Origin: a virus
IMG/VR virus record: IMGVR_UViG_3300036770_003454
Location: 62,001 to 126,000 of that record
Length of the DNA stretch: 64,000 nt
Direction: 5' to 3' (one strand)
Shown here piece by piece: positions 1 through 64,000 of this stretch. Numbering within the stretch: position 1 is the stretch's first letter; each line of letters starts with the position of its first letter. The notes under the pieces were generated by a model. The model was not told the origin of the DNA. It saw nothing but the letters and a program-made list of their open reading frames with translations, and searched no databases. A program made the position numbers and the translations under genes.

Positions 1-206
1 AACCAATGCTTTCCATCTTTAGGTGAATTCCATGCGTTTCCAAAATTCTCTTTATCAGGTAGAACCATATTATCATAGTCCACAGCACTTGTCAATCTGT
101 GTTTGACAACTCTCCGTTCTCTCTTATGCTCTTGAATTTTAAATGGTTTATCGGATGGAGATTTTGTGTTACCGGATATTGGTGTCTTCTTTCTGGATCT
201 GGACAT
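1..206 (-). CDS. Conserved hypothetical protein, 3' end cut by window edge
   Basis: The ORF opens at the ATG at 204-206, behind a good ribosome site (GGAGAAATCTA), and runs off the left edge. The visible part begins MSRSRKKTPISGNTKSPSDK and later reads GNAWNSPKDGKHW. This layout, a basic start followed by a W..KDGK.(Y/W) motif, is shared by short conserved hypothetical proteins of phages and bacteria, from memory. It overlaps the upstream gene by 38 bases, so it belongs to the same transcript as the repeat-ORF array. Function unknown. Confidence 0.7.
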   Translation of the reverse strand, partial: MSRSRKKTPISGNTKSPSDKPFKIQEHKRERRVVKHRLTSAVDYDNMVLPDKENFGNAWNSPKDGKHW

Positions 207-435
207 TAGATTTCTCCTTCAAATCTAGTTCATTAGTAATAGTCATACCGCCTGCTAGATATAATGGCATATAGGCATCACCACCAAATCCCATCTTATT
301 ATAAATGAGATATCTAAAGGTTCCACCTTCAATAGCATTATCTACAATATTTTCCATTACCCAAGCAGTGATTGCTAATTTAGTTCTATAATCACAGTTC
401 TTGACTAATTCATCTAATTCAGTAAATTCAGACAT
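169..435 (-). CDS. Conserved hypothetical protein, 88 aa
   Basis: The protein starts MSEFTELDELVKNCDYRTKL and contains GGTFRYLIYNKMGFGGDAY, a motif pattern seen in small conserved phage or bacterial hypothetical proteins. Its start overlaps the end of the preceding array ORF by 8 bases, using the same junction as the array members (…ELENV stop / MSEF start). It is therefore probably translationally coupled to the repeat-ORF array. No catalytic motif is evident; function unknown. Confidence 0.7.
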   Translation of the reverse strand: MSEFTELDELVKNCDYRTKLAITAWVMENIVDNAIEGGTFRYLIYNKMGFGGDAYMPLYLAGGMTITNELDLKEKSNVQIQKEDTNIR

Positions 436-622
436 TTTCTAGTTCCTTATAAATGGCATTATTAGTGATATTCCAAGTGATATTATAAGTGACCTCATAA
501 GCTGGAAACAAAGTAACATTTTTAGTGGAATTATCAATGATATGATAAGCAGCATGATGGGTGGCAATATCAGTCGAATTCCAAGTCGAAATTCTAATGG
601 CATCTTTGATTTTATTCAACAT
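428..622 (-). CDS. Array 1 micro-ORF A, degenerate NAT-repeat family
   Basis: This 64-aa protein starts MLNKIKDAI and ends YKELENV, matching the family frame M(L/S)NKTKDA … (R/K)ELEHV(E/K). The x-N-A/I-T tetrads are partly eroded (for example TYNITWNIT). Its start overlaps the previous ORF by 11 bases and its stop overlaps the next start by 8. It is the last member of array 1. Function unknown. Confidence 0.6.
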   Translation of the reverse strand: MLNKIKDAIRISTWNSTDIATHHAAYHIIDNSTKNVTLFPAYEVTYNITWNITNNAIYKELENV

Positions 623-800
623 GTTCTAGTTCCTTTTCAATTTCATTGAATATAACATTATCAAGAATACTGCGTGTGAAATGAAAATAATCAGTAAAAT
701 ATAAAACTGACCATGTTGCTTCTTTTGTAGCACGGTAAATTGATACATCAAGAATTAATCTATTATATGTATTAATATCATCTACGATTTTATTTGACAT
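612..800 (-). CDS. Array 1 micro-ORF B, diverged family member
   Basis: This 62-aa protein keeps the family ends (MSNK start, EKELEHVE end), but the middle has lost the NAT tetrads. Both ends overlap neighbours by 11 bases, in the same start/stop overlap as the other members. Conservation of the ends and the junction while the middle drifts suggests that the junction or the termini are under selection. Function unknown. Confidence 0.55.
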   Translation of the reverse strand: MSNKIVDDINTYNRLILDVSIYRATKEATWSVLYFTDYFHFTRSILDNVIFNEIEKELEHVE

Positions 801-981
801 GTTCTAGTTCTCTTTTGATAGCAGTCAAAATACAAGATATTGATGTATCTGTTTTATGTAAAATAACATATGAAGTAGAATAATAAACAGGTTTCCATGT
901 ATCATTTGAAGTGGCAGCAGTAACAGTTCTGCCGATGTTATTTGTTATATTCCTAATTTCATTCCATGTTTTATCTGACAT
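790..981 (-). CDS. Array 1 micro-ORF C, diverged family member
   Basis: This 63-aa protein begins MSDKTWNEIRNIT and ends IKRELEHVK, the family termini. Only scattered T-rich tetrads remain inside. It is overlapped by 11 bases on both sides. It reads in a different frame from its neighbours because each unit is offset by the overlap. Function unknown. Confidence 0.55.
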   Translation of the reverse strand: MSDKTWNEIRNITNNIGRTVTAATSNDTWKPVYYSTSYVILHKTDTSISCILTAIKRELEHVK

Positions 982-1177
982 TATACAGAGTCTCTTTTAT
1001 TTGAAGACGAAGAGAATCAAATGTTGCTTCTGTCATTCGTTCTCTTACATTATCAAGTACTATATCTTGTAAATAATCACGTGTCAAATCATCCAAAAAG
1101 GTCATTGTTGAAGTTCCGAAATAATGTGTGCCTACTTTATGTGTTTTGATTTTCACAAAGTTCACTGGTTTAGACAT
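971..1177 (-). CDS. Array 1 micro-ORF D, unlike the NAT family inside
   Basis: This 68-aa protein starts MSKPVNFVKIKTHKVG and ends IKETLYNVR. The end only loosely resembles RELEHVK. It has no tetrapeptide repeat and looks like an ordinary soluble mini-protein. The stop/start overlaps with its neighbours (8 bases upstream, 11 downstream) keep it within the array's coupled translation. It may be a cargo gene inserted in the array, or a fully diverged member. Confidence 0.55.
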   Translation of the reverse strand: MSKPVNFVKIKTHKVGTHYFGTSTMTFLDDLTRDYLQDIVLDNVRERMTEATFDSLRLQIKETLYNVR

Positions 1178-1400
1178 GTTCTAGTTCTCTTTTGATAGCA
1201 TTCCCAGTAGCATTAAAAGTGACATTCCAAATGGCATTATCAGTGGCATTCCAAGTAACATTATAAGTGACATTATAAGTAGCATTATAAGTGACAGTTC
1301 TAGTGGCATTATCAGTGACAGTTCTAGTGGCATTATCAGTGGCAATCCAAGTTGCATTTCTAGTGACATACCAAATGGCATTCTTTGTTTTATTTGACAT
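1170..1400 (-). CDS. Array 1 micro-ORF E, full NAT-repeat protein
   Basis: This 76-aa protein is a clear family member. It starts MSNKTKNAIWYVT, then has about fifteen four-residue units of the form x-(N/D)-(A/V)-T with x mostly W, Y, R or F, then ends NAIKRELEHV. Each unit is 12 bp. A second minus-strand frame across the same bases is also open (MPLGMPL type) because the repeat lacks stops. The NAT frame is preferred because start, stop and conserved termini fit the array. Function unknown. Confidence 0.6.
   Translation of the reverse strand: MSNKTKNAIWYVTRNATWIATDNATRTVTDNATRTVTYNATYNVTYNVTWNATDNAIWNVTFNATGNAIKRELEHV
1203..1385 (-). repeat. 12-bp tandem repeat tract, array 1
   Basis: Plus-strand reading shows repeated units of the type GTGGCATTATAA, GTGGCATTCCAA and GTGACATTATAA. 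On the coding strand they give x-N-A-T codons. Most differences fall in the first codon of each unit (TAT, TGG, AGA, ATT and others) and at GAT versus AAT. The tract lies inside micro-ORF E. Confidence 0.85.
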
Positions 1401-1575
1401 GTTCTAGTTCCCTATCAATAGCATTCCTAATTGCGTTAAAAGTAGAATCACTTGTGGCATTCAAAATGACATTAATTGTGATATTTCTAGTGACATCCAA
1501 AGTAACATCACATGTGACATTCTTAGTAGCAACATAAATAGCATTGACCGTTACATCATTGATTTTACCTATCAT
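1390..1575 (-). CDS. Array 1 first micro-ORF F, NAT-repeat family
   Basis: The start at 1575 (MIGKINDVTVNA) is chosen because GGAG lies six bases upstream and the sequence aligns with other family starts. A longer reading to 1626 would run through a hairpin. The 61-aa product has x-N-V/A-T tetrads (TKNVTCDVTLDVT) and ends IDRELEHVK. It is the promoter-proximal ORF of array 1. A hairpin stands directly upstream of its ribosome site. Confidence 0.6.
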   Translation of the reverse strand: MIGKINDVTVNAIYVATKNVTCDVTLDVTRNITINVILNATSDSTFNAIRNAIDRELEHVK

Positions 1576-1589
1576 CAAATTCTCCATAT

Positions 1590-1616
1590 GAAAAGAGTCC
1601 CAGTTACGGGACTCTC
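1590..1616 (-). terminator. Hairpin upstream of array 1
   Basis: The stem AGAGTCCC / GGGACTCT with a six-base loop is followed on the minus strand by TTTT. It separates the preceding gene (1623-1970) from array 1 and ends about 10 bases before the GGAG of the first micro-ORF. It could terminate transcription, or protect or process the array mRNA. Confidence 0.6.
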
Positions 1617-1622
1617 TCAGTA

Positions 1623-1970
1623 TCAATCTTCAACTCTTCTATATCCTTCTGGTACATACTCCCTCTGACGGCGAACATGATATGTTCCCTTCTCAAATAG
1701 AATGGGTTCATGTGTATCATAATCACGGAGATGCTCTAGAGCAACAGGATCATTTACAACAAGTAGACAATCCATGATAGAGTCAGGAAGTTGATACATC
1801 TTTACCTTCTCCTTCTCCATCACATGATTATGACCAGTCTCGGAGTGGGTAACAACTACATACTTACCAACTGGCGGCACTTCAACAGCATTTGCAGGAA
1901 TTGGTGTATCAATGCGACGGATGTAAATATCACCTTGAGCCGCACAATTAACAAATCGACGAATATTCAT
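1623..1970 (-). CDS. Conserved hypothetical protein, DUF6745-locus companion
   Basis: The start MNIRRFVNC at 1970 is chosen over 1994 because TAGGAGA lies at correct spacing and the ATG overlaps the stop of the upstream HNH gene. The 115-aa protein contains AQGDIYIRRID, HSETGHNHV, DTHEP and RRQREYVPEGYRRVED. From memory, this motif set (SETGH … QREY..EG.R.V.D) occurs in small proteins encoded beside DUF6745 proteins in other bacteria. The biochemical role is unknown. The DUF6745-like gene lies nearby at 3462-4499. Confidence 0.65.
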   Translation of the reverse strand: MNIRRFVNCAAQGDIYIRRIDTPIPANAVEVPPVGKYVVVTHSETGHNHVMEKEKVKMYQLPDSIMDCLLVVNDPVALEHLRDYDTHEPILFEKGTYHVRRQREYVPEGYRRVED

Positions 1971-2578
1971 TTTATTTCTCCTAAGTTTTTCCATGTTAAG
2001 TTACGACATATTTTATATATAGTATTTCTGCTTACTTTATATTCTCTCATCAAGTCTGCTTGTTTTACACCATTGTTAAACCTCTTTCTTATGTCTAAGA
2101 CATCTTTTTCTTTCAATATATGCTGACTGTGATTTTCTCCTTTTTGTTCTGGAGGTAAAACTGCTCTGTTTTTATTTCTACAATCAGCATTATTTTCTGC
2201 TGCTGTTCCTAGCCAAAGATGATTAGGATTTACACAACTAGAATTATCACATGTATGACACACAAATTTATCGTTGTCAATATATCCATTACTTAGCAAA
2301 AAAGAATATCTATGTGCCCTAACAGACTTTTTGTTGTCCAATATAAATTCGCCATAACCCTGTTTATTTTTATTACCTAACCAAACCCAACATCCATTTT
2401 CATTACTTTTATCAACTTTTTCCCAGAACCTAACCGATTCTTCTTTTTGTCTTTTAGGTCTTTTATATGGTTGTTTTTCAGGTAACATATTATGACGACT
2501 ATAATATAGATAATGTTTTTTACACAATCCTCTGGATTTAACATTATTTTTACATGTGTTTACAGAACATTTTATCAT
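1967..2578 (-). CDS. HNH homing endonuclease
   Basis: The 203-aa protein has N-terminal Cys pairs (CSVNTCKNN, CKKHY), a CWVWLG…RAHRYSF stretch, and the HNH core HTCDNSSCVNPNHL at about residues 106-119. A C-terminal helix-turn-helix-like segment follows (KQADLMREYKVSRNTIYKICR). Such enzymes nick or cut DNA to spread their own gene. It sits between array 2 and the QREY-type gene, with an ATGA overlap to the latter, and has its own strong promoter at 2612-2640. Confidence 0.85.
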   Translation of the reverse strand: MIKCSVNTCKNNVKSRGLCKKHYLYYSRHNMLPEKQPYKRPKRQKEESVRFWEKVDKSNENGCWVWLGNKNKQGYGEFILDNKKSVRAHRYSFLLSNGYIDNDKFVCHTCDNSSCVNPNHLWLGTAAENNADCRNKNRAVLPPEQKGENHSQHILKEKDVLDIRKRFNNGVKQADLMREYKVSRNTIYKICRNLTWKNLGEIK

Positions 2579-2611
2579 TTATTACATTTATCTTTTATTG
2601 ATGATGGTATA

Positions 2612-2640
2612 ACTATACACTACTTATGTGATGTTGTCAA
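2612..2640 (-). promoter_or_regulatory. Sigma70-type promoter
   Basis: On the minus strand TTGACA, 17 bases, TATAGT. The -10 box lies about 35 bases before the HNH gene start at 2578. It lies inside the 3' end of micro-ORF G. Confidence 0.75.
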
Positions 2641-2824
2641 GTGAAAATAATACTCTGTGAAGTTCTTGTTTTATGATAAAATCTGTTGGAAAAGATATTC
2701 TATTTATCTTTCCACATGTATGAGAATCAATTTCCATATATGAACGAAAATCCAATATGTGATAAATTCTTTCATCTACTAAATGTGATATATGATTTGT
2801 CATTTTGTTTGTTTTATTCAACAT
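2624..2824 (-). CDS. Array 2 last micro-ORF G, diverged
   Basis: This 66-aa protein starts MLNKTNKMTNH in the usual 11-base overlap with micro-ORF H, but carries no tetrads and does not end in the standard RELEHV. Its 3' end contains the promoter for the next gene. The family reading frame has therefore been eroded or recruited. Function unknown. Confidence 0.5.
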   Translation of the reverse strand: MLNKTNKMTNHISHLVDERIYHILDFRSYMEIDSHTCGKINRISFPTDFIIKQELHRVLFSLDNIT

Positions 2825-3011
2825 GTTCTAGTTCTCTGACAATAGCATTCAAAGTGTCATTATCAGCGACATCCCAAGTGGCATCCCAAGTGGCATTACA
2901 AGTGGCATTATAAGTGACATTACTAGTGGCATTTTCAGTGGCATTTTCAGTGGCAACCCTAGTGGCATTATAAGTGGCATTATAAGTGGCATCTTTTGTT
3001 TTATTCAACAT
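2814..3011 (-). CDS. Array 2 micro-ORF H, NAT-repeat protein
   Basis: A 65-aa protein with start MLNKTKDATYNAT, about twelve x-(N/D/E)-A-T tetrads (x = Y, R, S, C, W and others), and end NAIVRELEHVE. Its start overlaps the stop of ORF I by 11 bases. In that overlap one strand segment encodes EHVE-stop in one frame and MLNK in another. It is nearly identical to ORF I at its ends but differs in tetrad order, as expected from slippage or recombination. Function unknown. Confidence 0.6.
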   Translation of the reverse strand: MLNKTKDATYNATYNATRVATENATENATSNVTYNATCNATWDATWDVADNDTLNAIVRELEHVE

Positions 3012-3395
3012 GTTCTAGTTCTCTGACAATAGCATTCTTAGTGGCATTATAAGTGGCATTCCTAGTGGCATCCCAAGTGGCATTACAAGTGGCATTATAA
3101 GTGACATTACTAGTGGCATTTTCAGTGGCATTATAAGTGGCATTCCAAGTGGCATTCCAAGTGGCATTATAAGTGGCATCTTTTGTTTTATTCAACATGT
3201 TCTAGTTCCCTATCAATAGCATTATAAGTGGCATTCCTAGTGGCATCCCAAGTGGCATTACAAGTGGCATTATAAGTGACATTACTAGTGGCATTCCAAG
3301 TGGCATTCCAAGTGGCATCCCAAGTGGCATTTTCAGTGGCAACCCTAGTGGCATTATAAGTGGCAACCCTAGTGGCATTCTTAGTGGCATCTTTT
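2836..3395 (-). repeat. Long 12-bp repeat tract in three ORF units, array 2
   Basis: Three tandem units (H, I and J), each about 187 to 214 bp, are built from 12-bp GTGGCATTNNAA-type repeats. They are separated by near-identical junction sequence encoding RELEHVE-stop overlapped with MLNK/MIDK. Sub-blocks such as the YNATCNATWDAT-coding run recur in all three units. Duplication is therefore visible at two levels, 12 bp and about 190 bp. Confidence 0.9.
3001..3198 (-). CDS. Array 2 micro-ORF I, NAT-repeat protein
   Basis: A 65-aa protein, MLNKTKDATYNATWNAT to NAIVRELEHVE, with about thirteen regular tetrads. It overlaps J and H by 11 bases each. The ribosome binding site lies within the conserved RELEHV codons (AGAGAACTAGAAC) and is weak. 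Translation probably depends on coupling from the upstream ORF. Function unknown. Confidence 0.6.
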   Translation of the reverse strand: MLNKTKDATYNATWNATWNATYNATENATSNVTYNATCNATWDATRNATYNATKNAIVRELEHVE

Positions 3396-3409
3396 GTTTT
3401 ATCAATCAT
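3188..3409 (-). CDS. Array 2 first micro-ORF J, NAT-repeat protein
   Basis: Two adjacent ATGs exist (3412 and 3409). The second has the better distance to GGAG. The 73-aa product MIDKTKDATKNATRVAT … NAIDRELEHVE has about fifteen tetrads, the longest regular run in array 2. It follows a hairpin and the sequence CATATGGAG, which also precedes the first ORF of array 1. Function unknown. Confidence 0.6.
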   Translation of the reverse strand: MIDKTKDATKNATRVATYNATRVATENATWDATWNATWNATSNVTYNATCNATWDATRNATYNAIDRELEHVE

Positions 3410-3423
3410 CATTCACTCCATAT

Positions 3424-3454
3424 GAGAAACGGGAACATTTTTGCTCCCGTTCTC
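3424..3454 (-). terminator. Hairpin between the DUF6745-like gene and array 2
   Basis: The stem is GAGAACGGGA with GCAAAAATG loop and TTCCCGTTTCTC. No U-tract follows; the next bases are CATATGGAG, the ribosome site of array 2. It may be an RNA-processing or stabilising hairpin rather than a true terminator. Confidence 0.5.
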
Positions 3455-3461
3455 TTTTCAG

Positions 3462-4499
3462 TTATGTACGAACTTCCGGAACCACAAACTCATTCGTATC
3501 CATTCCAAAAGTCCAAGCATTGGCCTGTAAAGCAGTCTTCATATCAGGTGGAACTGGCAAAGCAAACTCTCGACCTGTTCCACACTTTACACGAAGAAAC
3601 TTCTCAGTTCCAATGTCAGGCAATGTAACCTCCAATAGTTCACCAATCTCTGGATCACCATCAGTATCAATTACCTTAGCATCAAGTTCTGCCAGGATCT
3701 TTGCCCAACCAAGAATCTCACATGCCGCACGGCGTTGCTCAATATTCTGCCATGTAATTGCTTCCTTGGCACTCAATGACTTGGTATCCATAATCCAATG
3801 CTCAGGAACAGATACACCATGCCAATGATATAGTGACCAACCATCAGACCAACGATGTGAAGGACCATTCTGTAAATGAGCACGATTCTGGTCATCAATC
3901 TTCAGCACTTGTGGAAAGTCCGAAACAATACAGAACTTCTCATGCATAACACGGAATGTACCATGAATGGCTGCTTCTTCCCAATACTTATACTTCTCAT
4001 ACTCAGGAAGTTGAAGACCAATCACATCCCGCATAGCAGTAAGATAAACATCATACTGTGCCCAATATGCACCACCCTGATACACATTTGACCACTGCTT
4101 TGCTTCTGAAATACCCTTCTTGCCTGCGAGTTTCTTACATACTTCAACATACTTTGAAACAACACCACCTGAAGAAGTATCAACGGCATTGAATGCTTCT
4201 GTAACAGTATCCATTACAGTTTGTGCATCCTGTGCGTTCTTCTTTGAAAGAAGGGCAGAAGCAGCACCATACATGAATACCATCTGGATTGGTGACTTAG
4301 CAAGAACAACAATAGGCTTTGCTAGATCAGCAGCAGCATATAGACCTTCAATAGCAGGCTTTAGTTTAGTAAAGTCCGTAGGAGTTGTGCGTAGAATCAT
4401 CTTGATCCACTTATCGGTATGCTCCTTGAGCAGTATCTTCTCCTCTTCAGTGATACCACCAGAAGCCTTAGTAGGAGTACGAACGATATTGTTAGTCAT
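3462..4499 (-). CDS. DUF6745-like protein
   Basis: The 345-aa protein has the layout I associate with DUF6745 proteins. It contains VYQGGAYWAQYDVYL, then IHGTFRVMHEKFCIVSD, then GPSHRWSDGWSLYHWHGVSV. A segment IEQRRAACEILGWAKIL follows, and the C-terminus reads FALPVPPDMKTALQANAWTFG. Function of the family is unknown. From memory, cellular members carry an internal four-residue repeat run, and here the equivalent region (about residues 95-140) has no such repeats. Instead, free-standing four-residue-repeat ORFs flank the gene on both sides. It has its own strong promoter (4529-4557). Confidence 0.65.
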   Translation of the reverse strand: MTNNIVRTPTKASGGITEEEKILLKEHTDKWIKMILRTTPTDFTKLKPAIEGLYAAADLAKPIVVLAKSPIQMVFMYGAASALLSKKNAQDAQTVMDTVTEAFNAVDTSSGGVVSKYVEVCKKLAGKKGISEAKQWSNVYQGGAYWAQYDVYLTAMRDVIGLQLPEYEKYKYWEEAAIHGTFRVMHEKFCIVSDFPQVLKIDDQNRAHLQNGPSHRWSDGWSLYHWHGVSVPEHWIMDTKSLSAKEAITWQNIEQRRAACEILGWAKILAELDAKVIDTDGDPEIGELLEVTLPDIGTEKFLRVKCGTGREFALPVPPDMKTALQANAWTFGMDTNEFVVPEVRT

Positions 4500-4528
4500 T
4501 GATCAGTTCCTTTGTTGATTAGGATGTA

Positions 4529-4557
4529 ACTATAGCATATGGAAGGATGGAAGTCAA
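4529..4557 (-). promoter_or_regulatory. Sigma70-type promoter for the DUF6745-like gene
   Basis: TTGACT, 17 bases, TATAGT on the minus strand, with TGC before the -10 (extended -10). It is well placed 30 bases upstream of the ATG at 4499. This is the same architecture as other accessory-gene promoters in the window. Confidence 0.8.
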
Positions 4558-4739
4558 GAGATATTTTTCAATTCCATTTCAATAGCATCCCAAGTAGCAT
4601 TATAAGTGGCATTCAAAGTGTCATTATCAGTGACATCCCAAGTGGCATCCCAAGTGGCATCATAAGTGACATTATCAATGGCATTTATAGTGGCATTATA
4701 AGTGACATTATAAGTGACATCTTTTGTTTTATTTGACAT
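4554..4739 (-). CDS. Array 3 micro-ORF K, NAT-repeat protein
   Basis: A 61-aa protein, MSNKTKDVTYNVTYNAT … ending EMELKNIS, so the C-terminal signature is altered. About ten tetrads are present. It overlaps ORF L by 11 bases with the MSNK / EHVK-stop junction. It is the last ORF before the promoter of the DUF6745-like gene, whose -35 box touches its 3' end. Confidence 0.55.
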   Translation of the reverse strand: MSNKTKDVTYNVTYNATINAIDNVTYDATWDATWDVTDNDTLNATYNATWDAIEMELKNIS

Positions 4740-4915
4740 GTTCTAGTTCTCGCCTGATAGCATCTTTAGTATCATTAAAAGTGACATTTCCAGTGGCAGT
4801 CCAAGATGCAATTGTGGCAGTTCTAGTGGCATTCAAAGTGTCATTATCAGTGACATCCCAAGTGGCATCCCAAGTGGCATTATAAGTGGCATTATCAATT
4901 GTATCTTTTGTTTTA
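4581..4915 (-). repeat. 12-bp repeat tract, array 3
   Basis: This is the same GTGGCATTATAA / GTGGCATCCCAA unit as arrays 1 and 2. It runs through ORFs K and L and contains a shared block coding WDATWDVTDNDTLNAT, also present in array 2. The shared block points to copying between arrays that are more than 1 kb apart. Confidence 0.85.
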
Positions 4916-4923
4916 TTTGACAT
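4729..4923 (-). CDS. Array 3 micro-ORF L, NAT-repeat protein
   Basis: A 64-aa protein, MSNKTKDTIDNAT … RRELEHVK. It mixes regular tetrads with diverged ones (TRTATIASWTATGNVT). The start overlaps the stop of the following plus-side ORF (4913-5101) by 11 bases. Function unknown. Confidence 0.6.
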   Translation of the reverse strand: MSNKTKDTIDNATYNATWDATWDVTDNDTLNATRTATIASWTATGNVTFNDTKDAIRRELEHVK

Positions 4924-5101
4924 CTATCATTATCCTATCAATAGCAAGAACAAGAGTTCCTCTTTCAATAATTCTATCTTTGTAGACATAACCAAAGATA
5001 TACTGGTCAATACTAAATTCAATAGCAGAACATATAACATAATCATTCAACATAAATGTTGTCTTATCTTGTGTTCTTCTATGTATCCAATCTCTTTTCA
5101 T
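4913..5101 (-). CDS. Array 3 first ORF, non-repetitive member
   Basis: A 62-aa protein starting MKRDWIHRRTQDK and ending LAIDRIMIDVK. The end loosely resembles the AI.RELEHVK signature. It lacks tetrads. Its ATG overlaps the stop of the metallophosphoesterase gene (ATGA), so array 3 is cotranscribed with that enzyme. It could be the ancestral or a degenerate unit. Confidence 0.5.
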   Translation of the reverse strand: MKRDWIHRRTQDKTTFMLNDYVICSAIEFSIDQYIFGYVYKDRIIERGTLVLAIDRIMIDVK

Positions 5102-5943
5102 GGCAATTCAATGTCCCTCAAACCAGTGAAGTTATAAGCACACTTCTCAAAATGATAACCACGTTGATTTGATAAAACTCGGCACTCCGAATCACCAACA
5201 ACATAATCAACATTCATATGAGTGTGTCCATGAATCCAGTACTTGATAGATGGATTGTCCAAAATCAAATCCGATAAGTTTGAGAAATAAGCAAAGTCTA
5301 AACTGTTACCAGAATGTTCTTGGTTCAATGATAGATGTGTTGGTGCATGATGTGTCATAACAATCACTTTATCATTATTTTTGATAACTTCCTCAATGTA
5401 TGCCCTTGAGATATTATGCTGATTCAAAATAAACTCAGCATCAATCTTCCTGTTAGATGTACGATTGAAATAGTTCATGTCCTTGACATCTTCTTTGCCA
5501 ATCAACTTATAATCGTTCATCTTTCTTTCAACATCCCACATAGCAAACGAATTGCCTTTGAAGAAGTCTGTCCATAGAGTAGCACCAACCAATGTCCAAT
5601 CGTGAATCTTGACTGTATCATTATCAAGAATCCGAATCTTTGTTAGTTCAAGATTAGCAAAACCATCAATCAGTTCTTGCTTAGTATTGCCAAAGATAGA
5701 GTTATAATGTTCATGATTTCCCATGACCATATAAACAGCATCATACTTATCAATCAAGTCCTTCTTGAACTTCTTCATATACTTTGAATGCTTTCTAGCA
5801 TCCTTATCTGTTCTATGTGGTCTAAGCATTGCTGCCGTAGTAATATCACCAGCCAGCAATAGAACATCTCCACCAGGTTCATTAGAGAAATCAGGCCAGT
5901 CTAAGAACTCAAGATGGAGATCGGACACATATGATATTTTCAT
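5098..5943 (-). CDS. Calcineurin-like metallophosphoesterase
   Basis: The 281-aa protein has all the metal-binding motifs of the calcineurin-like phosphoesterase fold: SDLHLEF (residues 7-13), LLAGDIT, MGNHEH, MTHHAP and HGHTHMN. The substrate cannot be told from sequence; relatives act on phosphodiesters of nucleotides, RNA or lipids. It heads the transcript that includes array 3 and is preceded by a terminator hairpin and a GGAG ribosome site. Confidence 0.85.
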   Translation of the reverse strand: MKISYVSDLHLEFLDWPDFSNEPGGDVLLLAGDITTAAMLRPHRTDKDARKHSKYMKKFKKDLIDKYDAVYMVMGNHEHYNSIFGNTKQELIDGFANLELTKIRILDNDTVKIHDWTLVGATLWTDFFKGNSFAMWDVERKMNDYKLIGKEDVKDMNYFNRTSNRKIDAEFILNQHNISRAYIEEVIKNNDKVIVMTHHAPTHLSLNQEHSGNSLDFAYFSNLSDLILDNPSIKYWIHGHTHMNVDYVVGDSECRVLSNQRGYHFEKCAYNFTGLRDIELP

Positions 5944-5960
5944 TTTAATTCTCCATAAAC

Positions 5961-5993
5961 AAAAGGTGCTTGCACTTTAACATGCAAGCACCT
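5961..5993 (-). terminator. Rho-independent terminator
   Basis: The 11-bp stem AGGTGCTTGCA / TGCAAGCACCT is followed by TTTTG on the minus strand. It ends the 5999-6286 transcript just before the metallophosphoesterase gene. Confidence 0.8.
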
Positions 5994-5998
5994 GATTG

Positions 5999-6286
5999 TC
6001 AATTGTTGTAGGCAAGTTTATGAACTACATATTTGCCTTTATTTGTTTCTGCATTTAATTTACTACACAAATCATATGCACCTGATTCTTTTTCTGTATA
6101 GGTGAAAAAGTTCATTTCTTTTCCAACCTGATGTATGATTGCGTAATAATGTGTAGGACGAACCCAAGTTGATTTACCTACATGCAGTGTATTTGCTACT
6201 TTCTTTTCACGTGGTTTTCTTGTTCGTTTTACAGTTGTAGTTGCAGTAGTTTTGGGTTTGTTTTTAGAACCCTTTGGTCTAGGCAT
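5999..6286 (-). CDS. Small basic-N-terminus protein, unknown
   Basis: A 95-aa protein starting MPRPKGSKNKPKTTA, an AT-hook-like basic start seen in many small phage proteins. A region with HYYAIIHQVGKEMNFFTY follows. The basic segment (residues 3-30) suggests nucleic-acid contact, but no known domain is evident. It is expressed from a strong promoter at 6314-6342. Confidence 0.7.
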   Translation of the reverse strand: MPRPKGSKNKPKTTATTTVKRTRKPREKKVANTLHVGKSTWVRPTHYYAIIHQVGKEMNFFTYTEKESGAYDLCSKLNAETNKGKYVVHKLAYNN

Positions 6287-6313
6287 CTACATCTCCTTTG
6301 TTCATTATGCCTT

Positions 6314-6342
6314 ACTATAGCATACCTTTCAGGAGATGTCAA
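6314..6342 (-). promoter_or_regulatory. Sigma70-type promoter
   Basis: TTGACA, 17 bases, TATAGT with TGC preceding the -10, upstream of the ATG at 6286. Near-consensus. Confidence 0.85.
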
Positions 6343-6354
6343 GTACATATGTTG

Positions 6355-6492
6355 TTAGTAAAACTCAACCTTGCGTCCAGTTTTCTTTTCACATTCTTTA
6401 ATTAGTTTCAGAACTTCACTTTTACTCGTTGTTACAAAAAAATATGCGGAAAACCAAACAAGCAATATTACCGCACTGAAAAATTCAAACAT
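6355..6492 (-). CDS. Small membrane protein, 45 aa
   Basis: The ATG at 6490-6492 follows GGAGATAAAG. The peptide starts MFEFFSAVILLVWFSAYFF, one hydrophobic transmembrane segment, followed by a charged tail (SKSEVLKLIKECEKK). It sits alone between a terminator and the promoter of the next gene. Function unknown; the size fits small phage inner-membrane effectors. Confidence 0.6.
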   Translation of the reverse strand: MFEFFSAVILLVWFSAYFFVTTSKSEVLKLIKECEKKTGRKVEFY

Positions 6493-6550
6493 CTTTATCT
6501 CCTCTGTTAATAACATAAGTATTTATCAAAAAATGATGCACTGCAAAAAC

Positions 6551-6584
6551 AAAAGAGGCATGCTTTTAACGCATACCTCTTTTT
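6551..6584 (-). terminator. Rho-independent terminator
   Basis: Minus-strand AAAGAGGTATGC, seven-base loop, GCATGCCTCTTTT. It closes the 6605-7144 gene. Confidence 0.8.
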
Positions 6585-6604
6585 AGATTTTATATAAATA
6601 CTAA

Positions 6605-7144
6605 TTAAAGGTTTGTTCCAGGTTTTCCTTTACCCAATTTAAATACTCGAATGCAGTCAGACATAATAGCAATCAAGTCTGTAGAACCATTCAAATTGAT
6701 TTCTGCATTTTGAATTGTCCCTGGCATTAGAATAACCATTCTAGAAAATCCCATAAAGTCTGGCAGGAATTTCTCAGCAGTTATATTTCTAATTCTAATT
6801 GTATTTTTATTCAAGAGTTCATATTGAATGTGTGAACCTGTTACTCGATTTCCAGAATAGAAATTAATCCTTGCGGTATAATTTCCAGGGGCATCAGAAA
6901 TATTCCAAGTTGCATTCATAAGAACAATATAAAGTTCTTCATCTGCCAAATCTTTGATTAAAGCAAACTGCGATCCATCATTATAGTTTCTTTCACCACG
7001 ACAAACCGGATGCAATTCGTTTCTTTGCGGATATCCGACAACTTCCCAACCTTTATTTTGGGTTGAAAAAAACGCAGATTGTGCTAGTGCTACTGTAGAA
7101 AACAAACAGACGGTTGTGGCAATTAACAATGACTTAATATTCAT
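6605..7144 (-). CDS. Exported protein, unknown
   Basis: The start MNIKSLLIATTVCL at 7144 has GGAGATAGAA upstream. A signal peptide with cleavage near ALAQS is clear (about residues 1-22). The mature part of about 155 aa contains one Cys pair candidate (C near the start, SDC near the end) and looks like a beta-rich periplasmic protein. It loosely resembles small proteobacterial periplasmic proteins, but I do not recognise a family. Confidence 0.7.
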   Translation of the reverse strand: MNIKSLLIATTVCLFSTVALAQSAFFSTQNKGWEVVGYPQRNELHPVCRGERNYNDGSQFALIKDLADEELYIVLMNATWNISDAPGNYTARINFYSGNRVTGSHIQYELLNKNTIRIRNITAEKFLPDFMGFSRMVILMPGTIQNAEINLNGSTDLIAIMSDCIRVFKLGKGKPGTNL

Positions 7145-7202
7145 TTCTATCTCCATCGTAAAAGATAATTGGTAGGGATTACGATATATTTATCATCAAT
7201 TG

Positions 7203-7382
7203 CTACATCCGTCGTTTCATTGAATCTAGTTCAACTTCTTGAATTTCAATTTTATTCTTATATGTATCATTTCCAAACATCTTGTCTACAAATTCTTCTG
7301 CTTTTTCTTTAGTAGTAAAAGCACCTTCAAAAGTTTGATAAGTTTCATAGTCTACAGTAGACATAACAACAAAGATTTTCAT
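7203..7382 (-). CDS. Small hypothetical protein
   Basis: A 59-aa protein from the ATG at 7382 (MKIFVVMSTVDYETYQ), chosen because GGAAAACAAT lies upstream. The pattern F..KE.AEEFVDKM suggests a small alpha/beta fold like the phage proteins that display sequence-tag-like WxG..F..KE.A motifs. Function unknown. Confidence 0.6.
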   Translation of the reverse strand: MKIFVVMSTVDYETYQTFEGAFTTKEKAEEFVDKMFGNDTYKNKIEIQEVELDSMKRRM

Positions 7383-7404
7383 ATTGTTTTCCATAGAAAA
7401 AGAG

Positions 7405-7481
7405 TGGAGAACCCTCTCGGACTTGAACCGAGAACCAACTGATTAAAAGTCAGTTGCTCTAACCGATTGAGCTAAGGGTCC
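7405..7481 (-). tRNA. tRNA-Lys(UUU)
   Basis: The 77-nt cloverleaf has acceptor GGACCCT/AGGGTTC, D-arm, anticodon loop CTTTTAA (UUU), T-arm CTCGG-TTCAAGT-CCGAG and encoded CCA. It reads AAA codons, which are abundant in this AT-rich genome. Confidence 0.95.
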
Positions 7482-7615
7482 TAAACTTTATATTCAATGG
7501 TCCAAGGGAGTGAACCATCATCATCACGATATTGTCTGTAGTACTCATTCACTGCTTGTTCATAAGAGTTACAAGATATGAACTTGTATTCACGAGTATG
7601 AGCAAGATACCACAT
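7481..7615 (-). CDS. Small hypothetical protein, 44 aa
   Basis: The start MWYLAHTREYKF at 7615 is preceded by AAGGAA. The longer reading upstream would be translation of a tRNA fragment. The stop codon shares one base with the 5' end of tRNA-Lys. The protein has the compact Y…EYKF…S..QAV..YY pattern of small phage proteins. Function unknown. Confidence 0.55.
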   Translation of the reverse strand: MWYLAHTREYKFISCNSYEQAVNEYYRQYRDDDGSLPWTIEYKV

Positions 7616-7641
7616 TTTTGATTCCTTGTCAAGTAATATTT

Positions 7642-7670
7642 TGGAAACCCGTGTGGGAATCGAACCCACT
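7642..7670 (-). pseudogene. 3' tRNA fragment (T-arm and acceptor strand)
   Basis: On the minus strand GTGGG-TTCGATT-CCCAC is followed by ACGGGTT, T and CCA, a perfect T-arm with acceptor 3' strand and CCA. No anticodon arm can be folded upstream. A matching AACCCGT lies at 7709-7715, inside the 3' end of a gene. This is a tRNA relic or tRNA-like element. Confidence 0.7.
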
Positions 7671-7674
7671 TATT

Positions 7675-7929
7675 CTACTTGTATGGCTTATTCATTTCAA
7701 AATAAACTACGGGTTGACCATTCACAGGCGCACCATAACAGATATACTTACTATCAGTTGTCAAAAGTCTACCATGCATCACATAACATTTATCATTTGC
7801 TTCTTTATAAACTTTGTAAACAATGCTATGATAAGCCTGAATAAAACCTGCTAACAACATAAGTATTAAGATACCCGTAACTAAAAAAAACATAGTAAGA
7901 AAAAAAGCATCAAGAATCTTTTCAAGCAT
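7675..7929 (-). CDS. Small membrane protein, 84 aa
   Basis: An N-terminal hydrophobic helix (residues 8-30, FFLTMFFLVTGILILMLLAG) is followed by a short soluble domain with KCYVMHGR and YICYGAPVNGQ. It probably has one transmembrane pass with a periplasmic or cytoplasmic domain. AAGGAT lies upstream of the ATG and a promoter at 7956-7984. Its last codons overlap half of the tRNA-like pairing described in the findings. Confidence 0.65.
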   Translation of the reverse strand: MLEKILDAFFLTMFFLVTGILILMLLAGFIQAYHSIVYKVYKEANDKCYVMHGRLLTTDSKYICYGAPVNGQPVVYFEMNKPYK

Positions 7930-7955
7930 ATTATATATCCTTGTTTATATTTGGT

Positions 7956-7984
7956 ATCATACTACAAAATAGATATTCTGTCAA
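7956..7984 (-). promoter_or_regulatory. Sigma70-type promoter
   Basis: TTGACA, 17 bases, TATGAT on the minus strand, between tRNA-Gln and the gene starting at 7929. Confidence 0.75.
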
Positions 7985-8027
7985 TAGGATAATTTGTAAT
8001 TAGCAATTCTGTTTTTACATTTATTTG

Positions 8028-8102
8028 TGGTAGGGAAACCAGGACTTGAACCCAGACCAGAAGGTTCAAAGCCTTCTGTGCTAACCATTACACCATTTCC
8101 CT
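8028..8102 (-). tRNA. tRNA-Gln(UUG)
   Basis: The 75-nt cloverleaf has acceptor AGGGAAA/TTTCCCT, anticodon stem GAAGG/CCTTC with loop CTTTGAA (UUG), T-loop TTCAAGT, A73 and encoded CCA. Confidence 0.95.
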
Positions 8103-8106
8103 TAAT

Positions 8107-8196
8107 TTACCAATAGAAAAGTCCTGACATGCTCATGACAATTACGAACAATAAAACGAGAGCAACAAATCGACCAAATGCTGTTTCTTTTGGCAT
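8107..8196 (-). CDS. Tiny membrane peptide, 29 aa
   Basis: An ORF from the ATG at 8196 with AGGA upstream. The peptide MPKETAFGRFVALVLLFVIV continues into MSMSGLFYW, one transmembrane segment. It lies between two tRNA genes. It is short, so the call rests on the ribosome site and hydrophobic pattern. Confidence 0.45.
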   Translation of the reverse strand: MPKETAFGRFVALVLLFVIVMSMSGLFYW

Positions 8197-8226
8197 ATTA
8201 AATAATCCTATTTTAGAGAATTGAAT

Positions 8227-8302
8227 TGGCGCACATGGAAGGACTCGAACCCACAACCTACCGGGTAGAAACCGGTGGCTCTATCCATTGAGCTACATGT
8301 GC
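8227..8302 (-). tRNA. tRNA-Arg(UCU)
   Basis: The 76-nt cloverleaf has acceptor GCACATG/CATGTGC, anticodon loop TTTCTAC (UCU), T-arm GTGGG-TTCGAGT-CC…, G73 and encoded CCA. It reads AGA codons, favoured in AT-rich genes. Confidence 0.93.
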
Positions 8303-8309
8303 TATTTGT

Positions 8310-8615
8310 TTATTCACAAACTCTTCTTGTTATAGGATCACCAAATCGGTCATATCCCACAACTTCACGAAAACACCTACGACCATATTGATCATAGATG
8401 ATCCCACCAATGATTGCAGCACCAATAGCACCAGCAACATACGGAGCAATGTTATTTCTCCGATAATGCCTGTAGGGTCTATGTGATCTATAATAATGCG
8501 AATGATGGTTCCAATAATGCCCACCATAACCATGCCTTCTATGTTGTGCTTCGGCGGGAGCAATTGATAGAAACAATGCTGCACAAGCAATGATTGGTGT
8601 GAAAAGTTTGAACAT
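8310..8615 (-). CDS. Exported His/Tyr/Gly-rich protein
   Basis: The start MFKLFTPIIACAALF at 8615 has GGAGATTTAT upstream. The signal peptide ends near APAEAQ. The mature part is rich in H, Y and R (residues 25-55), followed by a glycine-rich hydrophobic stretch (YVAGAIGAAIIGGIIYDQ) and a Cys pair (RRCF…RRVCE). This resembles small alphaproteobacterial exported proteins with a Gly-zipper-like segment. Role unknown. Confidence 0.65.
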   Translation of the reverse strand: MFKLFTPIIACAALFLSIAPAEAQHRRHGYGGHYWNHHSHYYRSHRPYRHYRRNNIAPYVAGAIGAAIIGGIIYDQYGRRCFREVVGYDRFGDPITRRVCE

Positions 8616-8637
8616 ATAAATCTCCGAATAAAACAAA

Positions 8638-9171
8638 TTAAAAAATAGATCTAGGGATTGAACTCAACTTTTTTCTAATAGCAGTTTCACTAACATTTAG
8701 GTATCTGGCAAGAGCAGATTTATTACCATCATATTCTTTCAACAACTCTAACAATTGTTCATCAGTCAAAAATATCTTTCGTCTATCTTGTTTTTGAGTA
8801 ACAACTGTGTATTGTTGTTTTAATTTTCTTTTTAATTCAACTTCACTTATTAATTTGCTTTCATCCAAAACAGATGGCATTTCAACTTTAACCATCCCGG
8901 CATGAACTTCCCTATGACATCGTGAACATAATAAAACACACTTTTTTAGTTCATTAATTAATGATAATAACGATTTGGGTGATGCTCTGACAGATGAAAA
9001 ACTAAACTCTTTTTCATTTGGATCAATGTGATGAAAATCCATTGCATCTTGACATCTATCATATCCACATAATTTACAACAACCTCCCATAGCTTCAACC
9101 ATTTTATGTTTGGTGCGTCTTCTCCATTTTATGACTCGTTCTGAACCTTTATTCAAAGTAAATACTCCCAA
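8638..9171 (-). CDS. HNH endonuclease
   Basis: A 177-aa protein starting at a TTG (9171), needed to include the conserved VIKWRRRTKHKMVEAMGG lead. The zinc/HNH core is CKLCGYDRCQDAMDFHHIDP, then KKCVLLCSRCHREVH. A C-terminal helix-turn-helix (NKSALARYLNVSETAIRKKL) probably binds DNA. It is a free-standing mobile nuclease beside the tRNA cluster. A T4-type late promoter sequence lies just upstream. Confidence 0.8.
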   Translation of the reverse strand: MGVFTLNKGSERVIKWRRRTKHKMVEAMGGCCKLCGYDRCQDAMDFHHIDPNEKEFSFSSVRASPKSLLSLINELKKCVLLCSRCHREVHAGMVKVEMPSVLDESKLISEVELKRKLKQQYTVVTQKQDRRKIFLTDEQLLELLKEYDGNKSALARYLNVSETAIRKKLSSIPRSIF

Positions 9172-9189
9172 TTTATCTCGAACTGAAAG

Positions 9190-9197
9190 TATTTATA
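9190..9197 (-). promoter_or_regulatory. T4-type late promoter box
   Basis: TATAAATA on the minus strand, the sequence recognised by the T4 gp55-type sigma factor that this genome encodes. It lies about 20 bases upstream of the HNH gene. Confidence 0.55.
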
Positions 9198-9212
9198 TAA
9201 CTTTGATTGTAA

Positions 9213-9290
9213 TGCTCTGGAGGTAGGGATCGAACCTACCGTATACTGTTTAACAGACAGTCCCGTCCACCTTGTTCGGCTCTCCAGAGC
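9213..9290 (-). tRNA. tRNA-Asn(GUU) with an extended acceptor stem
   Basis: The cloverleaf has acceptor GCTCTGG/CCAGAGC, anticodon loop CTGTTAA (GUU), T-arm GTAGG-TTCGATC-CCTAC and A73. CCA is not encoded, unlike most neighbours. The flanks continue the acceptor pairing for 11 more base pairs, giving an 18-bp stem in the precursor. Confidence 0.92.
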
Positions 9291-9301
9291 ATTACAATCA
9301 A

Positions 9302-9331
9302 GTAAAAGCTCTACCATTGAGCTACACTAGA
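9302..9331 (-). pseudogene. 5' tRNA fragment (acceptor and D-arm)
   Basis: On the minus strand CTAGTGTAGCTCAATGGTAG is followed by AGC. This is a typical tRNA 5' half with D-stem GCTC/GAGC and the AATGGTA loop, but it has no following anticodon arm or T-arm. It directly adjoins the inverted repeat of tRNA-Asn, suggesting replacement of the 3' part of an older tRNA gene. Confidence 0.65.
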
Positions 9332-9345
9332 AAAGTCATCAGGGA

Positions 9346-9705
9346 CTATGCCCTGATGTAATAGGTTACACCATCAAAGTCAATGTTGGTATAATCACTC
9401 CTCAGTTCTTCAGCAGCAGCATCATAATCAATCTTAAGATGACGATAAGGCCACTGAGAACTGAACTTATTTATATCTGCTGCGATATCCCAACAATCAT
9501 CAATCAGATCTTTTACATATTCTACAAAGAAATCCTCATGAATCATTGGAATTCCATCATCCCATTCAGATGATGTTTCACCTTGACGGATTAGTTTTTC
9601 AAGACGAGTTGCCTCATCAAGAAACTCAGGATCACCAACAATCTCATTATATCGATGAACGATATCACGAGAATCAATAATGTCAAGACCGTTATGGATG
9701 TCCAT
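9346..9705 (-). CDS. Conserved phage protein of unknown function
   Basis: The start MDIHNGLDIID at 9705 follows AGGAGAAATGTT. The 119-aa protein has WDDGIPMIHEDFFVEYVKDL and DYDAAAEELRSDYTNIDFDG, then VTYYIR. This arrangement (F.EY…D.A.DI … WP…IDY.AAAEEL..DY..IDFDG..Y..R) is widespread in phages and their bacteria, from memory. It is probably an early gene: it has a near-perfect promoter at 9736-9764. Confidence 0.75.
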   Translation of the reverse strand: MDIHNGLDIIDSRDIVHRYNEIVGDPEFLDEATRLEKLIRQGETSSEWDDGIPMIHEDFFVEYVKDLIDDCWDIAADINKFSSQWPYRHLKIDYDAAAEELRSDYTNIDFDGVTYYIRA

Positions 9706-9735
9706 AACATTTCTCCTTTGTTTGATTATGCACAT

Positions 9736-9764
9736 ACTATAGCACAGGCAAATCGGGATGTCAA
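9736..9764 (-). promoter_or_regulatory. Sigma70-type promoter
   Basis: TTGACA, 17 bases, TATAGT with TGC before the -10. It serves the gene starting at 9705. Confidence 0.85.
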
Positions 9765-9782
9765 GCACATTATAGTTGCATA

Positions 9783-10103
9783 TCAATCCCACCAGAACTC
9801 AACAACATTATTGTTTAGCATACGAACTGTATCAAATCTTGCATTTTCCATTAAAGGTTGTATAACTTGCTTAATTACACCATATGCTGACATATCTTTA
9901 ATGTCAATATTTAAAGTTGCATCCCAACGATTTTCCTCAAGCAGATTATCAGTAATAATTCTAATTGTACCTTCTTTATGCAATTTAACAAAATGGTTTT
10001 TAAGTTTGGTTGCATATGATCCGTTTGCATTTGGATTAAACATCCAAAGTTCATTAAGAATCAATTCAATATCGGTATCGGCAGTAAGTGGTACAAAAGG
10101 CAT
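9783..10103 (-). CDS. Hypothetical protein, 106 aa
   Basis: The start MPFVPLTADTDIELIL at 10103 is behind GGAGAACGATA. A longer reading to 10193 runs through a terminator and is rejected. The protein looks like a small alpha/beta domain (LKNHFVKLHKEGTIRIITDNL) with a C-terminal VEFWWD. No family recognised. Confidence 0.65.
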   Translation of the reverse strand: MPFVPLTADTDIELILNELWMFNPNANGSYATKLKNHFVKLHKEGTIRIITDNLLEENRWDATLNIDIKDMSAYGVIKQVIQPLMENARFDTVRMLNNNVVEFWWD

Positions 10104-10120
10104 TATCGTTCTCCATAATA

Positions 10121-10150
10121 AAAAAAGAGATTGGTGTTTAAACACCAATC
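10121..10150 (-). terminator. Rho-independent terminator overlapping a stop codon
   Basis: The self-complementary GATTGGTGTTT / AAACACCAATC is followed by TCTTTTTTT on the minus strand. The stem includes the last codons and stop of the gene at 10138-10380. Confidence 0.85.
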
Positions 10151-10380
10151 CCCTTGACAGTATAAGAAGTGACAGAAGGAACAGTAGAATCAAGAGTATA
10201 CTTACGCTTAACTCGTCCCTTAGTATCTACATGCTCTACCAGAGCAACAGCATAACCATTCTGACGAATAGAATATACAGCATCACGAGGATTAGCAAGA
10301 CCATAACGAGCAGTAATTTGCTTTGCAGTCAGTGCTTCACCAGAGAGCAGAGCATTATAAACACGATCAACACCTGTCAT
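10138..10380 (-). CDS. Small winged-helix-like DNA-binding protein
   Basis: An 80-aa protein. Residues 6-45 read like a helix-turn-helix (VYNALLSGEALTAKQITARY, then GLANPRDAVYSIRQNGY), followed by a beta-wing (RVKRKYTL). This layout is common in small conserved phage proteins that resemble winged-helix regulators. It could regulate phage or host transcription. It is monocistronic, with its own promoter and terminator. Confidence 0.7.
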   Translation of the reverse strand: MTGVDRVYNALLSGEALTAKQITARYGLANPRDAVYSIRQNGYAVALVEHVDTKGRVKRKYTLDSTVPSVTSYTVKGIGV

Positions 10381-10422
10381 ACTATTCTCCTTTGTTTTAC
10401 ATGCTCTTCATTGAGCATCCAC

Positions 10423-10451
10423 AAAGTAGCATAGTGTTCGGGTGATGTCAA
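10423..10451 (-). promoter_or_regulatory. Probable sigma70-type promoter
   Basis: Consensus TTGACA with 17-base spacing to a weak TACTTT. The same TTGACATC start and TATGC element as sibling promoters supports it. Confidence 0.55.
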
Positions 10452-10454
10452 GCA

Positions 10455-10619
10455 CTATTTAAGTCGTATAGTGATAGTTTCTTTTTCAGAATCAACTTTA
10501 ATGTTTTCAACATTAACGGTTTTACGATTTGAATCTTGAATTATAATTTTGTATCGTGGCATATCCCACAATCCAACTTCTGCTTCACCAACTTTATCTA
10601 GCAAATCTTGAACTTTCAT
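10455..10619 (-). CDS. Small hypothetical protein, 54 aa
   Basis: An ATG at 10619 with GGAGATACA upstream gives MKVQDLLDKVGEAEVG, then KIIIQDSNRKTVNVENIKVD and ending TITIRLK. It is a compact predicted beta-rich domain. Its stop lies inside the -35 region of the next gene's promoter. Unknown function. Confidence 0.6.
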   Translation of the reverse strand: MKVQDLLDKVGEAEVGLWDMPRYKIIIQDSNRKTVNVENIKVDSEKETITIRLK

Positions 10620-10627
10620 TGTATCTC

Positions 10628-10885
10628 CTACTTATTTAATTCTTTTAATTTTCTTTCTGCTACTCTACAAGCATCTCTTAATTTACTATAATCTGAAAAC
10701 ATTGATGCAACTTGTGATTCTGAAGGCAAAGATCTCAATTCATTTGCTGCTTGAATCATTTGTTCTTTTGTATATTGTTTGAGCGCAGGACAACGATTTA
10801 AGGCAATAGTAATTCTTTCTTTAGTAACACTAGCACAACCTGTTAACATTAGTGATAAAATAGATATAGATAATAGTTTTTTCAT
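10628..10885 (-). CDS. Lipoprotein, candidate outer-membrane spanin
   Basis: An 85-aa protein with a lipoprotein signal MKKLLSISILSLMLTGCAS (lipobox LTGC, Cys17). The mature part has two further Cys (RCPAL, DACRV) and helical character. It lies directly after a membrane-anchored coiled protein and a holin-like gene. In a lysis cassette this position fits the o-spanin. The family was not confirmed. Confidence 0.6.
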   Translation of the reverse strand: MKKLLSISILSLMLTGCASVTKERITIALNRCPALKQYTKEQMIQAANELRSLPSESQVASMFSDYSKLRDACRVAERKLKELNK

Positions 10886-11119
10886 TTAAAATGTACCTTT
10901 TTCTAATTTATCTATAACTTCAGTTTTTGGTCTATCTTGAATTAATATTTGATTTTGTTCATCTTGTATTTTTTGATTTGCAACTATATTATCTGCCTGC
11001 TGTTGAACTTTACCAGAATCAACAGCAGACTTTGTTCTGAAATATTCAGTTATTCCACTTAGAAATTTAAAAAAATAGGAAACCGCAGAAACGATTGATC
11101 CTGTAATTGAAGCAAACAT
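10886..11119 (-). CDS. Candidate inner-membrane spanin
   Basis: A 77-aa protein with N-terminal hydrophobic helix (ITGSIVSAVSYFFKFLSG) and a polar, helix-forming tail (KVQQQADNIVANQKIQDEQN … DRPKTEVIDKLEKGTF). The topology is that of an i-spanin. It abuts the lipoprotein gene downstream and shares one base with the holin-like gene upstream. Confidence 0.6.
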   Translation of the reverse strand: MFASITGSIVSAVSYFFKFLSGITEYFRTKSAVDSGKVQQQADNIVANQKIQDEQNQILIQDRPKTEVIDKLEKGTF

Positions 11120-11352
11120 TATTTTTGCTCTGTATTATTCTCAACAACTTTTTGTTCTGGTTTATTAACTACTACTTGAATAGCACCAGGAGTTGTTGTA
11201 ATTGCTCTAAGAACAGCAAAAAGAATTGCTGAACCTAATGCAACAAGACCTGCTTGTGGATTGTTGAGAAATTCTACCCAATTTGTCTGTGCTAAAATAC
11301 CAAATGCTGCAACCAATGCTGCTGCTACATATGTTTTATATCCTTGTAACAT
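11119..11352 (-). CDS. Candidate holin
   Basis: A 77-aa protein with two hydrophobic segments (YVAAALVAAFGILAQ and LVALGSAILFAVLRAI) and a polar tail. Two-helix small proteins next to spanin-like genes are typically holins. A late promoter box (TATAAATA) lies 35 bases upstream, as expected for a lysis gene. Confidence 0.6.
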   Translation of the reverse strand: MLQGYKTYVAAALVAAFGILAQTNWVEFLNNPQAGLVALGSAILFAVLRAITTTPGAIQVVVNKPEQKVVENNTEQK

Positions 11353-11385
11353 TGTATTCTCCTTTGTTAAAAATGCTTGTTCATA

Positions 11386-11393
11386 TATTTATA
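11386..11393 (-). promoter_or_regulatory. T4-type late promoter box before the lysis genes
   Basis: TATAAATA on the minus strand, upstream of the candidate holin. Confidence 0.6.
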
Positions 11394-11394
11394 T

Positions 11395-11434
11395 AAAAAA
11401 ATGCCTTCCCAAAGAATCAAATCTTTGAGAAGGT
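11395..11434 (-). terminator. Rho-independent terminator
   Basis: CCTTCTCAAAGA, six-base loop, TCTTTGGGAAGG, then CATTTTTTT on the minus strand. It ends the 11417-11851 gene (overlapping its 3' end). Confidence 0.8.
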
Positions 11435-11851
11435 CAAAAAATGTGATAAATTATTTCTAGTATGTTCACAACACACATCATTATCCATTTCAGTATATTT
11501 TCTTGCTAATCGGTCGAAATGGTAATCATATAACTTATCTTTGTAATCTACTTCTGTTTTATTTTTACCTTCTGCTTCAACCATCAATTGTACAATTTTG
11601 TTATCATTTATTTTATTTAATACATTTTCATTTATGTATTCTAGCAATGATTTTTGCACAATCACAAATATTTTATACAAATCAGGAATGTATAAAGATA
11701 CTTGTTTAGATGTTGATTGATTAATCTTGAATGTAAATTCATATTTCTCAATCAAATCATCATTAGATGATAGTTTTTCGGCAAATACTTCTACTGTATT
11801 ACCATTTACCATTTCTGACAAATAGTAATCAATGTTTTTATTACTTTTCAT
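11417..11851 (-). CDS. Hypothetical protein, 144 aa
   Basis: A soluble protein starting MKSNKNIDYYLSEMVNG. The second half has DYHFDRLARKYTEMDNDVCC and ends in SHFLTFSKI. No known domain recognised. It is isolated between the tRNA-Gly/Glu pair and the lysis genes. Confidence 0.6.
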   Translation of the reverse strand: MKSNKNIDYYLSEMVNGNTVEVFAEKLSSNDDLIEKYEFTFKINQSTSKQVSLYIPDLYKIFVIVQKSLLEYINENVLNKINDNKIVQLMVEAEGKNKTEVDYKDKLYDYHFDRLARKYTEMDNDVCCEHTRNNLSHFLTFSKI

Positions 11852-11946
11852 TATTGGTCCTCTGTTAATGCTGGTGTTGCCGAGGTTCCATCAACAACAC
11901 CGAATGCTCCTTGTACTCATGGTACACGAGACTATACTTATTTAGT
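11852..11946. other. Short intergenic segment, no gene seen
   Basis: About 95 bases between tRNA-Gly and the 11851 start. On the minus strand it holds a TATAGT box and a purine-rich ribosome-like AAGGAG, but no credible ORF longer than 11 codons. Confidence 0.4.
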
Positions 11947-12020
11947 TGGAGCAGAGTATGAGAATCGAACTCATTTAGCCAGATTGGAAGTCTGGGACAC
12001 AACCAATATGCCAACTCTGC
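11947..12020 (-). tRNA. tRNA-Gly(UCC)
   Basis: A 74-nt cloverleaf with acceptor GCAGAGT/ACTCTGC, anticodon stem CCAGA/TCTGG with loop CTTCCAA (UCC), T-arm ATGAG-TTCGATT-CTCAT and encoded CCA. Confidence 0.95.
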
Positions 12021-12025
12021 TTATT

Positions 12026-12100
12026 TGGCGCTCCATGAGAGAATCGAACTCTCGCTACCGGATTGAAAGCCCAGTGTTCTGACCACTAAACTAATGGAGC
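12026..12100 (-). tRNA. tRNA-Glu(UUC)
   Basis: A 75-nt cloverleaf with acceptor GCTCCAT/ATGGAGC, loop CTTTCAA (UUC), T-arm GAGAG-TTCGATT-CTCTC, G73 and encoded CCA. It is cotranscribed with tRNA-Gly, five bases apart. Confidence 0.95.
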
Positions 12101-12109
12101 AATTCATTA

Positions 12110-12138
12110 TATATATCAACCCTTCTAATTCTTGTCAA
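12110..12138 (-). promoter_or_regulatory. Sigma70-type promoter for the tRNA-Glu/Gly pair
   Basis: TTGACA, 17 bases, TATATA, with the -10 about 10 bases upstream of tRNA-Glu. The -35 overlaps the last codons of the BI-1 family gene. Confidence 0.75.
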
Positions 12139-12830
12139 TCACTATTTTTCTCACCAAGCAATTGTAACAAACTAATAAAGATATTAATAAAGTTAATATA
12201 CAAACTCAGAGCACCAACAACACCTAACTTCTCTCTTTCCTCACCATATGTTGTATAATATGTATCCTTCAATTGCTGAGTATCAAATGCTACAAGCAAA
12301 GTAAATACAATAACAGAAATGCAACTAATTGCAAATGCTAGTGCTGAACTTTGTAGAAATAGATTTACAATACCTGCAAGAATGATACCAATAACACCCA
12401 TCATAAGAAATGACCCCAATGATGTCAAATCCTTTTTGGTTGTATAACCATATACTGACATTGTAAGAAAAGTTGCTGATGTAATAAAGAATACCTGAAA
12501 GATACTACCAAGTTGATAAATCATAAAGATAGATGATAAACTAACCCCCATAGCAGCAGCAAAAACATAAAAGAAAACTCGTGCTGCTGCCGCAGAGATT
12601 CTTTCAATGAGAAACATAAATCCTAGTGATAGAACAAGAGGTGCAAAGATTACTGCATATGCTAATGGTGGAGTCTTCCAAATTGTTGCCATAAGAGCAG
12701 GATTTGTAGACATCCAGTATGCAATACCACCACTGAAAATAAGACCCATTGTCATATTGTTGTAAATACTAACAAAGTAATTGCGTAGTCCGACATCTTG
12801 AACACCAGTATTGATTGGTACACTAACCAT
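12135..12830 (-). CDS. Bax inhibitor-1 (BI-1/YccA) family membrane protein
   Basis: The start MVSVPINTGVQDVGL at 12830 is behind AAGGAGATAAAA. The 231-aa protein has seven hydrophobic segments and the family signatures YNNMTMGLIFSGG near the first helix and FDTQQLKDTYY near the last. C-terminal GALSLYINFINIFISLLQLL is typical of BI-1/YbhL proteins. These are bacterial inner-membrane calcium-leak or stress-modulating proteins. A phage copy may alter host membrane physiology. Confidence 0.88.
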   Translation of the reverse strand: MVSVPINTGVQDVGLRNYFVSIYNNMTMGLIFSGGIAYWMSTNPALMATIWKTPPLAYAVIFAPLVLSLGFMFLIERISAAAARVFFYVFAAAMGVSLSSIFMIYQLGSIFQVFFITSATFLTMSVYGYTTKKDLTSLGSFLMMGVIGIILAGIVNLFLQSSALAFAISCISVIVFTLLVAFDTQQLKDTYYTTYGEEREKLGVVGALSLYINFINIFISLLQLLGEKNSD

Positions 12831-12840
12831 TTTTATCTCC

Positions 12841-13068
12841 TTAAATTTTGAGAATTCTTGCCAATCCTTGTAAGTCTGCATTTTTTGAATCAAAACTATG
12901 ATGATTCATCATTTGTATATGATACCACTTTTTGATTTCTTCAAGTACATTTTGTAAATTTTGAATCTCTTCAACCGCTTGTTCTTCCAGAAGTTTATAA
13001 TCTGGAAGTTTATACATCAAATATCGTTCTCTTTCTGCCTTAGTTTTAAGTTTATTTACTACAGACAT
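12841..13068 (-). CDS. Small coiled-coil hypothetical protein
   Basis: A 75-aa helical protein (MSVVNKLKTKAERERYLMYK; EEQAVEEIQNLQNVLEEIKK) with an AAAGGAGGA ribosome site. A His-rich stretch (NHHS) follows. It is upstream of the BI-1 gene in the same transcript. Function unknown. Confidence 0.6.
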   Translation of the reverse strand: MSVVNKLKTKAERERYLMYKLPDYKLLEEQAVEEIQNLQNVLEEIKKWYHIQMMNHHSFDSKNADLQGLARILKI

Positions 13069-13079
13069 ATAATCCTCCT

Positions 13080-13535
13080 TTATGATATTTTAAGTAACCT
13101 ATCAGCAACTGAAGACGAACACCAAGCATTGGGTTTTATCATCGGAACAACATTACATGTACTTTTAATATAACTTATTGCTTGATCTACAATTTGATTT
13201 GAAATATGTTTTTTTGATGGATTTAAATCTAAATGAACTTCTACTTCTCTTTCTCCAATAGATTCTTCCAACAACAAATATAATTCTGATGCTTTATATA
13301 CCTCTTGCATCAATCTGTAAAGTGGTTTTCTCTTATCTTTGGTATAATCAACTTCTGTAGTCTTTTGTCCAAAAACTTTACATCCACTGTGTTTATTCTT
13401 ATGAATAACAACAACAGCATAATAATTGATTAACCATTTATCATTTCTTTTAAATACTTCCGAATCACATCCAATATAGATTTTTGATTCAAGAGATTGA
13501 TTTTGTATGAAATGTCTTACTTCTTTTATATTCAT
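13080..13535 (-). CDS. RNase H-like fold protein (DUF458/YkuK-like)
   Basis: The 151-aa protein starts at 13535 (MNIKEVRHFIQNQS), just after a terminator. KIYIGCDSEVFKRN, INYYAVVVIH and EREVEVHLDLNPSKKHISNQ resemble the DUF458/YkuK group of RNase H-like proteins (GCDS…Y..V.VIH…HLD.NP). The ending PNAWCSSSVADRL also fits. Catalytic acidic residues D25 and D-rich HLDLN are visible. Activity untested. Confidence 0.65.
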   Translation of the reverse strand: MNIKEVRHFIQNQSLESKIYIGCDSEVFKRNDKWLINYYAVVVIHKNKHSGCKVFGQKTTEVDYTKDKRKPLYRLMQEVYKASELYLLLEESIGEREVEVHLDLNPSKKHISNQIVDQAISYIKSTCNVVPMIKPNAWCSSSVADRLLKIS

Positions 13536-13545
13536 AGCACACCAA

Positions 13546-13579
13546 TAAAAATGCCATACAGTGTTGATTCTGTATGGCA
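13546..13579 (-). terminator. Rho-independent terminator
   Basis: TGCCATACAG, eight-base loop, CTGTATGGCA followed by TTTTTA. It ends the upstream small-gene transcript and lies about 20 bases before the next start codon. Confidence 0.8.
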
Positions 13580-13584
13580 AATAA

Positions 13585-13674
13585 TTACTTCTTTCTGTTT
13601 GCTCTTGCTTTCCGTTTCTTACTACCTAACTTTCTACGACCTTTACGTGGCCTATTTTTATGCGGATGCGACAT
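13585..13674 (-). CDS. Tiny strongly basic protein, 29 aa
   Basis: The ATG at 13672-13674 opens MSHPHKNRPRKGRRKLGSKK followed by RKARANRKK. More than half the residues are Lys, Arg or His. Such peptides bind nucleic acid or acidic proteins, and some resemble ribosomal-protein tails. It lies between a lipoprotein gene and a terminator. Too small for family assignment. Confidence 0.55.
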   Translation of the reverse strand: MSHPHKNRPRKGRRKLGSKKRKARANRKK

Positions 13675-13683
13675 TTTGTACTC

Positions 13684-14064
13684 CTATGAATAAATTACTC
13701 TAATTGCATCATTTGGATCGTAAATTTTACGATAAGACTTATCTGGATACTCAATATATACATATTCCGGATGAATTTGAATCTTCATATCTTCCTTATG
13801 AAGAAAGCAACGATTTCCAGAATAACAAGAATACCGCAAACCTGTCAATGTAATCATTGCATGTAATTCCTTCTTGAGTTCTTCAGTTGGTTTTACATGC
13901 TGATTCACACGAATAAATTCTACAAGTCTCATAAAAGTCACACGTTTTTCAATGACTTGGTTGTGTTCATGTTCTGGTGTAGTTCTAATTTCACGCTTTA
14001 CAATTGTTGTAGAACATCCAGCAAGAACAATTGCTGCTAGAGTAGTAACAACGATCTTATACAT
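13684..14064 (-). CDS. Lipoprotein, unknown
   Basis: A 126-aa protein with the lipobox signal MYKIVVTTLAAIVLAGCSTT (Cys17). The mature domain has two Cys near RYSCYSGNRCF, possibly a disulphide, and ends PNDAIRVIYS. It overlaps the MazG-like gene by 8 bases. It could act at the inner face of the outer membrane, but no family is recognised. Confidence 0.7.
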   Translation of the reverse strand: MYKIVVTTLAAIVLAGCSTTIVKREIRTTPEHEHNQVIEKRVTFMRLVEFIRVNQHVKPTEELKKELHAMITLTGLRYSCYSGNRCFLHKEDMKIQIHPEYVYIEYPDKSYRKIYDPNDAIRVIYS

Positions 14065-14455
14065 TTAGAATCCTTTTCAAATTTGGTTTTTCATACTTTT
14101 CAGACTTTAGGAATTTGCCATCATCTCTGATGATTGGTTTGCCATCATCTCCTAATTTTGACATATTTGAACGATGGACTTCGGCAAAACATGCATCAAG
14201 ATCAATGCCAAATTCCGAACCAGTACCATACACTACATATAACAGATCCACAAGTTCTTTTGCTAGATGTTCAATTGATTCTACTTCTGTTAACTCATAC
14301 ATAACTTCATTATATTCTTCTTCAATCAAAGTTTTACGCAACTTAACCATATTTAAAAGTTCAGGAGTTTCTTTGGTAATATCAATAGGAGATTCAGGAT
14401 CATTCTTAAGGAATGATTTATGAAACTCCTTTACCATCTCAAAATTAGTTTTCAT
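14057..14455 (-). CDS. MazG-like NTP pyrophosphohydrolase
   Basis: A 132-aa all-helical protein with LRKTLIEEEYNEVMYEL (EExxE motif near residues 42-48) and HLAKELVDLLYVVYGTG (ExxxD near residues 69-73). These are the metal ligands of the MazG/PRA-PH superfamily. The C-terminal part (VHRSNMSKLGDDGKPIIRDD, GKFLKSE) matches phage-type MazG-like proteins. It may cleave dNTPs or lower alarmones during infection. Confidence 0.8.
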   Translation of the reverse strand: MKTNFEMVKEFHKSFLKNDPESPIDITKETPELLNMVKLRKTLIEEEYNEVMYELTEVESIEHLAKELVDLLYVVYGTGSEFGIDLDACFAEVHRSNMSKLGDDGKPIIRDDGKFLKSEKYEKPNLKRILNV

Positions 14456-14457
14456 TA

Positions 14458-14973
14458 TTACCTCATATATCTATATGCTATAACTACTTTTTTAGAATAA
14501 GTTCCAATACCAACTCTTCTTCCGTGATTTCCAGAAATCAATATTGGATTTCCTTTAGCATCATATCCTTTCACAATTCCAACGTGGTGTCCACCTTTTC
14601 TTTTTGTAACTGCTATGCAATTTGTGCATCCATGAGATGCGGGTGAACCTCTTCTAGCATATGAAATTGCTCTTCTATCTCTTCCTCCAAACAACATATT
14701 CATAAAATCTGCACACCATAACCGTAGTGGCAACCCAAGTTGTCTAGCATTCATTCCTATATATGCTCTTGCTTTATCAATAGGAGAACCAGAATCTGCC
14801 ACAATTTGTGATGTTTTTGGTGGTAAAATTCTTCTTTTCTTTTTTTTCTTTTTGATAACCTTACGAGTTTCTTGGGTTTCAATTGTTGTTGGATGTGGTC
14901 TTGCTTGTGATGTATTTACTCCTGAAAAAAATACAAAAAGACCTATTAGAGTTATTGTTACATAACTTTTCAT
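14458..14973 (-). CDS. Secreted NlpC/CHAP-like hydrolase, candidate endolysin
   Basis: A 171-aa protein. The signal peptide is MKSYVTITLIGLFVFFSGVN with TSQA|R cleavage, then a Lys/Arg-rich linker (VIKKKKKKRRI). The domain has IDKARAYIGMNARQL, catalytic-like RLWCADFMN (Cys), KGGHHVGIVKGYDAKG (His) and ISGNHG. This matches the Cys/His peptidase pattern of the TIGR02594-type family. It could be a Sec-dependent endolysin or a host wall-editing enzyme. The holin/spanin genes are 3 kb away. Confidence 0.7.
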   Translation of the reverse strand: MKSYVTITLIGLFVFFSGVNTSQARPHPTTIETQETRKVIKKKKKKRRILPPKTSQIVADSGSPIDKARAYIGMNARQLGLPLRLWCADFMNMLFGGRDRRAISYARRGSPASHGCTNCIAVTKRKGGHHVGIVKGYDAKGNPILISGNHGRRVGIGTYSKKVVIAYRYMR

Positions 14974-14997
14974 AGTTGCTCCTTTTTTATTATTTTT

Positions 14998-15070
14998 GAA
15001 CAGTTGATGTGATTGATATTTGTTAAACTGTTCTGTTTGATGGTATTCCCTACACCTTTTTGGTGTAGGG
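14998..15070 (-). promoter_or_regulatory. Intergenic hairpins between pstS and the hydrolase gene
   Basis: The inverted repeat GAACAGTT … AACTGTTC (14998-15005 / 15026-15033) and the hairpin CCCTACACC-TTTTT-GGTGTAGGG (15048-15070) fill this gap. The second is a plausible transcription end for pstS, though the minus strand has AATACC rather than a U-run after it. Confidence 0.5.
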
Positions 15071-15085
15071 TTATTTAGTTCACTA

Positions 15086-16123
15086 TTATTTCACATCTTT
15101 TGTGGTTAAGGAAATCATATTCTTAACATTATTCACAACTTTATCAAGTTCCTTCTTTGGAAGTGCTACTAGACCCTTTCGTGCAAGATAACCATCTTGA
15201 GAAATTGCACGATTAGATACATATTCTTCTGCGAATTCCTTTAGTCCAGGAATTACACCAATATGTTGCTTCTTGATGTAAACAAATAGTGGTCTAGCAC
15301 CCTTATATCTACCACTTGAAATATTGTCAAAATCAGGAACAACTCCGTCAATTGCTACACCACGAAGGGTTGAGATGTTCTCTTCAAGGAATGAATAACC
15401 AAAGATTCCAAAAGCATTACGATTTGCTTGTAACTTTTGAACTATTACGTTATCATTTTCACCTGCTTCTACATATGCACCATCTTGACGAATAGACTTC
15501 CATGCTGTTTCAAATGCCTTGCGATTAGACTTTTTTAGATCCTTGAGAACTATTTCTGCTCCTGGTTCCATGAATAGTTCATGAAATGAATCACGAGTAC
15601 CAGAAGTTGGAGGTGGACCAAGAACCTCAATTCTTACATTTGGTAGTTGCGGATCAATATCTGACCAGTTCTTATATGGATTTGGAATCAGATTACCAGA
15701 CTTATCAGGAACCTTTTCTGCTAGCGCAAGAAATACTTGTGCTAGTGATAGTTTGATATTTGGTCCATTCTTTGATTGTGTGATAGTAAGACCATCAAAA
15801 CCAACTTTGATTTCAACAATCTCTGTTACACCATTCTTCACACACATTTCGAATTCTGACTTCTTGATTGCACGAGAAGCATTTGAAACATCAGGATGTG
15901 ATGTTCCAACACCTGCACAAAAAAGTTTAAATCCACCACCTGTGCCTGTAGATTCTACAATTGGTGTCTTTGTACGTGTATTTCGTCCAAAGTTTTCAGC
16001 AACGGTTGTTGTAAATGGATATACAGTTGATGAACCAACAACACGAATTTGATCACGTGCTTCTGATTGTGGAATATATATCAAGATTAATGCCAACGGC
16101 AACAAAAATTTATACTTCATCAT
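15086..16123 (-). CDS. pstS: PstS-like periplasmic phosphate-binding protein
   Basis: The 345-aa protein has a signal peptide (about residues 1-22, ending SEAR) and the PstS phosphate-site motifs: VVGSSTVYPFTTTVAENF near the N-terminus, ESTGTGGGFKLFC, SNASRAIKKSE and PPTSGTRDSFHELF. Phage PstS copies are known from marine T4-like phages and are thought to raise phosphate uptake during infection. It shares this window with a lipid phosphate-scavenging pair (17608-19322). It overlaps the 75-aa upstream gene by 4 bases. Confidence 0.92.
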   Translation of the reverse strand: MMKYKFLLPLALILIYIPQSEARDQIRVVGSSTVYPFTTTVAENFGRNTRTKTPIVESTGTGGGFKLFCAGVGTSHPDVSNASRAIKKSEFEMCVKNGVTEIVEIKVGFDGLTITQSKNGPNIKLSLAQVFLALAEKVPDKSGNLIPNPYKNWSDIDPQLPNVRIEVLGPPPTSGTRDSFHELFMEPGAEIVLKDLKKSNRKAFETAWKSIRQDGAYVEAGENDNVIVQKLQANRNAFGIFGYSFLEENISTLRGVAIDGVVPDFDNISSGRYKGARPLFVYIKKQHIGVIPGLKEFAEEYVSNRAISQDGYLARKGLVALPKKELDKVVNNVKNMISLTTKDVK

Positions 16124-16347
16124 AGTTCTCCGATAATCTGTTGAAACTTCCTGACCATTTCTTCTCCTTTGGATACATCACCAAGAACAATCTTGATGTG
16201 AATGTCGTATCTGCCTGTGTGATCGACTCCATATCGATATTCGACAAATGGATGTTTTGCTCGATACTCATTTAGTTGCTCGGTCAGAAGTTTTTTTAGT
16301 TCTTCTTGTGTGTATGTCTTTTCTTTGGATTTGACTTGTTCGCTCAT
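16120..16347 (-). CDS. Small hypothetical protein, 75 aa
   Basis: A charged helical N-terminus (SEQVKSKEKTYTQEELKKLL) is followed by a beta-like segment (FVEYRYGVDHTGRYDIHIKI). The stop overlaps the pstS start (ATGA), so the two are coupled. Function unknown. Confidence 0.6.
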   Translation of the reverse strand: MSEQVKSKEKTYTQEELKKLLTEQLNEYRAKHPFVEYRYGVDHTGRYDIHIKIVLGDVSKGEEMVRKFQQIIGEL

Positions 16348-16371
16348 AATAACTCCATTTGTTGTTGATAC

Positions 16372-16462
16372 TGGTAGACCTATCAGGATTCGAACCTGAA
16401 TAACCCTCTAATCTGGAGTTACGGCTTATAAAACCGGTGCATTACCGTTATGCTATAGGTCT
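16372..16462 (-). tRNA. Class II-shaped tRNA with UAU anticodon
   Basis: A 91-nt tRNA: acceptor AGACCTA/TAGGTCT, D-stem GCAT/ATGC, anticodon arm CCGGT-TTTATAA-GCCGT (anticodon UAU, one weak outer pair). The variable region is 21 nt and can form AACTC/GGGTT. T-arm TCAGG-TTCGAAT-CCTGA, A73 and encoded CCA. By anticodon it reads AUA (Ile), but long variable arms are normal only for Leu, Ser and Tyr tRNAs. C4-G69, an Ile identity pair in E. coli, is present. Confidence 0.85.
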
Positions 16463-16469
16463 ATAAATG

Positions 16470-16553
16470 GTGGTAGATGTTGGAATCAAACCAACTCGGT
16501 CTTTCGACATACGGTTATGAGCCGCAGGGCACCTCATTTGCCATATCTACCAT
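16470..16553 (-). tRNA. Class II-shaped tRNA with CAU anticodon
   Basis: The acceptor is GGTAGAT/ATCTACC and the D-stem GGCA/TGCC. The anticodon arm is TGCGG-CTCATAA-CCGTA (CAU), and the 14-nt variable arm contains a GTC-GAAA-GAC hairpin. The T-arm is GTTGG-TTTGATT-CCAAC, with A73 and encoded CCA. The anticodon suggests Met or lysidine-modified Ile, but the variable arm is of the Leu/Ser/Tyr type. Confidence 0.85.
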
Positions 16554-16565
16554 GTTTAAAAAAGA

Positions 16566-16796
16566 TTATACCAATTCACTGTCATTATGTTTTAAATAAG
16601 TAGATTTAACTAAATTAATATTAAACATATCTTTAGCATTATCAAATTCTTCTAGCAAACATTCTTTTATACCATTAAGTGTATAATCAAGATATTGCGC
16701 ATCGTGCATTCTTCCTTCATTTTCACCAAATTCTTCCATGAAACTTTCAGCATAAACTTTTAAAACAAAAACGTGCTCAATCATATTTTTCTTCAT
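16566..16796 (-). CDS. Small acidic hypothetical protein, 76 aa
   Basis: Starts MKKNMIEHVFVLKVYAESF behind GGAG at eight bases. Helical and acidic (EEFGENEGRM, LLEEFDNAKDMF). It sits inside the tRNA cluster between the CAU and UAA tRNAs. No family recognised. Confidence 0.6.
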   Translation of the reverse strand: MKKNMIEHVFVLKVYAESFMEEFGENEGRMHDAQYLDYTLNGIKECLLEEFDNAKDMFNINLVKSTYLKHNDSELV

Positions 16797-16822
16797 AATA
16801 AAATCTCCTTATATATAAAAAC

Positions 16823-16900
16823 TGGTGTGGATGGTGGGATTCGAACCCACACTGTCAAAATTTTAAGTTTCGTGTCTCCTACCTATTGGACTACATCCAC
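16823..16900 (-). tRNA. tRNA with UAA anticodon (Leu) but short variable loop
   Basis: A 78-nt tRNA: acceptor GTGGATG/CATCCAC, wide D-arm, anticodon arm CGAAA-CTTAAAA-TTTTG (UAA). The variable region is only 5 nt (ACAGT). T-arm GTGGG-TTCGAAT-CCCAC, A73 and encoded CCA. It should decode UUA (Leu), yet it lacks the long variable arm of leucine tRNAs. Confidence 0.85.
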
Positions 16901-16937
16901 ATATTAGTTGAACGAGTACGCAAAACCTCAACCCGTT

Positions 16938-17174
16938 CTATTCACCAATATATCTCTGTGGGAGAGTTAAGTCAAGTGGTTTTTGTCGAGTATCATTAAC
17001 AATTTTTTCTACTTCAACTTGAGATATCAAATTGTGTTCAATTAACATATTCAAAACATCAGTGGGATATAACACATAAGATTTTCTACTCCACATAGAT
17101 ATTTGTTCAACTATTTTAACAACATTTTCATTTGCAGGTTTAAAGAAATCTTCACAATATGCTTCATGTGTCAT
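16938..17174 (-). CDS. Small hypothetical protein, 78 aa
   Basis: The start is placed at the second in-frame ATG (17174, MTHEAYCEDFF) because AAGGAT lies at better spacing. The protein ends QKPLDLTLPQRYIGE. Helical; WSRKSYVLYPTDVLNMLIEH recalls small phage proteins of unknown role. Confidence 0.6.
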   Translation of the reverse strand: MTHEAYCEDFFKPANENVVKIVEQISMWSRKSYVLYPTDVLNMLIEHNLISQVEVEKIVNDTRQKPLDLTLPQRYIGE

Positions 17175-17184
17175 ATTCATATCC

Positions 17185-17571
17185 TTATTTTAAATGTGTT
17201 CTTCTTATTCTTGCTGACAACCATGTATTATAATACATATCATCTATTAAACAATCACGAACAAGAATTTCTTTCGTTTCCATATAAGACATCCACCCCT
17301 TTGACTTACATAAATGAATGATCTCTTTTTTTATTTGATCTCCATTTTTAATATCTTCATTTAATTGATCATTAGATCCCGTATATGTTATCCAATCAGA
17401 TGATACTCTAGTTTTTTTCTTCTTTTTATTTTTCTGATAAGTTTTTGATTTTGTGAAGGATTTTTTGCCAACATACATTTTATCATTGGTTAAATTTGTT
17501 ATTATATAAACAAATCCAACATTATCACCAATCATATCTTCAGTAAATTCTGTTTCATTATATAACCACAT
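17185..17571 (-). CDS. GIY-YIG-like endonuclease-family protein
   Basis: The 128-aa protein has GFVYIITNLTNDKMYVGKKS (GIY-YIG-like lead) at about residues 19-38. A basic stretch (YQKNKKKKKTRVSSDWITY) and the conserved TGSNDQLNEDI follow, then ETKEILVRDCLIDDMYYNTW. This exact layout is frequent in T4-like phages as a small predicted nuclease. The degenerate YVGKK core leaves nuclease activity uncertain. Confidence 0.75.
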   Translation of the reverse strand: MWLYNETEFTEDMIGDNVGFVYIITNLTNDKMYVGKKSFTKSKTYQKNKKKKKTRVSSDWITYTGSNDQLNEDIKNGDQIKKEIIHLCKSKGWMSYMETKEILVRDCLIDDMYYNTWLSARIRRTHLK

Positions 17572-17607
17572 AATACCTCCATTGTTTTAATGAAGGTATT
17601 TATGTAC

Positions 17608-18591
17608 TTAAATATTGACCAATGAAGATATAAAATCTTTTGTTACTTCTGTCCAATCATAATTTTTTGCTAATGCAACACAATCGTCTGATTTTAATTC
17701 CAAACAATCTATACATGCTTGATATAAATCATCAGAAAGAACACCGGTTTTACTTGTAATAATGTCTTTAGGACCAGTAACAGGATAAGCAGCAACAGGC
17801 AAACCACATGCCAATGCTTCTAATATAACTAAACCAAAAGTATCTGATTTGGATGGAAAACAAAATACATCAGACATTTGATAATATTCAATTAATTCTA
17901 AATTTTGTTTTATGCCCACGAAATTAACATTTTGATATTTTTTCTTATAATTATTTAATTCTGGACCATCACCAACGACTATTTTTTTTCCTGGTAAATC
18001 TAAATCAAGAAATGCTTCCAAATTCTTTTCTTTAGAAACTCTACCAACATACAGAAAAGTTGGTAGAGTTTTTTTTGACTTATAAGATGGTTTAAATTTA
18101 TCTGTGTCTACCCCACGAGACCAATCAATAATATTTTTATATCCTTGTGCAATTAATTCTTTTTTTAACGACGATGTAGCACAAAACATGCCTGCACCTG
18201 AACCATGAAACTGTTTGAAATACCACCGTGTTATCCATGTTGGTATATTTAATTGTTTTTGAAGCAACTCTGGAAACTTAGTATGATAACTGGTAGTAAA
18301 TTTCTTATTGTTTTTTAAACACCATTTTCTCACATAGAATCCAATAGGACCTTCTGTAGAAATGTGTATGTAATCAGGGTTTATGTTTTTAATCAGATCA
18401 TTTATTTTTTTATTTGATGGGACAGATAATCTAATTTCTGAATAAAAAGGATTTGGTAATGTTGTGAAATCATTAGGTGTAATAAAAACCAATCTATGAT
18501 TGATTGCATTTTTCTGTATCTGTTTTAGTGTGGTTACCACACCATTTACTTGAGGTTCCCAAGCATCTGTTGCTATTAAGATTGTTTCCAT
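17608..18591 (-). CDS. GT4 glycosyltransferase, Agt-like (diacylglycerol glycosylation)
   Basis: The 327-aa two-domain GT-B fold has N-terminal TDAWEPQVNGVVTTLK (acceptor side), HISTEGPIGFYVRKWC and SYHTKFPELL. The C-terminal sugar-nucleotide domain has FLYVGRVSKEKNLEAFLDLD and DTFGLVILEALACGLPVAAY. This matches the GDP-mannose/UDP-sugar lipid glycosyltransferases, including alphaproteobacterial Agt, which adds a sugar to diacylglycerol under phosphate starvation. It overlaps the PlcP-like gene by 16 bases, the same gene pair known in cells. The exact sugar cannot be told. Confidence 0.82.
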   Translation of the reverse strand: METILIATDAWEPQVNGVVTTLKQIQKNAINHRLVFITPNDFTTLPNPFYSEIRLSVPSNKKINDLIKNINPDYIHISTEGPIGFYVRKWCLKNNKKFTTSYHTKFPELLQKQLNIPTWITRWYFKQFHGSGAGMFCATSSLKKELIAQGYKNIIDWSRGVDTDKFKPSYKSKKTLPTFLYVGRVSKEKNLEAFLDLDLPGKKIVVGDGPELNNYKKKYQNVNFVGIKQNLELIEYYQMSDVFCFPSKSDTFGLVILEALACGLPVAAYPVTGPKDIITSKTGVLSDDLYQACIDCLELKSDDCVALAKNYDWTEVTKDFISSLVNI

Positions 18592-19322
18592 TTGATTAAC
18601 TCAAAATTTCCGTCTAGTGTTTCTACTATTGCTGAGCAACTTTCTACCCAATCTCCACAATTTAAATATTCAACACCATTTATCATGGTTATATTTGGAT
18701 GATGAATATGACCACATATCACACCATCAACACCTCTATATTTTGCGTAATTGCTCAAAGTTTCTTCATATGCACCTATAAAATTGACTGCTTTTTTAAC
18801 TTTATATTTAACCCAAGAACTAAGGGACCAAAATGGCAATCCAAAAATTTTTCTAATAAAATTTACAGCAATATTAAGATTGATTGACATTTCATATGCC
18901 CAAGAACCAAGTTTTGTTACCCATTTGGCATTTCTGATAATAGTATCAAATTGATCACCATGTATTATCAAATATTTTTTGCCTGAAGAAGTGATGTGTA
19001 TATCATCATCAACAAGTCTAATATTACCAAACCGAAAACTTTTATCACAAAAATGTCTTAAAAATTCATCATGATTTCCTGGTATATAAACAATTTCGGT
19101 GCCTTTTCTTGCTTGTCTTAACAATTTCTGAATAGTATCATTATGTTGTTGAGACCAATATTTGGTTCTAGACATAGACCAACCATCAATTATATCACCA
19201 ACCAGATATATTTTGTCACAATCAATGGTTTTTAAAAATTCTAAAAATTGTGTAGTCTGGCTTGCCTTTGTTCCTAGATGAATATCCGAAACAAATAAAG
19301 TCTTATATTTTGTTTTTAACAT
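18576..19322 (-). CDS. plcP: PlcP-like metallophosphoesterase (phospholipase C type)
   Basis: The roughly 248-aa protein has SDIHLGTKASQTTQFLEFL, LVGDIIDGW, YWSQQHNDTIQKLLRQARKG, YIPGNHDEFLR, IHGDQFD, AVNFIGAYEETL, GVDGVICGHIHHP and CGDWVESC. This series is characteristic of alphaproteobacterial PlcP (related to LpxH). PlcP removes phospholipid headgroups to give diacylglycerol when phosphate is scarce. A start at 19331 is also possible; 19322 has the better GGA spacing. The downstream glycosyltransferase would use its product. Confidence 0.82.
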   Translation of the reverse strand: MLKTKYKTLFVSDIHLGTKASQTTQFLEFLKTIDCDKIYLVGDIIDGWSMSRTKYWSQQHNDTIQKLLRQARKGTEIVYIPGNHDEFLRHFCDKSFRFGNIRLVDDDIHITSSGKKYLIIHGDQFDTIIRNAKWVTKLGSWAYEMSINLNIAVNFIRKIFGLPFWSLSSWVKYKVKKAVNFIGAYEETLSNYAKYRGVDGVICGHIHHPNITMINGVEYLNCGDWVESCSAIVETLDGNFELIKWKQS

Positions 19323-19324
19323 AA

Positions 19325-19570
19325 TTAGCATCCATCTTCATTTTCAAAATCTAAGAAATCATCATCTTCATCTTTTGGATATAACGCATAATATACTTGA
19401 TCGAAAACAGAATCTTCACCCAAACATTCTTGCAATGTATCACAATCTTCATCTTCAAAAATTGGAATCAACTTTTCATATAATGCTTTTTTTGTTTCAA
19501 CATCAACATCACAATCATTAAATGCTTCAATGATATCAGAAAACAAACTTGATCCAGATGCCCATCCCAT
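19325..19570 (-). CDS. Conserved acidic phage protein, 81 aa
   Basis: Starts MGWASGSSLFSDIIEAFNDC and contains DCDTLQECLGEDSVFDQVYY. The MGWA.GS…I…DCDTL.EC.GED pattern is widespread in phages and bacteria as a small conserved protein. The C-terminus is very acidic (DEDDDFLDFENEDGC). It precedes plcP with its stop overlapping a possible plcP start. Function unknown. Confidence 0.75.
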   Translation of the reverse strand: MGWASGSSLFSDIIEAFNDCDVDVETKKALYEKLIPIFEDEDCDTLQECLGEDSVFDQVYYALYPKDEDDDFLDFENEDGC

Positions 19571-19581
19571 TTAAATTCTCC

Positions 19582-19878
19582 TTAATTAGTTCGTATGCTT
19601 TTTTGTTTTGGTTTAACAACAACAGGTCTATAATTTTTATTATAATCTGGCAAAGTTGGTCTAATATTTCTAAAATAAAACATTGTCATATCTTCACCAC
19701 GAAGTAATGATTGCGGAATAAATTTTTCTTCAACAACTATTTTGATTTCTTCCAATTGCGTAATTTCTGTATCATGATATTCAATACCAGAAAAAACATT
19801 TTCTCTTAATATAAAAAATAAAGATGCTGGAGAAAACAGATATAATAAAAAAACAACAATCAATGTTTTATTTAACAT
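19582..19878 (-). CDS. Membrane-anchored small protein, 98 aa
   Basis: An N-terminal hydrophobic helix (LIVVFLLYLFSPASLFFIL) anchors a short periplasmic-like domain (EYHDTEITQLEEIKIVVEEK; GEDMTMFYFRNIRPT) with a basic end. It overlaps the upstream gene by 11 bases. Unknown function; position suggests coregulation with nrdJ or the lipid genes. Confidence 0.6.
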   Translation of the reverse strand: MLNKTLIVVFLLYLFSPASLFFILRENVFSGIEYHDTEITQLEEIKIVVEEKFIPQSLLRGEDMTMFYFRNIRPTLPDYNKNYRPVVVKPKQKSIRTN

Positions 19879-20500
19879 CTGATTTTATTCCATATATATA
19901 ATTGTTATTTGTTTCAATTTGTCTTTTATTTTCAACACTATAGACAGTTTGATCTATGATATATCCTGGATTTTGAGTTATTCTATTTTCTACCCAAGCA
20001 TCATCAAACCAAATGATTCTATTATTTGGATAGCAATAAAAATTACCATTATCCATTTTGAAAAAATGTCCACATTTGTGTTCAGGACTCTCTGAAAAAT
20101 TAGTATCTAATGTAGATTTATTTTCCCAAGACCAATCCAAAGTAAACATATATGTACCAAATTCTTTTGTGTTTTGTGGGGTTATAAGTTCTGCTTTAAG
20201 TCCTGATAATCTTGATCTAATTTGAACATCTATATATGGAGAAAAACAATCCCAATACATTGCATTTTCCAATGCAACGACTGGTGCAGATTTTTTCCAA
20301 CAAAAAGCAATTATAGGTCTACGAGTCCAATTGACCCCATTTTCTAAAAATGCCTCAAATAATGGAACTCTCTTTTCTATAGATGCAACAGAATGAACAT
20401 CACACGGGGTAAATTCCCCGTGTCCTTTTTCGTGATTGAACAAATATTCATTTCTGATGAAACAAGTAAATGTCGGCAGGTTATGATTTAAATATGGCAT
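19868..20500 (-). CDS. Conserved hypothetical protein, 210 aa
   Basis: Aromatic-rich soluble protein starting MPYLNHNLPTFTCFIRNEYL. It contains EKGHGEFTPCDVHSVASI, YWDCFSPYIDVQIRSRL, YMFTLDWSW, NGNFYCYPNNRIIWFDDAW. This is a marine-phage protein pattern that I recall only as hypothetical. Its ATG overlaps the nrdJ stop by one base. No function proposed. Confidence 0.65.
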   Translation of the reverse strand: MPYLNHNLPTFTCFIRNEYLFNHEKGHGEFTPCDVHSVASIEKRVPLFEAFLENGVNWTRRPIIAFCWKKSAPVVALENAMYWDCFSPYIDVQIRSRLSGLKAELITPQNTKEFGTYMFTLDWSWENKSTLDTNFSESPEHKCGHFFKMDNGNFYCYPNNRIIWFDDAWVENRITQNPGYIIDQTVYSVENKRQIETNNNYIYGIKSDVK

Positions 20501-22392
20501 TAAATCTCACAACCACCAGCAACACATGCTAATGTCTGTACACCTTCAACATTGTCTTCCTTTTCAACCAATTGTGTCCAATCAATGTTAGTTGGCATCA
20601 TAGACAATAGTTCTTCATACTGTTCCTTTGAAACAGTTTCATATGGTGCTTGACGATATGTTCCTCCATCATGCGGTAAGAATGATACACCAGACATTTC
20701 ATCAAAGTGTTCCCATACCCATGCACCAACAGTTGGCCATTCTTCTTCCTTAACAGAAATTGTTACAGAAGGTTTATGTTCACACCAATGACGCTGATAC
20801 TTCAACCATAGTTCTAGGTGATCGATGGCAGAAACATCACTTCTCATTGTAGCATTATCTGGTGCTTTCTTTGGAAATGTGAAAACTGTTGTTGAATCTG
20901 GTTTAGTAACATCTGGTTCATGTGGAATTCCAGCATCAATCATATGCTTAGTCAACGGATCTTTATTATCAGAACGAACTCTTCTGAAATAATATGGATC
21001 GTGTCTTGGATGAATACCAGAAGCAGCATCAACCAATTGCGAAACAGTGCCAGAAGGTTTGACAGCAGTAATAGCAGCAGAAACAGGAACTCCTAATTCT
21101 TCTGCAAACTGTTGATTTGTATCAACTGCAATCTGTCTTAGCATTTCTAACCTGTGTGGTAGTTCTGGATCTTTATAATTATTTGTCAATGCAGAATCAT
21201 AAATTCCAGTTAGTGAAACACCAAGCAATCTTTCTTCTTCTGTATTCTTTTGCCAAATCTTTCTTAGATATGGAAAATATGTAAGAGTAGATTGGAACGT
21301 ACCAAGAATAGTTGCTAAACGTACTTTTCTTGCTAATGATTCTTCAGTGTCATCAACACGAACAATCACTTCAGTTAGATTGCAAAATTGATATGGACGA
21401 AGAATAATTTCTGAACATGGATTTGTTCCAAATTCTTGATTTGCATCTCTACGACCATTTTTCTTTGCTACTTTTTGTGAAGCTTCTCTAGAAAAGATAC
21501 CACGTTCTCCGCTTTTCGACTGATATAGTGATAACCATTCTTCAAGAAACATTCCGACTTCGGGTTTCTCTGTATAGACAGCAGAATTATTCGATAGTGC
21601 TCGTTGAACATTTGCTTCCCACCATGCTCCTGACTTTGCATTTCTCATTCTATCATCTGATAGATTTGATAGTGAAATCATTGCAGAACGACGAACTCCA
21701 CCTACAACAACCACTTCAGCAATCTTACACATGATATCATGACATTCAAGTGATGTTAGTTTTCGTCCTCTTGCATTTGTAAAGATACGAATAACAAACT
21801 TAAATAGTTCATTCATCGGTGCTGGACCAGATGATCTTCCACCAAATGTTTTGAGTGGTGCTCCTGCTGGACGAACCTTTGACAAATCCCACTTTGGAAT
21901 TTCTCCAGAATATAGAAGTGCTACAAGCATTCTCAATGCTTTTGCCCAACCTTCTTTTGAATCTTTAACAACAATTGTTGTATCAGAATCAAACATTTGT
22001 TCTGGGATTTCTGGCAATTTATTGATATATTGTCTTTCTACAGAAAATCCAACACCTGTACCATTCATCAGAATATGCATACATTCATCAAATGCTTTAG
22101 GATCATCTACAGGAAGGTATGAGCAATTGTATCCAGCAGTATTATCTCTTGCTAGTGCCTTTCCAGCAGTCATCATTGCTCGCATAGAAGGCATTACTTC
22201 CATGTTCAAAATTGCTTCATAAATTTCTATTTTGAGAGAATTTGATAATGTATAATTACATTGTGTCTTAATATGTTCTTGCATAAAGTCTACATATCGT
22301 GACACAGTTTCTTGCCAATGTTCTCTACGATTTTCATTAGAAAGATATCTTGCGTATCTGCTCTTGTGTATGTACTGCTGGTACAAATCCAT
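20500..22392 (-). CDS. nrdJ: Adenosylcobalamin-dependent (class II) ribonucleotide reductase
   Basis: The 630-aa protein has the class II catalytic pattern: redox Cys90 (AGYNCSYLP) paired with Cys337 (YQFCNLTE), and the thiyl-radical loop NPCSEI (residues 324-329). It also has GTGVGFSVER, VGGVRRSAMISLS and a C-terminal CVAGGCEI for re-reduction. It makes deoxynucleotides without oxygen or an R2 partner, provided the host has B12. Together with ThyX and dCMP deaminase it feeds phage DNA synthesis. No N-terminal ATP-cone and no intein are seen. Confidence 0.93.
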   Translation of the reverse strand: MDLYQQYIHKSRYARYLSNENRREHWQETVSRYVDFMQEHIKTQCNYTLSNSLKIEIYEAILNMEVMPSMRAMMTAGKALARDNTAGYNCSYLPVDDPKAFDECMHILMNGTGVGFSVERQYINKLPEIPEQMFDSDTTIVVKDSKEGWAKALRMLVALLYSGEIPKWDLSKVRPAGAPLKTFGGRSSGPAPMNELFKFVIRIFTNARGRKLTSLECHDIMCKIAEVVVVGGVRRSAMISLSNLSDDRMRNAKSGAWWEANVQRALSNNSAVYTEKPEVGMFLEEWLSLYQSKSGERGIFSREASQKVAKKNGRRDANQEFGTNPCSEIILRPYQFCNLTEVIVRVDDTEESLARKVRLATILGTFQSTLTYFPYLRKIWQKNTEEERLLGVSLTGIYDSALTNNYKDPELPHRLEMLRQIAVDTNQQFAEELGVPVSAAITAVKPSGTVSQLVDAASGIHPRHDPYYFRRVRSDNKDPLTKHMIDAGIPHEPDVTKPDSTTVFTFPKKAPDNATMRSDVSAIDHLELWLKYQRHWCEHKPSVTISVKEEEWPTVGAWVWEHFDEMSGVSFLPHDGGTYRQAPYETVSKEQYEELLSMMPTNIDWTQLVEKEDNVEGVQTLACVAGGCEI

Positions 22393-22435
22393 TTTTTACC
22401 TCTTTGTTTTATTGTTAGTTCAAACCTTCATAATA

Positions 22436-22954
22436 TCAAACTTTTGCGTAGTCTCCAAATAGTTCTTTTGCTTTGGCAACATATGCCGCATGTGCTTCTT
22501 CTGGAGTATCATAATATCCTATAGACATCGGTTTATTATTTAAACTTATTCTTGCTCTCCATTTTTTGCGCTCTTTAGAAACTCCTTTATATCCAGAAAC
22601 GTTGATTCTTCTCGGAGTGTTGGCATTATTCTGAGAACCGGTTGCTTCTCTCAAATTACAAAAACGATTATCATTTCTAATGCCGTTTATGTGATCTATT
22701 TGGTTTTCTGGCCATTTACCCGTCATCAACAACCATATAATTCTATGAGATTTATATTCTATTTTTTTTATTCTTATAGTTACATATCCTGTTGAGTGTA
22801 AACTACCAGCAACAGTTCCAATGAGATATTTTGAGTTAATCGGGCGTGTTTTCCAAATCAATATTCCTTTCTCTGAATCGTAATCAAACATTTCTTTTAC
22901 TTCTTCATATGTGAGAAGTTTTTCTTTTTCTCTCATTCTTTCTATACTATTCAT
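22436..22954 (-). CDS. HNH endonuclease with AP2-type DNA-binding domain
   Basis: The 172-aa protein has an N-terminal LTYEEVKEMFDYDSEKG…WKTRP segment. An HNH core follows (SHRIIWLLMTGKWPENQIDH, NGIRNDNRFCNLREAT), then an AP2-like C-terminus (SGYKGVSKERKKWRARISLN, YYDTPEEAHAAYVAKAKE). This is the HNH-AP2 homing type common in T-even-like phages. It lies between nrdJ and thyX and overlaps the thyX stop by 8 bases. Confidence 0.88.
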   Translation of the reverse strand: MNSIERMREKEKLLTYEEVKEMFDYDSEKGILIWKTRPINSKYLIGTVAGSLHSTGYVTIRIKKIEYKSHRIIWLLMTGKWPENQIDHINGIRNDNRFCNLREATGSQNNANTPRRINVSGYKGVSKERKKWRARISLNNKPMSIGYYDTPEEAHAAYVAKAKELFGDYAKV

Positions 22955-23633
22955 TTTTCAAATCCTTCAGAAACTTAAACTTTTCAAGCAGAATATTCCA
23001 ACACTTGTCAGCAATATCCTGATGTTCTTTTTGTGTTCCATTTTCCATTCTCAATTGGCAATAATGAATCCAAGACCTAAGTGTCCCACTCATATAGATT
23101 CTGGACATAGTAAGACCTTCTGCAAGAATTGATCTTGCTACCTCTTTAGCAATACCTGCTTTAATTGCCCAATTATATTCACGCAATGCAATTTCTTGCA
23201 CTCTCGTTTGTGCAAGCAACCAATTCATCCGCAGCATATCATTATCAGTTTCAAGAGAATTCTGACGATTCTTCATATCTTGTAGTCTGCATTCTCTCAT
23301 ATCCTTATCAGGAAATTCTTCACCAGATTCTGCATATCGTTGACTAAACTCCTGAAAACTAAATGAACGATGTCGTAGAATCTGTCTACCAATATCTCGG
23401 GTAGTCTCAATTTCCATGGTTAAAGATACCATTTCAAAAATGCTCCAATGATTATTTGTTATGCAATATTTCAACAATTTGTTTGCTGTTTGAACATTCA
23501 TCTGATTTGATTTATTTGAAACTCTGGCGCAATATGCAATAAATTCTTCTGCATTAATTTTTATTCCTTGTTCATTATCAATATCTGGTTGAGTTATTGC
23601 TACGAGTTTTACTTTTTGCCAATCATATGTCAT
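22947..23633 (-). CDS. thyX: Flavin-dependent thymidylate synthase
   Basis: The start MTYDWQKVKLVAIT at 23633 is chosen because AAGGAATGAAGTT precedes it and the ATG overlaps the upstream HNH stop (ATGA). The 228-aa protein carries the ThyX signature RHRSFSFQEFSQRYAE (RHRxxSxxxxSxR). It also has FEMVSLTMEIETTRDIGRQI and RSILAEGLTMSRIYMSGTLR near the C-terminus. It makes dTMP from dUMP using FAD and folate. It is bordered by HNH genes on both sides. Confidence 0.93.
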   Translation of the reverse strand: MTYDWQKVKLVAITQPDIDNEQGIKINAEEFIAYCARVSNKSNQMNVQTANKLLKYCITNNHWSIFEMVSLTMEIETTRDIGRQILRHRSFSFQEFSQRYAESGEEFPDKDMRECRLQDMKNRQNSLETDNDMLRMNWLLAQTRVQEIALREYNWAIKAGIAKEVARSILAEGLTMSRIYMSGTLRSWIHYCQLRMENGTQKEHQDIADKCWNILLEKFKFLKDLKNE

Positions 23634-24199
23634 AACTTCATTCCTTTTTTCCATTTTTCATTTGGAGCAAATTTACTTCTAATTCTTACTCCGGTTTCAA
23701 CATTCGTCCACCAAAAAGTATCTTTAACATAATTGCTTCCGTGTTTATCAGTATCAGGGTTTAAAAATCCTGATTTTTTTTGTGCTGCAACCAACCCTGC
23801 TTTTTTACTATTCAATTTAACATCATCTATACCTAAAAAAGCAACCCCTTCTATTTTCAATCTTTTTTTCATAGTTTTTTTACTTATTTCAGTTCGTCTC
23901 TTTTTACTCATGCGTTGAAAATTGTGAGTATTTTCTTGCAATTTTTGCAATTGAAAATTTCTTGCTGCTTCAATTATACCATCTCTATTTTCCATTCTAG
24001 CAAGAATTGCTTGTACTGCCCCCCAATCTTCTTGTGTTTTATGTATTTTTAAATGTTCTTCGATAGAAACACATAAAAGATTATCTGGGTGGTTGTTATT
24101 TCTATTACCATCAACATGATGTATTTCATATTTTTCTGGTATAGATTCGTTGTGATATGATTCCCATATTTTCCTGTAATGCATAACATTAGTCTCCAT
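23630..24199 (-). CDS. HNH homing endonuclease
   Basis: The 189-aa protein has an N-terminal HNH core YEIHHVDGNRNNNHPDNLLC with VSIEEHLKIH. A helical Arg/Lys-rich middle and a C-terminal domain with DTFWWTNVETGVRIRSKFAP follow, typical of phage HNH proteins with NUMOD-like tails. It is placed between the primase and thyX genes. Confidence 0.85.
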   Translation of the reverse strand: METNVMHYRKIWESYHNESIPEKYEIHHVDGNRNNNHPDNLLCVSIEEHLKIHKTQEDWGAVQAILARMENRDGIIEAARNFQLQKLQENTHNFQRMSKKRRTEISKKTMKKRLKIEGVAFLGIDDVKLNSKKAGLVAAQKKSGFLNPDTDKHGSNYVKDTFWWTNVETGVRIRSKFAPNEKWKKGMKL

Positions 24200-24239
24200 T
24201 TGAATATTTTAAAGACCAATTAAAATTAAACTTTATATG

Positions 24240-25280
24240 TCATACTTTTCTCCATGACGAAAATTTAAGTTCTGCTTCCAATCCTTGATATGTATTATCA
24301 TCAATGATTGATTTGATTTTTTCTGCTGCTCTTTGTATAACTTCAGTCTTACAATAAGTACCAGAGACTTTCTTCAATATCATATCATTTATATCTTTCT
24401 GCTCCATAGATGGTGGCCACAGGCAAACCTTATATCCCTTTTGAATTGCAGTCAATATGTTCTTCACAATGTCTTTATTTCTTGGTTCATTATCATAAAC
24501 CACAACAGCATTTGAGACATTTTTATTCAACAAATCCATCTCTCGTGTAAGTTGACCACCACAAGTAGCAATAGAATTAGAAATAAACATTGAATCTATT
24601 GGTCCTTCAAATATGTAATACTTATAGTTAAAATCGGTTGTATCTATGCCATATACTCTAGGTTTCGTTTCATCAAGCATAATAGTAATATATCTGATAG
24701 AATCATTAGGATGTAATGCTCTACCTTGATATCCTATCAAAGATCCATCAGTCCAAAACATTGGAATAATAAGTCTTGGATAATCTATCTTCAGATCATT
24801 AAATTTTCCTGGGAGTATATTATTTGTCCATTCCTTGAACTTGGAACAGTAGTATAATTTATAATGGATTGTAGTGGGAATTTGCCTAGATACTACATAC
24901 TTTTTGCATAGGTGATCTGCATTTAATTGAGATACTTTTTTAAGTTGTGATAAGTATGAATTAGAATTTTTTACTACAGTTTTCTTTTGTTCAACCGTTG
25001 GTTGTTCATTAGAACTTGATAGTTTTTCTTGTAGATATTGATCATACAGGGTTGAATTAATTTTCTTTAGTATTGTCACAAAATGATGTGAAGCATTGCA
25101 ATTATGACAATGGTAAACATATTTACCAGATTTGAAATAGATATAACCTCTTGTTTTGTTCTTATTGGTTTTTGAATCACCACATAAGATACAACGAAAG
25201 TTAAACAAGTTTTCTGATTTTTGTTTAAAGTGAGGTAATTGACTTGATAGTAATAGAATATACTTTTTATCTAACCACAT
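24240..25280 (-). CDS. 61: T4 gp61-like DNA primase
   Basis: The protein (346 aa from the second ATG) starts with a zinc-binding domain: FRCILCGDSKTNK and YVYHCHNCNASHHF. A TOPRIM-like catalytic core follows, with RLIIPMFWTDGSLIGYQGRA, YYIFEGPIDSMFISNSIATC and VVYDNEPRNKD. It lays RNA primers for the gp43 polymerase together with gp41 helicase. It is driven by the promoter at 25320-25347. Confidence 0.9.
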   Translation of the reverse strand: MWLDKKYILLLSSQLPHFKQKSENLFNFRCILCGDSKTNKNKTRGYIYFKSGKYVYHCHNCNASHHFVTILKKINSTLYDQYLQEKLSSSNEQPTVEQKKTVVKNSNSYLSQLKKVSQLNADHLCKKYVVSRQIPTTIHYKLYYCSKFKEWTNNILPGKFNDLKIDYPRLIIPMFWTDGSLIGYQGRALHPNDSIRYITIMLDETKPRVYGIDTTDFNYKYYIFEGPIDSMFISNSIATCGGQLTREMDLLNKNVSNAVVVYDNEPRNKDIVKNILTAIQKGYKVCLWPPSMEQKDINDMILKKVSGTYCKTEVIQRAAEKIKSIIDDNTYQGLEAELKFSSWRKV

Positions 25281-25309
25281 CATAATATAAATCCTACATT
25301 ACATTTCAT

Positions 25310-25347
25310 TGACATAGTCATTATACAGGCAAAAAAAACCTTGTCAA
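25310..25347 (-). promoter_or_regulatory. Promoter with palindromic operator-like start site
   Basis: TTGACA, 16 bases, TATAAT, immediately followed by TGAC-TAT-GTCA, an inverted repeat covering the transcription start. A close copy, on the opposite strand, lies at 57102-57139. The shared sequence extends past the palindrome (TCAnTGAAATG). Confidence 0.8.
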
Positions 25348-25364
25348 GTGAAAAATGTAAGATT

Positions 25365-25817
25365 TTAGAATTTTATGTATGAAGATGCTTTTGAGATAAG
25401 AAATCCAATAACAGCAGCACCACCTGTAACAACCCATATCCATTTTTCAACAAGTGCTAATTTGGTTTTCATTTCTTCGTGCTGTTTTTTATTTTCTTCT
25501 TTTAAAGATTTGATTTCTGAAAGCAATTCAGATTCTAGGTCATCAATTTTACGATTGAAATTTCTTTCAATTTCATTATTGCTTTTTTCAGATTCTTTGT
25601 CTGTATTTTGAATAAGTTGTGATAACTGTTCAGACATTTTTTCTTGATATTGTAGACGAGTTCCTTGAACTGCCAATAATTCAGAAATATTTTTTGAAAC
25701 ATTAGATAATTGACTTATTGCGATATCTAATCTGTCAATTAATGAATTGACATGTTGCATATCTGCTTTTAATTGATACACATCTTTGTATAGTTCGTTT
25801 ATATTATTTTCTGCCAT
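25365..25817 (-). CDS. Coiled-coil protein with C-terminal membrane anchor
   Basis: A 150-aa protein; residues 5-115 are predicted coiled coil (KDVYQLKADMQHVNSLIDRL … KSLKEENKKQHEEMKTKLAL). A C-terminal transmembrane helix follows (WIWVVTGGAAVIGFLISKAS). It overlaps the next structural-cluster gene by 14 bases. The topology recalls phage proteins of the holin-like or membrane-tether type, but no family is assigned. Confidence 0.65.
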   Translation of the reverse strand: MAENNINELYKDVYQLKADMQHVNSLIDRLDIAISQLSNVSKNISELLAVQGTRLQYQEKMSEQLSQLIQNTDKESEKSNNEIERNFNRKIDDLESELLSEIKSLKEENKKQHEEMKTKLALVEKWIWVVTGGAAVIGFLISKASSYIKF

Positions 25818-25968
25818 TTTTCTTTTTCTTCTTCTCCGGAATTGCTCTCTCCAATACCCGCTTCAATACACCTAACAATCTTGGAGAAAAAGAATTATCT
25901 CCGTCTGTACCAGAAACACCACTTCCTGTAGCATTGACAGGAACTTGATCTTCATTTACTTTCTTCAT
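25804..25968 (-). CDS. Small hypothetical protein, 54 aa
   Basis: The start MKKVNEDQVPVNATGSG at 25968 overlaps the stop of the upstream gene (ATGA). A disordered N-terminal half is followed by a basic tail (RLLGVLKRVLERAIPEKKKK). Probably a virion-associated or scaffold-like small protein by position; not recognised. Confidence 0.55.
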   Translation of the reverse strand: MKKVNEDQVPVNATGSGVSGTDGDNSFSPRLLGVLKRVLERAIPEKKKKKNGRK

Positions 25969-26354
25969 ATTCTTCGTAGTGCCTCTATTATATTTTGGTC
26001 CATATCTATACAATCGGTATTTATGCTATTAATTTTTTCAATGTTGTAAATTTTTTCTGGCAATATGTTCAACAAAATCAAGAAAGGTTTGATGTATTTC
26101 ATATAATCTTTTAACTTAAAATACAAAATCCTACATGTTACTGTAGGACCAAAAACATTGTTTAATGTAATAATGTGATTTAATATCAATCTTTCTTTCA
26201 AATCTCCAGATATTGTATATCGGGTTATTAATTTTTTAATATATGCAATTCTTTTCAAATCTTCATAAAAATCTTCTGTAGAAGAACAATGTCTGCCATC
26301 ATAATGTTTCGCACAATATAAAATGAAATTATTTTCAGTAAGTATTTCATCCAT
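25965..26354 (-). CDS. Conserved T4-like phage protein
   Basis: A 129-aa protein starting MDEILTENNFILYCAKHYDG. It contains RHCSSTEDFYEDLKRIAYIK, then LKERLILNHIITLNNVFGP and a hydrophobic DYMKYIKPFLILLNILPEKI. Similar proteins of about this length occur in T4-like cyanophages with the structural genes, from memory. Function unknown. Confidence 0.65.
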   Translation of the reverse strand: MDEILTENNFILYCAKHYDGRHCSSTEDFYEDLKRIAYIKKLITRYTISGDLKERLILNHIITLNNVFGPTVTCRILYFKLKDYMKYIKPFLILLNILPEKIYNIEKINSINTDCIDMDQNIIEALRRI

Positions 26355-26681
26355 TTAGAAACTACTTAAAGCAACTCTCTTCAAACTATTGTTTGCAATT
26401 GCAATATAGATGAAATTATCATCAAATAAAATTGTGCCTCTAGTAACTGTAATGGTTGAGTTTGCTGGAGTTTGTTTATTTCTCACAATAATAGTATTTG
26501 CTGATAGTACGGCAGTGTTTACTAAAGTAACATTAGCAGCAACATTGCTATACAAATTATTTGTAGAAAGTTGGTAGGTATTAACTACACTACCAACTGT
26601 ATGATTGACTACCAACACTGTGTTTGCATTAGGTGCTGCAAGTGTTGGTAAATCTGATATTGTTACTGCATTATCTGCCAT
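26355..26681 (-). CDS. Virion-cluster protein, Asn/Thr/Val-rich
   Basis: A 108-aa beta-rich protein starting MADNAVTISDLPTLAAPNAN. The composition (many N, T, A, V) and position suggest an exposed virion protein or head decoration. The segment after residue 50 (VTLVNTAVLSANTIIVRNKQ) resembles repeats in the neighbouring 26701-27561 protein only in style. Confidence 0.5.
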   Translation of the reverse strand: MADNAVTISDLPTLAAPNANTVLVVNHTVGSVVNTYQLSTNNLYSNVAANVTLVNTAVLSANTIIVRNKQTPANSTITVTRGTILFDDNFIYIAIANNSLKRVALSSF

Positions 26682-26700
26682 GTTATATTATAACCTTTAA

Positions 26701-27561
26701 TTATTCAGGAAGAACAGTATCATCTGAAGCATCAGATGTCATTGAACCCATAGCAACAAGTGTTTCATAAGAAACTCTTCCTGCTCTGCCACCAGTTCCT
26801 TCTGTTCTTACAACCCATCCAGCATGAGTAACACCCGTATTCTTTGCACCACCTACAACAACATATCCTGTAGCAGTATCACCAGTAAATGTGTGTGTTT
26901 CTCCTGGATCGTCTGTTCTATCATCTGTAATATCAATGTTTGCTCCGCCTGATGTTGCTGATAAAGCAAGTGCAGTAGTATTAGCAAATGATACATAGTA
27001 AAATGCATTACCTGTTAGAGGGGCAATAGGAGTGTTTCCAGTGGGTACAGTATAGAATAGTCTATCTCCTGCCTGGAATAATGAATTGGCAGTAGAAACT
27101 AAAATTACATTGTCTGTATTTGAAAATCCAGTGGTATTTGCAGTGATATTGATTGCAGATGGTGCAGCAATAGATACTGCTGGAGCAACTGTATAATTGT
27201 TACCCGCTTCTTCAATTAATAGTGATGTGATAGAACCACCTACACCAGCACTGACATTAGCAAAAGCATTTACTGCTGTAGCATTTGTTGAACCGTTGGC
27301 AAATGTTAAAGTAACAACAGCATTTGCTGAATAACCAGAACCACCTGATGTGACATATGCAAATGCTAGATTGCCAGCAGAAATTGCCATTTCTGCTGTA
27401 TCAACACCAAATTGTCCTACACTAACACCAGAGACAAATGCTCCTGATGTTGTATTGTTATAAAAGTTTGTTTGATTTGTAGTATTGGCAGTCTTGTTAT
27501 ATTGAGCAACGCCCCATAGAACAGAGTTTGCTGCCGAATCGTCGTTTTTCCATTGAGACAT
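26701..27561 (-). CDS. Predicted virion structural protein, 286 aa
   Basis: Starts MSQWKNDDSAANSVLWGVAQ. It is rich in G, A, T, N and V with beta-repeat-like segments (YVTSGGSGYSANAVVTLTFA, ITSLLIEEAGNNYTVAPAVS). The C-terminus reads GWVVRTEGTGGRAGRVSYET, a motif pattern shared with T4-like marine virion proteins near the Dps-gp20 region, from memory. It probably assembles on the head or tail. Confidence 0.65.
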   Translation of the reverse strand: MSQWKNDDSAANSVLWGVAQYNKTANTTNQTNFYNNTTSGAFVSGVSVGQFGVDTAEMAISAGNLAFAYVTSGGSGYSANAVVTLTFANGSTNATAVNAFANVSAGVGGSITSLLIEEAGNNYTVAPAVSIAAPSAINITANTTGFSNTDNVILVSTANSLFQAGDRLFYTVPTGNTPIAPLTGNAFYYVSFANTTALALSATSGGANIDITDDRTDDPGETHTFTGDTATGYVVVGGAKNTGVTHAGWVVRTEGTGGRAGRVSYETLVAMGSMTSDASDDTVLPE

Positions 27562-27567
27562 TGTTCT

Positions 27568-27798
27568 TTACTTCCCTTTTTTATTTTTAATTGCTGTCTT
27601 AAAAAGAGTACCCCATTTATCTGGCACTTTGCCATATTTTCCACTAGATTTATTTGATATTATTGATTGATATTTTGACTCTTTTGCCATTTTATGTAAT
27701 TTAGAAGAAATGTCTCCTGATTGCAGAGTTGCAAGCATTCCAAGAAAAGAAGCAAGTTTGTTTTTATCTAAATTTGAAATTTCTTCTAAGTTTTCCAT
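27568..27798 (-). CDS. Small hypothetical protein, virion cluster
   Basis: A 76-aa basic helical protein (MENLEEISNLDKNKLASFLG, KSSGKYGKVPDKWGTLFKTA). It shares one base with the upstream gene. It may be a small head component. Unknown. Confidence 0.55.
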   Translation of the reverse strand: MENLEEISNLDKNKLASFLGMLATLQSGDISSKLHKMAKESKYQSIISNKSSGKYGKVPDKWGTLFKTAIKNKKGK

Positions 27799-28016
27799 TA
27801 TACTTCCATTAAAAGTTCTATTAATTTTTTTCTTAATATATCATTAAGAACTACTCTTTCACCATTAATAAACAACTTTAATTTATCGTCAGTTACTCTA
27901 TCTCCATTTTTTGAAATAGCAGTTACTGATGATTTGTTTCTATCATCAATTATATCTACTTTGTTATCTTGTATATTTATAGTAGACTCATTTTTGTTTT
28001 TCAAAATTATTGGCAT
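27798..28016 (-). CDS. Small hypothetical protein, virion cluster
   Basis: A 72-aa protein, MPIILKNKNESTINIQDNKV … DILRKKLIELLMEV. One-base overlaps with both neighbours show tight translational coupling in this operon. Unknown. Confidence 0.55.
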   Translation of the reverse strand: MPIILKNKNESTINIQDNKVDIIDDRNKSSVTAISKNGDRVTDDKLKLFINGERVVLNDILRKKLIELLMEV

Positions 28017-28825
28017 TATTCTTTTTCTTGTTTTTTTTTCTTACTTGTCTCAATGTGAGGGTGTTTTTCTTTTGATTTCTTCTTGTGACTTTCTGGTTCT
28101 TCCACTTCAACTTTAAACTCAGTTTTACCTATTTTAATGGTTGTTTCTTTTTCTCTTTCATGTTTTTTTTCTTCAAGAAAACTTTTAACACTTTCAACTA
28201 ATCCTGAAGGAAGATCTTTGATTGACATCTGTTCGTCTACTCCTAAATTTAAATATCTTTTCTTAGCAACTGCTTTTGCTCTGGTTATATGAAATTTCTT
28301 CTTATTATCCATATCAGAATCAGAATTTGGTTCTTGTGTAATATATTCTTTTTCAGGATTCAAAAATCTTTTTCTTAATTCTTCTGGAGTAATAGAATCT
28401 ACAACTTGTGGCATATCTTTATATTTAGATTTTATTTCATTGACAATCTTATCCACGTGTGAATGGTCAATTTTTACTTCAAATCTTCCAGTCACATCAA
28501 AAATTTTATTTGCTAATTGTTCTGCTGTATCAATATCTTGTTTTGTTGAATAACCAGAAGCAATTACTTTTTTCATTATACCAAATAGTTCATCCTGTGT
28601 TTTTACAGAACGTTCTACTTTATCTCCTGAAATGTCTTTTGATATATCTGAATATATTCTTTGTGCATCTGGTGATACTTCAAAATGTTGACTTCTATAT
28701 GAACCAGCATATACTTGATCGTTCATATCTTTTTCTTTTTTGCCGTGTCTTGGATCATGAGTTGATGATAACTCATTAATAGAACCAAAACGAATTGTGT
28801 TTTCTAATGAACGATACTTTGACAT
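28016..28825 (-). CDS. Charged hypothetical protein, virion cluster
   Basis: A 269-aa highly charged protein (MSKYRSLENTIRFGSINELS to a Lys/Glu-rich tail HKKKSKEKHPHIETSKKKKQ). Two helical regions around residues 60-130 and a low-complexity end suggest a scaffold, internal head or DNA-associated protein. It directly follows dps. Confidence 0.55.
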   Translation of the reverse strand: MSKYRSLENTIRFGSINELSSTHDPRHGKKEKDMNDQVYAGSYRSQHFEVSPDAQRIYSDISKDISGDKVERSVKTQDELFGIMKKVIASGYSTKQDIDTAEQLANKIFDVTGRFEVKIDHSHVDKIVNEIKSKYKDMPQVVDSITPEELRKRFLNPEKEYITQEPNSDSDMDNKKKFHITRAKAVAKKRYLNLGVDEQMSIKDLPSGLVESVKSFLEEKKHEREKETTIKIGKTEFKVEVEEPESHKKKSKEKHPHIETSKKKKQEKE

Positions 28826-28826
28826 T

Positions 28827-29264
28827 TTATCCCTTTTGTACTGCTTTTAACATCCAAGCATGTTTTTTATGTGCATCTATTCTATCTTGTAGAAAGTTTG
28901 CTAATCCGAGTTGCTTTGTTCTTTCTGCTTCTGTATAAGCAAGTTCTAAATCTATCAATAAAGATTCGTTATCTTTTGCCAATCTTTGACACATGATAAC
29001 AGCAGATGGAACTGATGTTTCGTCCATGATTGTTGACAATTCAGAGAATCTTTTCAATGAACCTGGAGCATATGAATCTAATGCACGAATTTGTTCCGCA
29101 ATTACATCAATCGAACCGTGAACTTCTTCATACAAATTACCAAAGAATTCGTGGTATTGAGGAAAATTTACTCCTTCAACATTCCAATGATAATTTTGTG
29201 CTTTAAGATAAAAAGCAAATGAAGAAGCAAGCACAACTTTCATTTTATTGATTAATTCTTCCAT
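28827..29264 (-). CDS. dps: Dps-like ferritin-fold protein
   Basis: The 145-aa four-helix protein has the Dps ferroxidase signature. AQNYHWNVEGVNFPQYHEFF at about residues 22-41 is followed by YEEVHGSIDVIAEQIRALDS, giving the conserved H, H/D and D/E ligands. The late helices (LEQ-like FLQDRIDAHKKHAWMLKAVQ) are also typical. Dps binds iron and protects DNA. Encoded within the virion gene cluster, it might be packaged with DNA or protect it late in infection. Confidence 0.85.
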   Translation of the reverse strand: MEELINKMKVVLASSFAFYLKAQNYHWNVEGVNFPQYHEFFGNLYEEVHGSIDVIAEQIRALDSYAPGSLKRFSELSTIMDETSVPSAVIMCQRLAKDNESLLIDLELAYTEAERTKQLGLANFLQDRIDAHKKHAWMLKAVQKG

Positions 29265-29265
29265 A

Positions 29266-31677
29266 TTATCCTCTTGCTGACATTGTTAATGTTCGTCTTG
29301 CATTTTGACGATTTCTCATGGATACTTGAGACATTCTTCTGCTCTTTGTTGCTGCTTTCACAAATTTTGCTGTATTACGAATACCACCAGCAACAGTTGA
29401 TCCTGGTCTTGGTTTTCTTATTGGTCCTGGTCCACGTGTTGCAACATTGTGTTTTGCTGTTGGTCTTTTTATAGTAACTTTTCTTCCAGGAGGTGCAGAT
29501 CTTTTCTTTTCTTGAAATCTAACTGTTCTTCTTGTAGTTTGTCCAGCACCTATTCTTGGAACTGCCTCACACAATACTTCTTCTTTTATTGTTTGTTTGA
29601 TAGTATCAGTAATTTTCTTTTTCTTGTCATCAATTGGTAATTGTCCTGGAGTATGTTCAATATAGTTCTTAGTGAGTTCTGTGGTTCCCATATCTCCTGC
29701 TCCCCCTTCTTCTCTCAACCCAATTCCTTTCAATAATCTGTGAACTATAGAATTTTTTAAATCTCTGTGGTGTTGCATTTGTTTTAAATATGATTCTTCG
29801 GCACTGTGTCTTTTCAACCAACCAAATTGATCGTTTGGTTGAATGTTTGATTTTGCTTCTTTATATTCTGCTTTAATCAGTTGTTTTCCTTTTTTTGGGT
29901 TGTATTGTTCGCCTGATTTTTTAATATCTTTTACATATGCCCAAAAAGGAGAAGTTGGTCCAGTTTCTTTTTTAGTTTCTTCTGGTTTTGAAGTGTATCC
30001 TGGTCTATTAAAAGCAGATGCAATTCTTTCTCTTGGAGTATCTTCTTTTGGTTTCATAGGTGGATCTGGTTGTTTTTCTGCTTTTTTTTCAGATGCTTTT
30101 CTTTTTCTTGCTGCTGCTAAAGTTCTTAAAAGTTCTCTTTCACGTGCTGCCTTTGGTCCTTTTACAGAACTCAATCTTTTATATTCACCCTTTAATGATC
30201 TTCTTGCTTCTGTTATTGCTTGTCCTGGTGTAGAAACATAAGAAGGAGATGTGCTATCATCAGCATAAGGATTTGATCCAGGTGTCATCATTTGAACTGT
30301 TTGTGGAATTGTTTTTTTATCCATTTTCTTTTTTGCTTCTTCTATTAGTTCATATGCTTCTTTAACTGTTTCGTCCCTTGAATCCATATAGTCAGCAAGA
30401 GTATCAATATAGTCTGCTGCTTTAGTCAGTTTAGACTGTACCCATGCTTCTAATTCTCCCTCACCATCAAGATGCTTCATCAGTCTTTCAATGCCTCTCA
30501 TTGCTGTTCGCAATTCGTTTCTGGCCATTTCATGTTCATAATCTTCATTCAAGGATTTCCATCCACCACCTTTAGATTTATACCATTTTGCTGCCCAACC
30601 ATTCGCATAGGCAGAATTTCCTGTAATGGTTATAAATCCATTTTGTACCATTACCCAAGTTTGATTTTCTGTTGTTGGGCACCAAACATCTTCAGACCCC
30701 GCATCTTCTATAATTAGGTTTTGTGTGTTATGGTATTTTTTATTTCTAATTATAGATGCTCCAGATATACTTTCTGTTTTTTCATAAAAACTGATATGAT
30801 AACCGTTAAGATACGCAGCAAACAACGCAGACCAAAAATGATCATCGTTTTTTTGAGTAAATCCAAAAGTATGTCTATCTTTGATTTTTGATGATCCCCC
30901 AACATCATGCCCATCATATATAATAGAAGATGCCAAGAAAACTTCTCTCGTTTCTTTAGACCAAGATAAAACTTTAGATACCCAATTATCCTTTTTAGAC
31001 CAATTTTCCTCTAAAAATTTATTTTCTTCGTTCTCTAAAACTGCTCCTGTGACAATTCTCATTCTTTTATGTATATCTTTAGTTTCTACCAAAGATACTT
31101 GATCATAAGCAGTTCCGGTCTTGACAACCCATTTATGATTTTCTGTTGCTTTAATACAAAATCCGGTTGATTTATATATTTTTTTCAAAGGAGCATTTTC
31201 ATAAAAATGTAGATTTGTTATTGGACCCCATTCCAACACATCTTTATTAATATTGTATGTAAGTATTTCTTCTCCTATAGAAAGTTCATCAAAAGATTTC
31301 AATCCTTCTCTAGTAATTGCTTGACTGTCCATTGGCACACAAGGATATATCTTAAACTTTTTCTTTGCTTGTGCTTTTGCTTGTGCCCATAGTTTAGGAT
31401 TTGTGGGTACATTCTTTTCCAAAAGAACTTCTTCGTTATGAGTTTTCACGAATTTTGCCTTTCCTTTTCTTTCAGCATTTGGATCTTCTCTTCTTTTTCT
31501 TCTTGCTGCTGATGCTCTTCTTTTTTCACCTAAAGCATGTGCTTCTGCCCTAGGCAAACATTTTGGTTTGCCTTCTCCTGGTTCTTTGGCACAATCACCT
31601 TTAATCTTCCCTTTGGTGTCAAAACGAACCCATTTTTCCTTAAACCATTTTCTTAAGTCTTCGTTTATGTCAGTCAT
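29266..31677 (-). CDS. DUF5872-type virion protein split by an intein
   Basis: The start MTDINEDLRKWFKEKW at 31677 overlaps the upstream stop. The N-extein has the DUF5872 pattern (KGDCAKEPGEGKPKCLPRAE, RRKRREDPN). Splicing removes residues 113-354 of this reading and joins KFKIYP to SAYANGWAAKWYKSKGG, a junction known intact in other phage proteins. The C-extein is long, charged, and ends very basic (IRNTAKFVKAATKSRRMSQV). The mature product would be 561 aa. It sits in the virion operon between dps and another large basic protein. Confidence 0.85.
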   Translation of the reverse strand: MTDINEDLRKWFKEKWVRFDTKGKIKGDCAKEPGEGKPKCLPRAEAHALGEKRRASAARRKRREDPNAERKGKAKFVKTHNEEVLLEKNVPTNPKLWAQAKAQAKKKFKIYPCVPMDSQAITREGLKSFDELSIGEEILTYNINKDVLEWGPITNLHFYENAPLKKIYKSTGFCIKATENHKWVVKTGTAYDQVSLVETKDIHKRMRIVTGAVLENEENKFLEENWSKKDNWVSKVLSWSKETREVFLASSIIYDGHDVGGSSKIKDRHTFGFTQKNDDHFWSALFAAYLNGYHISFYEKTESISGASIIRNKKYHNTQNLIIEDAGSEDVWCPTTENQTWVMVQNGFITITGNSAYANGWAAKWYKSKGGGWKSLNEDYEHEMARNELRTAMRGIERLMKHLDGEGELEAWVQSKLTKAADYIDTLADYMDSRDETVKEAYELIEEAKKKMDKKTIPQTVQMMTPGSNPYADDSTSPSYVSTPGQAITEARRSLKGEYKRLSSVKGPKAARERELLRTLAAARKRKASEKKAEKQPDPPMKPKEDTPRERIASAFNRPGYTSKPEETKKETGPTSPFWAYVKDIKKSGEQYNPKKGKQLIKAEYKEAKSNIQPNDQFGWLKRHSAEESYLKQMQHHRDLKNSIVHRLLKGIGLREEGGAGDMGTTELTKNYIEHTPGQLPIDDKKKKITDTIKQTIKEEVLCEAVPRIGAGQTTRRTVRFQEKKRSAPPGRKVTIKRPTAKHNVATRGPGPIRKPRPGSTVAGGIRNTAKFVKAATKSRRMSQVSMRNRQNARRTLTMSARG
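30616..31341 (-). mobile_element. Intein (242 aa) with possibly decayed LAGLIDADG domain
   Basis: Cys1 starts block A (CVPMDSQAITREGLKSFDEL). Block B has TENHKW. C-terminal blocks F/G are VWCPTTENQTWVMVQNGFIT then ITGN, with Ser as +1. The penultimate residue is Gly rather than His. Between blocks, VFLASSIIYDGHD resembles one degenerate LAGLIDADG motif, so homing activity is doubtful. Confidence 0.88.
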
Positions 31678-32836
31678 TTTTCTCAACTGCCATTTTGACT
31701 CTTTGATAAATGGAAGAATCTTTTGTTACAACATCCATAAGTTCATCTAATACATCCATAATCATTTCTCTATAGGCAGCAATTTTAGAATTCTTTCTAA
31801 TGTCAGACATTGCTTTTTTATATTGTAGATACTTATTTTTATCTACAAGACCAACTGCCATTAGTTTATTGAATTTGGACATATCATCTTCAAGGATTAC
31901 TTCTGCAAATGTAAGGATTTCAACTTCATCTGTCATAAGTTTATTTCTATATCCAACTTGAGTATCAGCTCCAGTTATTGATTCTGGTCCGGTTGCTGTT
32001 CTTCCTCTTCTAACAGATTTCTTAGCAGATTTTCCGGAAACACCACGAATCATTTGGGCAATTGTCCAATTATCTGCATCCGCTGCATCAAATCCTTTAA
32101 GATGTTTTTTTGATTTGCGAACATTTCTCCAAGCAGTTCTTGCTTCTGCTTCTGGCGAAGCAAATCTTTGTTGTCTGGAATATTGTCCTCTTTTTCTTTT
32201 ATGAATATTTCTTTCAGATTGTGCTTTTCTTCTTAATAGCTCTAATCTGGATATTTCATCCAATTGTTCTGTTTGCTCATTAATTAAAAAATCGATCGCA
32301 GTTTTCTTGTTTGTCGTGATTAATGTTTCGCCGTCTGCTTTGCGTTCTGCCCGATACTTGGTTACGGTTCTCGTTGGTATTTTAGCATGGGTCCCTGATA
32401 TTTTCATAATATCACCAACGTGGTCACCATTGTTATTGTGTACCTTTTCTTCATTTTGTAAATGTGGAACTGTTGGTTCTCCATGTTTGCCTTTTAATGC
32501 TTGAAATCTTTTATATTCTGCCATACGAACTACAGGAACCAATCGCATAGCAAGTCTTTTAATTGCTTTGCCTTTTTCATCGATTAGTTTATCAATTTGA
32601 ATTTTTTGTGTGGGAGAAAGTGATTGATAGTGAGCACCTTGTTGTCCAGCAAACTTAATGCGAAACATTTTTCTTGCCAATTTTTGTGCTCTGGCATATA
32701 TTACATTTTCATCAGCAAGACGTTTTCTTTTGATTGCTCTTTGTCTTACTAATTTAGGTTCAATGCGTCTTAATTGCTGTGCTCTTTTTCTGCGTTGAGC
32801 AATAGACATAACCTTTTCTACAACTAAATCTTTCAT
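31670..32836 (-). CDS. Basic virion-cluster protein, 388 aa
   Basis: Starts MKDLVVEKVMSIAQRRKRAQ with an extended Arg/Lys-rich helical region to about residue 75. A middle portion follows (HVGDIMKISGTHAKIPTRTV, RRKAQSERNIHKRKRGQYSR) and a helical C-terminus (FNKLMAVGLVDKNKYLQYKK). T4-like marine phages have similar SxAQRRKRAxxxRR proteins annotated as structural. Its four-base to eight-base overlap couples it to the intein gene. A late promoter box lies upstream. Confidence 0.65.
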   Translation of the reverse strand: MKDLVVEKVMSIAQRRKRAQQLRRIEPKLVRQRAIKRKRLADENVIYARAQKLARKMFRIKFAGQQGAHYQSLSPTQKIQIDKLIDEKGKAIKRLAMRLVPVVRMAEYKRFQALKGKHGEPTVPHLQNEEKVHNNNGDHVGDIMKISGTHAKIPTRTVTKYRAERKADGETLITTNKKTAIDFLINEQTEQLDEISRLELLRRKAQSERNIHKRKRGQYSRQQRFASPEAEARTAWRNVRKSKKHLKGFDAADADNWTIAQMIRGVSGKSAKKSVRRGRTATGPESITGADTQVGYRNKLMTDEVEILTFAEVILEDDMSKFNKLMAVGLVDKNKYLQYKKAMSDIRKNSKIAAYREMIMDVLDELMDVVTKDSSIYQRVKMAVEKND

Positions 32837-32855
32837 GAAAATGCCTTTTATTTAT

Positions 32856-32863
32856 TATTTATA
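32856..32863 (-). promoter_or_regulatory. T4-type late promoter box
   Basis: TATAAATA on the minus strand, 20 bases before the 32836 start, directly after the stop of the 32864-34165 gene. Confidence 0.6.
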
Positions 32864-34165
32864 TTAAGTTATTTCTTCCCAATCTATAGCACCTGATGCA
32901 TCATCTCCAGCAGTTCCTGCCATGCCAGCAAGAGTCAATATCTCAGGGGTATTTGTCAAACCATTTCTTCGTAATTGAAATTTAAATAAATCATCTTTAC
33001 CAAGTTGAATAATAGATGATGATTGATTTGTTACTCCCACAAATCCTTGTTGAATAACATCACCACCAGTTATTGTATTTGCTACCATATTATATTCTAC
33101 AGGAGAATCATTAGCAGCAGATGTAAAATCAGTATTACCACCTAAAGTGCCACCTGAAATTAATCCAAATTTTATTCTTCCGGTATTTCCTTCTCCTAAG
33201 AAAGATATATTTGTTGGAATAACAATTGAATCAATTTGGGATGATTTTAATCTAATAGATACGATAGGATACCATATTCCTGCTGTTGCCATATTAAAAT
33301 TGCTATTTGCTGGGGTGCCTATTGATCTAGGTCTGCCCTTCAATTCATAACCACCTTCAGAAATAACTGAAGAACAAACTTGTTTCAATGTTGATGAAGT
33401 TGTTGTATTTGCAATATTTTTTATTTCAAATCTAACGGGCAAACATGCTGTTGTCATATATGGTCCATCAGAAATATTAGCATGATGAAATGAATGACAA
33501 TGAATTAATTGACCATTTATGATAAAACCACATCTAACTGATCCAAGACCCAACCATTCAATATCTATAAACATGATTTGACCTTTGGTAATATCTAAAG
33601 TCAACCCAGATGGTCCTGTGCCGTCTAATTTATCATAATTCCATTCTGACTGTGATGCTTTATTATCAGTAGGAGTATTAGTTGAATTGCTTCTTTTAAC
33701 AAAAGATAATGTTGAATTTTCTAATTCAAGAAAAATACCATTTCTATCATCAAAATAACCTGTTCTCTGTCTCAATCCGTCTTGTGCAGGATTCATAACG
33801 AATGTTTGAAGAACTTGTAAACTTTTTCCAGGTTGATATGCAAAAACTCTTTTTGACTCACGAACAACTTGTGCATTATTAGCAGTATCTACAGTCATAG
33901 AAAATGCAGCAGTATTTGCATTAAATGTATATGTACCACCAGCAGTATTTGCAGTATCAAATTTACCATTTGGATCATATCTATGATATGAATCAAATAG
34001 TGTTAATGGTGTAGATACTCTTGCTCTACCAAAAGCATCTACTGTTGTTCCTGTTGGATTAGCAGCACCAACAAGATTACCATATTGGTCTGCAAGCATT
34101 ACTACTTCAAATACTGTTTTTCCATCATTTAAGTATTGGTGGGTATCTTTTCTAAATTGTGCCAT
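32864..34165 (-). CDS. Virion structural protein, 433 aa
   Basis: Starts MAQFRKDTHQYLNDGKTVFE; residues 45-60 have DAFGRARVSTPLTLFDSYHR, a signature seen in tail or head-surface proteins of T4-like marine phages. The rest is beta-rich with QRTGYFDDRNGIFLELEN and VRCGFIINGQLIHCHSFHHA. It probably forms an exposed virion component such as a fibre or decoration. Shares one base with the HAD-like gene. Confidence 0.75.
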   Translation of the reverse strand: MAQFRKDTHQYLNDGKTVFEVVMLADQYGNLVGAANPTGTTVDAFGRARVSTPLTLFDSYHRYDPNGKFDTANTAGGTYTFNANTAAFSMTVDTANNAQVVRESKRVFAYQPGKSLQVLQTFVMNPAQDGLRQRTGYFDDRNGIFLELENSTLSFVKRSNSTNTPTDNKASQSEWNYDKLDGTGPSGLTLDITKGQIMFIDIEWLGLGSVRCGFIINGQLIHCHSFHHANISDGPYMTTACLPVRFEIKNIANTTTSSTLKQVCSSVISEGGYELKGRPRSIGTPANSNFNMATAGIWYPIVSIRLKSSQIDSIVIPTNISFLGEGNTGRIKFGLISGGTLGGNTDFTSAANDSPVEYNMVANTITGGDVIQQGFVGVTNQSSSIIQLGKDDLFKFQLRRNGLTNTPEILTLAGMAGTAGDDASGAIDWEEIT

Positions 34166-34872
34166 TATGATACTCTCTTAACTTTTCCTTTGGTGAAGTG
34201 TATACCAACAAATTCTTTATCTGTGTGATGATCTCTAAGAGATTTTCCGCCCAACTCTTCAAGGGGGGTTGTGTGAATATCATCAACATTTGCTTTATGG
34301 TCATCGTATCCAACGATTTTTTTAACTCCAGATAAACCAAACTTTGGTTCTGTCAATATGCGATGCAACATTCTTGCTTTATTAATGTGTGTTGGGTTTT
34401 TGCCGTAATTTCCTGCTCTGTGTAAATGGAAATTAGGATGTGAAGTATCCAATCCCATTTGTTTCAAAGATCCCAATAGAATTTCTGGATTTTCTAAATC
34501 ACTTCTTGCGGTGATGATATGAACATGATGTCCGTTATCTAATAATCTTTGTGCGTGGTTAATCATTTTTCTGATTGGGTGTGCAGAGTTAGCAAACACC
34601 TTTGGATCTTTAAATTCTTTGAAGTCATAACTATGTCCTGGTTTTAGATTGTCTCCCTTGACATGAGTATTAAATTCAGAGGTGGATAGAGTTTCCACTC
34701 TGTTTCCTTTTTCATCATTTACATGAACCTTTGCTCCTTTTTCTGGGTCATGTTTGACCAGTGTGTCGTCCAGATCAAACCAACTTACAAATTTTTTTCC
34801 TCCATACAGTTTTTTCATTATGGATTTTAGTAGTTGTTCGTCTAATTGAATGAATGATTTAAATGGTAACAT
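34165..34872 (-). CDS. HAD-family phosphatase-like protein with capsid-targeting-like N-terminus
   Basis: A 235-aa protein. After MLPFKSFIQLDEQ it has the HAD motif I WFDLDDTLVKHD (nucleophile and acid/base Asp), motif II HIITARSD, and motif III/IV KKIVGYDDHKANVD. The substrate could be a nucleotide or a phosphorylated end. The N-terminal M..FK.FI matches four other proteins in this window and resembles the T4 capsid-targeting sequence. Confidence 0.78.
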   Translation of the reverse strand: MLPFKSFIQLDEQLLKSIMKKLYGGKKFVSWFDLDDTLVKHDPEKGAKVHVNDEKGNRVETLSTSEFNTHVKGDNLKPGHSYDFKEFKDPKVFANSAHPIRKMINHAQRLLDNGHHVHIITARSDLENPEILLGSLKQMGLDTSHPNFHLHRAGNYGKNPTHINKARMLHRILTEPKFGLSGVKKIVGYDDHKANVDDIHTTPLEELGGKSLRDHHTDKEFVGIHFTKGKVKRVS

Positions 34873-35906
34873 TATTCTTCTTTCTTAAATTGTCCCAGTT
34901 TTACATTAAATTGTAATGAACCCCATGGACCTTTTGTAGACCGGTGTTCTACATAAAATAGAGGTATTTTTCGTCCATCTTCATGATGCGTATGATATTG
35001 TATAACTCCGTTTCCATGTTGGGTAGCAGACAATCTTGTAGCAGAATTGATCCTTTTTCTCATTGTTCCTCTGCCATGAAGAATTGCTTCACCCTGTCCT
35101 TGATTTCTATGTGGCAAAACAGTATAATATGGTATATCCGATTCTGGTTTTAATAAAGAATGAAGATATTTTCTTTGTTGATCTATTGAATTTGCACCAT
35201 TGAAATTCTTTGTTATTTTATCAACAATGCCTTTTCTTGTTTCTAAATAAGAAGATCTTTTGCTTTCTTTATTTTCTTTTGTCTTGTTTGAACCAAGTTC
35301 TCTGGTTCTTGCAGAATTATAATCAGCATACGCATGAGATGCTATTCCAGTCGTGTCCTCTGATGAATGCCTGCGAGCCCCAAGATTGTTGTATGTTCCA
35401 AAATCTTTTTCTGATCCTTTCAACGATGCTCCATGAAAAGAACCGGTTCTTAGTTTAAACATTAAATCGTGTGGATATCTTCTAGCACTAAAAGAACTGT
35501 CAGGGGTTCTTCCTATTAAACTAAATAAATGTCTAGCATTTTTTACATGCCTTACTTCAGATACATCTTGTAAAGTAAAATCTTTTTCCTTAGACCTTTT
35601 TTCAGACAATTTATCTATTAATAATTTTGAAGATTTTTTTGCTAAAGAATCTTGAGAATCCAACCTGTCTTTTAAATGAGGATTGTTTGCTCTGATCGTG
35701 TCCAATTTTGTTTTTAAATCTTCAATGTGATCTAAATATTCTGGATGTTGATTTGGATGACTTAATGAATTGTGAGTGTGCACAACCGTGGCCATTTCAA
35801 AATAATCGGAAACAGTTTTGTTTACTCTGCTTCCTTTTTTTCTTGCTTTTTCTCTGCGAAAGTATCTTCCATAAGACTCATTTATAAAGGTTTTAAATCT
35901 CATCAT
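34872..35906 (-). CDS. Unknown protein with capsid-targeting-like N-terminus
   Basis: A 344-aa protein starting MMRFKTFINESYGRYFRREK; FINE fits a T4 prohead-protease site (I-x-E). The protein is very basic and His-rich (HTHNSLSHPNQHPEYLDHIE; RRHSSEDTTGIASHAYADYN). The C-terminal part (YTVLPHRNQGQGEAILHGRG, PLFYVEHRSTKGPWGSLQFN) may be an enzyme-like or lysis-effector domain. No family recognised. Confidence 0.65.
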   Translation of the reverse strand: MMRFKTFINESYGRYFRREKARKKGSRVNKTVSDYFEMATVVHTHNSLSHPNQHPEYLDHIEDLKTKLDTIRANNPHLKDRLDSQDSLAKKSSKLLIDKLSEKRSKEKDFTLQDVSEVRHVKNARHLFSLIGRTPDSSFSARRYPHDLMFKLRTGSFHGASLKGSEKDFGTYNNLGARRHSSEDTTGIASHAYADYNSARTRELGSNKTKENKESKRSSYLETRKGIVDKITKNFNGANSIDQQRKYLHSLLKPESDIPYYTVLPHRNQGQGEAILHGRGTMRKRINSATRLSATQHGNGVIQYHTHHEDGRKIPLFYVEHRSTKGPWGSLQFNVKLGQFKKEE

Positions 35907-36439
35907 TCCTTAATCCAGTCCGGTGGTGATCTGTTGGTCCATGCGTGCAAATGCACTTTACCATATTTATAATAATTCATATACGACTTCAAACTGTTAC
36001 CTTTCACAATATACTGCTCATCCATAGCAGGAGTTGGTTCACTAAATCCACCAAACTTAATGCTCTTTGGCAACTCCGATAATACATCTTTCATAGATGC
36101 ACATTTGTGAACTTTGCCATATCTGTGAGTATATTCATCCAACAATCCAACAAAATGCCAATACAACCACTGATAGTTAGCAGATGTTTCTCTACACCAA
36201 ATTGCACTTGGATGATTTGTGTGAGAAGCAAGATATAACTTGGTTTCTCTATCATCTCGTAATACCCACCGTTTCATTTTCCTTCCATTTTCATTTGGAA
36301 CAACTACCATATTACCATCTAATACTCTGTGTGCTGTAGATAATAGTTGTGCTGTTTCTTTTGTTTGAGAAACAACATGTCTATTGACCAACGTTTGTGC
36401 TGATAGTTTTGCATTTGGTGATAGATAAAAAATATTCAT
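35903..36439 (-). CDS. Conserved phage protein (HVV/AQLL/GKVHK family)
   Basis: The start MNIFYLSPNAKLSAQTLVNR at 36439 overlaps the stop of the HNH gene upstream. The 178-aa protein has RHVVSQTKETAQLLSTAHRV, HTNHPSAIWCRETSANYQWL and EYTHRYGKVHKC. This layout is recurrent in T4-like phage proteins of unknown function. A short relic of the same N-terminus lies upstream of the HNH gene at 37028-37120. Confidence 0.8.
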   Translation of the reverse strand: MNIFYLSPNAKLSAQTLVNRHVVSQTKETAQLLSTAHRVLDGNMVVVPNENGRKMKRWVLRDDRETKLYLASHTNHPSAIWCRETSANYQWLYWHFVGLLDEYTHRYGKVHKCASMKDVLSELPKSIKFGGFSEPTPAMDEQYIVKGNSLKSYMNYYKYGKVHLHAWTNRSPPDWIKE

Positions 36440-36984
36440 AGTTTGTCTTTCATTTTTTCTGCCCATTTTCCAAGCATAATCAATTCATCTAACGTTGCAT
36501 CTTTTTTTAATATATTTGCTTTTACTGACATAATTAAAATATTGTCTTTAATATAACCTTTAGTGTTGTCAATTCTATCAATACTGGGTGCGTTTATATG
36601 ATTTTTTCTATTTCCTGTTTCTAACTTAATGCCGAACACCGGACAATAATCCGGTATAACTATATCTTCAATAACTAAAGTATGTTCCAAATTACTATTT
36701 TTTGCTCTTTGCTTTGAGTTATTCAGCATAGATAAGGTCGGTTTATATTTCCAATCGTTTTTTCTTCTATCTCGTTCTATTTTTGCTTTTTTTGCAGAAC
36801 AAGATTTGCAATTTGACCTCCGACCTTTTTTGCTGTCTGTTTTGTCTATTAAAGAAAATTTATTTTCACGCAAATATTCTTTACATTTTTGGCATTGTAT
36901 TTTTGGTTTTGGATTCCCATACTTATTTTTGCCTGATCTTGCCATCTGTGGCATTTTTCTTGGTGGGGGGGTTTGAATTGTCAT
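36436..36984 (-). CDS. HNH-type homing endonuclease
   Basis: A 182-aa protein with two CxxC pairs (IQCQKCKEYL, SNCKSCSAKK), then YCPVFGIKLETG, then PSIDRIDNTKGYIKDNILIM and SVKANILKKDATLDELI. This is a common phage endonuclease layout. AAAGGAAAATTTT precedes the ATG. Near the start it holds a CCCCCCC run. It sits between the relic and the intact copy of a conserved gene. Confidence 0.8.
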   Translation of the reverse strand: MTIQTPPPRKMPQMARSGKNKYGNPKPKIQCQKCKEYLRENKFSLIDKTDSKKGRRSNCKSCSAKKAKIERDRRKNDWKYKPTLSMLNNSKQRAKNSNLEHTLVIEDIVIPDYCPVFGIKLETGNRKNHINAPSIDRIDNTKGYIKDNILIMSVKANILKKDATLDELIMLGKWAEKMKDKL

Positions 36985-37027
36985 AAAATTTTCCTTTGTG
37001 CAATTTCTGTTTTATTATTTAGTAAAT

Positions 37028-37120
37028 TTAGAAATTACACAAAATTATTTTTACTACATGACGATCTACCATCATTTGAGCAGCAATGATTGGATCGGTC
37101 GAAATATAAAAGATGTTCAC
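37028..37120 (-). pseudogene. 5' relic of the HVV/AQLL-family gene
   Basis: A GTG start with GGAG upstream gives MNIFYISTDPIIAAQMMVDR followed by HVVKIILCNF and a stop, 30 aa. It aligns with the first 25 residues of the intact gene at 35903-36439 (MNIFYLSPNAKLSAQTLVNR, HVV) and then breaks off. Divergent rather than identical, it looks like the 5' end of an older allele displaced by the HNH insertion. It might still be translated. Confidence 0.75.
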
Positions 37121-37319
37121 GGTCAATCTCCTTGTTGATGAAGGATCATAGCATAAAAAAATAGGGAAGTAAAGTTGCCTCTACTTCCCTTATCGGCAAT
37201 ACGATGCCTATTAAAAACAAAAATGTCGTGAACGAGAGGAACCCCACCTGTGGTCTCGTCACTTCCTTGCGTCTAAACTAAATAAACACTTGCCTCTTAT
37301 GGAAAACCATAAACACGAC
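37121..37319 (-). other. About 200-base intergenic segment
   Basis: Contains a terminator-like hairpin (37154-37190), a TATGAT box within it, and two very short ORFs that I do not support. A GTG-started 38-codon ORF has its AAGG too close to the start. No tRNA fold found. Confidence 0.4.
37154..37190 (-). terminator. Rho-independent terminator
   Basis: AGGGAAGTA, loop GAGGCAACTT, TACTTCCCT, then ATTTTTTTA on the minus strand. Confidence 0.8.
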
Positions 37320-37514
37320 TCATTGTTCACTATTTATAATTTTTACATTTTTGATAAAAAATTCTGGTGTAAATCCATCAAATCCACCTCCCGCATTAAG
37401 AAAACAACAATATTCAAATGCTTTCTTTTGAGTTTCAAAAGATTTAATACAATGTCCTGTTTGCTTTTCAATTACATTAAAAATTTTGTTTGTGCGAGAA
37501 ATATCATAATTCAT
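37320..37514 (-). CDS. Small conserved phage protein, 64 aa
   Basis: MNYDISRTNKIFNVIEKQTG then QKKAFEYCCFLNAGGGFDGF and TPEFFIKNV. The LN.G.GFDG.TP.FF ending is a recurrent motif in small phage proteins of unknown role. Its start shares one base with the upstream stop. Confidence 0.7.
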   Translation of the reverse strand: MNYDISRTNKIFNVIEKQTGHCIKSFETQKKAFEYCCFLNAGGGFDGFTPEFFIKNVKIINSEQ

Positions 37515-37729
37515 TAGATCACCCCTCTATAATTTTCCCATGCTTCTTCAGACATAACTAACCCAATCTCATTTTCAATATCTTTAATTTCTTTCATTAA
37601 AGATTCACACATATAATCTCTAATATCAATATCATACTTTGTAGATTCAGTTACAAATGCAAGAGCAGAATGCAAATTTTGCAACCTGATAATGGTTGAA
37701 TTAATAGAACGACTAAATGATACCATCAT
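37514..37729 (-). CDS. Small helical hypothetical protein, 71 aa
   Basis: MMVSFSRSINSTIIRLQNLH … MSEEAWENYRGVI. Helical and slightly acidic. It overlaps the helicase gene stop (GTATGA) so it is coupled to gene 41. Start could be either ATG. Unknown. Confidence 0.55.
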   Translation of the reverse strand: MMVSFSRSINSTIIRLQNLHSALAFVTESTKYDIDIRDYMCESLMKEIKDIENEIGLVMSEEAWENYRGVI

Positions 37730-39120
37730 ACAAATCCTTTGAATTTATTTTTGTTGAATTTCTTTTTTGGTTTCTTTCTCTCTTCTTCCTCCTCACCAAA
37801 TTTACTTCCATCAAATACTGGACCATCCAGGACATCATCCTGTGCAGCATTTTCTACATTGTACAATCGCATTTTAGATCTGTCAACCCCAACAACAAAT
37901 CTCTTGTTGATATTTGGATCTCCAAATCTATTCTTCAATTGTTTTACCATAATCTGTCCAAGATCGTCAAGTTCTTCTGTTGCAATTAATGCCAGCATCA
38001 AATCAACCGTCATTGGCAATCCAATACTATCAGAAGTATTCTCAAGACCAACATCAGATGCATTAAATGCTCCACGGTTTGCTTGTGTTGCAGTCCAAAT
38101 TGGAACCTTGAACTCTACTGCCAATCCTCTCAATTCTTCTGCAACTGCTTTAACATATGAATAAGTATTCACTTGAGAACCCGGTTTGATTCTTGAAGAT
38201 ATACAAAGATTCAAGTAATCTATGTATATGACATCAGGAACAAAATTCTTCTTAATCTTCAATTCGTTTAGAAGATGTCTGAAATGTGCAGAACCAGCAG
38301 ATGCTGTTGGATACTCTTTGATAATCAATTTGCCTTTCGTTGTTCTCTTAATCTTATCCATCTTCTTCTGATATTCAAGTTTTGATAGTTGCATCAAATC
38401 TTGAATGCCAACATCTAATAGATTCGCATCTATTCGTTGGGCAATGCGTTCTTCTGCCATTTCTAGTGTGATGTATAATACATTCCTATTACACATCAAA
38501 TTATGTGATGCCATATGACACATTGCTAATGATTTACCACCACCTGTTGTTGCAATAAGACAACATAGTGTTTTTTGTGGTACACCACCACCTGTAATTT
38601 TGTTTAGATATTCGATATCAAAATCGAGTTTGATTTCTTTTTTATGATATACATCAAATCGATCTGATGCATCTTCAACGAAATCGTGTCCAACATGAGA
38701 ATCAAAGGATACCTGCAAAGCATCTTGTAATAGTTTAGGAATAGTTCCCTTTGGTGTCTTTGAATCCTTATCCATAACTTTGATTGATTGTCTTAGAGCA
38801 TTGAATAATGCTTTTTCCTGACAAAACTCTTCAGTTTTATCTAACAACCAATCAAGGTTTGTTGTTTTATCGATTGATAGTCTTGAAATCAAATCTCTCA
38901 CATCTTTGAAAGACTGTTCGTTAAGATTTGTTTTGTTTTCCAAATCAATGAACAAAGCTTCTTTTGTAGGAAATTGATTATACTTCTTTGCATAAGAATC
39001 GATTAGGTCAAAAACCGTCTTATCGGTTTCTGACTGGAAATATTCTAGTTTAAGAAATGGAAGAACCTTTCTTCCATAACTTTCGTTTTCAATTAGATGC
39101 GATAGTATTAGTTGTTCCAT
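37726..39120 (-). CDS. 41: T4 gp41-like replicative helicase
   Basis: A 464-aa DnaB-family helicase. The N-terminal helical domain is followed by the RecA-like motor with Walker A ATTGGGKSLAMCHMAS, ITLEMAEERIAQRIDANLL (H1a), Walker B DVIYIDYLNLC, WTATQANRGAF (H3) and VGVDRSKMR. It unwinds DNA 5'-3' at the fork with the gp61 primase. A very basic C-terminus ends in KKKFNKNKFKGFV. Confidence 0.92.
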   Translation of the reverse strand: MEQLILSHLIENESYGRKVLPFLKLEYFQSETDKTVFDLIDSYAKKYNQFPTKEALFIDLENKTNLNEQSFKDVRDLISRLSIDKTTNLDWLLDKTEEFCQEKALFNALRQSIKVMDKDSKTPKGTIPKLLQDALQVSFDSHVGHDFVEDASDRFDVYHKKEIKLDFDIEYLNKITGGGVPQKTLCCLIATTGGGKSLAMCHMASHNLMCNRNVLYITLEMAEERIAQRIDANLLDVGIQDLMQLSKLEYQKKMDKIKRTTKGKLIIKEYPTASAGSAHFRHLLNELKIKKNFVPDVIYIDYLNLCISSRIKPGSQVNTYSYVKAVAEELRGLAVEFKVPIWTATQANRGAFNASDVGLENTSDSIGLPMTVDLMLALIATEELDDLGQIMVKQLKNRFGDPNINKRFVVGVDRSKMRLYNVENAAQDDVLDGPVFDGSKFGEEEEERKKPKKKFNKNKFKGFV

Positions 39121-39128
39121 GAATTGTG

Positions 39129-39371
39129 TTATTCCTCGTATGAATAATAACCGAGTTCTCTCATAAACTGTGCAGTAGATATTGTATTCAGATGATTTAT
39201 TCTTCTTTGGAAATATTGAATAAATCTTTGCTTTGCTTCATCTGGACTATATCCACACTTTGGTTCACCGTCTACTTTTGTTTTACATGAACATGCCCAA
39301 GGTTGTTTGCATGATGTCAGATTTAATTGAATTTCATCTTCTTTGAAGATAATTTCATACATATCACTCAT
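39129..39371 (-). CDS. Small hypothetical protein with Cys pair, 80 aa
   Basis: MSDMYEIIFKEDEIQLNLTS, then CKQPWACSCKTKVDGEPKCG, possibly a metal-binding knuckle, then a helical end. It lies between uvsX and 41. Unknown; could modulate the replication proteins. Confidence 0.6.
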   Translation of the reverse strand: MSDMYEIIFKEDEIQLNLTSCKQPWACSCKTKVDGEPKCGYSPDEAKQRFIQYFQRRINHLNTISTAQFMRELGYYSYEE

Positions 39372-39372
39372 G

Positions 39373-40380
39373 TTATTCTCCTTTTACCAAAGAATACTTT
39401 TGTTGAACGAATGTTTTGAACTTATCGTCTTGTAATAGATTATGCCAGAACTCATTGTCATTTTCAATGTCTGCCCTTCTTCGTTTCTTTTCACCATCTG
39501 TAGAAAACCATCCAGAAGACATTTCTTTAATATATTCTCCTGCCAAAGCAACTTCAAACAATCCTGACCATTTTTCTATACCAGATTCTAGCATTACAGT
39601 AATTGGTATCTTTGATTTCTCTTTCACTGTTCTAGACTTCTCAATGTTGATAATAAAGTTAAACCCGGCAACTTCAGAAGACCCCTTTTCTTTCTCTTGT
39701 TGCCTACCAATGATCCAAATATCACTTGCTGAATAATAAGCACCTGTTCCACCACCTGGAATAGTTTTTGGAAACATAGTTCCGATTTCCTTATACACAT
39801 GATTGATAACAACCATAGGAATATCCTTTAGTGTAAGATGCGGAGTAACCATTCTAAACAAGGATTTGAATTGCTTGGCACGAGACATATCAGCAACACT
39901 TTTTCCTTCCATAGCATCTTCAACTTCTTTCTTTGAAGCAAGATTGCCGAGAGAATCAAGGATAATGAAAACCTTTTCTCCTCGATTAATATTATCTAAT
40001 TGATTAACAATATCGTGTTTTAGTTCTTCAACATCTGTAATTGGAACATGAACTACTCTATCCGTATCAATTCCAAACTGTTTGAAATATTGTTGTGGCA
40101 TTCCAAATTCTGTATCATAAAACAGAATAATACCATCAGCATATTTCTTTTGAAATGCACTGCCTAATACTAGAGCAAATGAACTTTTGAAATGTTTGCT
40201 TTCTGCTGCAATTACTAGTAGACCTGGAGATAATCCACCGTCAAGTTTACCCGACAATGCAACATTGATCATTGGAACATCTGTTTGAATTACATCCTTA
40301 TCTGTGAAAACTTCACTTTCGGTGAGGATTGATGTTTTCTTTATCTTTGAATTGCTCATTAGTTTTTTCATTAATGACAT
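39373..40380 (-). CDS. uvsX: UvsX recombinase (RecA-like)
   Basis: A 335-aa protein with the UvsX-type Walker A region VIAAESKHFKSSFALVLGSA (a variant in which the loop is ESKHFKS). Walker B is FIILDSLGNLASKKE, followed by MVVINHVYKEIGTMFPKTIP (L2-like) and ENDNEFWHNLLQDDKFKTFV near the end. It catalyses strand exchange with UvsY and drives recombination-dependent replication. The promoter at 40415-40443 precedes it. Confidence 0.92.
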   Translation of the reverse strand: MSLMKKLMSNSKIKKTSILTESEVFTDKDVIQTDVPMINVALSGKLDGGLSPGLLVIAAESKHFKSSFALVLGSAFQKKYADGIILFYDTEFGMPQQYFKQFGIDTDRVVHVPITDVEELKHDIVNQLDNINRGEKVFIILDSLGNLASKKEVEDAMEGKSVADMSRAKQFKSLFRMVTPHLTLKDIPMVVINHVYKEIGTMFPKTIPGGGTGAYYSASDIWIIGRQQEKEKGSSEVAGFNFIINIEKSRTVKEKSKIPITVMLESGIEKWSGLFEVALAGEYIKEMSSGWFSTDGEKKRRRADIENDNEFWHNLLQDDKFKTFVQQKYSLVKGE

Positions 40381-40414
40381 ATAATGTCTCCTATGTTATT
40401 TGGATAATAGGATT

Positions 40415-40443
40415 ATCATAATACAAATTGAAGTATAGGTCAA
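40415..40443 (-). promoter_or_regulatory. Sigma70-type promoter for uvsX
   Basis: TTGACC, 17 bases, TATGAT, directly after the terminator of the upstream gene. Confidence 0.75.
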
Positions 40444-40444
40444 T

Positions 40445-40475
40445 AAAAAATCCCCATGGAAACTAATCCATGGGG
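40445..40475 (-). terminator. Rho-independent terminator
   Basis: CCCCATGG, eight-base loop, CCATGGGG, then ATTTTTTA on the minus strand. It closes the 40485-41441 gene. Confidence 0.85.
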
Positions 40476-40484
40476 ACCGAAAAA

Positions 40485-41441
40485 TCAGAATTTAGCATTA
40501 GTCATATCTAGTGCTTTTCTTTTTTTTCTAGGACGCTTAAGAATCGGCGTGGAAGTTGGTCGCTTATCACGGCGCAATTTAGGAGCTTTTACACTCGCCA
40601 ATTTTGCCGCTTTTGCGGGCATCGGTATAACTCGGGATTGCCGATTTACCGGTGCAGAAACGGTCTGTTTAACAGATTGCGTTTCTTGTTTTCTAATGCT
40701 TGCTGTATGATTCGATGCTAGCAATAGAGCAATTGCAAGTGGATCGAACACAAACACTAGCGTGAGGATGAGCATTTGAACCGCTTGCTCAAGATTAGAA
40801 GCATTTGCCTCTCCATAATAGAGTTTAGCAAGATACTTCAACGGTCCTACTTCAACCTCATTCTTTTTTATTACATTTTCTAGTCGTGATTTCTCCGTTT
40901 CTAGTTCTGTAATAACAACAAAGAGTTTATCTTTGTTGGCGACCAACCCATCACGTGTCTTGCGTTGCTGTTGTGCAGCAGCAAGTGCCGATCTGGCGTC
41001 TTTCGTTGCCCTACTCTTCTCTGTCATAGTAGATACCGCAGTATCTATCTGGGCAATTTGCTTGTCAAGGTCAGCAAGCTTTTGCCGTTCGATCTTGATT
41101 TTACTCTCAATCAAAGGCAATCGAGAAGTTTCCCCGGTTGTCATTTGAATCTGCTGTTCAATATGTGCTCTTGCGAAGAACCCATAAATGCCGAGTGATG
41201 TAATTAACATCAGCACGATAACAGCAGAAACTAGATAACTCTTGAGTTTATACCCAAGTGTTTTCCAATGTTGCTCCAGCCAAGCAGCAGTTACTACTTT
41301 GGCAACCTCAAGTAATGAAGCAACAATAACGACAGGCCAAAAGGCACCAGAGAACATTGATGCTAGTCCGATCACAGAGATCGTTCCAGCAGCAATGGAT
41401 ATAATAATCGCAACTAATCGTGCGACGTGATTCAGAACCAT
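40485..41441 (-). CDS. Multi-pass membrane coiled-coil protein
   Basis: A 318-aa protein with four hydrophobic segments. Two are near the N-terminus (VAIIISIAAGTISVIGLASM, PVVIVASLLEVAKVVTAAW), one lies around residues 70-90 (YLVSAVIVLMLITSLGIYGF) and one near residue 230 (LILTLVFVFDPLAIALLLAS). A coiled coil of about 110 residues lies between, and the tail is basic. T4-like marine phages carry similar proteins of unknown function. It has its own promoter and terminator. GC content looks higher than in neighbours. Confidence 0.75.
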   Translation of the reverse strand: MVLNHVARLVAIIISIAAGTISVIGLASMFSGAFWPVVIVASLLEVAKVVTAAWLEQHWKTLGYKLKSYLVSAVIVLMLITSLGIYGFFARAHIEQQIQMTTGETSRLPLIESKIKIERQKLADLDKQIAQIDTAVSTMTEKSRATKDARSALAAAQQQRKTRDGLVANKDKLFVVITELETEKSRLENVIKKNEVEVGPLKYLAKLYYGEANASNLEQAVQMLILTLVFVFDPLAIALLLASNHTASIRKQETQSVKQTVSAPVNRQSRVIPMPAKAAKLASVKAPKLRRDKRPTSTPILKRPRKKRKALDMTNAKF

Positions 41442-41474
41442 AAGTCCTCCTTTTGGTCTGATTTCAGTATGTGT

Positions 41475-41503
41475 AGATTACCATAATCAAAACCAAAAGT
41501 CAA
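41475..41503 (-). promoter_or_regulatory. Sigma70-type promoter
   Basis: TTGACT, 17 bases, TAATCT, before the membrane protein gene starting at 41441. Confidence 0.65.
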
Positions 41504-41511
41504 GGTCTTTT

Positions 41512-41778
41512 TTATTTGTTGTCTTGTATATACTTATCTATTTTCTGTATAAATGCTTTAATCTTTTCTACTCGATTTGGCCAATAAATATAAGTTTTGC
41601 CTTCATCTTTCATCAGATTAATAAGTAAAGGCATAAATAGTGTTTTCAGTCCTTCCATTTTTTGTTGTGCAGAAGTTTGAACTTCAACTAATTGCTTTTC
41701 AAGCAATCGTTCATATTCTTTTAATTCTTCTTCAGTAACAATAGTAAAACCGAAATCATCATCATCATTTTTTATCAT
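41512..41778 (-). CDS. Small helical hypothetical protein, 88 aa
   Basis: MIKNDDDDFGFTIVTEEELK, then EKQLVEVQTSAQQKMEGLKT and YIYWPNRVEKIKAFIQKID. Acidic start and helical body. The IYWPNR..KI..FI pattern recurs in small T4-like phage proteins. It is two bases downstream of the kinase-like gene. Unknown. Confidence 0.65.
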   Translation of the reverse strand: MIKNDDDDFGFTIVTEEELKEYERLLEKQLVEVQTSAQQKMEGLKTLFMPLLINLMKDEGKTYIYWPNRVEKIKAFIQKIDKYIQDNK

Positions 41779-41780
41779 TT

Positions 41781-42722
41781 TTACTCTCTCGAATAATTAG
41801 TTAATGGAATCCCCATTCTTATTTTTTTACGATCAGCTTGATATTTTTTATCACTACGTTTAGCATATTCTTTAACAGTATTATGTAATCCTTCTACATG
41901 CCCAGGTGGTGTAAGAAATCCAGAATCTGCCATCAATACTCTTTCTCCGTGTGGATGATTTATGCTCATCCCAGTATTATCTTCGTTGAAGTCTCCACCA
42001 TGAAGTCCTGCTTCTGTTACAGCGGACCTCCATGATTTTACCAATGGATGATCTTCTGTTATATTATGTTTACCATATTCTTGGTGTTGTTGTATATCCA
42101 TACCAGTAGTTGTACTGCCAAGACCCCTTATCGCATGATTACGCAAAGCATTTAAATAATCTCCCATATCATCCATATGTATTCCATGAATCTTATGGAA
42201 ATCTGCTGTTTTAATAGGACGAATTCTTTCTGATATTAAATATAATCCTTCTGGATGTGCATGAAATACCGTTGGTATAATACCATGTGGATTTGCAGAA
42301 TATGTACCATCTTCATGTTTGTGATATGTTCTCAGAGGATCAAAAACAGGATGTACTTCATTCAAATTTTGCAATTGACCCAACATTTTTTGATGTGGTT
42401 CACGCACAGAATCATAACTGCTATAATGTTTTATAGCAAACTTATAAACAACAGGAACATGATGGTCCACCACAGTATATGAACCACCATCCTTACTATA
42501 TTGTCTCAATTTAATTGGAATAGTTACTCCAGCATGTGCTGCTCTTGAAGAACCTTTACCCAATAATGGACCCATCTTTGGACCCATTTGTTTTTTTGTT
42601 TGTTCATAATAATCTTCAGGATTTTCTGATTCTTGTAAAATTTGAAGAAAGATTTGAAACTCTTCCTCTGTAAGTAGAGGAAGATTTTGATATTGTTCTC
42701 TAAACTCTTTAAAAGATTTCAT
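41781..42722 (-). CDS. Kinase-fold-like protein with capsid-targeting-like N-terminus
   Basis: A 313-aa protein starting MKSFKEFREQYQNLP, similar to four other putative packaged proteins. Residues 55-62 (GKGSSRAA) resemble a nucleotide-binding glycine loop and VVYKFA gives a candidate Lys94. YLISERIRPI (161-170) resembles a hinge. H241-GGD244…N249 with VLMADSGF (D266) mimics the HxD…N…D catalytic series of kinase-like phosphotransferases. If real, it could phosphorylate host targets early. It could also be an inactive relative. Confidence 0.6.
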   Translation of the reverse strand: MKSFKEFREQYQNLPLLTEEEFQIFLQILQESENPEDYYEQTKKQMGPKMGPLLGKGSSRAAHAGVTIPIKLRQYSKDGGSYTVVDHHVPVVYKFAIKHYSSYDSVREPHQKMLGQLQNLNEVHPVFDPLRTYHKHEDGTYSANPHGIIPTVFHAHPEGLYLISERIRPIKTADFHKIHGIHMDDMGDYLNALRNHAIRGLGSTTTGMDIQQHQEYGKHNITEDHPLVKSWRSAVTEAGLHGGDFNEDNTGMSINHPHGERVLMADSGFLTPPGHVEGLHNTVKEYAKRSDKKYQADRKKIRMGIPLTNYSRE

Positions 42723-42731
42723 TTGTTACCT

Positions 42732-45224
42732 TTATGCAAAAAATGTAGATATTGTGGTTTTCTTTTCTGTTTGCCAACCAATAACATCCAAGATGGTTTT
42801 AATTGGTTCAAGAAATGCTTTCTCGAATTGAAGTTCGTAATCTATATATTTATCTAATTCAAGTTGTTTGGGCAAAACAGTAGGCACAGATATTACATTT
42901 TCTTGTAATGGATTTGGCATTTTTAAATAACAGAACTTTACCTTTTCCTTATCAAAGATTTCAGAAAACCTGTCAGTCAATTTTCTATCTTTGATTAGTT
43001 TGTTGTAAAGTAATGCACCACGAACATGGATTGGTGTACTCTTTTTATAAATGTTTTCTCTATCAAAATACTTATCCATGCCATTTACTCCACGAGGAAA
43101 AGCAACATCTTCAAACGGAAGAGTTACAAATGAGTCTCTAAACTCATTGATGAATTTAATAGCATCATCCTCAGTTCCAGTCAAGATAACTTGTATGGCA
43201 TTCTTAATTGCAAGTCTACAGGAAGCAGGAGTTGAAGATCGAACTGCTTCGATGCCCATCATTTTCAACTTTGGTTTTTCATATTGAATGCCTTCATTGT
43301 TCCAAAGATTGGTAATATATCGTTTCTTTGCAATGAAAATTGCACGATCTGATATGCCTTCTCGTTTCATAAACATTGCCTGTTTATAAGCATTCATCTG
43401 GTTTGACAAATCGGTATAGATCTTATCTAAGATCGGTTGGATTTTCTTTTCACACAAATTATCAATCGTTTTGATAATCTCTATCTTATCCGTCGTTCCA
43501 AATTTAGAAACAACAGGACCAAAATTAAGATAAACAGAATCGGTATCACTTGCAATGCAGTAATCTATTCCATCTGTCTTGAGTATTTTATTTAAGTATG
43601 CATTCAAATACTTTTCTGCCCAACGAATTGTTAATTGTCCGGACATAGTAATAGATTCTGCATAATTAAAATCAAACCATCTGAAATAAGTATTTGCAAG
43701 AGCACCATAGGCAGAATTGAGTTTGATCTTTGCTGCCATCTGTAGATTCTCATACTTAGCAATCTCATTCTGCAATTCCAGATTCTTGGTTTTCTCGTAT
43801 TCTTTCTTCAAATCAAGCATCTTATTCTTATACTCTTTTCTTTTATTAAAGAGTTCTTCCATCAATGCAGGAAGAAACCCTTGAAACTCTCGGGTATAAA
43901 AACAAGAATTTGCAGTGAAGGATAAGTTTTTATCTATGCAGTATTGTTGAACGTCAGGATTAACTCCTTCCAACAATTCTTCTGTAGAATAAATCTTATC
44001 CAGTTTACCACGATAAGTATCTGGTGAGATGTTATAACCCATAATCAAATGTGGATATAGACTCGTCAAATCAAAAGATACGATCCAATCGTGCATTCCC
44101 GTTTGCGGATCTTTTACATATCCACCAACTGGAATACGATCTGCTTTATTATCTTTCTTTTGTGGAATTACGATATTTCTATCCAACAAATAATTATGAA
44201 TAATTACATCCCAGGTTCTCACCGTAGTTAATGCGTCAACAAAATTAATTCCAGAATCGTATGCAAAGGTATAAACAAGATCGAGCAATTTCATCTTGTC
44301 GTCTAGTTTCTTTACTAGCAAACAATCACGAATATTATATTCCATGAACTTTTGATGATCGTTTCGATACAATCCTGCCAACGATTCATATTCAGAATAA
44401 TCTAATTTCTTCTCTCCAAGTTCAACATAACAAATGTTATCTAACTTATATGATTCCTGTTGTGTATATGTGAACTTTTTATATAACTGAAAATAATCAA
44501 GAACATTCACACCAATAGGAGTAAATGCCGTATTCTCTTTCCCGTGAGATACTACAGTTCTTTCTTCTAGTATGCCCCATGGGGACAGCATGTCCGCAAA
44601 TTCTCGTCCTAGCACCCTAGAAATACGATTAACGCAATATGGAATATCGAATAGTTCTACGTTCCAACCTGTAACAACATCAGGACTATATAATTCTGAT
44701 GACCAGATCTTAATGAACTTATGAAGCAAATCATGCTCGTTCTTACAACGAATATACTTCACTTTATTATCTTTCGTTGCAAAATCACCATACCCAAGAG
44801 CAAAGATGATGTCATTATACAACAGTGTAATAGCAGTAATTTTACAATCTGCTTCTTGAATATTTGGGAATTTTTCATCAGTGCTTACTTCGATATCGAG
44901 CACTACAGTTTTGATTAGATTTGTATCATATTTGATATTTGGAAAGGTATCATGGATATAAGTATATGCATATTGATTGAGTCCATAGATATTGAACCCA
45001 TCAACATTGTTATGTGTTTTATAATACTGATGTGCTTCGTAGATTGATTCAAACTGTTTTTTCATAACAGGAGAACCATCGATTGTTCGATACTTACTAT
45101 CTTTTCTTGAAGATACAAACAAATACGGGCAGTAAGGAACTTCTTCCTTGAATCTTTTCCCATTATCGTATCCACGTACAAGAATTTGACTCTTGTATTG
45201 TGCAACATTTGTATAGAAGTTCAT
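42732..45224 (-). CDS. 43: T4 gp43-like family B DNA polymerase
   Basis: An 830-aa polymerase. The 3'-5' exonuclease motifs are TVVLDIEVSTDEKFPN, TGWNVELFDIPYCVNRI and YNIRDCLLVKKLD. The polymerase motifs are FDLTSLYPHLIMGYN (A), LNSAYGALANTYFRWFD (B) and CIASDTDSVYLNFGP (C). It copies phage DNA with the gp45 clamp. Length is a little shorter than T4 gp43. No intein or intron is visible. Confidence 0.95.
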   Translation of the reverse strand: MNFYTNVAQYKSQILVRGYDNGKRFKEEVPYCPYLFVSSRKDSKYRTIDGSPVMKKQFESIYEAHQYYKTHNNVDGFNIYGLNQYAYTYIHDTFPNIKYDTNLIKTVVLDIEVSTDEKFPNIQEADCKITAITLLYNDIIFALGYGDFATKDNKVKYIRCKNEHDLLHKFIKIWSSELYSPDVVTGWNVELFDIPYCVNRISRVLGREFADMLSPWGILEERTVVSHGKENTAFTPIGVNVLDYFQLYKKFTYTQQESYKLDNICYVELGEKKLDYSEYESLAGLYRNDHQKFMEYNIRDCLLVKKLDDKMKLLDLVYTFAYDSGINFVDALTTVRTWDVIIHNYLLDRNIVIPQKKDNKADRIPVGGYVKDPQTGMHDWIVSFDLTSLYPHLIMGYNISPDTYRGKLDKIYSTEELLEGVNPDVQQYCIDKNLSFTANSCFYTREFQGFLPALMEELFNKRKEYKNKMLDLKKEYEKTKNLELQNEIAKYENLQMAAKIKLNSAYGALANTYFRWFDFNYAESITMSGQLTIRWAEKYLNAYLNKILKTDGIDYCIASDTDSVYLNFGPVVSKFGTTDKIEIIKTIDNLCEKKIQPILDKIYTDLSNQMNAYKQAMFMKREGISDRAIFIAKKRYITNLWNNEGIQYEKPKLKMMGIEAVRSSTPASCRLAIKNAIQVILTGTEDDAIKFINEFRDSFVTLPFEDVAFPRGVNGMDKYFDRENIYKKSTPIHVRGALLYNKLIKDRKLTDRFSEIFDKEKVKFCYLKMPNPLQENVISVPTVLPKQLELDKYIDYELQFEKAFLEPIKTILDVIGWQTEKKTTISTFFA

Positions 45225-45349
45225 TATACCTCTCTTGATCTATAAACAGGTCATATGGCACTAGCATGATCCATTTATGAATAATCGTCAATAACAAAAA
45301 AAGAGAAGGAGTTACCCCCTTCTCTTTCCAAATACTTTTTCAAAAAAAG
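45225..45349 (-). other. Intergenic gap between hsp20 and gene 43
   Basis: 125 bases holding a terminator (45296-45325) and a weak TTGACG promoter-like element near 45258-45290 with a poor -10. No ORF. Confidence 0.5.
45296..45325 (-). terminator. Rho-independent terminator
   Basis: AGAGAAGG, eight-base loop, CCTTCTCT, then TTTTTTTG on the minus strand. It ends the hsp20 transcript. Confidence 0.85.
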
Positions 45350-45802
45350 TTACTTTTTTGTTTTTGTGGTATCCTGTACATCTTCAATATCAAACTTTCG
45401 TGATTTCTTATGTTCTGGAATAATATTCTCTAGGAATATCTTAAGCATTCCATTCATAAGTTGTGTGTTTTGAATCTCTACCGTATCTGCAATATTGAAA
45501 GCACGGGTAAAGGCACGATCTGCAATACCCTTGTAGAGATAATTTTCCGCAGGAGTGTTTGCTGTAATGTTACCAGAAACCACCAACGAGTTTTCCTTTA
45601 GTTCAACAGTCAAATCTTGTTTGGAAAATCCAGCAACGGCAACTTCAATTACATACTTATTCTCATCAACCTTCACAATATTGTAAGGTGGATATCCAAA
45701 AGACTTTGCGGTATTTCGTGCAATTGAATCAAGTTGCTTTACAGTATCTTCAAAACCAACAGATAATGCACGATAAACGTCTGGAAAAGAATTGTAACCC
45801 AT
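45350..45802 (-). CDS. hsp20: Small heat shock protein (Hsp20/IbpA-like)
   Basis: A 150-aa protein with an alpha-crystallin domain: YPPYNIVKVDENKYVIEVAV, AGFSKQDLTVELKENSLVVS, YLYKGIADRAFTRAFNIADT and NGMLKIFLENIIPE. Hsp20 genes are frequent in T4-like marine phages and may protect folding of virion proteins. It has its own promoter (45862-45890) and terminator. Confidence 0.92.
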   Translation of the reverse strand: MGYNSFPDVYRALSVGFEDTVKQLDSIARNTAKSFGYPPYNIVKVDENKYVIEVAVAGFSKQDLTVELKENSLVVSGNITANTPAENYLYKGIADRAFTRAFNIADTVEIQNTQLMNGMLKIFLENIIPEHKKSRKFDIEDVQDTTKTKK

Positions 45803-45861
45803 GTTATTCCTCCTATTTAAGCAAGGTTTGAATTATGTGCTCCATTAGGCAGCACAACATA

Positions 45862-45890
45862 TATATAGGCAACTTCAGAATCATTGTCAA
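45862..45890 (-). promoter_or_regulatory. Sigma70-type promoter for hsp20
   Basis: TTGACA, 17 bases, TATATA on the minus strand. Confidence 0.75.
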
Positions 45891-45894
45891 TATA

Positions 45895-45928
45895 CAAAAT
45901 TACCCCCGGAATAAAATTCCGAGGGTAA
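45895..45928 (-). terminator. Rho-independent terminator
   Basis: TTACCCTCGGAA, five-base loop, TTCCGGGGGTAA, then TTTTG on the minus strand. It closes the 45932-46201 gene. Confidence 0.85.
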
Positions 45929-45931
45929 TTA

Positions 45932-46201
45932 TTATAGAATTGCTTTCTCTATAAATCCGTCAAACATTGCACGAATTGCTTCACTTGTTACTTTTTTGTT
46001 TCCCTTTACAGGCACACCGCCCTTAGTATAAACTGCAAAAAGACGACCACGTTCATAGTTCCACTGTTTGTTTGCAGTCCAAGTATCATAAAGAATATTC
46101 CATCCTTTATTCTTCACAACATCATCCACACCAAGATTGAAATGCTTGGAATGCATAACAGAACGGTAAGAGATCGGAACAATCTTAACCTGGGTTTTCA
46201 T
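45932..46201 (-). CDS. Small hypothetical protein, 89 aa
   Basis: The start MKTQVKIVPISYRSVMHSKH at 46201 has AGGAGAGACG upstream. The body has GWNILYDTWTANKQWNYERG and RLFAVYTKGGVPVKGNKKVT. Beta-rich small protein; family not recognised. Monocistronic. Confidence 0.65.
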   Translation of the reverse strand: MKTQVKIVPISYRSVMHSKHFNLGVDDVVKNKGWNILYDTWTANKQWNYERGRLFAVYTKGGVPVKGNKKVTSEAIRAMFDGFIEKAIL

Positions 46202-46225
46202 CTCGTCTCTCCTAATTGTGATACT

Positions 46226-46254
46226 AATATAGCACACACAAATACAGATGTCAA
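46226..46254 (-). promoter_or_regulatory. Sigma70-type promoter
   Basis: TTGACA, 17 bases, TATATT with TGC before the -10, upstream of the gene starting at 46201. Confidence 0.8.
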
Positions 46255-46257
46255 GGC

Positions 46258-46539
46258 CTATTTGTTGAAGGGTTCTCCGTCTAAATCATATCCCACTTCA
46301 ACATTAGCACACACCAGTTCTACTGGTTCTCCTCCGTGATATACAAGTAACTTATTTGTCGCATCAAGTGTTGCAAAAAAGTCTTGCAAATCTTTAAACA
46401 AATGAATTGGAGATGCAGAATCTGTATAATTATTCCGTAGCATTTTAATTGTATAATTGATATGCCAGATTTGATCTCTTGCCATTTCTGTTAGATACGG
46501 GATCATCTGCGTTTCATCTAATTCAATTTGAATTTTCAT
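46258..46539 (-). CDS. Small hypothetical protein, 93 aa
   Basis: MKIQIELDETQMIPYLTEMA then helical WHINYTIKMLRNNYTD … FFATLDATNKLLVYHGGEPV. It follows the dCMP deaminase gene by six bases. Unknown. Confidence 0.6.
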   Translation of the reverse strand: MKIQIELDETQMIPYLTEMARDQIWHINYTIKMLRNNYTDSASPIHLFKDLQDFFATLDATNKLLVYHGGEPVELVCANVEVGYDLDGEPFNK

Positions 46540-46545
46540 TTTGCC

Positions 46546-47004
46546 TCACAATTGCACATAACCATTATTGTCTAAACTATAGAACACATTTTTGATATCA
46601 AAAGTTGCAATTGCTCTTGCACATCCTGGACACGGTTTCGCAAGACCATAAACAAACTTTTTCTTTTCATTTGTCTCGTACTTCATTCTACATACATATA
46701 ACGTGCATCGTGTTAGATCGTCAATACTTATTTCTCTCAATGCATTTTTGATACAATCTGTTTCAGCATGTAAGAAAATAGACTCTTTATTCTTACCATA
46801 CATTGCTTGAAACGGATGTGTTTTCATTTGATTTATACCAAACGAAACGATCTCATTTTTAAGAACAAGACAAGCAGCAATTCGTGCTTGCCTAACAGGT
46901 TCAACTGCACTTGCCATCTTAGACAGGATGTTCATATACTTATCGTGTCTGCCACCGAAAGACTTATCTTTCAGTGGCCGTCTCGGTCGATCAATATCGT
47001 TCAT
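46546..47004 (-). CDS. dCMP deaminase-like protein
   Basis: A 152-aa cytidine/deoxycytidylate deaminase fold with zinc-site motif FLHAETDCIKNAL (HAE) and KPCPGCARAIATFDI (PCxxC). Converting dCMP to dUMP would supply ThyX with substrate. It overlaps the small basic gene upstream by 14 bases. A consensus promoter lies within the gene before that. Confidence 0.8.
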   Translation of the reverse strand: MNDIDRPRRPLKDKSFGGRHDKYMNILSKMASAVEPVRQARIAACLVLKNEIVSFGINQMKTHPFQAMYGKNKESIFLHAETDCIKNALREISIDDLTRCTLYVCRMKYETNEKKKFVYGLAKPCPGCARAIATFDIKNVFYSLDNNGYVQL

Positions 47005-47119
47005 TTTTATGCTTTACCTTTCTAGTATATTTCGTTTTGTCTCGCACTACCTTTGGTTTGAAAGGAGTGTCTTTAGCAAAAAGAACATATGCTGTTCTAG
47101 GTTTCTTTTGTTTTCTCAT
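46991..47119 (-). CDS. Small basic protein, 42 aa
   Basis: The ATG at 47119 is preceded by GGAGAGATCAG and gives MRKQKKPRTAYVLFAKDTPF … RKVKHKNERY. It is strongly basic. It overlaps both the DUF1289-like gene (23 bases) and the deaminase gene. Its function is unknown; probably real because of the ribosome site and tight packing. Confidence 0.55.
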   Translation of the reverse strand: MRKQKKPRTAYVLFAKDTPFKPKVVRDKTKYTRKVKHKNERY

Positions 47120-47270
47120 CTGATCTCTCCTTTAGTTCTTCCATTATAGAAGAACGATTCTCGTCTGTCAAGATAGACCAAACTTCAATTTCTTCAACAT
47201 ATCGTTTACATCCAACACACATCTCTGTGTGTGGATCAATCTTACACACCTTAATACATGGACTTTGCAT
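47097..47270 (-). CDS. DUF1289-like small Cys-rich protein
   Basis: The ATG at 47268-47270 opens MQSPCIKVCKIDPHTEMCVG then CKRYVEEIEVWSIL, 57 aa in all. The pattern SPCIxVCxxDxxTxxCxGCxRxxxEIxxW is the DUF1289 signature, with four Cys that could hold a metal or iron-sulphur centre. A perfect sigma70-type promoter lies inside its coding sequence. Confidence 0.8.
   Translation of the reverse strand: MQSPCIKVCKIDPHTEMCVGCKRYVEEIEVWSILTDENRSSIMEELKERSDEKTKET
47143..47171 (-). promoter_or_regulatory. Consensus sigma70-type promoter inside a gene
   Basis: TTGACA, 17 bases, TATAAT on the minus strand, a perfect match, within the DUF1289-like gene. It would drive the basic peptide and deaminase genes. 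Confidence 0.8.
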
Positions 47271-47285
47271 TGTTTCCTCTATATG

Positions 47286-47316
47286 AAAAAAGAGTGAGGA
47301 ACGAATCCCTCACTCT
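47286..47316 (-). terminator. Rho-independent terminator
   Basis: AGAGTGAGG, loop GATTCGTT, CCTCACTCT, then TTTTTTC; it overlaps the stop codon of the GIY-YIG-like gene. Confidence 0.85.
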
Positions 47317-47651
47317 GCGATTTCTCGTATATCCGTGTTGAGAGTGGGTTCCAGTTCTGCGATAAGTTCACGCTCCATCAAATGAGCAGCATCTTTACCA
47401 CGAACCTTTGCCAGTACACGGTATCCAACATCCTCTACCGTCTCAAGACTTAGCAAAGCCTTAGACAGCTTCCAGGAGTATCCTCTCGTATGAGCATTAT
47501 ACCAATGCTGACCGATGCGTTTATGCATCGACTTACGAACGGATTTATCCCTCAAGAAGGTAATGCCGATATAGGTATCACCTTCTACGTTAAGCTCGTA
47601 GATGATGTGGGTGCGGTCTGTTCGACCTTTGCGTTTGCGTCCGTTATTCAT
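47310..47651 (-). CDS. GIY-YIG-like nuclease family protein
   Basis: The start MNNGRKRKGRTDRTHIIYEL at 47651. HIIYELNVEGDTYIGITFLR resembles the GIY-YIG lead (…IYEL…YIGIT). RKSMHKRIGQHWYNAHTRGY and HLMERELIAELEPTLNTDIR complete the Arg, His and Glu positions typical of the fold. Monocistronic with promoter 47658-47686. It could be a homing enzyme or a domesticated nuclease. Confidence 0.75.
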   Translation of the reverse strand: MNNGRKRKGRTDRTHIIYELNVEGDTYIGITFLRDKSVRKSMHKRIGQHWYNAHTRGYSWKLSKALLSLETVEDVGYRVLAKVRGKDAAHLMERELIAELEPTLNTDIREIAE

Positions 47652-47657
47652 ACAAGT

Positions 47658-47686
47658 ATAATACCAAACCCTACACCTAATGTCAA
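47658..47686 (-). promoter_or_regulatory. Sigma70-type promoter
   Basis: TTGACA, 17 bases, TATTAT upstream of the GIY-YIG-like gene. Confidence 0.75.
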
Positions 47687-47786
47687 GCACTTTTTTGCAT
47701 AAAAGGTATGCAAAAAAGCATAGGTTGTATATGATTTGTTGTATATATAGGTTGTATATGGTGGACTAAACTCAATTATTTAGATA
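47687..47786. promoter_or_regulatory. A/T-rich palindrome and three GTTGTATAT iterons
   Basis: The inverted repeat CTTTTTTGCAT / ATGCAAAAAAG lies at about 47688-47716. Three copies of GTTGTATAT follow on the plus strand at 47724, 47738 and 47751, spaced 13-14 bases. No gene here. Could be a terminator plus regulator sites, or an origin-like element beside the replication genes. Confidence 0.5.
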
Positions 47787-47792
47787 CAACCC

Positions 47793-47880
47793 AACACAAT
47801 TACCACATGTATACAGATTACTATGAGTTGTCTTTAATACTTAACACAATTACCACATGTATACAGATTACTATGAGTTG
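47793..47880 (-). repeat. 38-bp direct repeat duplicating the 3' end of regA
   Basis: Two perfect 38-bp copies (47793-47830 and 47843-47880) separated by 12 bases. The regA-proximal copy holds the last codons and stop of regA. The second lies downstream. Each contains the palindrome TGTATACA. Confidence 0.9.
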
Positions 47881-48266
47881 CCTTTACGACCTATTGTATA
47901 CTTAGCAACGCATTCCCAATTTGGTTTTTCTTTAAAAGAAAGAATTTTGATTTGAGATAATGGTGATCTAGGTTCTTTAATTTTATCAGGAGAAATTAGT
48001 TTCAACAATCCCCATTCTTCTAAAAGAGCAGCAATTGTATTTCTTCTACCTTTATCATCATCAGAGAAATCGGTTTGTTTTCCATCTAATGCAAACAATT
48101 CTTTAAAATGAACTATAAAATATCTACCTTGTTTATGTAAAATATGACAAGATTGATATAACTTATTTTCTTTTCTGGATGCAACACCGATTCGTGTTAG
48201 AGTTTCTTTTATTTTAAGAAAATCTTGTTCCTTTTCTAGTTTCACTTCAACTAACTTATCAATCAT
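47871..48266 (-). CDS. regA: RegA translational repressor
   Basis: A 131-aa protein matching T4 RegA in size and position next to genes 62/44/45. Features: MIDKLVEVKLEKEQDFLKIK, LYQSCHILHKQGRYFIVHFK, ELFALDGKQTDFSDDDKGRR and EEWGLLKLI. RegA binds ribosome sites of early mRNAs to stop translation. The 3' end overlaps a duplicated 38-bp element. Confidence 0.92.
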   Translation of the reverse strand: MIDKLVEVKLEKEQDFLKIKETLTRIGVASRKENKLYQSCHILHKQGRYFIVHFKELFALDGKQTDFSDDDKGRRNTIAALLEEWGLLKLISPDKIKEPRSPLSQIKILSFKEKPNWECVAKYTIGRKGNS

Positions 48267-48641
48267 CTATCCGCCCTTTTCTTGTTGTTTTTTCAATTCG
48301 GATAATTGTTCATCGGTCAAAATAGAAAGAACTTCTCTTGCTTTGACACGATTATATTTATAAACATCACAAATTAGATCAACATCAGAGGCAGATGTCT
48401 TTTTCCAAGGCCATTTTTCAAACCTTTTCTTTTTACGAATAGAGTTATAATGGTATTCATATTGGAGTTTTTTATCCAGATGATGATTGATATTCATCTC
48501 GTTTGCATGAAATAGTGTATCTGGATATAGAGAAAGTGCCCGATTACAAACAAAGGGCACATATAACGATTCTAGGTATTCATCAACCATTATATGTTCT
48601 TTCTTGAACATAATATCATTCACAAAATCAAAAGGGGTCAT
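48267..48641 (-). CDS. 62: T4 gp62-like clamp loader small subunit
   Basis: A 124-aa protein starting MTPFDFVNDIMFKKEHIMVD, then YVPFVCNRALSLYPDTLFHA and KRFEKWPWKKTSASDVDLIC. This is the short form typical of T4-like marine phages. With gp44 it loads the gp45 clamp. It abuts regA without a gap and overlaps the small zinc-finger-like gene upstream (ATGA). Confidence 0.9.
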   Translation of the reverse strand: MTPFDFVNDIMFKKEHIMVDEYLESLYVPFVCNRALSLYPDTLFHANEMNINHHLDKKLQYEYHYNSIRKKKRFEKWPWKKTSASDVDLICDVYKYNRVKAREVLSILTDEQLSELKKQQEKGG

Positions 48642-48811
48642 TGTATATCCTTCAACTTTATCTCTTCAAGAGTGTTGGCACAAGAATCACATATCTTCAT
48701 TTTTAAAACCCCATCAGAGGTTTTAACTTTAATCTTATTCGGAAATGTCTTAGAATATACACTCCCGCAAAGTTGACAAGTTCTCTTGAAGTATTTGTCC
48801 ATCTTAGACAT
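48638..48811 (-). CDS. Small Cys4 zinc-finger-like protein, 57 aa
   Basis: An ATG at 48811 gives MSKMDKYFKRTCQLCGSVYS … KICDSCANTLEEIKLKDIQ. The two CxxC pairs (TCQLC, ICDSC) spaced about 30 residues apart suggest one zinc ribbon. The stop overlaps the gene 62 start. It lies in the clamp-loader operon between 44 and 62. Function unknown. Confidence 0.65.
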   Translation of the reverse strand: MSKMDKYFKRTCQLCGSVYSKTFPNKIKVKTSDGVLKMKICDSCANTLEEIKLKDIQ

Positions 48812-48831
48812 GTGTTCTTGCCCAACAATAA

Positions 48832-49761
48832 TTATTTCATCTCACATTCCAACATAATTTCAACTAAACACGCCATTGTATTTATCTCTTTATCTGCGGC
48901 AAAGGCTGCCTGATACATATATTTTGATAAGATTAATACTAAAGTTGGTATTGATTGTGGAGTGAAATATGTAGATGCAGTATCATACAATTTACGATAT
49001 AATGTAGTATCATCATATTCTGCTTCAACCGACCATTTACGAATGCCCGTAAAGTTCTTCTCCTTTATCATACCAACAAGTTGCTTTAATTGAACAGTCT
49101 CAAAGTCTGTCAAAATACCAGAATCAATCTTACCAGATACAGAATACTTCTGTAGTTCATTCAGAATCTTTCTGAAATCTGGGAAGAACTTTCTGATTAC
49201 TTCAGCAACAGCATTCTTATCAAACTCAATGTTTTCTTTTGTTAAAATGTCACGGATTCTCTTATAGAACTGTGCAGCAATTTCTAATCTTTCCTGCTTA
49301 CTGTAAATAAATTCAACAGTAGAACACCGAGAATGCAAAGGTTCAATGATCTTATGCTTAAAATTACAAGTAAGAATAAAACCACAGTTTGCCGAAAACT
49401 CTTCCATAAAATTACGAAGTGCAGGTTGTGTGGCAGTTGTTAGGTAATCTGCTTCATCAAGGATTACATACTTTCTTCCACCAGAAATAGACATGGAAGA
49501 AGCAAAATCCTTAATTTGTGTTCTAAGAGTATCAATGTTTCCATCAAGAGATCCATTGATAATCATATAATCACAATTTAGTTCTTCTAGCATTGCTCTG
49601 GCAATAGTAGTTTTACCAACTCCAGGAGCACCTGATAGAATCAGATTTGGAATGCTTTTCTGAGATACAAAATCAAGAAAAGTCTGTTTTAGTCTCTCAG
49701 GAAGAATGGTTTCAGCAACCGTCTTTGGACGATACTTTTCTACAAACAAATAATGTTCCAT
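48832..49761 (-). CDS. 44: T4 gp44-like clamp loader ATPase
   Basis: A 309-aa AAA+ protein with VEKYRPKTVAETILPERLKQ (RFC box start), Walker A LSGAPGVGKTTIARAML, Walker B YVILDEADYLT and sensor 1 ILTCNFKHKIIEPLHSRCST (SRC arginine finger). It opens and loads the gp45 ring. It is followed in the operon by the zinc-ribbon-like gene and gene 62. Confidence 0.95.
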   Translation of the reverse strand: MEHYLFVEKYRPKTVAETILPERLKQTFLDFVSQKSIPNLILSGAPGVGKTTIARAMLEELNCDYMIINGSLDGNIDTLRTQIKDFASSMSISGGRKYVILDEADYLTTATQPALRNFMEEFSANCGFILTCNFKHKIIEPLHSRCSTVEFIYSKQERLEIAAQFYKRIRDILTKENIEFDKNAVAEVIRKFFPDFRKILNELQKYSVSGKIDSGILTDFETVQLKQLVGMIKEKNFTGIRKWSVEAEYDDTTLYRKLYDTASTYFTPQSIPTLVLILSKYMYQAAFAADKEINTMACLVEIMLECEMK

Positions 49762-49772
49762 AATATAAATCC

Positions 49773-50420
49773 TTATTCAAAGACCGATTTGACACTTAGT
49801 GCAATCCAATATTCAACCACATCACTCTTAAGATGTGCTCTTCCCTCACTACTTAAAGATACAGTATATGTTGCAGGAATCAACTTAAGTTTTTCAGATT
49901 CAATAATAGCAGAAAAGGTTTTATCGGTTTCTCCAATCTCTGTAGAGAATACATCCGAACCTTTATTCTTTGTGTTAACTGTTGATATTGATAAAACTCC
50001 ATCTTCTCCACGGATTTCAATTTCTGAAAATCCAAGAATAGACATTGCTTTAGTAACCCCTTGTAGAATTTCTGGGGTCAAATCAAACACAACATATACA
50101 GGCAAATCCTTCATTTCTTTCTCTGGATAAAGAATCAGAGAAGGATCACAATAGTTATATTTTACCTTGCTTCTTCCTTGTCTAATAATCATATGATTAT
50201 CATGAAAATCTATATCAGATTCCCTATCTAAAGATAGAATACCCAAAAACTTAGACAAATCATAAATACCAACTTTCATAGGAAAAACATCAGAAACCTC
50301 TGCCTTTGCGACAGAGGTTTTTGTCATAGTTTTAATAATGTTTCCTGGAGTTAGTACAATCGAAGGGTTCAAAGTTTGAAAGTTTTGTAGAACAGCAATG
50401 GTTTGCTGGTTTAATTTCAT
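49773..50420 (-). CDS. 45: T4 gp45-like sliding clamp
   Basis: A 215-aa protein, MKLNQQTIAVLQNFQTLNPS. It contains PMKVGIYDLSKFLGILSLDR and DIDFHDNHMIIRQGRSKVKY in the N-terminal half and YTVSLSSEGRAHLKSDVVEY near the end, matching T4 gp45. The trimeric ring tethers the polymerase and also activates late transcription with gp55. Directly upstream of gene 44. Confidence 0.93.
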   Translation of the reverse strand: MKLNQQTIAVLQNFQTLNPSIVLTPGNIIKTMTKTSVAKAEVSDVFPMKVGIYDLSKFLGILSLDRESDIDFHDNHMIIRQGRSKVKYNYCDPSLILYPEKEMKDLPVYVVFDLTPEILQGVTKAMSILGFSEIEIRGEDGVLSISTVNTKNKGSDVFSTEIGETDKTFSAIIESEKLKLIPATYTVSLSSEGRAHLKSDVVEYWIALSVKSVFE

Positions 50421-50475
50421 AATATATCTCCATCATTGCAAAAGGAACTCACCTTATCAGAAGGAATTAAGACGG

Positions 50476-51342
50476 TCAACCCGCCTTCTTTTTTCTCTTC
50501 TTAATTTCATCAAGTTGTCCAGCATCAGCAGTAGCACTAGCACCCAATGCTGCAAGATCAACTAATGATCCACCAAACACCATTGTACCAACGTGTTGCA
50601 GTTTCATCCATGGACATAACCAAGTCTTCAACCCTGCTTCTTGCAACTTTTGACAGAACCAATAATCTTCTGATAGATATCTTTTAGAAACTGGATCGAT
50701 TTCTGCTTGGAAGAACATCATAATTTCACGAGAACCATCAAAATGTTCAGTACGAACATGATCTGGTTTATATGAATATTGTGGGAACTTTTCAACGAAA
50801 GTCTGGAATGTCTTTCTACGCATCATCATAAATCCAGTGCCAATTTCTAGCACTTCAACTGGTTGTCCTAATGGAATTGAAGTTTGATTTCCCTTTGGAT
50901 TGAAAACATAATCACCAACAAATGCTTCTAACTTACCTGGATCTTCATCAGCAAATCCCTTATCAACTGCCATCTTAATCTTTTCCCATGCAATGCACTT
51001 CTTGGGATATGGACCACCGATAACATCATATTCGGATTCATCTGATTGTAGTGCAAGCAGAGCAATAACATCATGTGGATTAAACCCAATATCTGCGTCA
51101 ATAAACATCATATGGGTTGCATCAGAACGCATAAATTCATCACAACAATAGTTTCTTGCTCGGGGAATTAGTGATTCATTGAATAGAAAATACATCTGCA
51201 ATGCCACACCATAATGCACACACATTGCAGATAAATCAGCAATCGATCTGGCAAACATTCCGCTGCAATTTCCTCCGTACATCGGAACTGCTAGGAATAA
51301 CTTTTTCTTCTTTAATTCTGCAACGGGAATCTTGATTTCCAT
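50476..51342 (-). CDS. GT-A fold glycosyltransferase-like protein
   Basis: A 288-aa protein with LFLAVPMYGGNCSGMFARSI, FNESLIPRARNYCCDEFMRS and the metal motif THMMFIDADIGFNPHDVIAL (DAD). It then has VLEIGTGFMMMRRKTF and SEDYWFCQKLQEAGLKTWL. This phage type is common near replication genes in T4-like marine phages. Substrate unknown; it may glycosylate DNA, virion or host glycans. Confidence 0.8.
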   Translation of the reverse strand: MEIKIPVAELKKKKLFLAVPMYGGNCSGMFARSIADLSAMCVHYGVALQMYFLFNESLIPRARNYCCDEFMRSDATHMMFIDADIGFNPHDVIALLALQSDESEYDVIGGPYPKKCIAWEKIKMAVDKGFADEDPGKLEAFVGDYVFNPKGNQTSIPLGQPVEVLEIGTGFMMMRRKTFQTFVEKFPQYSYKPDHVRTEHFDGSREIMMFFQAEIDPVSKRYLSEDYWFCQKLQEAGLKTWLCPWMKLQHVGTMVFGGSLVDLAALGASATADAGQLDEIKKRKKKAG

Positions 51343-51384
51343 ATTATTATTTCTCCTTAATCATTGATATAATCACGATAGTAT

Positions 51385-51678
51385 TTATGCTTGTCCTTTT
51401 TCAACCATCGTCTTCAATCTCTCTGCAAAATATATAATCTTGTTCAAGTCATATATTTTTTCTGCACCATCCTTTTCACCAAATCTATAACATGCCTTGA
51501 ATATATTTCCCAATGCAAAATTCATATTCTTGTATTCAATCAAATCATTCAGTTCTTTTGCACTATCTGGTAATTCATAATATGATGTAGATCCACCATC
51601 AGATTTTACCTTTGGTTGTTCTTGTTGAACTTGTGGTTGTATCGGATCAACGTATAGAGATGATGTAGTCATAACCAT
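51385..51678 (-). CDS. DUF3310-like protein
   Basis: A 97-aa protein. After a variable start (MVMTTSSLYVDPIQPQ) it has SDGGSTSYYELPDSAKELND, LIEYKNMNFALGNIFKACYR and FGEKDGAEKIYDLNKIIYFA. The pattern Y..P…..L.DLIE…M.F..GN.FKA.YR.G.K…. is that of DUF3310, a small phage protein associated with nucleotide metabolism. It overlaps the deformylase stop (TAATG). Confidence 0.8.
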   Translation of the reverse strand: MVMTTSSLYVDPIQPQVQQEQPKVKSDGGSTSYYELPDSAKELNDLIEYKNMNFALGNIFKACYRFGEKDGAEKIYDLNKIIYFAERLKTMVEKGQA

Positions 51679-52172
51679 TATTTCATCCTCACTTTCTTTT
51701 TTCTTGCTTGTTCTAAATGATAACTGTTTGCTCTTTGTGTAAATAGAATTCCATTTAAATGATCTAATTCATGTTGGAATATTCTTGCAGTCATACCAAT
51801 AAATTTATTTGTTACAGTTTGCCCGTCTGGATTAGTATATCTTGCTCTAATCATCTTAGGTCTTTTGACCTTAACAATCAAATTTGGAAAAGTTAAACAC
51901 CCTTCTTCCAAATATATTTCTTCTGAAGAAATATCAACAATAATAGGATTAAAACAACACGTGATAGGTTTACCTGTCATAACAAATGCTCTATAAGGTA
52001 GACCCACTTGAGGTGCTGCTAATCCTATTCCATTATTAGCAATCATAGTTTGTGCTAAAATGTGTGCCAGTTCAGATGGATGAATAGGAGGATTTGAAAA
52101 ATCAAATCTCTCCGTTTTCTTAAATAAGATTTCATCTGTACTAGGAACTAATTGTCTTACCAAACTATCCAT
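51678..52172 (-). CDS. def: Peptide deformylase
   Basis: A 164-aa protein with the three PDF motifs: NNGIGLAAPQVGLP (motif 1), EEGCLTFP (motif 2, Cys metal ligand) and FQHELDHLNG (motif 3, HExxH). It removes formyl groups from new proteins. T4-like marine phages often carry small PDFs lacking the C-terminal extension, as here. It may sustain turnover of host photosystem or phage membrane proteins. Confidence 0.94.
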   Translation of the reverse strand: MDSLVRQLVPSTDEILFKKTERFDFSNPPIHPSELAHILAQTMIANNGIGLAAPQVGLPYRAFVMTGKPITCCFNPIIVDISSEEIYLEEGCLTFPNLIVKVKRPKMIRARYTNPDGQTVTNKFIGMTARIFQHELDHLNGILFTQRANSYHLEQARKKKVRMK

Positions 52173-52401
52173 TATCTTTTCTCTTTCTTACATCAGAAAT
52201 GAGTTGTTCAGAAACAATTAAAGAAAATCCTGGATGTATTGATCTATCCAATTCTTGTACAAACATAACAATTGAAGCAGAAATCATTGGCAATCCTGTT
52301 TTATCGTCTCCATGCATTTTCATGACATCAATAACAGTTTTGAGAAATCTATCTTTCATTTCCAGAATTGTTTCTGCTTTCACTGCTGTTTCATAATCCA
52401 T
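52165..52401 (-). CDS. Small helical hypothetical protein, 78 aa
   Basis: The start MDYETAVKAETILEMKDRFL at 52401 is behind AAAGGGTATAA. Helical with a hydrophobic middle (PMISASIVMFVQELDRSI). It overlaps the deformylase start by 8 bases. Unknown. Confidence 0.6.
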   Translation of the reverse strand: MDYETAVKAETILEMKDRFLKTVIDVMKMHGDDKTGLPMISASIVMFVQELDRSIHPGFSLIVSEQLISDVRKRKDNG

Positions 52402-52402
52402 A

Positions 52403-52891
52403 TTATACCCTTTCAATTTTAACAGGAACCACTCCCGATTTTGTCATCGCAATCACTTTAGCAGCAGCAAGAGATAAGTCAATAATTCTTCCTCTAATAA
52501 AAGGTCCACGGTCATTGATTGTTACAATTACAGACTTATTATTTCTTACATTTGTAACTCTAACTCTTGTTCCAAAAGGCAAGGTTCTATGTGCAGCAGT
52601 CAATGCATTTGGATTAAACCATCCTCCTGAAGCAACTCTTTGTGGTTGCCAATAATAGGATGCTAACCCAGAAGAATCTACATTTCTTGTTCTTGCAACT
52701 GTTCTGATTCTTTTCTTTTTTGCAAGTTTTTGTTGCTTCACCTTTACAAGTTTTTGTTGACTTGTTTCAGAAGAAAAACAATTTGGAAAACAATCTATTT
52801 GTGCTCTTGCGGGTTTTGTTGTAAAAATAACAAAAACTAAAAATGTCAATGCTAGTGCAAATAAAATGTCTCTAAAAATACGATAATGCAT
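52403..52891 (-). CDS. RlpA-like exported double-psi barrel protein
   Basis: A 162-aa protein with an N-terminal signal (ILFALALTFLVFVIFTTKPARA|Q) and the RlpA core SGLASYYWQPQRVASGG, ALTAAHRTLPFGTRVRVTNV, SVIVTINDRGPFIRGRIIDL. Bacterial RlpA is a lytic transglycosylase or septal cell-wall protein. The conserved acidic D of the GRIIDLS region is present. A phage version could loosen or remodel the wall, for entry or lysis. Confidence 0.88.
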   Translation of the reverse strand: MHYRIFRDILFALALTFLVFVIFTTKPARAQIDCFPNCFSSETSQQKLVKVKQQKLAKKKRIRTVARTRNVDSSGLASYYWQPQRVASGGWFNPNALTAAHRTLPFGTRVRVTNVRNNKSVIVTINDRGPFIRGRIIDLSLAAAKVIAMTKSGVVPVKIERV

Positions 52892-52902
52892 TTTTTTAAT
52901 CC

Positions 52903-53319
52903 TTATTTGTTACACCAATCTGGTTTTTTCTTTCCATCATATGAAACTGCAAGTTTCATTGCAATCAATTTCTTACTCAACAAAATACCATCTACATAAA
53001 CATCTCCAACTATTCTGCCTCCATACTTATCCCATTTTATAAGTTTTATGTCAACCACTTTTGCTTTATTAATTTCTGTAATAACAAAAGATTTTGCTTC
53101 TTGTGCTAATTTATTTTCATTTGGACATTTTGCTTTTCCTCCAATTTCTGGACTATCAATACCAGAAATTCTGAGAAGCAAAGTTTGTTTCAATTCTTTT
53201 GGTAAAAATTTTGCTTCTATTTCTACAGTATCCCCATCCAACACCCGTAATACTTTATATGGTTCTGCTATTGTTGGGGTTGAAAATGCTAATACTATTG
53301 CTAATGCTATTCTTATCAT
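52903..53319 (-). CDS. Exported staphylococcal-nuclease-like protein
   Basis: A 138-aa protein with a signal peptide (MIRIALAIVLAFSTPTIAEP) and the SNase core YKVLRVLDGDTVEIEAKFLP, LLLRISGIDSPEIGGKAKCP, DKYGGRIVGDVYVDGILLSK. Catalytic-type Asp/Arg residues are visible, and there are two Cys (near KCPNEN and the C-terminal WCNK). It would act in the periplasm on nucleic acid, perhaps degrading competing phage DNA or salvaging phosphate. Confidence 0.85.
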   Translation of the reverse strand: MIRIALAIVLAFSTPTIAEPYKVLRVLDGDTVEIEAKFLPKELKQTLLLRISGIDSPEIGGKAKCPNENKLAQEAKSFVITEINKAKVVDIKLIKWDKYGGRIVGDVYVDGILLSKKLIAMKLAVSYDGKKKPDWCNK

Positions 53320-53327
53320 TAGGTCTC

Positions 53328-55049
53328 CTATTCTACAATCTTTGAAAAGTTCTTTTTCTTTTCAAATCTAATAATATTTTCAAATCGTTCTTGTATTTGA
53401 TCCGTCTTATGACTAATAACAAATACATTATTTCGTTTTGTTAACGATTGAACAATTTTAATGAATTCTTCAGTACCAGATGAATCTAAAGAAGAATCCA
53501 TGATTTCATCAAGTATTAGAAGATTCGTTGCTGCTGAATTTCTCATTCTTGCCAATTCTCTCCATGTAAAAAGAATAGCAAGATTCAATCTCATTTTTTC
53601 TCCTTCAGAAAAAGATTCAAAGGTAAAAGCATCCCTATATCTGGACTTTATCTTTTCTTCAAAGGTTTCATCAATAGTAAATTGACAGAAAAATTCCATA
53701 TCGTCCAAATACTTGTTAATCATCTGATTGATAACTGGAATATATTGTTTGATAATTTTTGCCTTAATTCCACCATCTTTCAACAAAACGAGACCAACAT
53801 TATATAGTTCTCTTTGAGCAAAAAGATGTTCTTTTGTTTTTTTCAAATAATTCAATTTATTAATAGTTTCTGTATCATCAATTTCGACCAACGAATTATT
53901 GTTCAAATCTTTGATATCTTTCTCATATGAAGAAATTACTTTCATGCAGAAATTAATTTTAGAAGAAAGTTCAATAAGTTCTTTGTTTAGTTGTTGTAAT
54001 TCATCTGCCCATGAAATAATTTGCTCTTGATTCTTTTCCAGTTTTGAAATCTTTTCTGATAATTCTTTGAGAATAGATTCGTTTTCTTCTTTCTTTGTAG
54101 AAATATCAAGCAATTTCTTATCTTTAAAATCAGAAGTAATATGTTGTTCACAGGTGGGACAAGAATCATTTCCCTGATAGAATGCAATACCCTTCTCATT
54201 GCCCTTTAATTTAGATTCTAGGGCAGTTCTCATATTGTATGCCTTATCCAGTGCATTCTTATTTTTCTGCCTGTTCTTGCTTATTTTTGACTGTAATTGA
54301 TTGCTTTTAATTTCCAAGGAAGAGAACTCAGAATTGTGAGTATCTAATTCTAATTGAGTTTCTTTAATCAATGTTTCTTTTTGAGAAATTAATTCCATGA
54401 TATCACGAGAAGCACGTTCTCTATGCTTTTTATTCACTTCTAAAGTATTTTCTGCAATCTTGATTTTGGTATCACAATCTGTGATCTCAAACTTGTTTTC
54501 TGCTGTTTTATCTTTAAGCAAAGCATTCATGGTTGTGAATATTTGTATATCCAACAAATCTTCAACAAATGCTCTTCTTTGTGCTGCTGGTAATAGCATA
54601 AACGGAGTAAAGTTTGCAGAACCAAGAACAACAACCTGACAAAATGATTTATAATTCATTTTAAGAATTGTTTTTTCTAAAATTGATTGATAATCTTTAC
54701 TGTCTGCTGATTGATTTATCAAAGTTCCGTTTTGATAGATTTCAAATATATTTGGTTTCATTCCACGACGAACTATGTATTTGTTTCCATTGATAGAAAA
54801 TTCTATTTCTACCAACATATTTTTAGAATTTGTACTGTTGATTAATTGTGGTTTGTTTATATTACGAAACGATTTTCCAAAAAGAACAAATGTTATCGCA
54901 TCAATCAAAGTACTTTTTCCAGAACCATTGACCCCACAAATTAAAGTATTATTATGAGAATTAAGTTGGATTTCCGTAAACATGTTTCCCGTAGACAGAA
55001 AATTTTGCCATCGGATTTTAGAAAATATAAGAATGGTCACATCCTCCAC
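53328..55049 (-). CDS. 46: T4 gp46-like recombination nuclease ATPase subunit
   Basis: A 573-aa SMC/Rad50-like protein: KIRWQNFLSTGN lead, Walker A ICGVNGSGKSTLIDAI, long coiled coil (about residues 170-430) with the zinc hook NDSCPTCEQH, signature FSEGEKMRLNLAI, and Walker B LLILDEIMDSSLDS. With gp47 it resects DNA ends. The start is uncertain: GTG at 55049, or GTG at 55040 close to GGAGGA. An HNH chimera bearing a copy of its 5' end lies just upstream. Confidence 0.92.
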   Translation of the reverse strand: MEDVTILIFSKIRWQNFLSTGNMFTEIQLNSHNNTLICGVNGSGKSTLIDAITFVLFGKSFRNINKPQLINSTNSKNMLVEIEFSINGNKYIVRRGMKPNIFEIYQNGTLINQSADSKDYQSILEKTILKMNYKSFCQVVVLGSANFTPFMLLPAAQRRAFVEDLLDIQIFTTMNALLKDKTAENKFEITDCDTKIKIAENTLEVNKKHRERASRDIMELISQKETLIKETQLELDTHNSEFSSLEIKSNQLQSKISKNRQKNKNALDKAYNMRTALESKLKGNEKGIAFYQGNDSCPTCEQHITSDFKDKKLLDISTKKEENESILKELSEKISKLEKNQEQIISWADELQQLNKELIELSSKINFCMKVISSYEKDIKDLNNNSLVEIDDTETINKLNYLKKTKEHLFAQRELYNVGLVLLKDGGIKAKIIKQYIPVINQMINKYLDDMEFFCQFTIDETFEEKIKSRYRDAFTFESFSEGEKMRLNLAILFTWRELARMRNSAATNLLILDEIMDSSLDSSGTEEFIKIVQSLTKRNNVFVISHKTDQIQERFENIIRFEKKKNFSKIVE

Positions 55050-55063
55050 ATAATAATTTTAAC

Positions 55064-55285
55064 TTAAAAGGTATTTTTAACCCAATTTCTTTCTAGGTTC
55101 TTTTTCCAAGGCAACATTCTCAAATTACTTTTTTCTGATAATGCCTCAGGAGATATGTTATTGTCAAATCCAAATTTTATCGATATGATGTGGTCTAATT
55201 GATAACCACCATCAATCCCAGATAATGTTCTTTTATGAGTATTTATGATACTTTTCTGCCATCGGATTTTTTCAAAAGTCAACAT
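55064..55285 (-). pseudogene. Chimera: gp46 5' end fused to an HNH-nuclease fragment
   Basis: A 73-aa ORF starting MLTFEKIRWQK, which resembles the gp46 start (IFSKIRWQN), down to near-identical bases AAATCCGATGGCA. It then turns into an HNH-type C-terminus: QLDHIISIKFGFDNNISPEA, LSEKSNLRMLPWKKNLERN. The catalytic histidine region is reduced. This is the remnant of a homing nuclease that had inserted at the 5' end of gene 46. Confidence 0.7.
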
Positions 55286-55286
55286 A

Positions 55287-56342
55287 TCAAATTTCCATAT
55301 TGCTTGCTTGCTGATATAAGTCAGAAAATAAATCTTGTAATTGTGGTTTATTTACTTCTACATCAAGACCATCAATCGTTTTTCTTAAGATTGAAATTGT
55401 ATCTTCTGCTTGGTCAAAAGTCGTTTCTTCAGTAACTAATATACTATGTTCAATGATTTTTATTTCGTTTGGAGATTGTTTCTCTAACTCATTAATAAAA
55501 AGATCAAACAAATATGGGTTTGACTTTTTCTTAACAATAACTTTACAATAATTGTTAGTAATATTATTACATGATACAAACTGTTGGATAATATCCTCTA
55601 ATGTCTTACAGTTTGTATCATCATAATTAATTTGTGTAAAGATAGAATAAGGATTTGCAATGAAAGTAAGTTCTCTTATATTTGTATCAAATAAATGAAA
55701 TCCTCTAGGACAATCATAATCTGCCCAAGTCATTGGATAAGGAGCACCAAGATAATGAATATTTCCTTTTGATGATTTCTGATGATAATGTCCCGAAAAT
55801 ACCAAATCAAATTTACTTAAAGTATCAGGAGACATACCATGTTCTGATACAACACCTTTATAAAATTCAAATCCTGAAAGTTCAAAATGACCCATACAAA
55901 TTTGTGCTTTTGTATCATCAATCATTTGCATTGTATGCGATTCATTTTGTGTTGTTATCCAAGGAACTAAAAGAATAGGAGAACCATCAATCACAATTTT
56001 AGTTGTGTTTGTATAAACATCAAAAGAATAACTATTCAGCAATTCTTGCAATGCGTTTACTTCGTTCGTATTTTTATGAAATACATCATGATTTCCAACA
56101 ATCATATGAACAGTATATTCTTGCAACGGATTGAGAAAATCTGTTCTCATTCTTTTTGATGTATTAAAATTAATATATTTTCTTCTATCTACTAAATCTC
56201 CCAAATGAATAACAGTATTCACACCCTTTTCCTTTAATGTTGGGAAAAAGGTGTTATCAAAAAACTGTTTTTGGTTATCTAGAAGAATAGTAGAATCTGA
56301 TCTAGCACCATAGTGTGTGTCACAAACAATAGCAATTAACAT
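55287..56342 (-). CDS. 47: T4 gp47-like recombination nuclease (Mre11-like)
   Basis: A 351-aa calcineurin-like nuclease: IAIVCDTHYGARSDS, TVIHLGDLVDRRKYINF, VHMIVGNHDVF, LLVPWITTQN, QICMGHFEL and DLVFSGHYHQKS cover the metal ligands. It forms the gp46/47 complex that makes 3' single strands for UvsX. Order 47-46 is conserved, but here an HNH chimera separates the two. Confidence 0.93.
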   Translation of the reverse strand: MLIAIVCDTHYGARSDSTILLDNQKQFFDNTFFPTLKEKGVNTVIHLGDLVDRRKYINFNTSKRMRTDFLNPLQEYTVHMIVGNHDVFHKNTNEVNALQELLNSYSFDVYTNTTKIVIDGSPILLVPWITTQNESHTMQMIDDTKAQICMGHFELSGFEFYKGVVSEHGMSPDTLSKFDLVFSGHYHQKSSKGNIHYLGAPYPMTWADYDCPRGFHLFDTNIRELTFIANPYSIFTQINYDDTNCKTLEDIIQQFVSCNNITNNYCKVIVKKKSNPYLFDLFINELEKQSPNEIKIIEHSILVTEETTFDQAEDTISILRKTIDGLDVEVNKPQLQDLFSDLYQQASNMEI

Positions 56343-56347
56343 AATAT

Positions 56348-56551
56348 TTATTTCTTTGTTGTAATTTTTGGTGCTTTTAAGGTTTTCATATTATGTGTAT
56401 TAATTGCATCTTGACAGGCACGTTGAATCCTTTCAAGCATCACACAATACATATCTCTTTGCCATTTATTTGTCTTATCATCAGACAACTTTTCAATGTA
56501 TTCAACGATGATAGGTGGCAGTTTGTTTTTTGCTTCTTCTTTCATATACAT
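56348..56551 (-). CDS. Small helical hypothetical protein, 67 aa
   Basis: The start MYMKEEAKNKLPPIIVEYIE at 56551 follows GAGGTTAACT. The rest reads KWQRDMYCVMLERIQRACQD, then a basic end (TLKAPKITTKK). It is between gene 55 and gene 47. Unknown, but the position next to 55/47 is shared with small proteins of T4-like marine phages. Confidence 0.6.
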   Translation of the reverse strand: MYMKEEAKNKLPPIIVEYIEKLSDDKTNKWQRDMYCVMLERIQRACQDAINTHNMKTLKAPKITTKK

Positions 56552-56559
56552 AGTTAACC

Positions 56560-57087
56560 TCATTCAAAAAATTGTTGAATTGTATTAGAACTGACCTTAG
56601 CAATTTTCTTTTTCTCTGTCAACTTATTTTCATACTGTCTGACAAATTCATCCGATACTTCATTGAATACAGAATCTTGTTGAGCATAATTATACAAATC
56701 ATCTCCAACATCTTCAAGCATCAACGATTTCATATTTTTAATTTTTATATATTGTTGTTTCTTCTCTTTGTCAATCCTTCTAATAAAGGCAAATTTAATT
56801 ATTTGTGTAAAATATGCAAATGGGTTGTTTGTTTTATCTGGATTAAAATTATGAAGATATAGCAAACAATTTTCCACACCATCAGAAATCATTTCATCTT
56901 TATATGAATAAGCAAAGAAACTGGACTTGTTTGCCAGATTAGTTGCAATCAATAATATTGCTTCTCCAATATATGAAGGAATTGGAGGAGATTCTTTGTT
57001 CATAAGTTTGTTTTGATTGCATTCAATTTTATATTCGCAAATCACTTCATACAATCTTTTGTTATTCACATAATTTCTTTTTCTCAT
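56560..57087 (-). CDS. 55: T4 gp55-like late sigma factor
   Basis: A 175-aa protein with MRKRNYVNNKRLYEVICEYK, MISDGVENCLLYLHNFNPDK and NNPFAYFTQIIKFAFIRRID, the sigma region 2-like core of gp55. It directs RNA polymerase to TATAAATA late promoters, several of which occur in the window. It is directly flanked upstream by an outward plus-strand promoter. Confidence 0.92.
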   Translation of the reverse strand: MRKRNYVNNKRLYEVICEYKIECNQNKLMNKESPPIPSYIGEAILLIATNLANKSSFFAYSYKDEMISDGVENCLLYLHNFNPDKTNNPFAYFTQIIKFAFIRRIDKEKKQQYIKIKNMKSLMLEDVGDDLYNYAQQDSVFNEVSDEFVRQYENKLTEKKKIAKVSSNTIQQFFE

Positions 57088-57101
57088 GCTGTATTTTTTC
57101 C

Positions 57102-57139
57102 TTGACGAGATTTCTGGTGCCTGTATAATGACTGTGTCA
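57102..57139 (+). promoter_or_regulatory. Plus-strand promoter with palindromic start, antisense to its neighbours
   Basis: TTGACG, 16 bases, TATAAT followed by TGAC-TGT-GTCA on the plus strand. It matches the primase promoter at 25310-25347 over about 45 bases. It points away from gene 55 into the 3' end of the next gene, where no plus-strand ORF exists. Confidence 0.75.
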
Positions 57140-57147
57140 GTGAAATG

Positions 57148-57540
57148 TTAATGTAATGATCCTGAACCATCATTTGATTTAATGCTGTTAGAATAACTAT
57201 CCATCAATGATGCTTCCATCATAATATTCACTGATTGTATTTCTTTAATCATATTCTCTTCATGTACAAAAGAAAATCTTAAGGAATGATGATAATATCT
57301 TATCATTTCTTCATGTAAATCTGTTGTAGTAATAATATGATTGGTTGATATTTCACATATATTTGTTGTTGCAAAAGGCATGTATTTTGTTAATACTATT
57401 GCTGATTTGCCTCCAGGGGTCATCTTTTCAGATACCACTAATGGACAAGAAATAAGAAGTTTATTATCGTAATAATCTATTATGTCTCCAATAATTTCTT
57501 CACCGTTAATAAGTCTTATGTGTTGTATGTTTTCTGACAT
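57148..57540 (-). CDS. Sm-like conserved T4-like phage protein
   Basis: A 130-aa protein starting MSENIQHIRLINGEEIIGDI followed by a beta-barrel-like stretch (CPLVVSEKMTPGGKSAIVLT). The opening GEEIIGDI resembles the Sm1 motif. The protein lies between uvsW and 55 as in marine T4-like phages. It could bind RNA or act in late transcription. Exact role unknown. Confidence 0.7.
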   Translation of the reverse strand: MSENIQHIRLINGEEIIGDIIDYYDNKLLISCPLVVSEKMTPGGKSAIVLTKYMPFATTNICEISTNHIITTTDLHEEMIRYYHHSLRFSFVHEENMIKEIQSVNIMMEASLMDSYSNSIKSNDGSGSLH

Positions 57541-57557
57541 GCTTCCTCCTATGAGGA

Positions 57558-58988
57558 TTAAATACTAACTCTATAAACTTTATATGGAAATTTCTCTTGA
57601 TTATAAATCTTAACTCTTTCTATATAATGAAGAATAGTATAATTCTTACTAGATTTCCATGATAAATCGTCTGCAATATCAAATAATGTAGATTTTACTT
57701 TACTTTCACTTTTTCTCAATACACGACCAATAGATTGCAACGTTCTAACTCTCGATTTAGATGGTGATGCAAATATTATATTCTCAAGACTCTTGATATT
57801 TATTCCAGTAGAAAATGTCTGAACAGAAGCAACAATTATAGCATTTGTTTGAGATTCAACAATTTCTCTCATATCATTTCTTTCTTCTCCATCTACCCCA
57901 CCATGTATGAAATATACTGGTCTATCAGTAATAGATTGAAGCATACGATGTAATACTTCACCGTGTTTCTCAACATATTGAAATAATATTAGAGTATTAC
58001 CATTAAGAGAATTTGCTAAGTTTACTATGAACTTATTTCTTTTTTGATTTGATATAATATAATCAATTTCTTGTTGATAATCAAGTTTCTTTGCTGCTTT
58101 TTTAACATCATCTGCATAATCAAATACTATGCATTTGACACGAAAATCTGCAAGATGTTTTTCTTCTATTAACTTAGCAGTTGTTGTTACTTCTTTCACA
58201 GGACCAAACAATCCTTCAACAACTAATTTATTTGTTTGTGTTCCATCTAAAGTTCCTGTAAATCCAAAACGATATTTACAATTTGCAAGGTTGCACATAA
58301 TTTTAGTAAGTGATGCTGCTTTTGCTAAATGAACTTCGTCACATATCACTACTTCAAATTGATTAAACCATTCTTGTGGCATACGATATATGCTTTGCCA
58401 TGTGGAAATTGTATATTGACAATCAGTATCTTTTTCTTTTCCAGAAGTAATTAGATGACAATTTAAATTATAACCATATGATTTAAAATCAGATGCCAAT
58501 TGATGAACTAATCCTGTTGTTGGAACTATAAATAAAGTTTTCTTGGCATAATATCTGGATATAAGATATATAATAAAAGATTTGCCACTTCCAGTAGGAC
58601 TTAATAATACTCTTCTACTGCTTCTTATGGCAGATACAAAAGCATCTATTTGATAATCTCTTGGTTCTAAAGGAAGGTTTAGAGAATCAAAGAAATGTCT
58701 ACTCTCAGTGAGTGAAAATGGGGTATTCGTAAACTCGTTAGTATACGATATATTATATTCTCTATCTTCAGCAAACTTTACGATTTCTTGAAAAAGTCCG
58801 TGATAAATTGACTTATTTCTAGGATTATAAAGTCTCAATTTCCCATCCCATGTTCCACGTTTAAATGCGGGCATAAACTTATATCCAGGAACTTGGAACG
58901 TGAAATATTCTTTAAGTTCTTCTTCGATGCCTTTATCGGTTGAAGAGACTTTAATATATACTTCATTTATTTTTGAAATTTCTATCAT
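57558..58988 (-). CDS. uvsW: UvsW helicase
   Basis: The start MIEISKINEVYIKVSSTDKG at 58988 overlaps the UvsY stop (ATGA). The 476-aa superfamily 2 helicase has Walker A LLSPTGSGKSFIIYLIS, motif II VVICDEVHLAKA (DEVH), motif III GFTGTLDG, TLILFQYVEKHGEVLHRML and motif VI QSIGRVLRKSE. It unwinds branched and R-loop DNA and helps switch from origin- to recombination-driven replication. Confidence 0.94.
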   Translation of the reverse strand: MIEISKINEVYIKVSSTDKGIEEELKEYFTFQVPGYKFMPAFKRGTWDGKLRLYNPRNKSIYHGLFQEIVKFAEDREYNISYTNEFTNTPFSLTESRHFFDSLNLPLEPRDYQIDAFVSAIRSSRRVLLSPTGSGKSFIIYLISRYYAKKTLFIVPTTGLVHQLASDFKSYGYNLNCHLITSGKEKDTDCQYTISTWQSIYRMPQEWFNQFEVVICDEVHLAKAASLTKIMCNLANCKYRFGFTGTLDGTQTNKLVVEGLFGPVKEVTTTAKLIEEKHLADFRVKCIVFDYADDVKKAAKKLDYQQEIDYIISNQKRNKFIVNLANSLNGNTLILFQYVEKHGEVLHRMLQSITDRPVYFIHGGVDGEERNDMREIVESQTNAIIVASVQTFSTGINIKSLENIIFASPSKSRVRTLQSIGRVLRKSESKVKSTLFDIADDLSWKSSKNYTILHYIERVKIYNQEKFPYKVYRVSI

Positions 58989-59419
58989 GCTCCAGATAAC
59001 CACTTTCTTTCTTCAATAAAGTTTTTTATAACAAATGTTCTTCCATTTATTGATTGAAGAATCATTTTGAGATATTCTACTTTTTCTTGTTGCACACCAA
59101 TTTTCAATTCCATTTCGAGCAATTCCGAATCATAATCAAGGAAAAATTCTATTTCAGATTTGAGAATCTTTCCTCTTTCTGGAATTTTCCATTGTTTTTC
59201 TTGCATTACTTCTTTGGTAGGATTAATAAAAAACTCTTTCTTTTCTGCTCTTAGAGTTTTATATGCGTGTTGATGTTTTAGTAATTTTGTTTTTTCAGCA
59301 AAGTATAGTTTGATATATTTTGCATGTAGTTGTGGGGTTCTTATTGACTCTTGTCCGATATTGGTGCTATCTATCTTAGAGTCAGAATCCCAACATTTTT
59401 GTATATCTTCAAAATACAT
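58985..59419 (-). CDS. uvsY: UvsY recombination mediator
   Basis: A 144-aa protein, MYFEDIQKCWDSDSKIDSTN, then LHAKYIKLYFAEKTKLLKHQ, a helical middle and end LQSINGRTFVIKNFIEERKW (T4 has a comparable SRGFAIKHIQDMR end). UvsY loads UvsX on single-stranded DNA. It precedes uvsW in one transcript with a promoter at 59443-59471. Confidence 0.85.
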   Translation of the reverse strand: MYFEDIQKCWDSDSKIDSTNIGQESIRTPQLHAKYIKLYFAEKTKLLKHQHAYKTLRAEKKEFFINPTKEVMQEKQWKIPERGKILKSEIEFFLDYDSELLEMELKIGVQQEKVEYLKMILQSINGRTFVIKNFIEERKWLSGA

Positions 59420-59442
59420 AATATTCTCCTCTTTTTGTAAGG

Positions 59443-59471
59443 AGACTACTGAATATGTTGAGTAATGTCAA
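59443..59471 (-). promoter_or_regulatory. Probable sigma70-type promoter for uvsY-uvsW
   Basis: TTGACA, 17 bases, weak TAGTCT, about 25 bases before the uvsY ATG. Confidence 0.55.
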
Positions 59472-59475
59472 GCAA

Positions 59476-59934
59476 TTATTTTGGATCATACCCCCATTCT
59501 AAATGAGAATTGCCATCAGTGAATATATGTTTTGCTGGTACTCTCATTGCGGCAACATGATATTCGCCATTTAAATGATTTCTACCATGCTCGTGTGCAT
59601 ATTCTTTTGATGTTGTTACCCAATCTCCTGGTCTAATCATATGTCTTATTGGTATTTCTTTTTTCATTGCTTCTTTACGAACAGATAACGGAACTGCTCT
59701 AAATATATAAATTTTTTCGTCTGGTTTATCTTTCATCCTTTGTATTTTATTAAAATTAGATTGATCATAATCATTTCCTTGATTTCCATAATATTCAAAT
59801 CCTTTATGTGAATAAACATCTTTTGGATAAATTCCATTAGAAGTAACATCATGTAAGGGTGCTCCAGTTTCCTTATCTGGCGCTTCATGCTGTCCTTTAT
59901 AATTTTCAGTGATAAACTGTTTAAATGTATACAT
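59476..59934 (-). CDS. ADP-ribosyltransferase-like protein with capsid-targeting-like N-terminus
   Basis: A 152-aa protein starting MYTFKQFITENYKG (FITE, prohead-protease-like site). The body has IYIFRAVPLS (R79), RPGDWVTTSKEYAHEHG (residues 101-117, STS-like) and SHLEWGYD (E146). This order resembles the R-S-E layout of ADP-ribosyltransferases. Sequence support is weak without a profile search. T4 Alt is a packaged enzyme of this kind. It neighbours the tail-tube-like gene. Confidence 0.55.
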   Translation of the reverse strand: MYTFKQFITENYKGQHEAPDKETGAPLHDVTSNGIYPKDVYSHKGFEYYGNQGNDYDQSNFNKIQRMKDKPDEKIYIFRAVPLSVRKEAMKKEIPIRHMIRPGDWVTTSKEYAHEHGRNHLNGEYHVAAMRVPAKHIFTDGNSHLEWGYDPK

Positions 59935-59943
59935 TTTTATCCT

Positions 59944-60465
59944 TTACATTTTTTGGATACTATATGATCTATATCTAAATGTTGCTGATGCTTCAAGATA
60001 TTGAACATCTTGTGGGGTAGAATCGAAAATCAATGATGATATTGAAATAGGAAAAGCATCTTTAAATACTACTTCATAATTTGGATTTCTTGAAGATGTT
60101 AGAATAATCAATGACATATCAGAAGTTATTCCAAGTCCAGTATAAACTGGATTTCCTGATATTGATTTGTATTCATCAAAACTATTTGGAAATCCAAGTT
60201 CTCTTATCCAATTATACAACTCAAGATAGTTCTGAAGATCTTCATCAACTTTATAGTTAATCATAAGATCATCAAAATCGATATGATCTCCTGCTTTTGG
60301 TATTCTGACGAATGGGTTAGGTTGTTCTGGACCATTTAATACCATTCCTGGAAGATTTACATTTTGAAGAAAGAAATTAACATTGGGGCACTTTTTGATT
60401 TGAAATCTGAAATTCAAAGGACTCAGAAAGTTTTTATTTTCTGGAATATTATCAAGTGCTGACAT
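59944..60465 (-). CDS. Tail-tube/gp19-like virion protein
   Basis: A 173-aa protein, MSALDNIPENKNFLSPLNFR, then FQIKKCPNVNFFLQNVNLPG, DLMINYKVDEDLQNYLELYN and WIRELGFP. The NFR..I...P…F..QNV.LPG lead and length fit tail-tube-fold proteins of T4-like marine phages. It is one base from the following and nine from the preceding CTS-like protein gene. Confidence 0.72.
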   Translation of the reverse strand: MSALDNIPENKNFLSPLNFRFQIKKCPNVNFFLQNVNLPGMVLNGPEQPNPFVRIPKAGDHIDFDDLMINYKVDEDLQNYLELYNWIRELGFPNSFDEYKSISGNPVYTGLGITSDMSLIILTSSRNPNYEVVFKDAFPISISSLIFDSTPQDVQYLEASATFRYRSYSIQKM

Positions 60466-60466
60466 T

Positions 60467-60811
60467 TTAAATTCTCCTTAATGCTTTGTGATCGAATACA
60501 TAAATTGAATGTGGTTCATTTCCACCTTCATTAAATCTTACTGCGGCAAATCCTTCACTTTTTGCTTGATTCAGATGTGGTTCTATATCATCTCCTGCAT
60601 AAATGTGACTCATATCTTTTACACGATTTGTTGGTATTTGTTTTGTCAATACTTCTTTTTCTTGTCCTGATTGTGTAAATTGTCTAGCAAACTCTTTATC
60701 TACAGAATAAAATTTTCCTTTTAGTGGTCCACCTTTACGATTGTGTACAGATTCTCCACGATATATTGTTATGTGATTTTCTTCTGTGATATATTGTTTA
60801 AACTTCTTCAT
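60467..60811 (-). CDS. ADP-ribosyltransferase-like protein with capsid-targeting-like N-terminus
   Basis: A 114-aa protein starting MKKFKQYITEENHITIYRGE; YITE is a likely protease site. After it, ITIYRGES (R18), GKFYSVDKEFARQF (YS at 35-36, A.F) and EGFAAVRFNEGGNEPHSIYV (E99) follow the order R, S, E of small ADP-ribosyltransferase-fold domains. If true it is a second packaged candidate. It overlaps the GIY-YIG-like gene by 14 bases. Confidence 0.58.
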   Translation of the reverse strand: MKKFKQYITEENHITIYRGESVHNRKGGPLKGKFYSVDKEFARQFTQSGQEKEVLTKQIPTNRVKDMSHIYAGDDIEPHLNQAKSEGFAAVRFNEGGNEPHSIYVFDHKALRRI

Positions 60812-61085
60812 CTTTAAGATACCTAATTCTTGCGTGTTTTACTTCTGATATTGCTTGTTCTAAATCAATATCAAACCATTCCCCATGTGTTTTTCTGTGT
60901 TTAATCGTATTGTGAATAGTTTGTTCAAGTAATCTAACTTGATCATCAGAAATCAATTCAATGTGATGCAATTTAAGTTTTTTTGGATGTCCTGTTTGAA
61001 GATTTTTCAATCTTCTTGCAGGATTATTTGTTATTCCAATTTTATATGGTTTTTCTGTTCCACCGATTACATATAGATATGCCAT
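60798..61085 (-). CDS. GIY-YIG (T5orf172-like) protein
   Basis: A 95-aa protein, MAYLYVIGGTEKPYKIGITN, then NPARRLKNLQTGHPKKLKLH and HRKTHGEWFDIDLEQAISEV. The YLYVI…YKIGIT…RRLK.LQTG.P..L layout is that of T5orf172/MUG113-type GIY-YIG domains. It may be a nuclease. It is expressed from a T4-type late promoter at 61111-61118. Confidence 0.85.
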   Translation of the reverse strand: MAYLYVIGGTEKPYKIGITNNPARRLKNLQTGHPKKLKLHHIELISDDQVRLLEQTIHNTIKHRKTHGEWFDIDLEQAISEVKHARIRYLKDEEV

Positions 61086-61110
61086 TTTATACTCCTGTTG
61101 TCTTATGGAG

Positions 61111-61118
61111 TATTTATA
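61111..61118 (-). promoter_or_regulatory. T4-type late promoter box
   Basis: TATAAATA on the minus strand, 26 bases upstream of the GIY-YIG-like gene and directly after a terminator. Confidence 0.65.
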
Positions 61119-61120
61119 AC

Positions 61121-61147
61121 AAAAAGGGGAGGCATTTCTGCCTCCCT
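61121..61147 (-). terminator. Rho-independent terminator
   Basis: GGGAGGCA-GAAA-TGCCTCCC then CTTTTTG on the minus strand, closing the homing-endonuclease transcript. Confidence 0.85.
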
Positions 61148-61185
61148 CAGTAAGACCAGTTATTCTGGTTCTTGTTTAATATTAT

Positions 61186-62715
61186 TTATAAAATTGACTT
61201 TTTTACAAATACCAATGTTCCACAATCATATATTCTTTTGTATCCGTTGTCTTCCATATATTGTTTCTCTGTAATATCATTACATATATTTAATTTTTTC
61301 TTTGTATAATTTGACCTATGCATTCTTTTTTCGTTTTTTGATAAATCAACATAAGCATATGATGGTGGATTGCGTTTAATTAATACAAACCCATTTTTCA
61401 AATATACATTTCCTTGTGACCTTGAATAATCAGCATAGGATATAATATCTCCTTGATATTGTTTTTGAAAATTCTTTAGTAGTTTAGAAAATCCTCCTAC
61501 ACAAGAAATTCCTTGACCAACACAATATCTTGACAGTTCCCACGGATAGTTTTTGTTATACCTGGATTTACAAAAAGTCATAATGCTTATGATTTTATCA
61601 TCGTCATATAAGGCAAACCAAATGCTTGATTTATCATCACCTTGCAAATGATTTTTATTTAAAAACTGTTTTTTGTCTGTTTGTGATGGTATTCTTATTG
61701 TCAATTTCCTCGCATACAATCTTTGGTATGGTTGTTCCAAAAGATTTACCAGAATAGACTTCCATATATCTTGTTTATAGATCCAATCATCACTAAAGAT
61801 ATGAATCAACCTAACACCTACTTTCTCGCACTCAAGTGTTTTTGATATATGATACTTTCTGTCTTTTCTTAATGCAGGGTTGGAGTGTTCTGGTCTAAAT
61901 GCGTGATAAAACACTCCATTATATTCAATCGCAAGTTTTTTAGATGGAATATATAAATCTACTTCCTTGCCATTCAATAATGTTCTGTCGTTGATTAAAA
62001 CTTGGTCTTGTCCAATAATAGAACAAACATAATCAATAACTTGCTGATGTTGTCCAGATATTTTATTAAATTTTCTTGGATAACTGTTTGGTTGATTGGT
62101 CTCAATTTCGTGATAGTTCAACCACCTACTTACTGTTGCTTTAGAACTACCAACCATTTCTGCTATTTCTTCAACCTTCTTTCTTTGATTACAATGTAAA
62201 TCAAACAACCATTGTTTATCTTGTAGTTTCAACAATATAAGGGGTTGAGAACAATTGTGTTGAACCATAGGTATGTTATGTTGAATACATGCTTTTTTTA
62301 TTGGATTAATAGAACAGTTAATCAATTCTGCGATTTCTTCATAAGACTTTTTCAAATCAATTCTTTGATAATATAACCAATCTTTATCATTTAGTTTTTG
62401 ATAAGTATCTTGATTCAATCTGTGTCTATGAGATCTACTACAATCTGGACCACAATAATTGCTAAATTTATTTTGATATGATTTGTTATATGTTACAGGC
62501 AACCCACAGACTATACAGTTAGGGAAAGTTTGCTCCGTATAACCAAGATGTATTGCTAAACAACGAATCTTTAGTGGAGAATCAATCGGCATCCATTGTG
62601 TATAATTTATTATTGTTTCACGAAGTTGTTTGTTTACTGATAAAGAAATCATATATTTCTTATCAAAGATTCTTTCGTCACATATTTGTTTGAGATCAAT
62701 CATTATAGTTTCCAT
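61186..62715 (-). CDS. Vsr-like (EDxHD-type) homing endonuclease
   Basis: The start at 62715 (METIMIDLKQ) or 62703; earlier codons are inside the gp23 terminator. The 509-aa protein has two CxxC-containing recognition segments (FPNCIVCGLPVTYN, NYCGPDCSRSHRH) and two helix-turn-helix-like repeats (EEIAELINCSINPIKKACIQ; EEIAEMVGSSKATVSRWLNY). A Vsr-like catalytic core follows (NGKEVDLYIPSKKLAIEYNG, VRLIHIFSDDW), then a GNAT-like tail (SRSQGNVYLKNGFVLIKRNP). It is free-standing after gp23. Confidence 0.82.
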   Translation of the reverse strand: METIMIDLKQICDERIFDKKYMISLSVNKQLRETIINYTQWMPIDSPLKIRCLAIHLGYTEQTFPNCIVCGLPVTYNKSYQNKFSNYCGPDCSRSHRHRLNQDTYQKLNDKDWLYYQRIDLKKSYEEIAELINCSINPIKKACIQHNIPMVQHNCSQPLILLKLQDKQWLFDLHCNQRKKVEEIAEMVGSSKATVSRWLNYHEIETNQPNSYPRKFNKISGQHQQVIDYVCSIIGQDQVLINDRTLLNGKEVDLYIPSKKLAIEYNGVFYHAFRPEHSNPALRKDRKYHISKTLECEKVGVRLIHIFSDDWIYKQDIWKSILVNLLEQPYQRLYARKLTIRIPSQTDKKQFLNKNHLQGDDKSSIWFALYDDDKIISIMTFCKSRYNKNYPWELSRYCVGQGISCVGGFSKLLKNFQKQYQGDIISYADYSRSQGNVYLKNGFVLIKRNPPSYAYVDLSKNEKRMHRSNYTKKKLNICNDITEKQYMEDNGYKRIYDCGTLVFVKKSIL

Positions 62716-62746
62716 TCTATGGTTTGGTATCTGTTGTAATATAGAT

Positions 62747-62775
62747 AAAAAAGAAGGGGGAATCAACCCCCTTCT
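62747..62775 (-). terminator. Rho-independent terminator of gene 23
   Basis: AGAAGGGGG-TTGATT-CCCCCTTCT then TTTTTTA on the minus strand, strong stem at the end of the capsid gene. Confidence 0.9.
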
Positions 62776-62795
62776 AATAATATGTATTGACTATT

Positions 62796-64000
62796 TTACA
62801 TCAAGTTTGTAACAAGAACTCTTCTGTAGTAAACATTGCTGTCCTTAGTAAGTGCACCAACACCAGCAGTTGCACCTTCGGCAAATGGATTTGCTACCAT
62901 TCCATAACGAGTCTTGAATCCAATCTTTGGATGGAATGAGTCTTGATCAACTGCACGAACCATTTGGAGAGGAACGTATGGGCAGTAGAATAGACCGGCA
63001 TCAAATGCGTTTGATCCCTTATAACCTACGACCATATAGTTTCCACCTGTTGCATATGGGTCGATATAGACACGCATACGACCGTTAAGAACACCAGCAA
63101 ATGTATTACCAGTATCATCAACATTAAGTTGGTTGCTATTAAGTGCTGGAGCATAATCAAGGATACCTGCCATTTGAAGTGCAGAAGCAACATCTGATGA
63201 ACAGATTACGATATTGCCCTTCCCTCTACGGGTATCTTTTGCGATCTTATTAGCTTCTCTTTCAACTTGGAACATAAGACCCTTGAACTTTTCAACTGAC
63301 CAACGACCGTTTGAGTCTGTATCAAGATCAAAGATACCAGAAGTTGTTGTACCTTCTGTAGCACCCTTAGTTGCAGTAACAAGGATTGTACGAACTACTT
63401 CACGATTGATTTCTGCAAGAATTTCAGCAGAAAGAATGTTTGATAGTTCTGTTTCTGCATCAAGACCGTGAATTGCCTTAAGATCTTGTGCAAGTTCCAT
63501 TGTGTATTCTGCTTTGAGAGCACGTGACTTTGCAGTAACGGCAACCTTTTCAATGCTGAATGCCATTTGAGCAAATGCAGTATTGTCAGTTGTACCAAGT
63601 GCTTCTGCTTGTGCAGTTGACATTGCTGAACCGAAGTTATAGATTCCTTCTTCAGCAAGGTTTGCTGTTACAGTTGTGTTGCCTGGAAGAGTACCAACAT
63701 GCTTTTGACCAAGTGTGTTTGCACCAGAAACAACTGAAGAGAATGCAGTATTGACTTCGTTGTAGAATGTTTCTGTGTGTGTTTGGTTAGCATATCTTGC
63801 ACGCATTGCGAAGATAAGTCCTGTTGGACCTGTCATTGGCTGAACGCCGCAGATATCATAAGCAATAAGATTTGGCATTGCACGACGAACGAGAGAAATA
63901 AGAACAGGATCGAAAGTGTCGATTGCACCATCAGATGCTGTAGAGCTAGATGCTCTCATTGCGTTTGCTGGAATTGGATTTTCAACAAGGAACTGGCTTG
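62796..64000 (-). CDS. 23: T4 gp23-like major capsid protein, 5' end cut by window edge
   Basis: The ORF continues to the right edge (visible start of this part: QFLVENPIPANAMRASSSTA). Body motifs: LVRRAMPNLIAYDICGVQPM, TGPTGLIFAMRARYAN, EKVAVTAKSRALKAEYTMEL and AQDLKAIHGLDAETELSNIL. Also present are GNIVICSSDVASALQMAG, GNTFAGVLNGRMRVYIDPYA, FYCPYVPLQMVRAVDQDSFH and C-terminal NVYYRRVLVTNLM. This is the hexamer-forming head protein. It ends at a strong terminator. Confidence 0.96.
   Translation of the reverse strand, partial: SQFLVENPIPANAMRASSSTASDGAIDTFDPVLISLVRRAMPNLIAYDICGVQPMTGPTGLIFAMRARYANQTHTETFYNEVNTAFSSVVSGANTLGQKHVGTLPGNTTVTANLAEEGIYNFGSAMSTAQAEALGTTDNTAFAQMAFSIEKVAVTAKSRALKAEYTMELAQDLKAIHGLDAETELSNILSAEILAEINREVVRTILVTATKGATEGTTTSGIFDLDTDSNGRWSVEKFKGLMFQVEREANKIAKDTRRGKGNIVICSSDVASALQMAGILDYAPALNSNQLNVDDTGNTFAGVLNGRMRVYIDPYATGGNYMVVGYKGSNAFDAGLFYCPYVPLQMVRAVDQDSFHPKIGFKTRYGMVANPFAEGATAGVGALTKDSNVYYRRVLVTNLM

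What the first reader, a model, noticed from the sequence alone, without database searches (positions are those of the whole stretch)
16372..16900. tRNA classes appear swapped: long-variable-arm tRNAs for AUA/AUG codons, short-arm tRNA for UUA
Two adjacent tRNAs with anticodons UAU and CAU have 21-nt and 14-nt variable arms that fold, while the UAA tRNA nearby has a 5-nt variable loop. In bacteria long arms mark Leu, Ser and Tyr tRNAs, not Ile or Met. With A73, leucyl-tRNA synthetase could charge the long-arm pair, implying ambiguous decoding of AUA, or these are relics or novel identity combinations. The first has C4-G69, an Ile element in E. coli.
Basis: partly seen in the sequence, partly recalled or inferred. 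Interest (0 to 1): 0.68.

Follow-up and report, generated by a model that had tools for sequence, protein, structure and literature searches.

The report
tRNA carrying a second, mimic anticodon
A phage tRNA that reads the codon AUA carries an extra hairpin that copies the anticodon arm of the ordinary isoleucine tRNA; the same extra hairpin recurs in hundreds of phage and some bacterial tRNAs of this one type, which suggests one arm is read by the ribosome and the other by the enzyme that loads the amino acid.

Summary

The UAU tRNA (16372-16462) belongs to a large unrecognised family. I parsed 289 distinct long-arm UAU tRNAs from phage contigs and bacterial genomes. In 284 the variable arm is a hairpin with a 7-nt loop centred on GAU, the anticodon of normal tRNA-Ile; controls give 1 of 511 other long arms. 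The hairpin also carries C-G at the 29-41 equivalent (141/151 arms) and A at the 38 equivalent. The real anticodon arm has mostly lost these two isoleucine determinants (C29-G41 19%, A38 35%). A73 and U12-A23 stay in place.

Best explanation: the isoleucine identity set of the anticodon arm was copied into the variable arm, so that host IleRS, which rejects U34 in E. coli, can charge a tRNA that reads AUA directly. AUA codons in this phage align with Ile, so Leu ambiguity is not supported. Charging and docking are untested.

The CAU tRNA is rare and odd but kept under selection (a relative has compensatory changes). The short-arm UAA tRNA is a common phage tRNA-Leu.

The parts
16372..16462 (-). 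tRNA-Ile(UAU), 7/5 cloverleaf, 91 nt with encoded CCA, A73, C4-G69, long variable arm
   Evidence: ARAGORN; Rfam RF00005 61.3 bits; 288 other distinct members of the family
16400..16420 (-). variable arm AACUCCAGAUUAGAGGGUUAU; hairpin CUC-CAGAUUA-GAG
   Evidence: read from the sequence; hairpin with 7-nt loop conserved in 284/289 relatives, stem pairs covary
16409..16415 (-). 7-nt loop CAGAUUA with GAU (16411-16413) at the place of an anticodon; mimic of the tRNA-Ile(GAU) anticodon loop CUGAUAA
   Evidence: only 1 of 289 long-arm UAU tRNAs has no GAU in the arm; in scans with the arm left free 102/103 and 55/55 have it
16428..16430 (-). decoding anticodon UAU (reads AUA)
   Evidence: ARAGORN anticodon position 33
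16468..16551 (-). tRNA(CAU), odd: A8, U56, 14-nt variable arm GUC-GAAA-GAC (16496-16509); Met or lysidine-type Ile2 not resolved
   Evidence: ARAGORN; below Rfam gathering; relative with compensatory acceptor and anticodon stems in L449
16823..16900 (-). tRNA-Leu(UAA) with 5-nt variable loop (16851-16855)
   Evidence: ARAGORN; Rfam 62.4 bits; similar short-arm tRNA-Leu in P-SSM7, P-RSM6, S-SKS1 and Pseudomonas phage 254

Best explanation
The UAU tRNA is an isoleucine tRNA with two anticodon-like arms. The normal anticodon arm (UAU) is read by the ribosome at AUA codons. The variable arm is a copy of the anticodon arm of tRNA-Ile(GAU). It carries the determinants that bacterial isoleucyl-tRNA synthetase reads there (G34, A35, U36, A38 and the C29-G41 pair), so that host IleRS can charge the tRNA although its real wobble base is U34, which E. 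coli IleRS does not accept. The phage thus gets an AUA reader that needs no lysidine synthetase. Shown here: the arm, its conservation, its covariation, its restriction to UAU tRNAs, the transposed determinants, and that AUA means Ile in this phage. Inferred: that IleRS reads the hairpin, and how. One possibility is a rearranged L shape in which the variable hairpin stacks under the D arm during charging: the linker from hairpin to T stem is 5-6 nt in 135 of 151 arms, close to a normal variable loop.
For: Specificity: a 7-nt loop with GAU at its centre on at least 3 bp in 284/289 long-arm UAU tRNAs, against 1/511 other long arms. With the variable arm left free in the scan, 102 of 103 long arms have it; with anticodon and variable arm both free, 55/55 have UAU and 55/55 have GAU. 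Selection on structure: stem pair 1 is CG/AU/GC/UA and pair 2 is GC/UA/AU/CG/GU, 99-100% paired over 151 unique arms; the tertiary 15-48 pair covaries (A-U 161, G-C 17). Transposed determinants: V-arm pair 3, the 29-41 equivalent, is C-G in 141/151 while pair 2 is C-G in only 13. A at the 38 equivalent holds where it was not imposed by the search: 90/102 and 55/55. The real arm keeps C29-G41 in 19% and A38 in 35%, against 61% and 100% in tRNA-Ile(GAU) and 91% and 82% in short-arm UAU tRNAs (Fisher p 7e-10 and 1e-22). Elements outside the anticodon arm stay: A73 97%, U12-A23 85/94. C29-G41, C4-G69 and the 12-23 pair are listed as Ile determinants in PMC9976931. E. coli IleRS does not charge unmodified tRNA-Ile(UAU) efficiently, M. 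mobile IleRS does (PMC4810244). The base needed for decoding but not known to be read by IleRS, U33, is A in 149/151 mimic loops. AUA codons align with Ile. No class Ia synthetase or TilS gene found in this phage record.
Against: No charging data. The 37 equivalent is U in 104/151 mimic loops, so t6A37, a strong determinant for bacterial IleRS, cannot form there in most arms (A37 remains in the real loop). From general knowledge, class I synthetases leave the variable loop facing solvent, so reading the hairpin needs another conformation, a second bound tRNA, or an unusual docking. Bacterial genomes that carry the tRNA also carry TilS (37 of 39 above cut-off), so it is not their only AUA reader. 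Lactobacillus phage 3-521 has GAC in place of GAU and contig L241 lacks GAU. A few phages use short-arm UAU tRNAs (11 parsed). AUA columns show somewhat more Leu than AUU columns (10/73 against 21/196), too few to exclude low-level ambiguity. The related sequences are not phylogenetically independent, so Fisher p-values overstate the evidence.
Confidence: 0.65

Rival explanations
1. The hairpin is a structural or docking element of a functional tRNA-Ile(UAU): it stabilises the core or improves decoding of AUA over AUG, and the GAU likeness is coincidental.
For: The loop consensus YRGAUNR also conserves positions that IleRS is not known to read (33 equivalent A in 149/151); the 37 equivalent is mostly U. 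A UAU tRNA needs help to avoid AUG.
Against: Chance placement of GAU at the loop centre in a tRNA whose isoacceptor is GAU is about 1 in 64, and the extra matches (C-G at pair 3, A38 equivalent, relaxed A38 and C29-G41 in the real arm) are not predicted.
Confidence: 0.15
2. The hairpin is a decoy or recruiter: it mimics the tRNA-Ile(GAU) anticodon loop to absorb a host anticodon nuclease or to attract a modification enzyme.
For: Phage tRNAs are often explained as answers to host tRNA cutting; the loop looks like an anticodon loop.
Against: The decoy sits only on UAU tRNAs, and the real arm has lost Ile determinants, which a decoy does not explain. No nuclease with this specificity was looked for.
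Confidence: 0.09
3. The long arm makes the tRNA a substrate of LeuRS (or SerRS, TyrRS), so AUA is read ambiguously, as proposed for nematode nev-tRNAs.
For: nev-tRNA-Ile(UAU) with a V-arm is charged with Leu in vitro (PMC4300185); A73 fits Leu and Tyr.
Against: The arm does not resemble Leu, Ser or Tyr arms; U12-A23 is Ile-like and absent from phage tRNA-Leu; A73 97% here against 13% in phage tRNA-Ser, which mostly has G73; AUA codons align with Ile.
Confidence: 0.05
4. The tRNA is a relic or misprediction with no function.
For: Unusual length.
Against: Stem and tertiary covariation across 151 unique arms, encoded CCA, intact stems, recurrence in unrelated phages of Synechococcus, Vibrio and Lactobacillus.
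Confidence: 0.02

Closest known systems
tRNA-Ile(UAU) of Mycoplasma mobile and tRNA-Ile3(UAU) of some bacteria (Taniguchi 2013 via PMC4810244 and PMC4014445; PMC8450103)
   Same: UAU anticodon, reads AUA as Ile without lysidine
   Different: There the synthetase changed to accept U34; here the tRNA carries an extra GAU hairpin and bacteria that carry it keep TilS. Variable-loop length of those tRNAs was not checked here
Lysidine tRNA-Ile2 (CAU) with TilS
   Same: Supplies AUA decoding as Ile and satisfies IleRS at the wobble position
   Different: Solved by base modification of C34 rather than by a second arm
Nematode nev-tRNA-Ile(UAU) (PMC4300185)
   Same: UAU anticodon with a long variable arm
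   Different: nev arm resembles that of tRNA-Leu and the tRNA is charged with Leu; here the arm copies the tRNA-Ile(GAU) anticodon arm
Allo-tRNA with UAU (Mukai 2017 as reviewed in PMC7609411)
   Same: Long variable arm, UAU the commonest anticodon of the 8/4 kind, found in Acidobacteria among others; one of the two D-arm types here has a very short D loop
   Different: Described as 8/4 or 9/3, with Ser or Ala elements; the members here parse as 7/5 and have A73. The original sequences could not be read, so overlap with the acidobacterial members is possible
Lactobacillus plantarum tRNA-Ile(UAU) and its IleRS (Tomikawa 2018, Uesugi 2022, cited in PMC9976931)
   Same: A redundant UAU tRNA besides tRNA-Ile2 in a lactic acid bacterium; phages of this host carry the long-arm form
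   Different: Papers not held; whether their tRNA has the long arm is not known to me

Membership tests
tRNA (Rfam RF00005) | Score above the curated 29 bits | tested here: met
   UAU tRNA 61.3 bits, UAA tRNA 62.4 bits; the CAU tRNA does not meet it
Isoleucine tRNA | A73 | tested here: met
   Window tRNA has A73; family 97%
Isoleucine tRNA | U12-A23 | tested here: inconclusive
   Family 85/94 in loci not selected on the D arm, but the window tRNA itself has A12-U23
Isoleucine tRNA | GAU (or modified) anticodon, A38 and C29-G41 in the anticodon arm | tested here: not met
   Anticodon UAU; in the family A38 35% and C29-G41 19% in the real arm; the same elements are found in the variable arm instead
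Isoleucine tRNA | Charged by IleRS | not testable with these tools
   Needs an aminoacylation assay
Class II tRNA (Leu, Ser, Tyr) | Long variable arm of more than 10 nt | tested here: met
   21 nt in the window tRNA
Class II tRNA (Leu, Ser, Tyr) | Arm and body like those of Leu, Ser or Tyr | tested here: not met
   7-nt GAU loop 284/289 against 1/462 Leu, Ser and Tyr arms; U12-A23 0% in Leu
nev-tRNA | V-arm like tRNA-Leu, charged with Leu | tested here: not met
   Arm differs from Leu arms; charging itself not testable here
allo-tRNA | 12-bp acceptor branch as 8/4 or 9/3 with Ser or Ala elements | tested here: not met
   Window tRNA is 7/5 with A73; for acidobacterial relatives not settled
tRNA-Leu (the UAA tRNA) | Long variable arm as in host tRNA-Leu | tested here: not met
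   5 nt; but 146 of 330 phage tRNA-Leu parsed are short-armed

The most novel reading that the evidence does not exclude
A tRNA in which decoding and charging are divided between two separate arms: the ribosome reads one anticodon (UAU) and the synthetase reads another (GAU) carried in the variable arm, perhaps by switching between two L-shaped folds. This would be a new way to solve the AUA problem without lysidine, spread among phages.
Probability: 0.55. Interest if true: 0.93.

Novelty: new variant of a known kind. Interest (0 to 1): 0.85.

Why it matters
The anticodon of tRNA-Ile has to satisfy both the ribosome and IleRS, and bacteria reconcile the two at AUA with lysidine. If this tRNA moved the synthetase's reading site to another arm, it breaks the rule that one anticodon serves both, shows how identity elements can be transposed within a tRNA, and explains how phages decode AUA without relying on a host modification enzyme. 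It would also give genetic-code engineering a natural example of a tRNA whose anticodon is free of its synthetase. The claim is directly testable: isolates on laboratory hosts exist (for example Vibrio phage Achelous on V. campbellii BB120).

Tried and rejected
Leu/Ser/Tyr misreading of AUA: rejected on codon alignments and on arm and body features. Relic: rejected by covariation. Pairing of the variable-arm loop with the real anticodon loop: complementarity exists for CAGAUAA only, not for CAGAUUA or UAGAUGG loops, so dropped (by inspection). Bacterial hosts that depend on the tRNA because TilS is missing: not found, TilS present in nearly all. Native, conserved tRNA of bacterial families: patchy, 5/149 and 1/100 genomes and no real match in 301 genomes of a Lactobacillaceae species' family, so accessory; a strict short-arm UAU pattern found nothing in the same 301. 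One neighbourhood (Microbulbifer L366) looked non-phage, others unclear. E. coli genomes: no match. Relatives through the neighbouring 75-aa protein: only the same virus. Papers of Taniguchi 2013 and Mukai 2017 are not held.

Full report
What is there. The window is 62001-126000 of a 149,078-base virus record. It looks like a T4-like phage by its DNA polymerase and helicase; the nearest named relative by DNA is Pelagibacter phage Mosig, only 70% identical over a short stretch. Nine tRNAs lie in the window and one more, tRNA-Thr, elsewhere in the record. The three tRNAs of the finding exist as described: UAU with a 21-nt variable arm, CAU with 14 nt, UAA with 5 nt. They turned out to be three unrelated cases.

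The UAU tRNA has relatives everywhere. A first blastn hit was an unannotated tRNA in Lactobacillus phage LpeD. Its variable arm has the same loop, CAGAUUA. To avoid circularity I scanned twice with the variable arm left free. With a D arm, TTATA and a T arm fixed, 103 of 105 tRNAs have a long arm and 102 of those carry GAU at the loop centre. With only a D arm and a T arm fixed, so that anticodon and variable arm were both free, 55 of 55 have UAU and 55 of 55 have GAU. A scan of 84,980 bacterial and archaeal species gave 113 stretches, mostly the same kind of tRNA, in Xanthomonadaceae, Rhodobacterales, Acidobacteria, Microbulbifer, Nostoc and others.

The arm is a copy of an anticodon arm. Over 289 distinct long-arm UAU tRNAs, 284 form a 7-nt loop with GAU at the position of an anticodon on a stem of at least 3 bp; of 511 other long arms in the same loci, one does. 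In 151 unique arms the loop is C/U, A, G, A, U, U/A/G, A/G. The anticodon loop of tRNA-Ile(GAU) is C U G A U A A (E. coli, own knowledge). The stem covaries freely at the first and second pair, but the third pair, which corresponds to 29-41, is C-G in 141 of 151. C29-G41 is one of the isoleucine determinants of E. coli, with C4-G69 and the 12-23 pair (PMC9976931); A38 is another from general knowledge.

The real anticodon arm has let go of what the copy holds. C29-G41 falls to 19% and A38 to 35% in long-arm UAU tRNAs, against 61% and 100% in tRNA-Ile(GAU) and 91% and 82% in the 11 short-arm UAU tRNAs. Elements outside the anticodon arm do not move: A73 97%, U12-A23 85 of 94 in loci that were not selected on the D arm. 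Caveats: the A at the 38 equivalent was imposed by two of the search patterns; where it was free it is 90/102 and 55/55. The window tRNA itself has A12-U23, an exception within the family, and keeps A38 in its real loop. The sequences are related to one another, so the p-values are too small.

Why it would be needed. IleRS reads position 34. Unmodified C34 tRNA-Ile2 is not charged by E. coli IleRS (PMC11938285), and unmodified tRNA-Ile(UAU) is charged efficiently by M. mobile IleRS but not by that of E. coli (PMC4810244). A phage that reads AUA with plain U34 therefore has a charging problem. A second GAU arm would solve it. U33, which decoding needs, is A in 149 of 151 copies, so the copy is unlikely to decode. 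This phage record encodes no class Ia synthetase or TilS that I could find.

What AUA means here. In 39 proteins with homologues, AUA is 27% of Ile codons and aligns with Ile most often. In conserved columns of a wider set, AUA stands at Ile 35, Leu 10, Val 9 of 73; AUU at Ile 121 of 196; UUA at Leu 69 of 107. This speaks for Ile and against wholesale Leu, Ser or Tyr. It cannot exclude a few percent of misreading.

Open mechanism. In class I synthetase complexes the variable loop normally faces solvent (own knowledge), so the hairpin must be read in some other arrangement. The linker between hairpin and T stem is 5-6 nt in 135 of 151 arms, near the normal variable loop, which would allow the hairpin to take the place of the anticodon arm in an alternative L. 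This is inference. Against the idea stands the missing t6A37 in most copies.

The CAU tRNA. It has A8 and U56, does not reach the Rfam threshold and its lowest-energy fold is not a cloverleaf, but a 462-kb phage contig has a relative with the same oddities and with compensatory changes in acceptor and anticodon stems. So it is kept, not decaying. Its GAAA-capped arm resembles sporadic tetraloop arms on phage tRNAs of several other isotypes. Met or Ile2 identity is unresolved.

The UAA tRNA. Short-arm tRNA-Leu is common in phages: 146 of 330 parsed here, including annotated ones in cyanophages and a Pseudomonas phage. It is ordinary.

Spread. Named isolates with the mimic arm: Lactobacillus phages LpeD and Lpa804, Levilactobacillus phage ENFP1 and a Latilactobacillus sakei phage; Synechococcus phages S-SRM01 and S-SKS1; Vibrio phages Achelous and henriette 12B8 read directly, with most of 40 Vibrio records matching by blastn. 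Database annotation, where present, mostly says tRNA-Ile; several records have none. In bacteria the gene is patchy and redundant with TilS. Ten literature searches in the open library found no description of the GAU hairpin; several key papers are not held, so novelty is probable, not proven.

Noticed in passing
16823-16900 and phage loci in general: Short-arm tRNA-Leu makes up 146 of 330 phage tRNA-Leu parsed; how LeuRS recognises them is not explained here.
   Followed up: partly
L448 about 2984-3068; L232: Two further long-arm CAU tRNAs have a U1-U72 mismatch, an initiator-like feature, together with a 14-nt variable arm.
   Followed up: no
L105, L140, L279, L158, L121, L071, L367 and others: Sporadic long variable arms, many with GNRA or other tetraloops, on phage tRNAs for Asn, Thr, Lys, Trp, Cys, Gly and Pro, all normally short-armed.
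   Followed up: partly
L327, L388 and similar bacterial loci; viral loci: A subfamily of the mimic-arm tRNAs has a minimal D arm (4 bp, 4-nt loop UGGU, one base between acceptor and D stem), like tRNA-Sec or allo-tRNA.
   Followed up: partly
L447 600-690 (Lactobacillus phage 3-521): Long-arm UAU tRNA whose variable loop reads CGGACAG, GAC in place of GAU; lactic acid bacterial IleRS is reported (by title only) to recognise UAU tRNA, so the loop may be relaxed there.
   Followed up: no
window 17185-17571: ORF matching PHROG 447 'NAD synthetase' best and homing endonuclease families next; two records of phage S-SRM01 name the related gene differently. Probably a homing endonuclease near the tRNAs.
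   Followed up: no
window 15086-16123: Phosphate ABC transporter substrate-binding-like gene (matches the Mosig gene) close downstream of the tRNA pair on the same strand.
   Followed up: no
L009 4279-4350, L010 1924-2001: ARAGORN calls tRNAs with four-base anticodons (UUUG, AGUG) near the mimic-arm tRNA in Lactobacillus phages.
   Followed up: no

Follow-up and report, generated by a model that had tools for sequence, protein, structure and literature searches.

What does a T4-like phage gain from a metallophosphoesterase gene that runs into a glycosyltransferase gene, and are the two products the enzymes PlcP and Agt of bacterial membrane-lipid remodelling? We analysed a window of 64,000 bases (62001–126000 of a 149,078-base viral record; coordinates below are those of the window). 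The T4-type major head protein gp23 (phrog_138, 5e-156) and the DNA polymerase gp43 (phrog_262) are encoded on the same record as the gene pair, and the phage origin of the window is therefore sound. The nearest relatives of its gp23 belong to Stenotrophomonas DLP6, Sinorhizobium phiM12-type and Methylophilales Melnitz phages. The window contains nine tRNAs, and nearly all of its genes lie on the minus strand. A large homing endonuclease (phrog_3339; 61186–62766, minus strand) adjoins the major head gene, and the phage also encodes a ferritin-like protein (28827–29264, minus strand).

The phosphoesterase (251 aa; 18576–19331, minus strand) and the transferase (327 aa; 17608–18591, minus strand) overlap by 16 nt (18576–18591). 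The sequence-only reading had described both ORFs and this overlap correctly; the end it gave for the first gene, 19322, is a second in-frame ATG, and the full ORF extends to 19331. An identical overlap is found at the related phage locus L002, and translational coupling of the two genes is likely. An 81-aa ORF (19325–19570, minus strand), also kept in L002, shares 7 nt with the beginning of plcP, which leaves plcP without a promoter region of its own. The pair sits within a nucleotide-metabolism run (RNR, ThyX and a MazG-like PRA-PH protein), and the ribonucleotide reductase gene (20500–22392, minus strand; PF02867/PF21995/PF17975) lies upstream of plcP in the same co-oriented run. Comparison with L002, the nearest relative, gave dN/dS values of ∼ 0.065/1.17 for PlcP and ∼ 0.19/1.34 for the transferase (dS is near saturation), which argues against a chance pair of ORFs.

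Identity of the two enzymes

The phosphoesterase matches Metallophos (PF00149, 2.7e-14) and has a complete calcineurin-type metal site: D16-x-H18, D46, GN86-H87-D-E, H124 and GH208-I-H210. The seven metal ligands (D16, H18, D46, N86, H124, H208 and H210) are common to PlcP and LpxH, the UDP-2,3-diacylglucosamine diphosphatase, which shares both the metal site and the calcineurin-like fold; the AF2 model of the window protein (pLDDT 82) has an LpxH-like fold. What distinguishes the families in our alignment is the position of LpxH Arg80, which is Arg in 12/12 LpxHs but His in 106/106 PlcPs. The window protein has His87 here, so that the full PlcP motif series noticed from the sequence is indeed present. 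Placement within LpxH had been named beforehand as the outcome that would refute a PlcP assignment; the protein fell outside LpxH and inside PlcP. LpxH stands apart at a support of 100 in a first PlcP tree that had long-branch problems, and phage and cellular PlcPs group together.

Sequence searches agree with this placement. The protein misses the curated NCBIfam LpxH cut-offs (66.8 vs. 134 bits and 58.1 vs. 190 bits). Among cellular proteins it is closest to the PlcPs of rhizobia and SAR11 (51–57% identity), whereas identity to LpxH is ∼ 25%. In 200 Pseudomonadota genomes its matches were bimodal, with one set at 37–56% identity and E < 1e-52 and the other at ≤ 33% and E > 1e-12; several genomes hold one match of each set, a PlcP-like and an LpxH-like protein. 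The overlap also links the window gene to agt, a gene for non-phosphorus lipid, a pattern that is widespread. Given the scores far under the cut-offs, the separate clade, the bimodal genome matches and the change of Arg80 to His, we reject an LpxH identity. Judged by its sequence, the phosphoesterase is of the PlcP type.

The transferase matches Glycos_transf_1 (PF00534, 3.9e-23) and Glyco_transf_4 (PF13439), and its model has a GT-B fold (pLDDT 92). As the sequence-only reading had proposed, it falls inside the Agt clade (support 100/99) and not in an unrelated capsular clade; other GT4 paralogues lie outside. In four genomes (SAR11/Agrobacterium) one or two proteins score E < 1e-86 against it and every other GT4 E ≥ 1e-11, and in the SAR11 genomes the E < 1e-86 match is the gene adjoining plcP. 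SAR11 Agt requires His104 and Asp256, with a > 90% loss on changing Asp256 to Glu; mutagenesis has further identified G16, G82, G85, R190, K195, T257, F258, G259 and E264 as donor residues, and Arg163 and Trp320 contact the lipid diacylglycerol (PMC8231724). All have equivalents in the window protein: catalytic H103 and D250, donor residues G17, G81, G84, R184, K189, T251, F252, G253 and E258, and the diacylglycerol contacts R159 and W313. The Asp256 position is Glu in 9/10 other GT4s. The Agt motifs GRVAxEKN and FPSxTDTFG read GRVSKEKN and FPSKSDTFG, one conservative change each. The gap in E-values and the position inside the Agt clade led us to reject an unrelated GT4 of LPS or capsule synthesis, and we assign the protein as an Agt-type GT4 diacylglycerol glycosyltransferase.

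The pair in cells and in phages

Bacteria short of phosphate employ these two enzymes to exchange the phospholipids of their membranes for glycolipids. In cellular genomes plcP is followed by agt at 30/30 fetched SAR11 loci, and the pair also occurs in Rhizobiales and many other Proteobacteria. PlcP is present in 123/247 SAR11 genomes, one single-cell genome having the order plcP-agt-phoR-x-pstS and another carrying olsB/olsA-like genes beside plcP-agt. The PlcPs of MED193 and HTCC7211, and the Agt of HTCC7211, are experimentally proven (PMC4796936). The window shares enzymes, gene order and catalytic residues with the bacterial remodelling systems (PB7211_983/PB7211_960 of SAR11 HTCC7211 and agt of Agrobacterium; PMC4796936; PMC8231724), at 53–57% identity for PlcP and 42–50% for Agt. 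Unlike these, the window genes belong to a lytic-type T4-like phage, overlap inside a phage operon, have no Pho box and represent deep phage-specific lineages.

The sequence-only reading had asked whether other phages carry the pair, and many do. A PlcP search of viral contigs gave 80 loci, with Agt adjoining in 17/80 and a non-homologous GT2 in 33/80. The corresponding transferase search gave at least 145 Agt loci; among the matches listed, PlcP is found at 131/145, always on the same strand and directly upstream in ∼ 125. After dereplication at 90%, again among the matches listed, Agt lies directly downstream in 70/111 PlcP clusters and GT2 in 16/111. A Fisher test of glycosyltransferase adjacency was discounted because its HMMs had been built on those very neighbours. 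Among dereplicated loci detected through PlcP alone, roughly half have no recognized glycosyltransferase alongside, which means that PlcP can work with no partner encoded by the phage. gp23 is on the same record as plcP-agt or plcP in the window, L014, L026, L028 and L033, and terminase is present in 13/50 Agt records checked, L036 among them; one or other marker is carried by the five gp23 records, by L036 and by twelve others, and many of the remaining IMG/VR contigs are fragments. A Bax1-I/TMBIM-family membrane protein, encoded in the window at 12135–12893 (minus strand), is also found at phage loci L002, L003, L027, L028 and L049.

At loci L050–L079, L003, L023, L025, L044 and L049 a GT2 with a GT-A fold takes the place of the GT4 beside PlcP, often with overlapping genes. 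Whereas the PlcPs of L027, L029, L030, L031 and L036 group together at 100/100, a matching group of their transferases is rejected (AU p = 9e-5), and with it, for these loci, movement of PlcP and Agt as an unbroken unit. Taken with the GT2 pairings, the mismatch suggests that PlcP has repeatedly been joined to a new glycosyltransferase, as would be expected if a joint pathway were under selection. Phage PlcP and Agt both branch outside the sampled SAR11 and Rhizobiales in trees whose root and deep phage branch order are not fixed, and recent capture from either group is unsupported since the phage sequences lie outside both.

Phosphate context

A pstS-like gene does lie where the sequence-only reading placed pstS (15086–16123, minus strand): its 345-aa product, a PstS-like periplasmic phosphate-binding protein, matches PF12849 (1.2e-40, 140 bits), and its best NCBIfam model is TIGR02136 at 145 bits, under the curated cut-off of ∼ 207. 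It shares 50% identity with the PstS encoded near plcP-agt-phoR in SAR11. The gene lies downstream of plcP-agt; in between are three tRNA genes, a 128-aa ORF and further small ORFs. The starts of both pstS and plcP overlap the preceding ORFs.

Elsewhere pstS accompanies a minority of phage plcP genes, being near plcP-agt on the same strand at 17/150 loci, and many PlcP phages are without it. The fullest cassette, L036 (4152–7738), has contiguous olsB-pstS-plcP-agt with OlsB and PstS over their curated cut-offs and a terminase on the record; its OlsB points to ornithine-lipid synthesis, and a Pho box lies 62 nt before olsB. In L334 (845–5014) the order is pstS-porin-plcP-agt, adjoining a family B DNA polymerase, and in L393 an ORF for a secreted product, porin-like but with no match in Pfam, precedes pstS-plcP-agt. 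L431 (528–3381), like L334, has a porin or porin-like gene next to pstS and plcP, hinting at an outer-membrane phosphate-entry step. L033, which has gp23 on its record, carries galE immediately ahead of plcP-agt and, close by, a gene for a nucleotide-sugar dehydrogenase; both enzymes could supply donors for Agt.

A Pho-box pattern gave 25 distinct matches, 13 of them no more than 100 nt ahead of a plcP, pstS or olsB start (173-fold enriched), and shuffles predict none in the pstS group. The pattern was set after sight of a few phage sites and the positional enrichment is the safer figure. Canonical direct repeats, e.g. TTGTCACAGGATTGTCAC, precede pstS or plcP in L392, L418, L422, L425, L397, L406 and L371. 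The Pho-box-like sites sought upstream in the window itself were not found at plcP or pstS with this strict pattern, in contrast to the 13 regions of its relatives. The pattern matches only 1/161 cellular plcP regions and is thus insensitive for alphaproteobacterial boxes, which makes the absence weak evidence; a Pho box, moreover, belongs to the regulation of plcP in hosts and does not define the enzyme. Without a Pho box, expression of plcP-agt in the window is probably driven by the phage and not by PhoB. The earlier proposal of a coordinated programme of phosphate import and lipid exchange is supported by recurrent pstS-plcP-agt cassettes and the Pho boxes of relatives, within the limit that in the window itself pstS is separated from the pair and no Pho box was found.

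Proposed pathway and its alternatives

We consider it likely that the two genes of the window form a pathway that remodels membrane lipids in two steps and feeds phosphate to the phage programme. Phospholipids are among the large phosphorus pools of small plankton cells. PlcP would cut the phosphorylated head-group from host phospholipids to leave diacylglycerol. Agt would then use a UDP-sugar to attach Glc, Gal or GlcA to the diacylglycerol, and the glycolipids so formed (MGDG/GADG) can make up a bilayer; the sugar cap would keep the bilayer and prevent a build-up of diacylglycerol. PlcP releases phospho-head-groups and no inorganic phosphate itself, so a further phosphatase is needed, and host enzymes of this kind may dephosphorylate the head-groups and thereby provide phosphate for phage DNA synthesis. 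Phage PstS would top up phosphate import, the phosphate feeding the RNR/ThyX/DNA-polymerase programme. Conserved residues and what is known of the families point to the activities, the substrates and a net phosphate gain, and the gene context suggests the physiological benefit. With somewhat less assurance, we favour a broader reading in which viral lipid remodelling is widespread: plcP with an exchangeable glycosyltransferase (GT4 Agt or GT2), in some phages with olsB, pstS, porin, galE or their own Pho boxes tied to the host PhoB regulon, would lie hidden under the name LpxH and be able to bring remodelling to hosts without it, as the phages Mosig and S-SRM01 described below illustrate.

The pair might instead act mainly on the envelope, by excluding other phages, protecting the infected cell or altering the timing or ease of lysis, with phosphate supply secondary. 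In Ruegeria, the adsorption of phages does change with lipid composition (PMC9938194); many phages have PlcP but no pstS, and in some PlcP lies near curli-like or adenylate-cyclase genes. However, the Pho boxes and the pstS, porin and olsB neighbours in relatives tie the cassette to phosphate starvation, and a chiefly envelope-directed role seems to us possible but rather doubtful. A recent passenger, captured from a host and without a role in infection, is very unlikely: similar pairs adjoin in host genomes, so a single transfer could have brought both genes, but the phage copies are lineages of their own outside the sampled SAR11 and Rhizobiales, they show strong purifying selection and repeated re-pairing, and the GC3 of plcP and agt fits the phage. 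We give least credence to an LpxH-like enzyme acting on lipid A precursors beside an LPS or capsule transferase. The closest NCBIfam and PDB sequence matches bear the name LpxH and phage relatives are annotated accordingly, but against this stand the bit scores, the separate clade, the Arg80 to His change, the genomes that hold both genes and the Agt placement of the transferase.

The remodelling pathway thus favoured differs from known phage phosphate genes. Cyanophage pstS and PhoB control of phage pstS have been described (PMC10976474), and such auxiliary metabolic genes (pstS/phoA) adjust the host phosphorus economy as we propose for the window, which itself has pstS; they serve phosphate uptake or act on phosphorus that is soluble or external, whereas plcP and agt target membrane lipids. 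Both genes are absent from the 17 kinds listed in a survey of phage phosphorus-acquisition genes (PMC10987575). We found no report of phage plcP or agt, nor a paper joining plcP with auxiliary metabolic genes, in mostly open-access journal literature, so priority is uncertain; we regard the enzymes as known and their widespread viral setting as new. A likely reason why the pair has escaped notice is that the first enzyme is mostly labelled LpxH: phage PlcP relatives carry this annotation in databases, and a table of auxiliary metabolic genes from Lake Baikal has an 'lpxH' entry (PMC9611531). If phages draw on the phospholipid phosphorus of plankton and put glycolipids in its place, viruses help to set the lipid composition of virocells and the cycling of phosphorus where phosphate is low, and some of the glycolipid markers attributed to starving bacteria may come from viruses. 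The assignment also corrects a systematic error of annotation, in which phage PlcP is called LpxH.

An isolated phage already carries the first enzyme. Pelagibacter phage Mosig EXVC030M (MT647606) encodes a PlcP 46% identical to that of the window, beside pstS. Unlike the window it has no Agt, its pstS is divergent (47% identity between the PstS proteins) and its PlcP is annotated as UDP-2,3-diacylglucosamine hydrolase. Its host HTCC1062 has no plcP (PMC4796936), so any diacylglycerol formed by head-group removal during infection would be the work of the phage enzyme.

Several further neighbours of phage PlcP were observed. Genes with adenylate/guanylate cyclase domains adjoin it at L004 (54–1133), L029 (134–1216), L007 (7052–9082) and L043 (6431–8461), some with a CHASE2-like sensor, and curlin-, CsgG- and FecR-like genes are near it in L006, L007 and L043. 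Cyanobacteria are, to our knowledge, largely without PlcP. A distant homologue (36%) is encoded by cyanophage S-SRM01 (L083, 6010–6714) and joins the tree basally, as a long branch.
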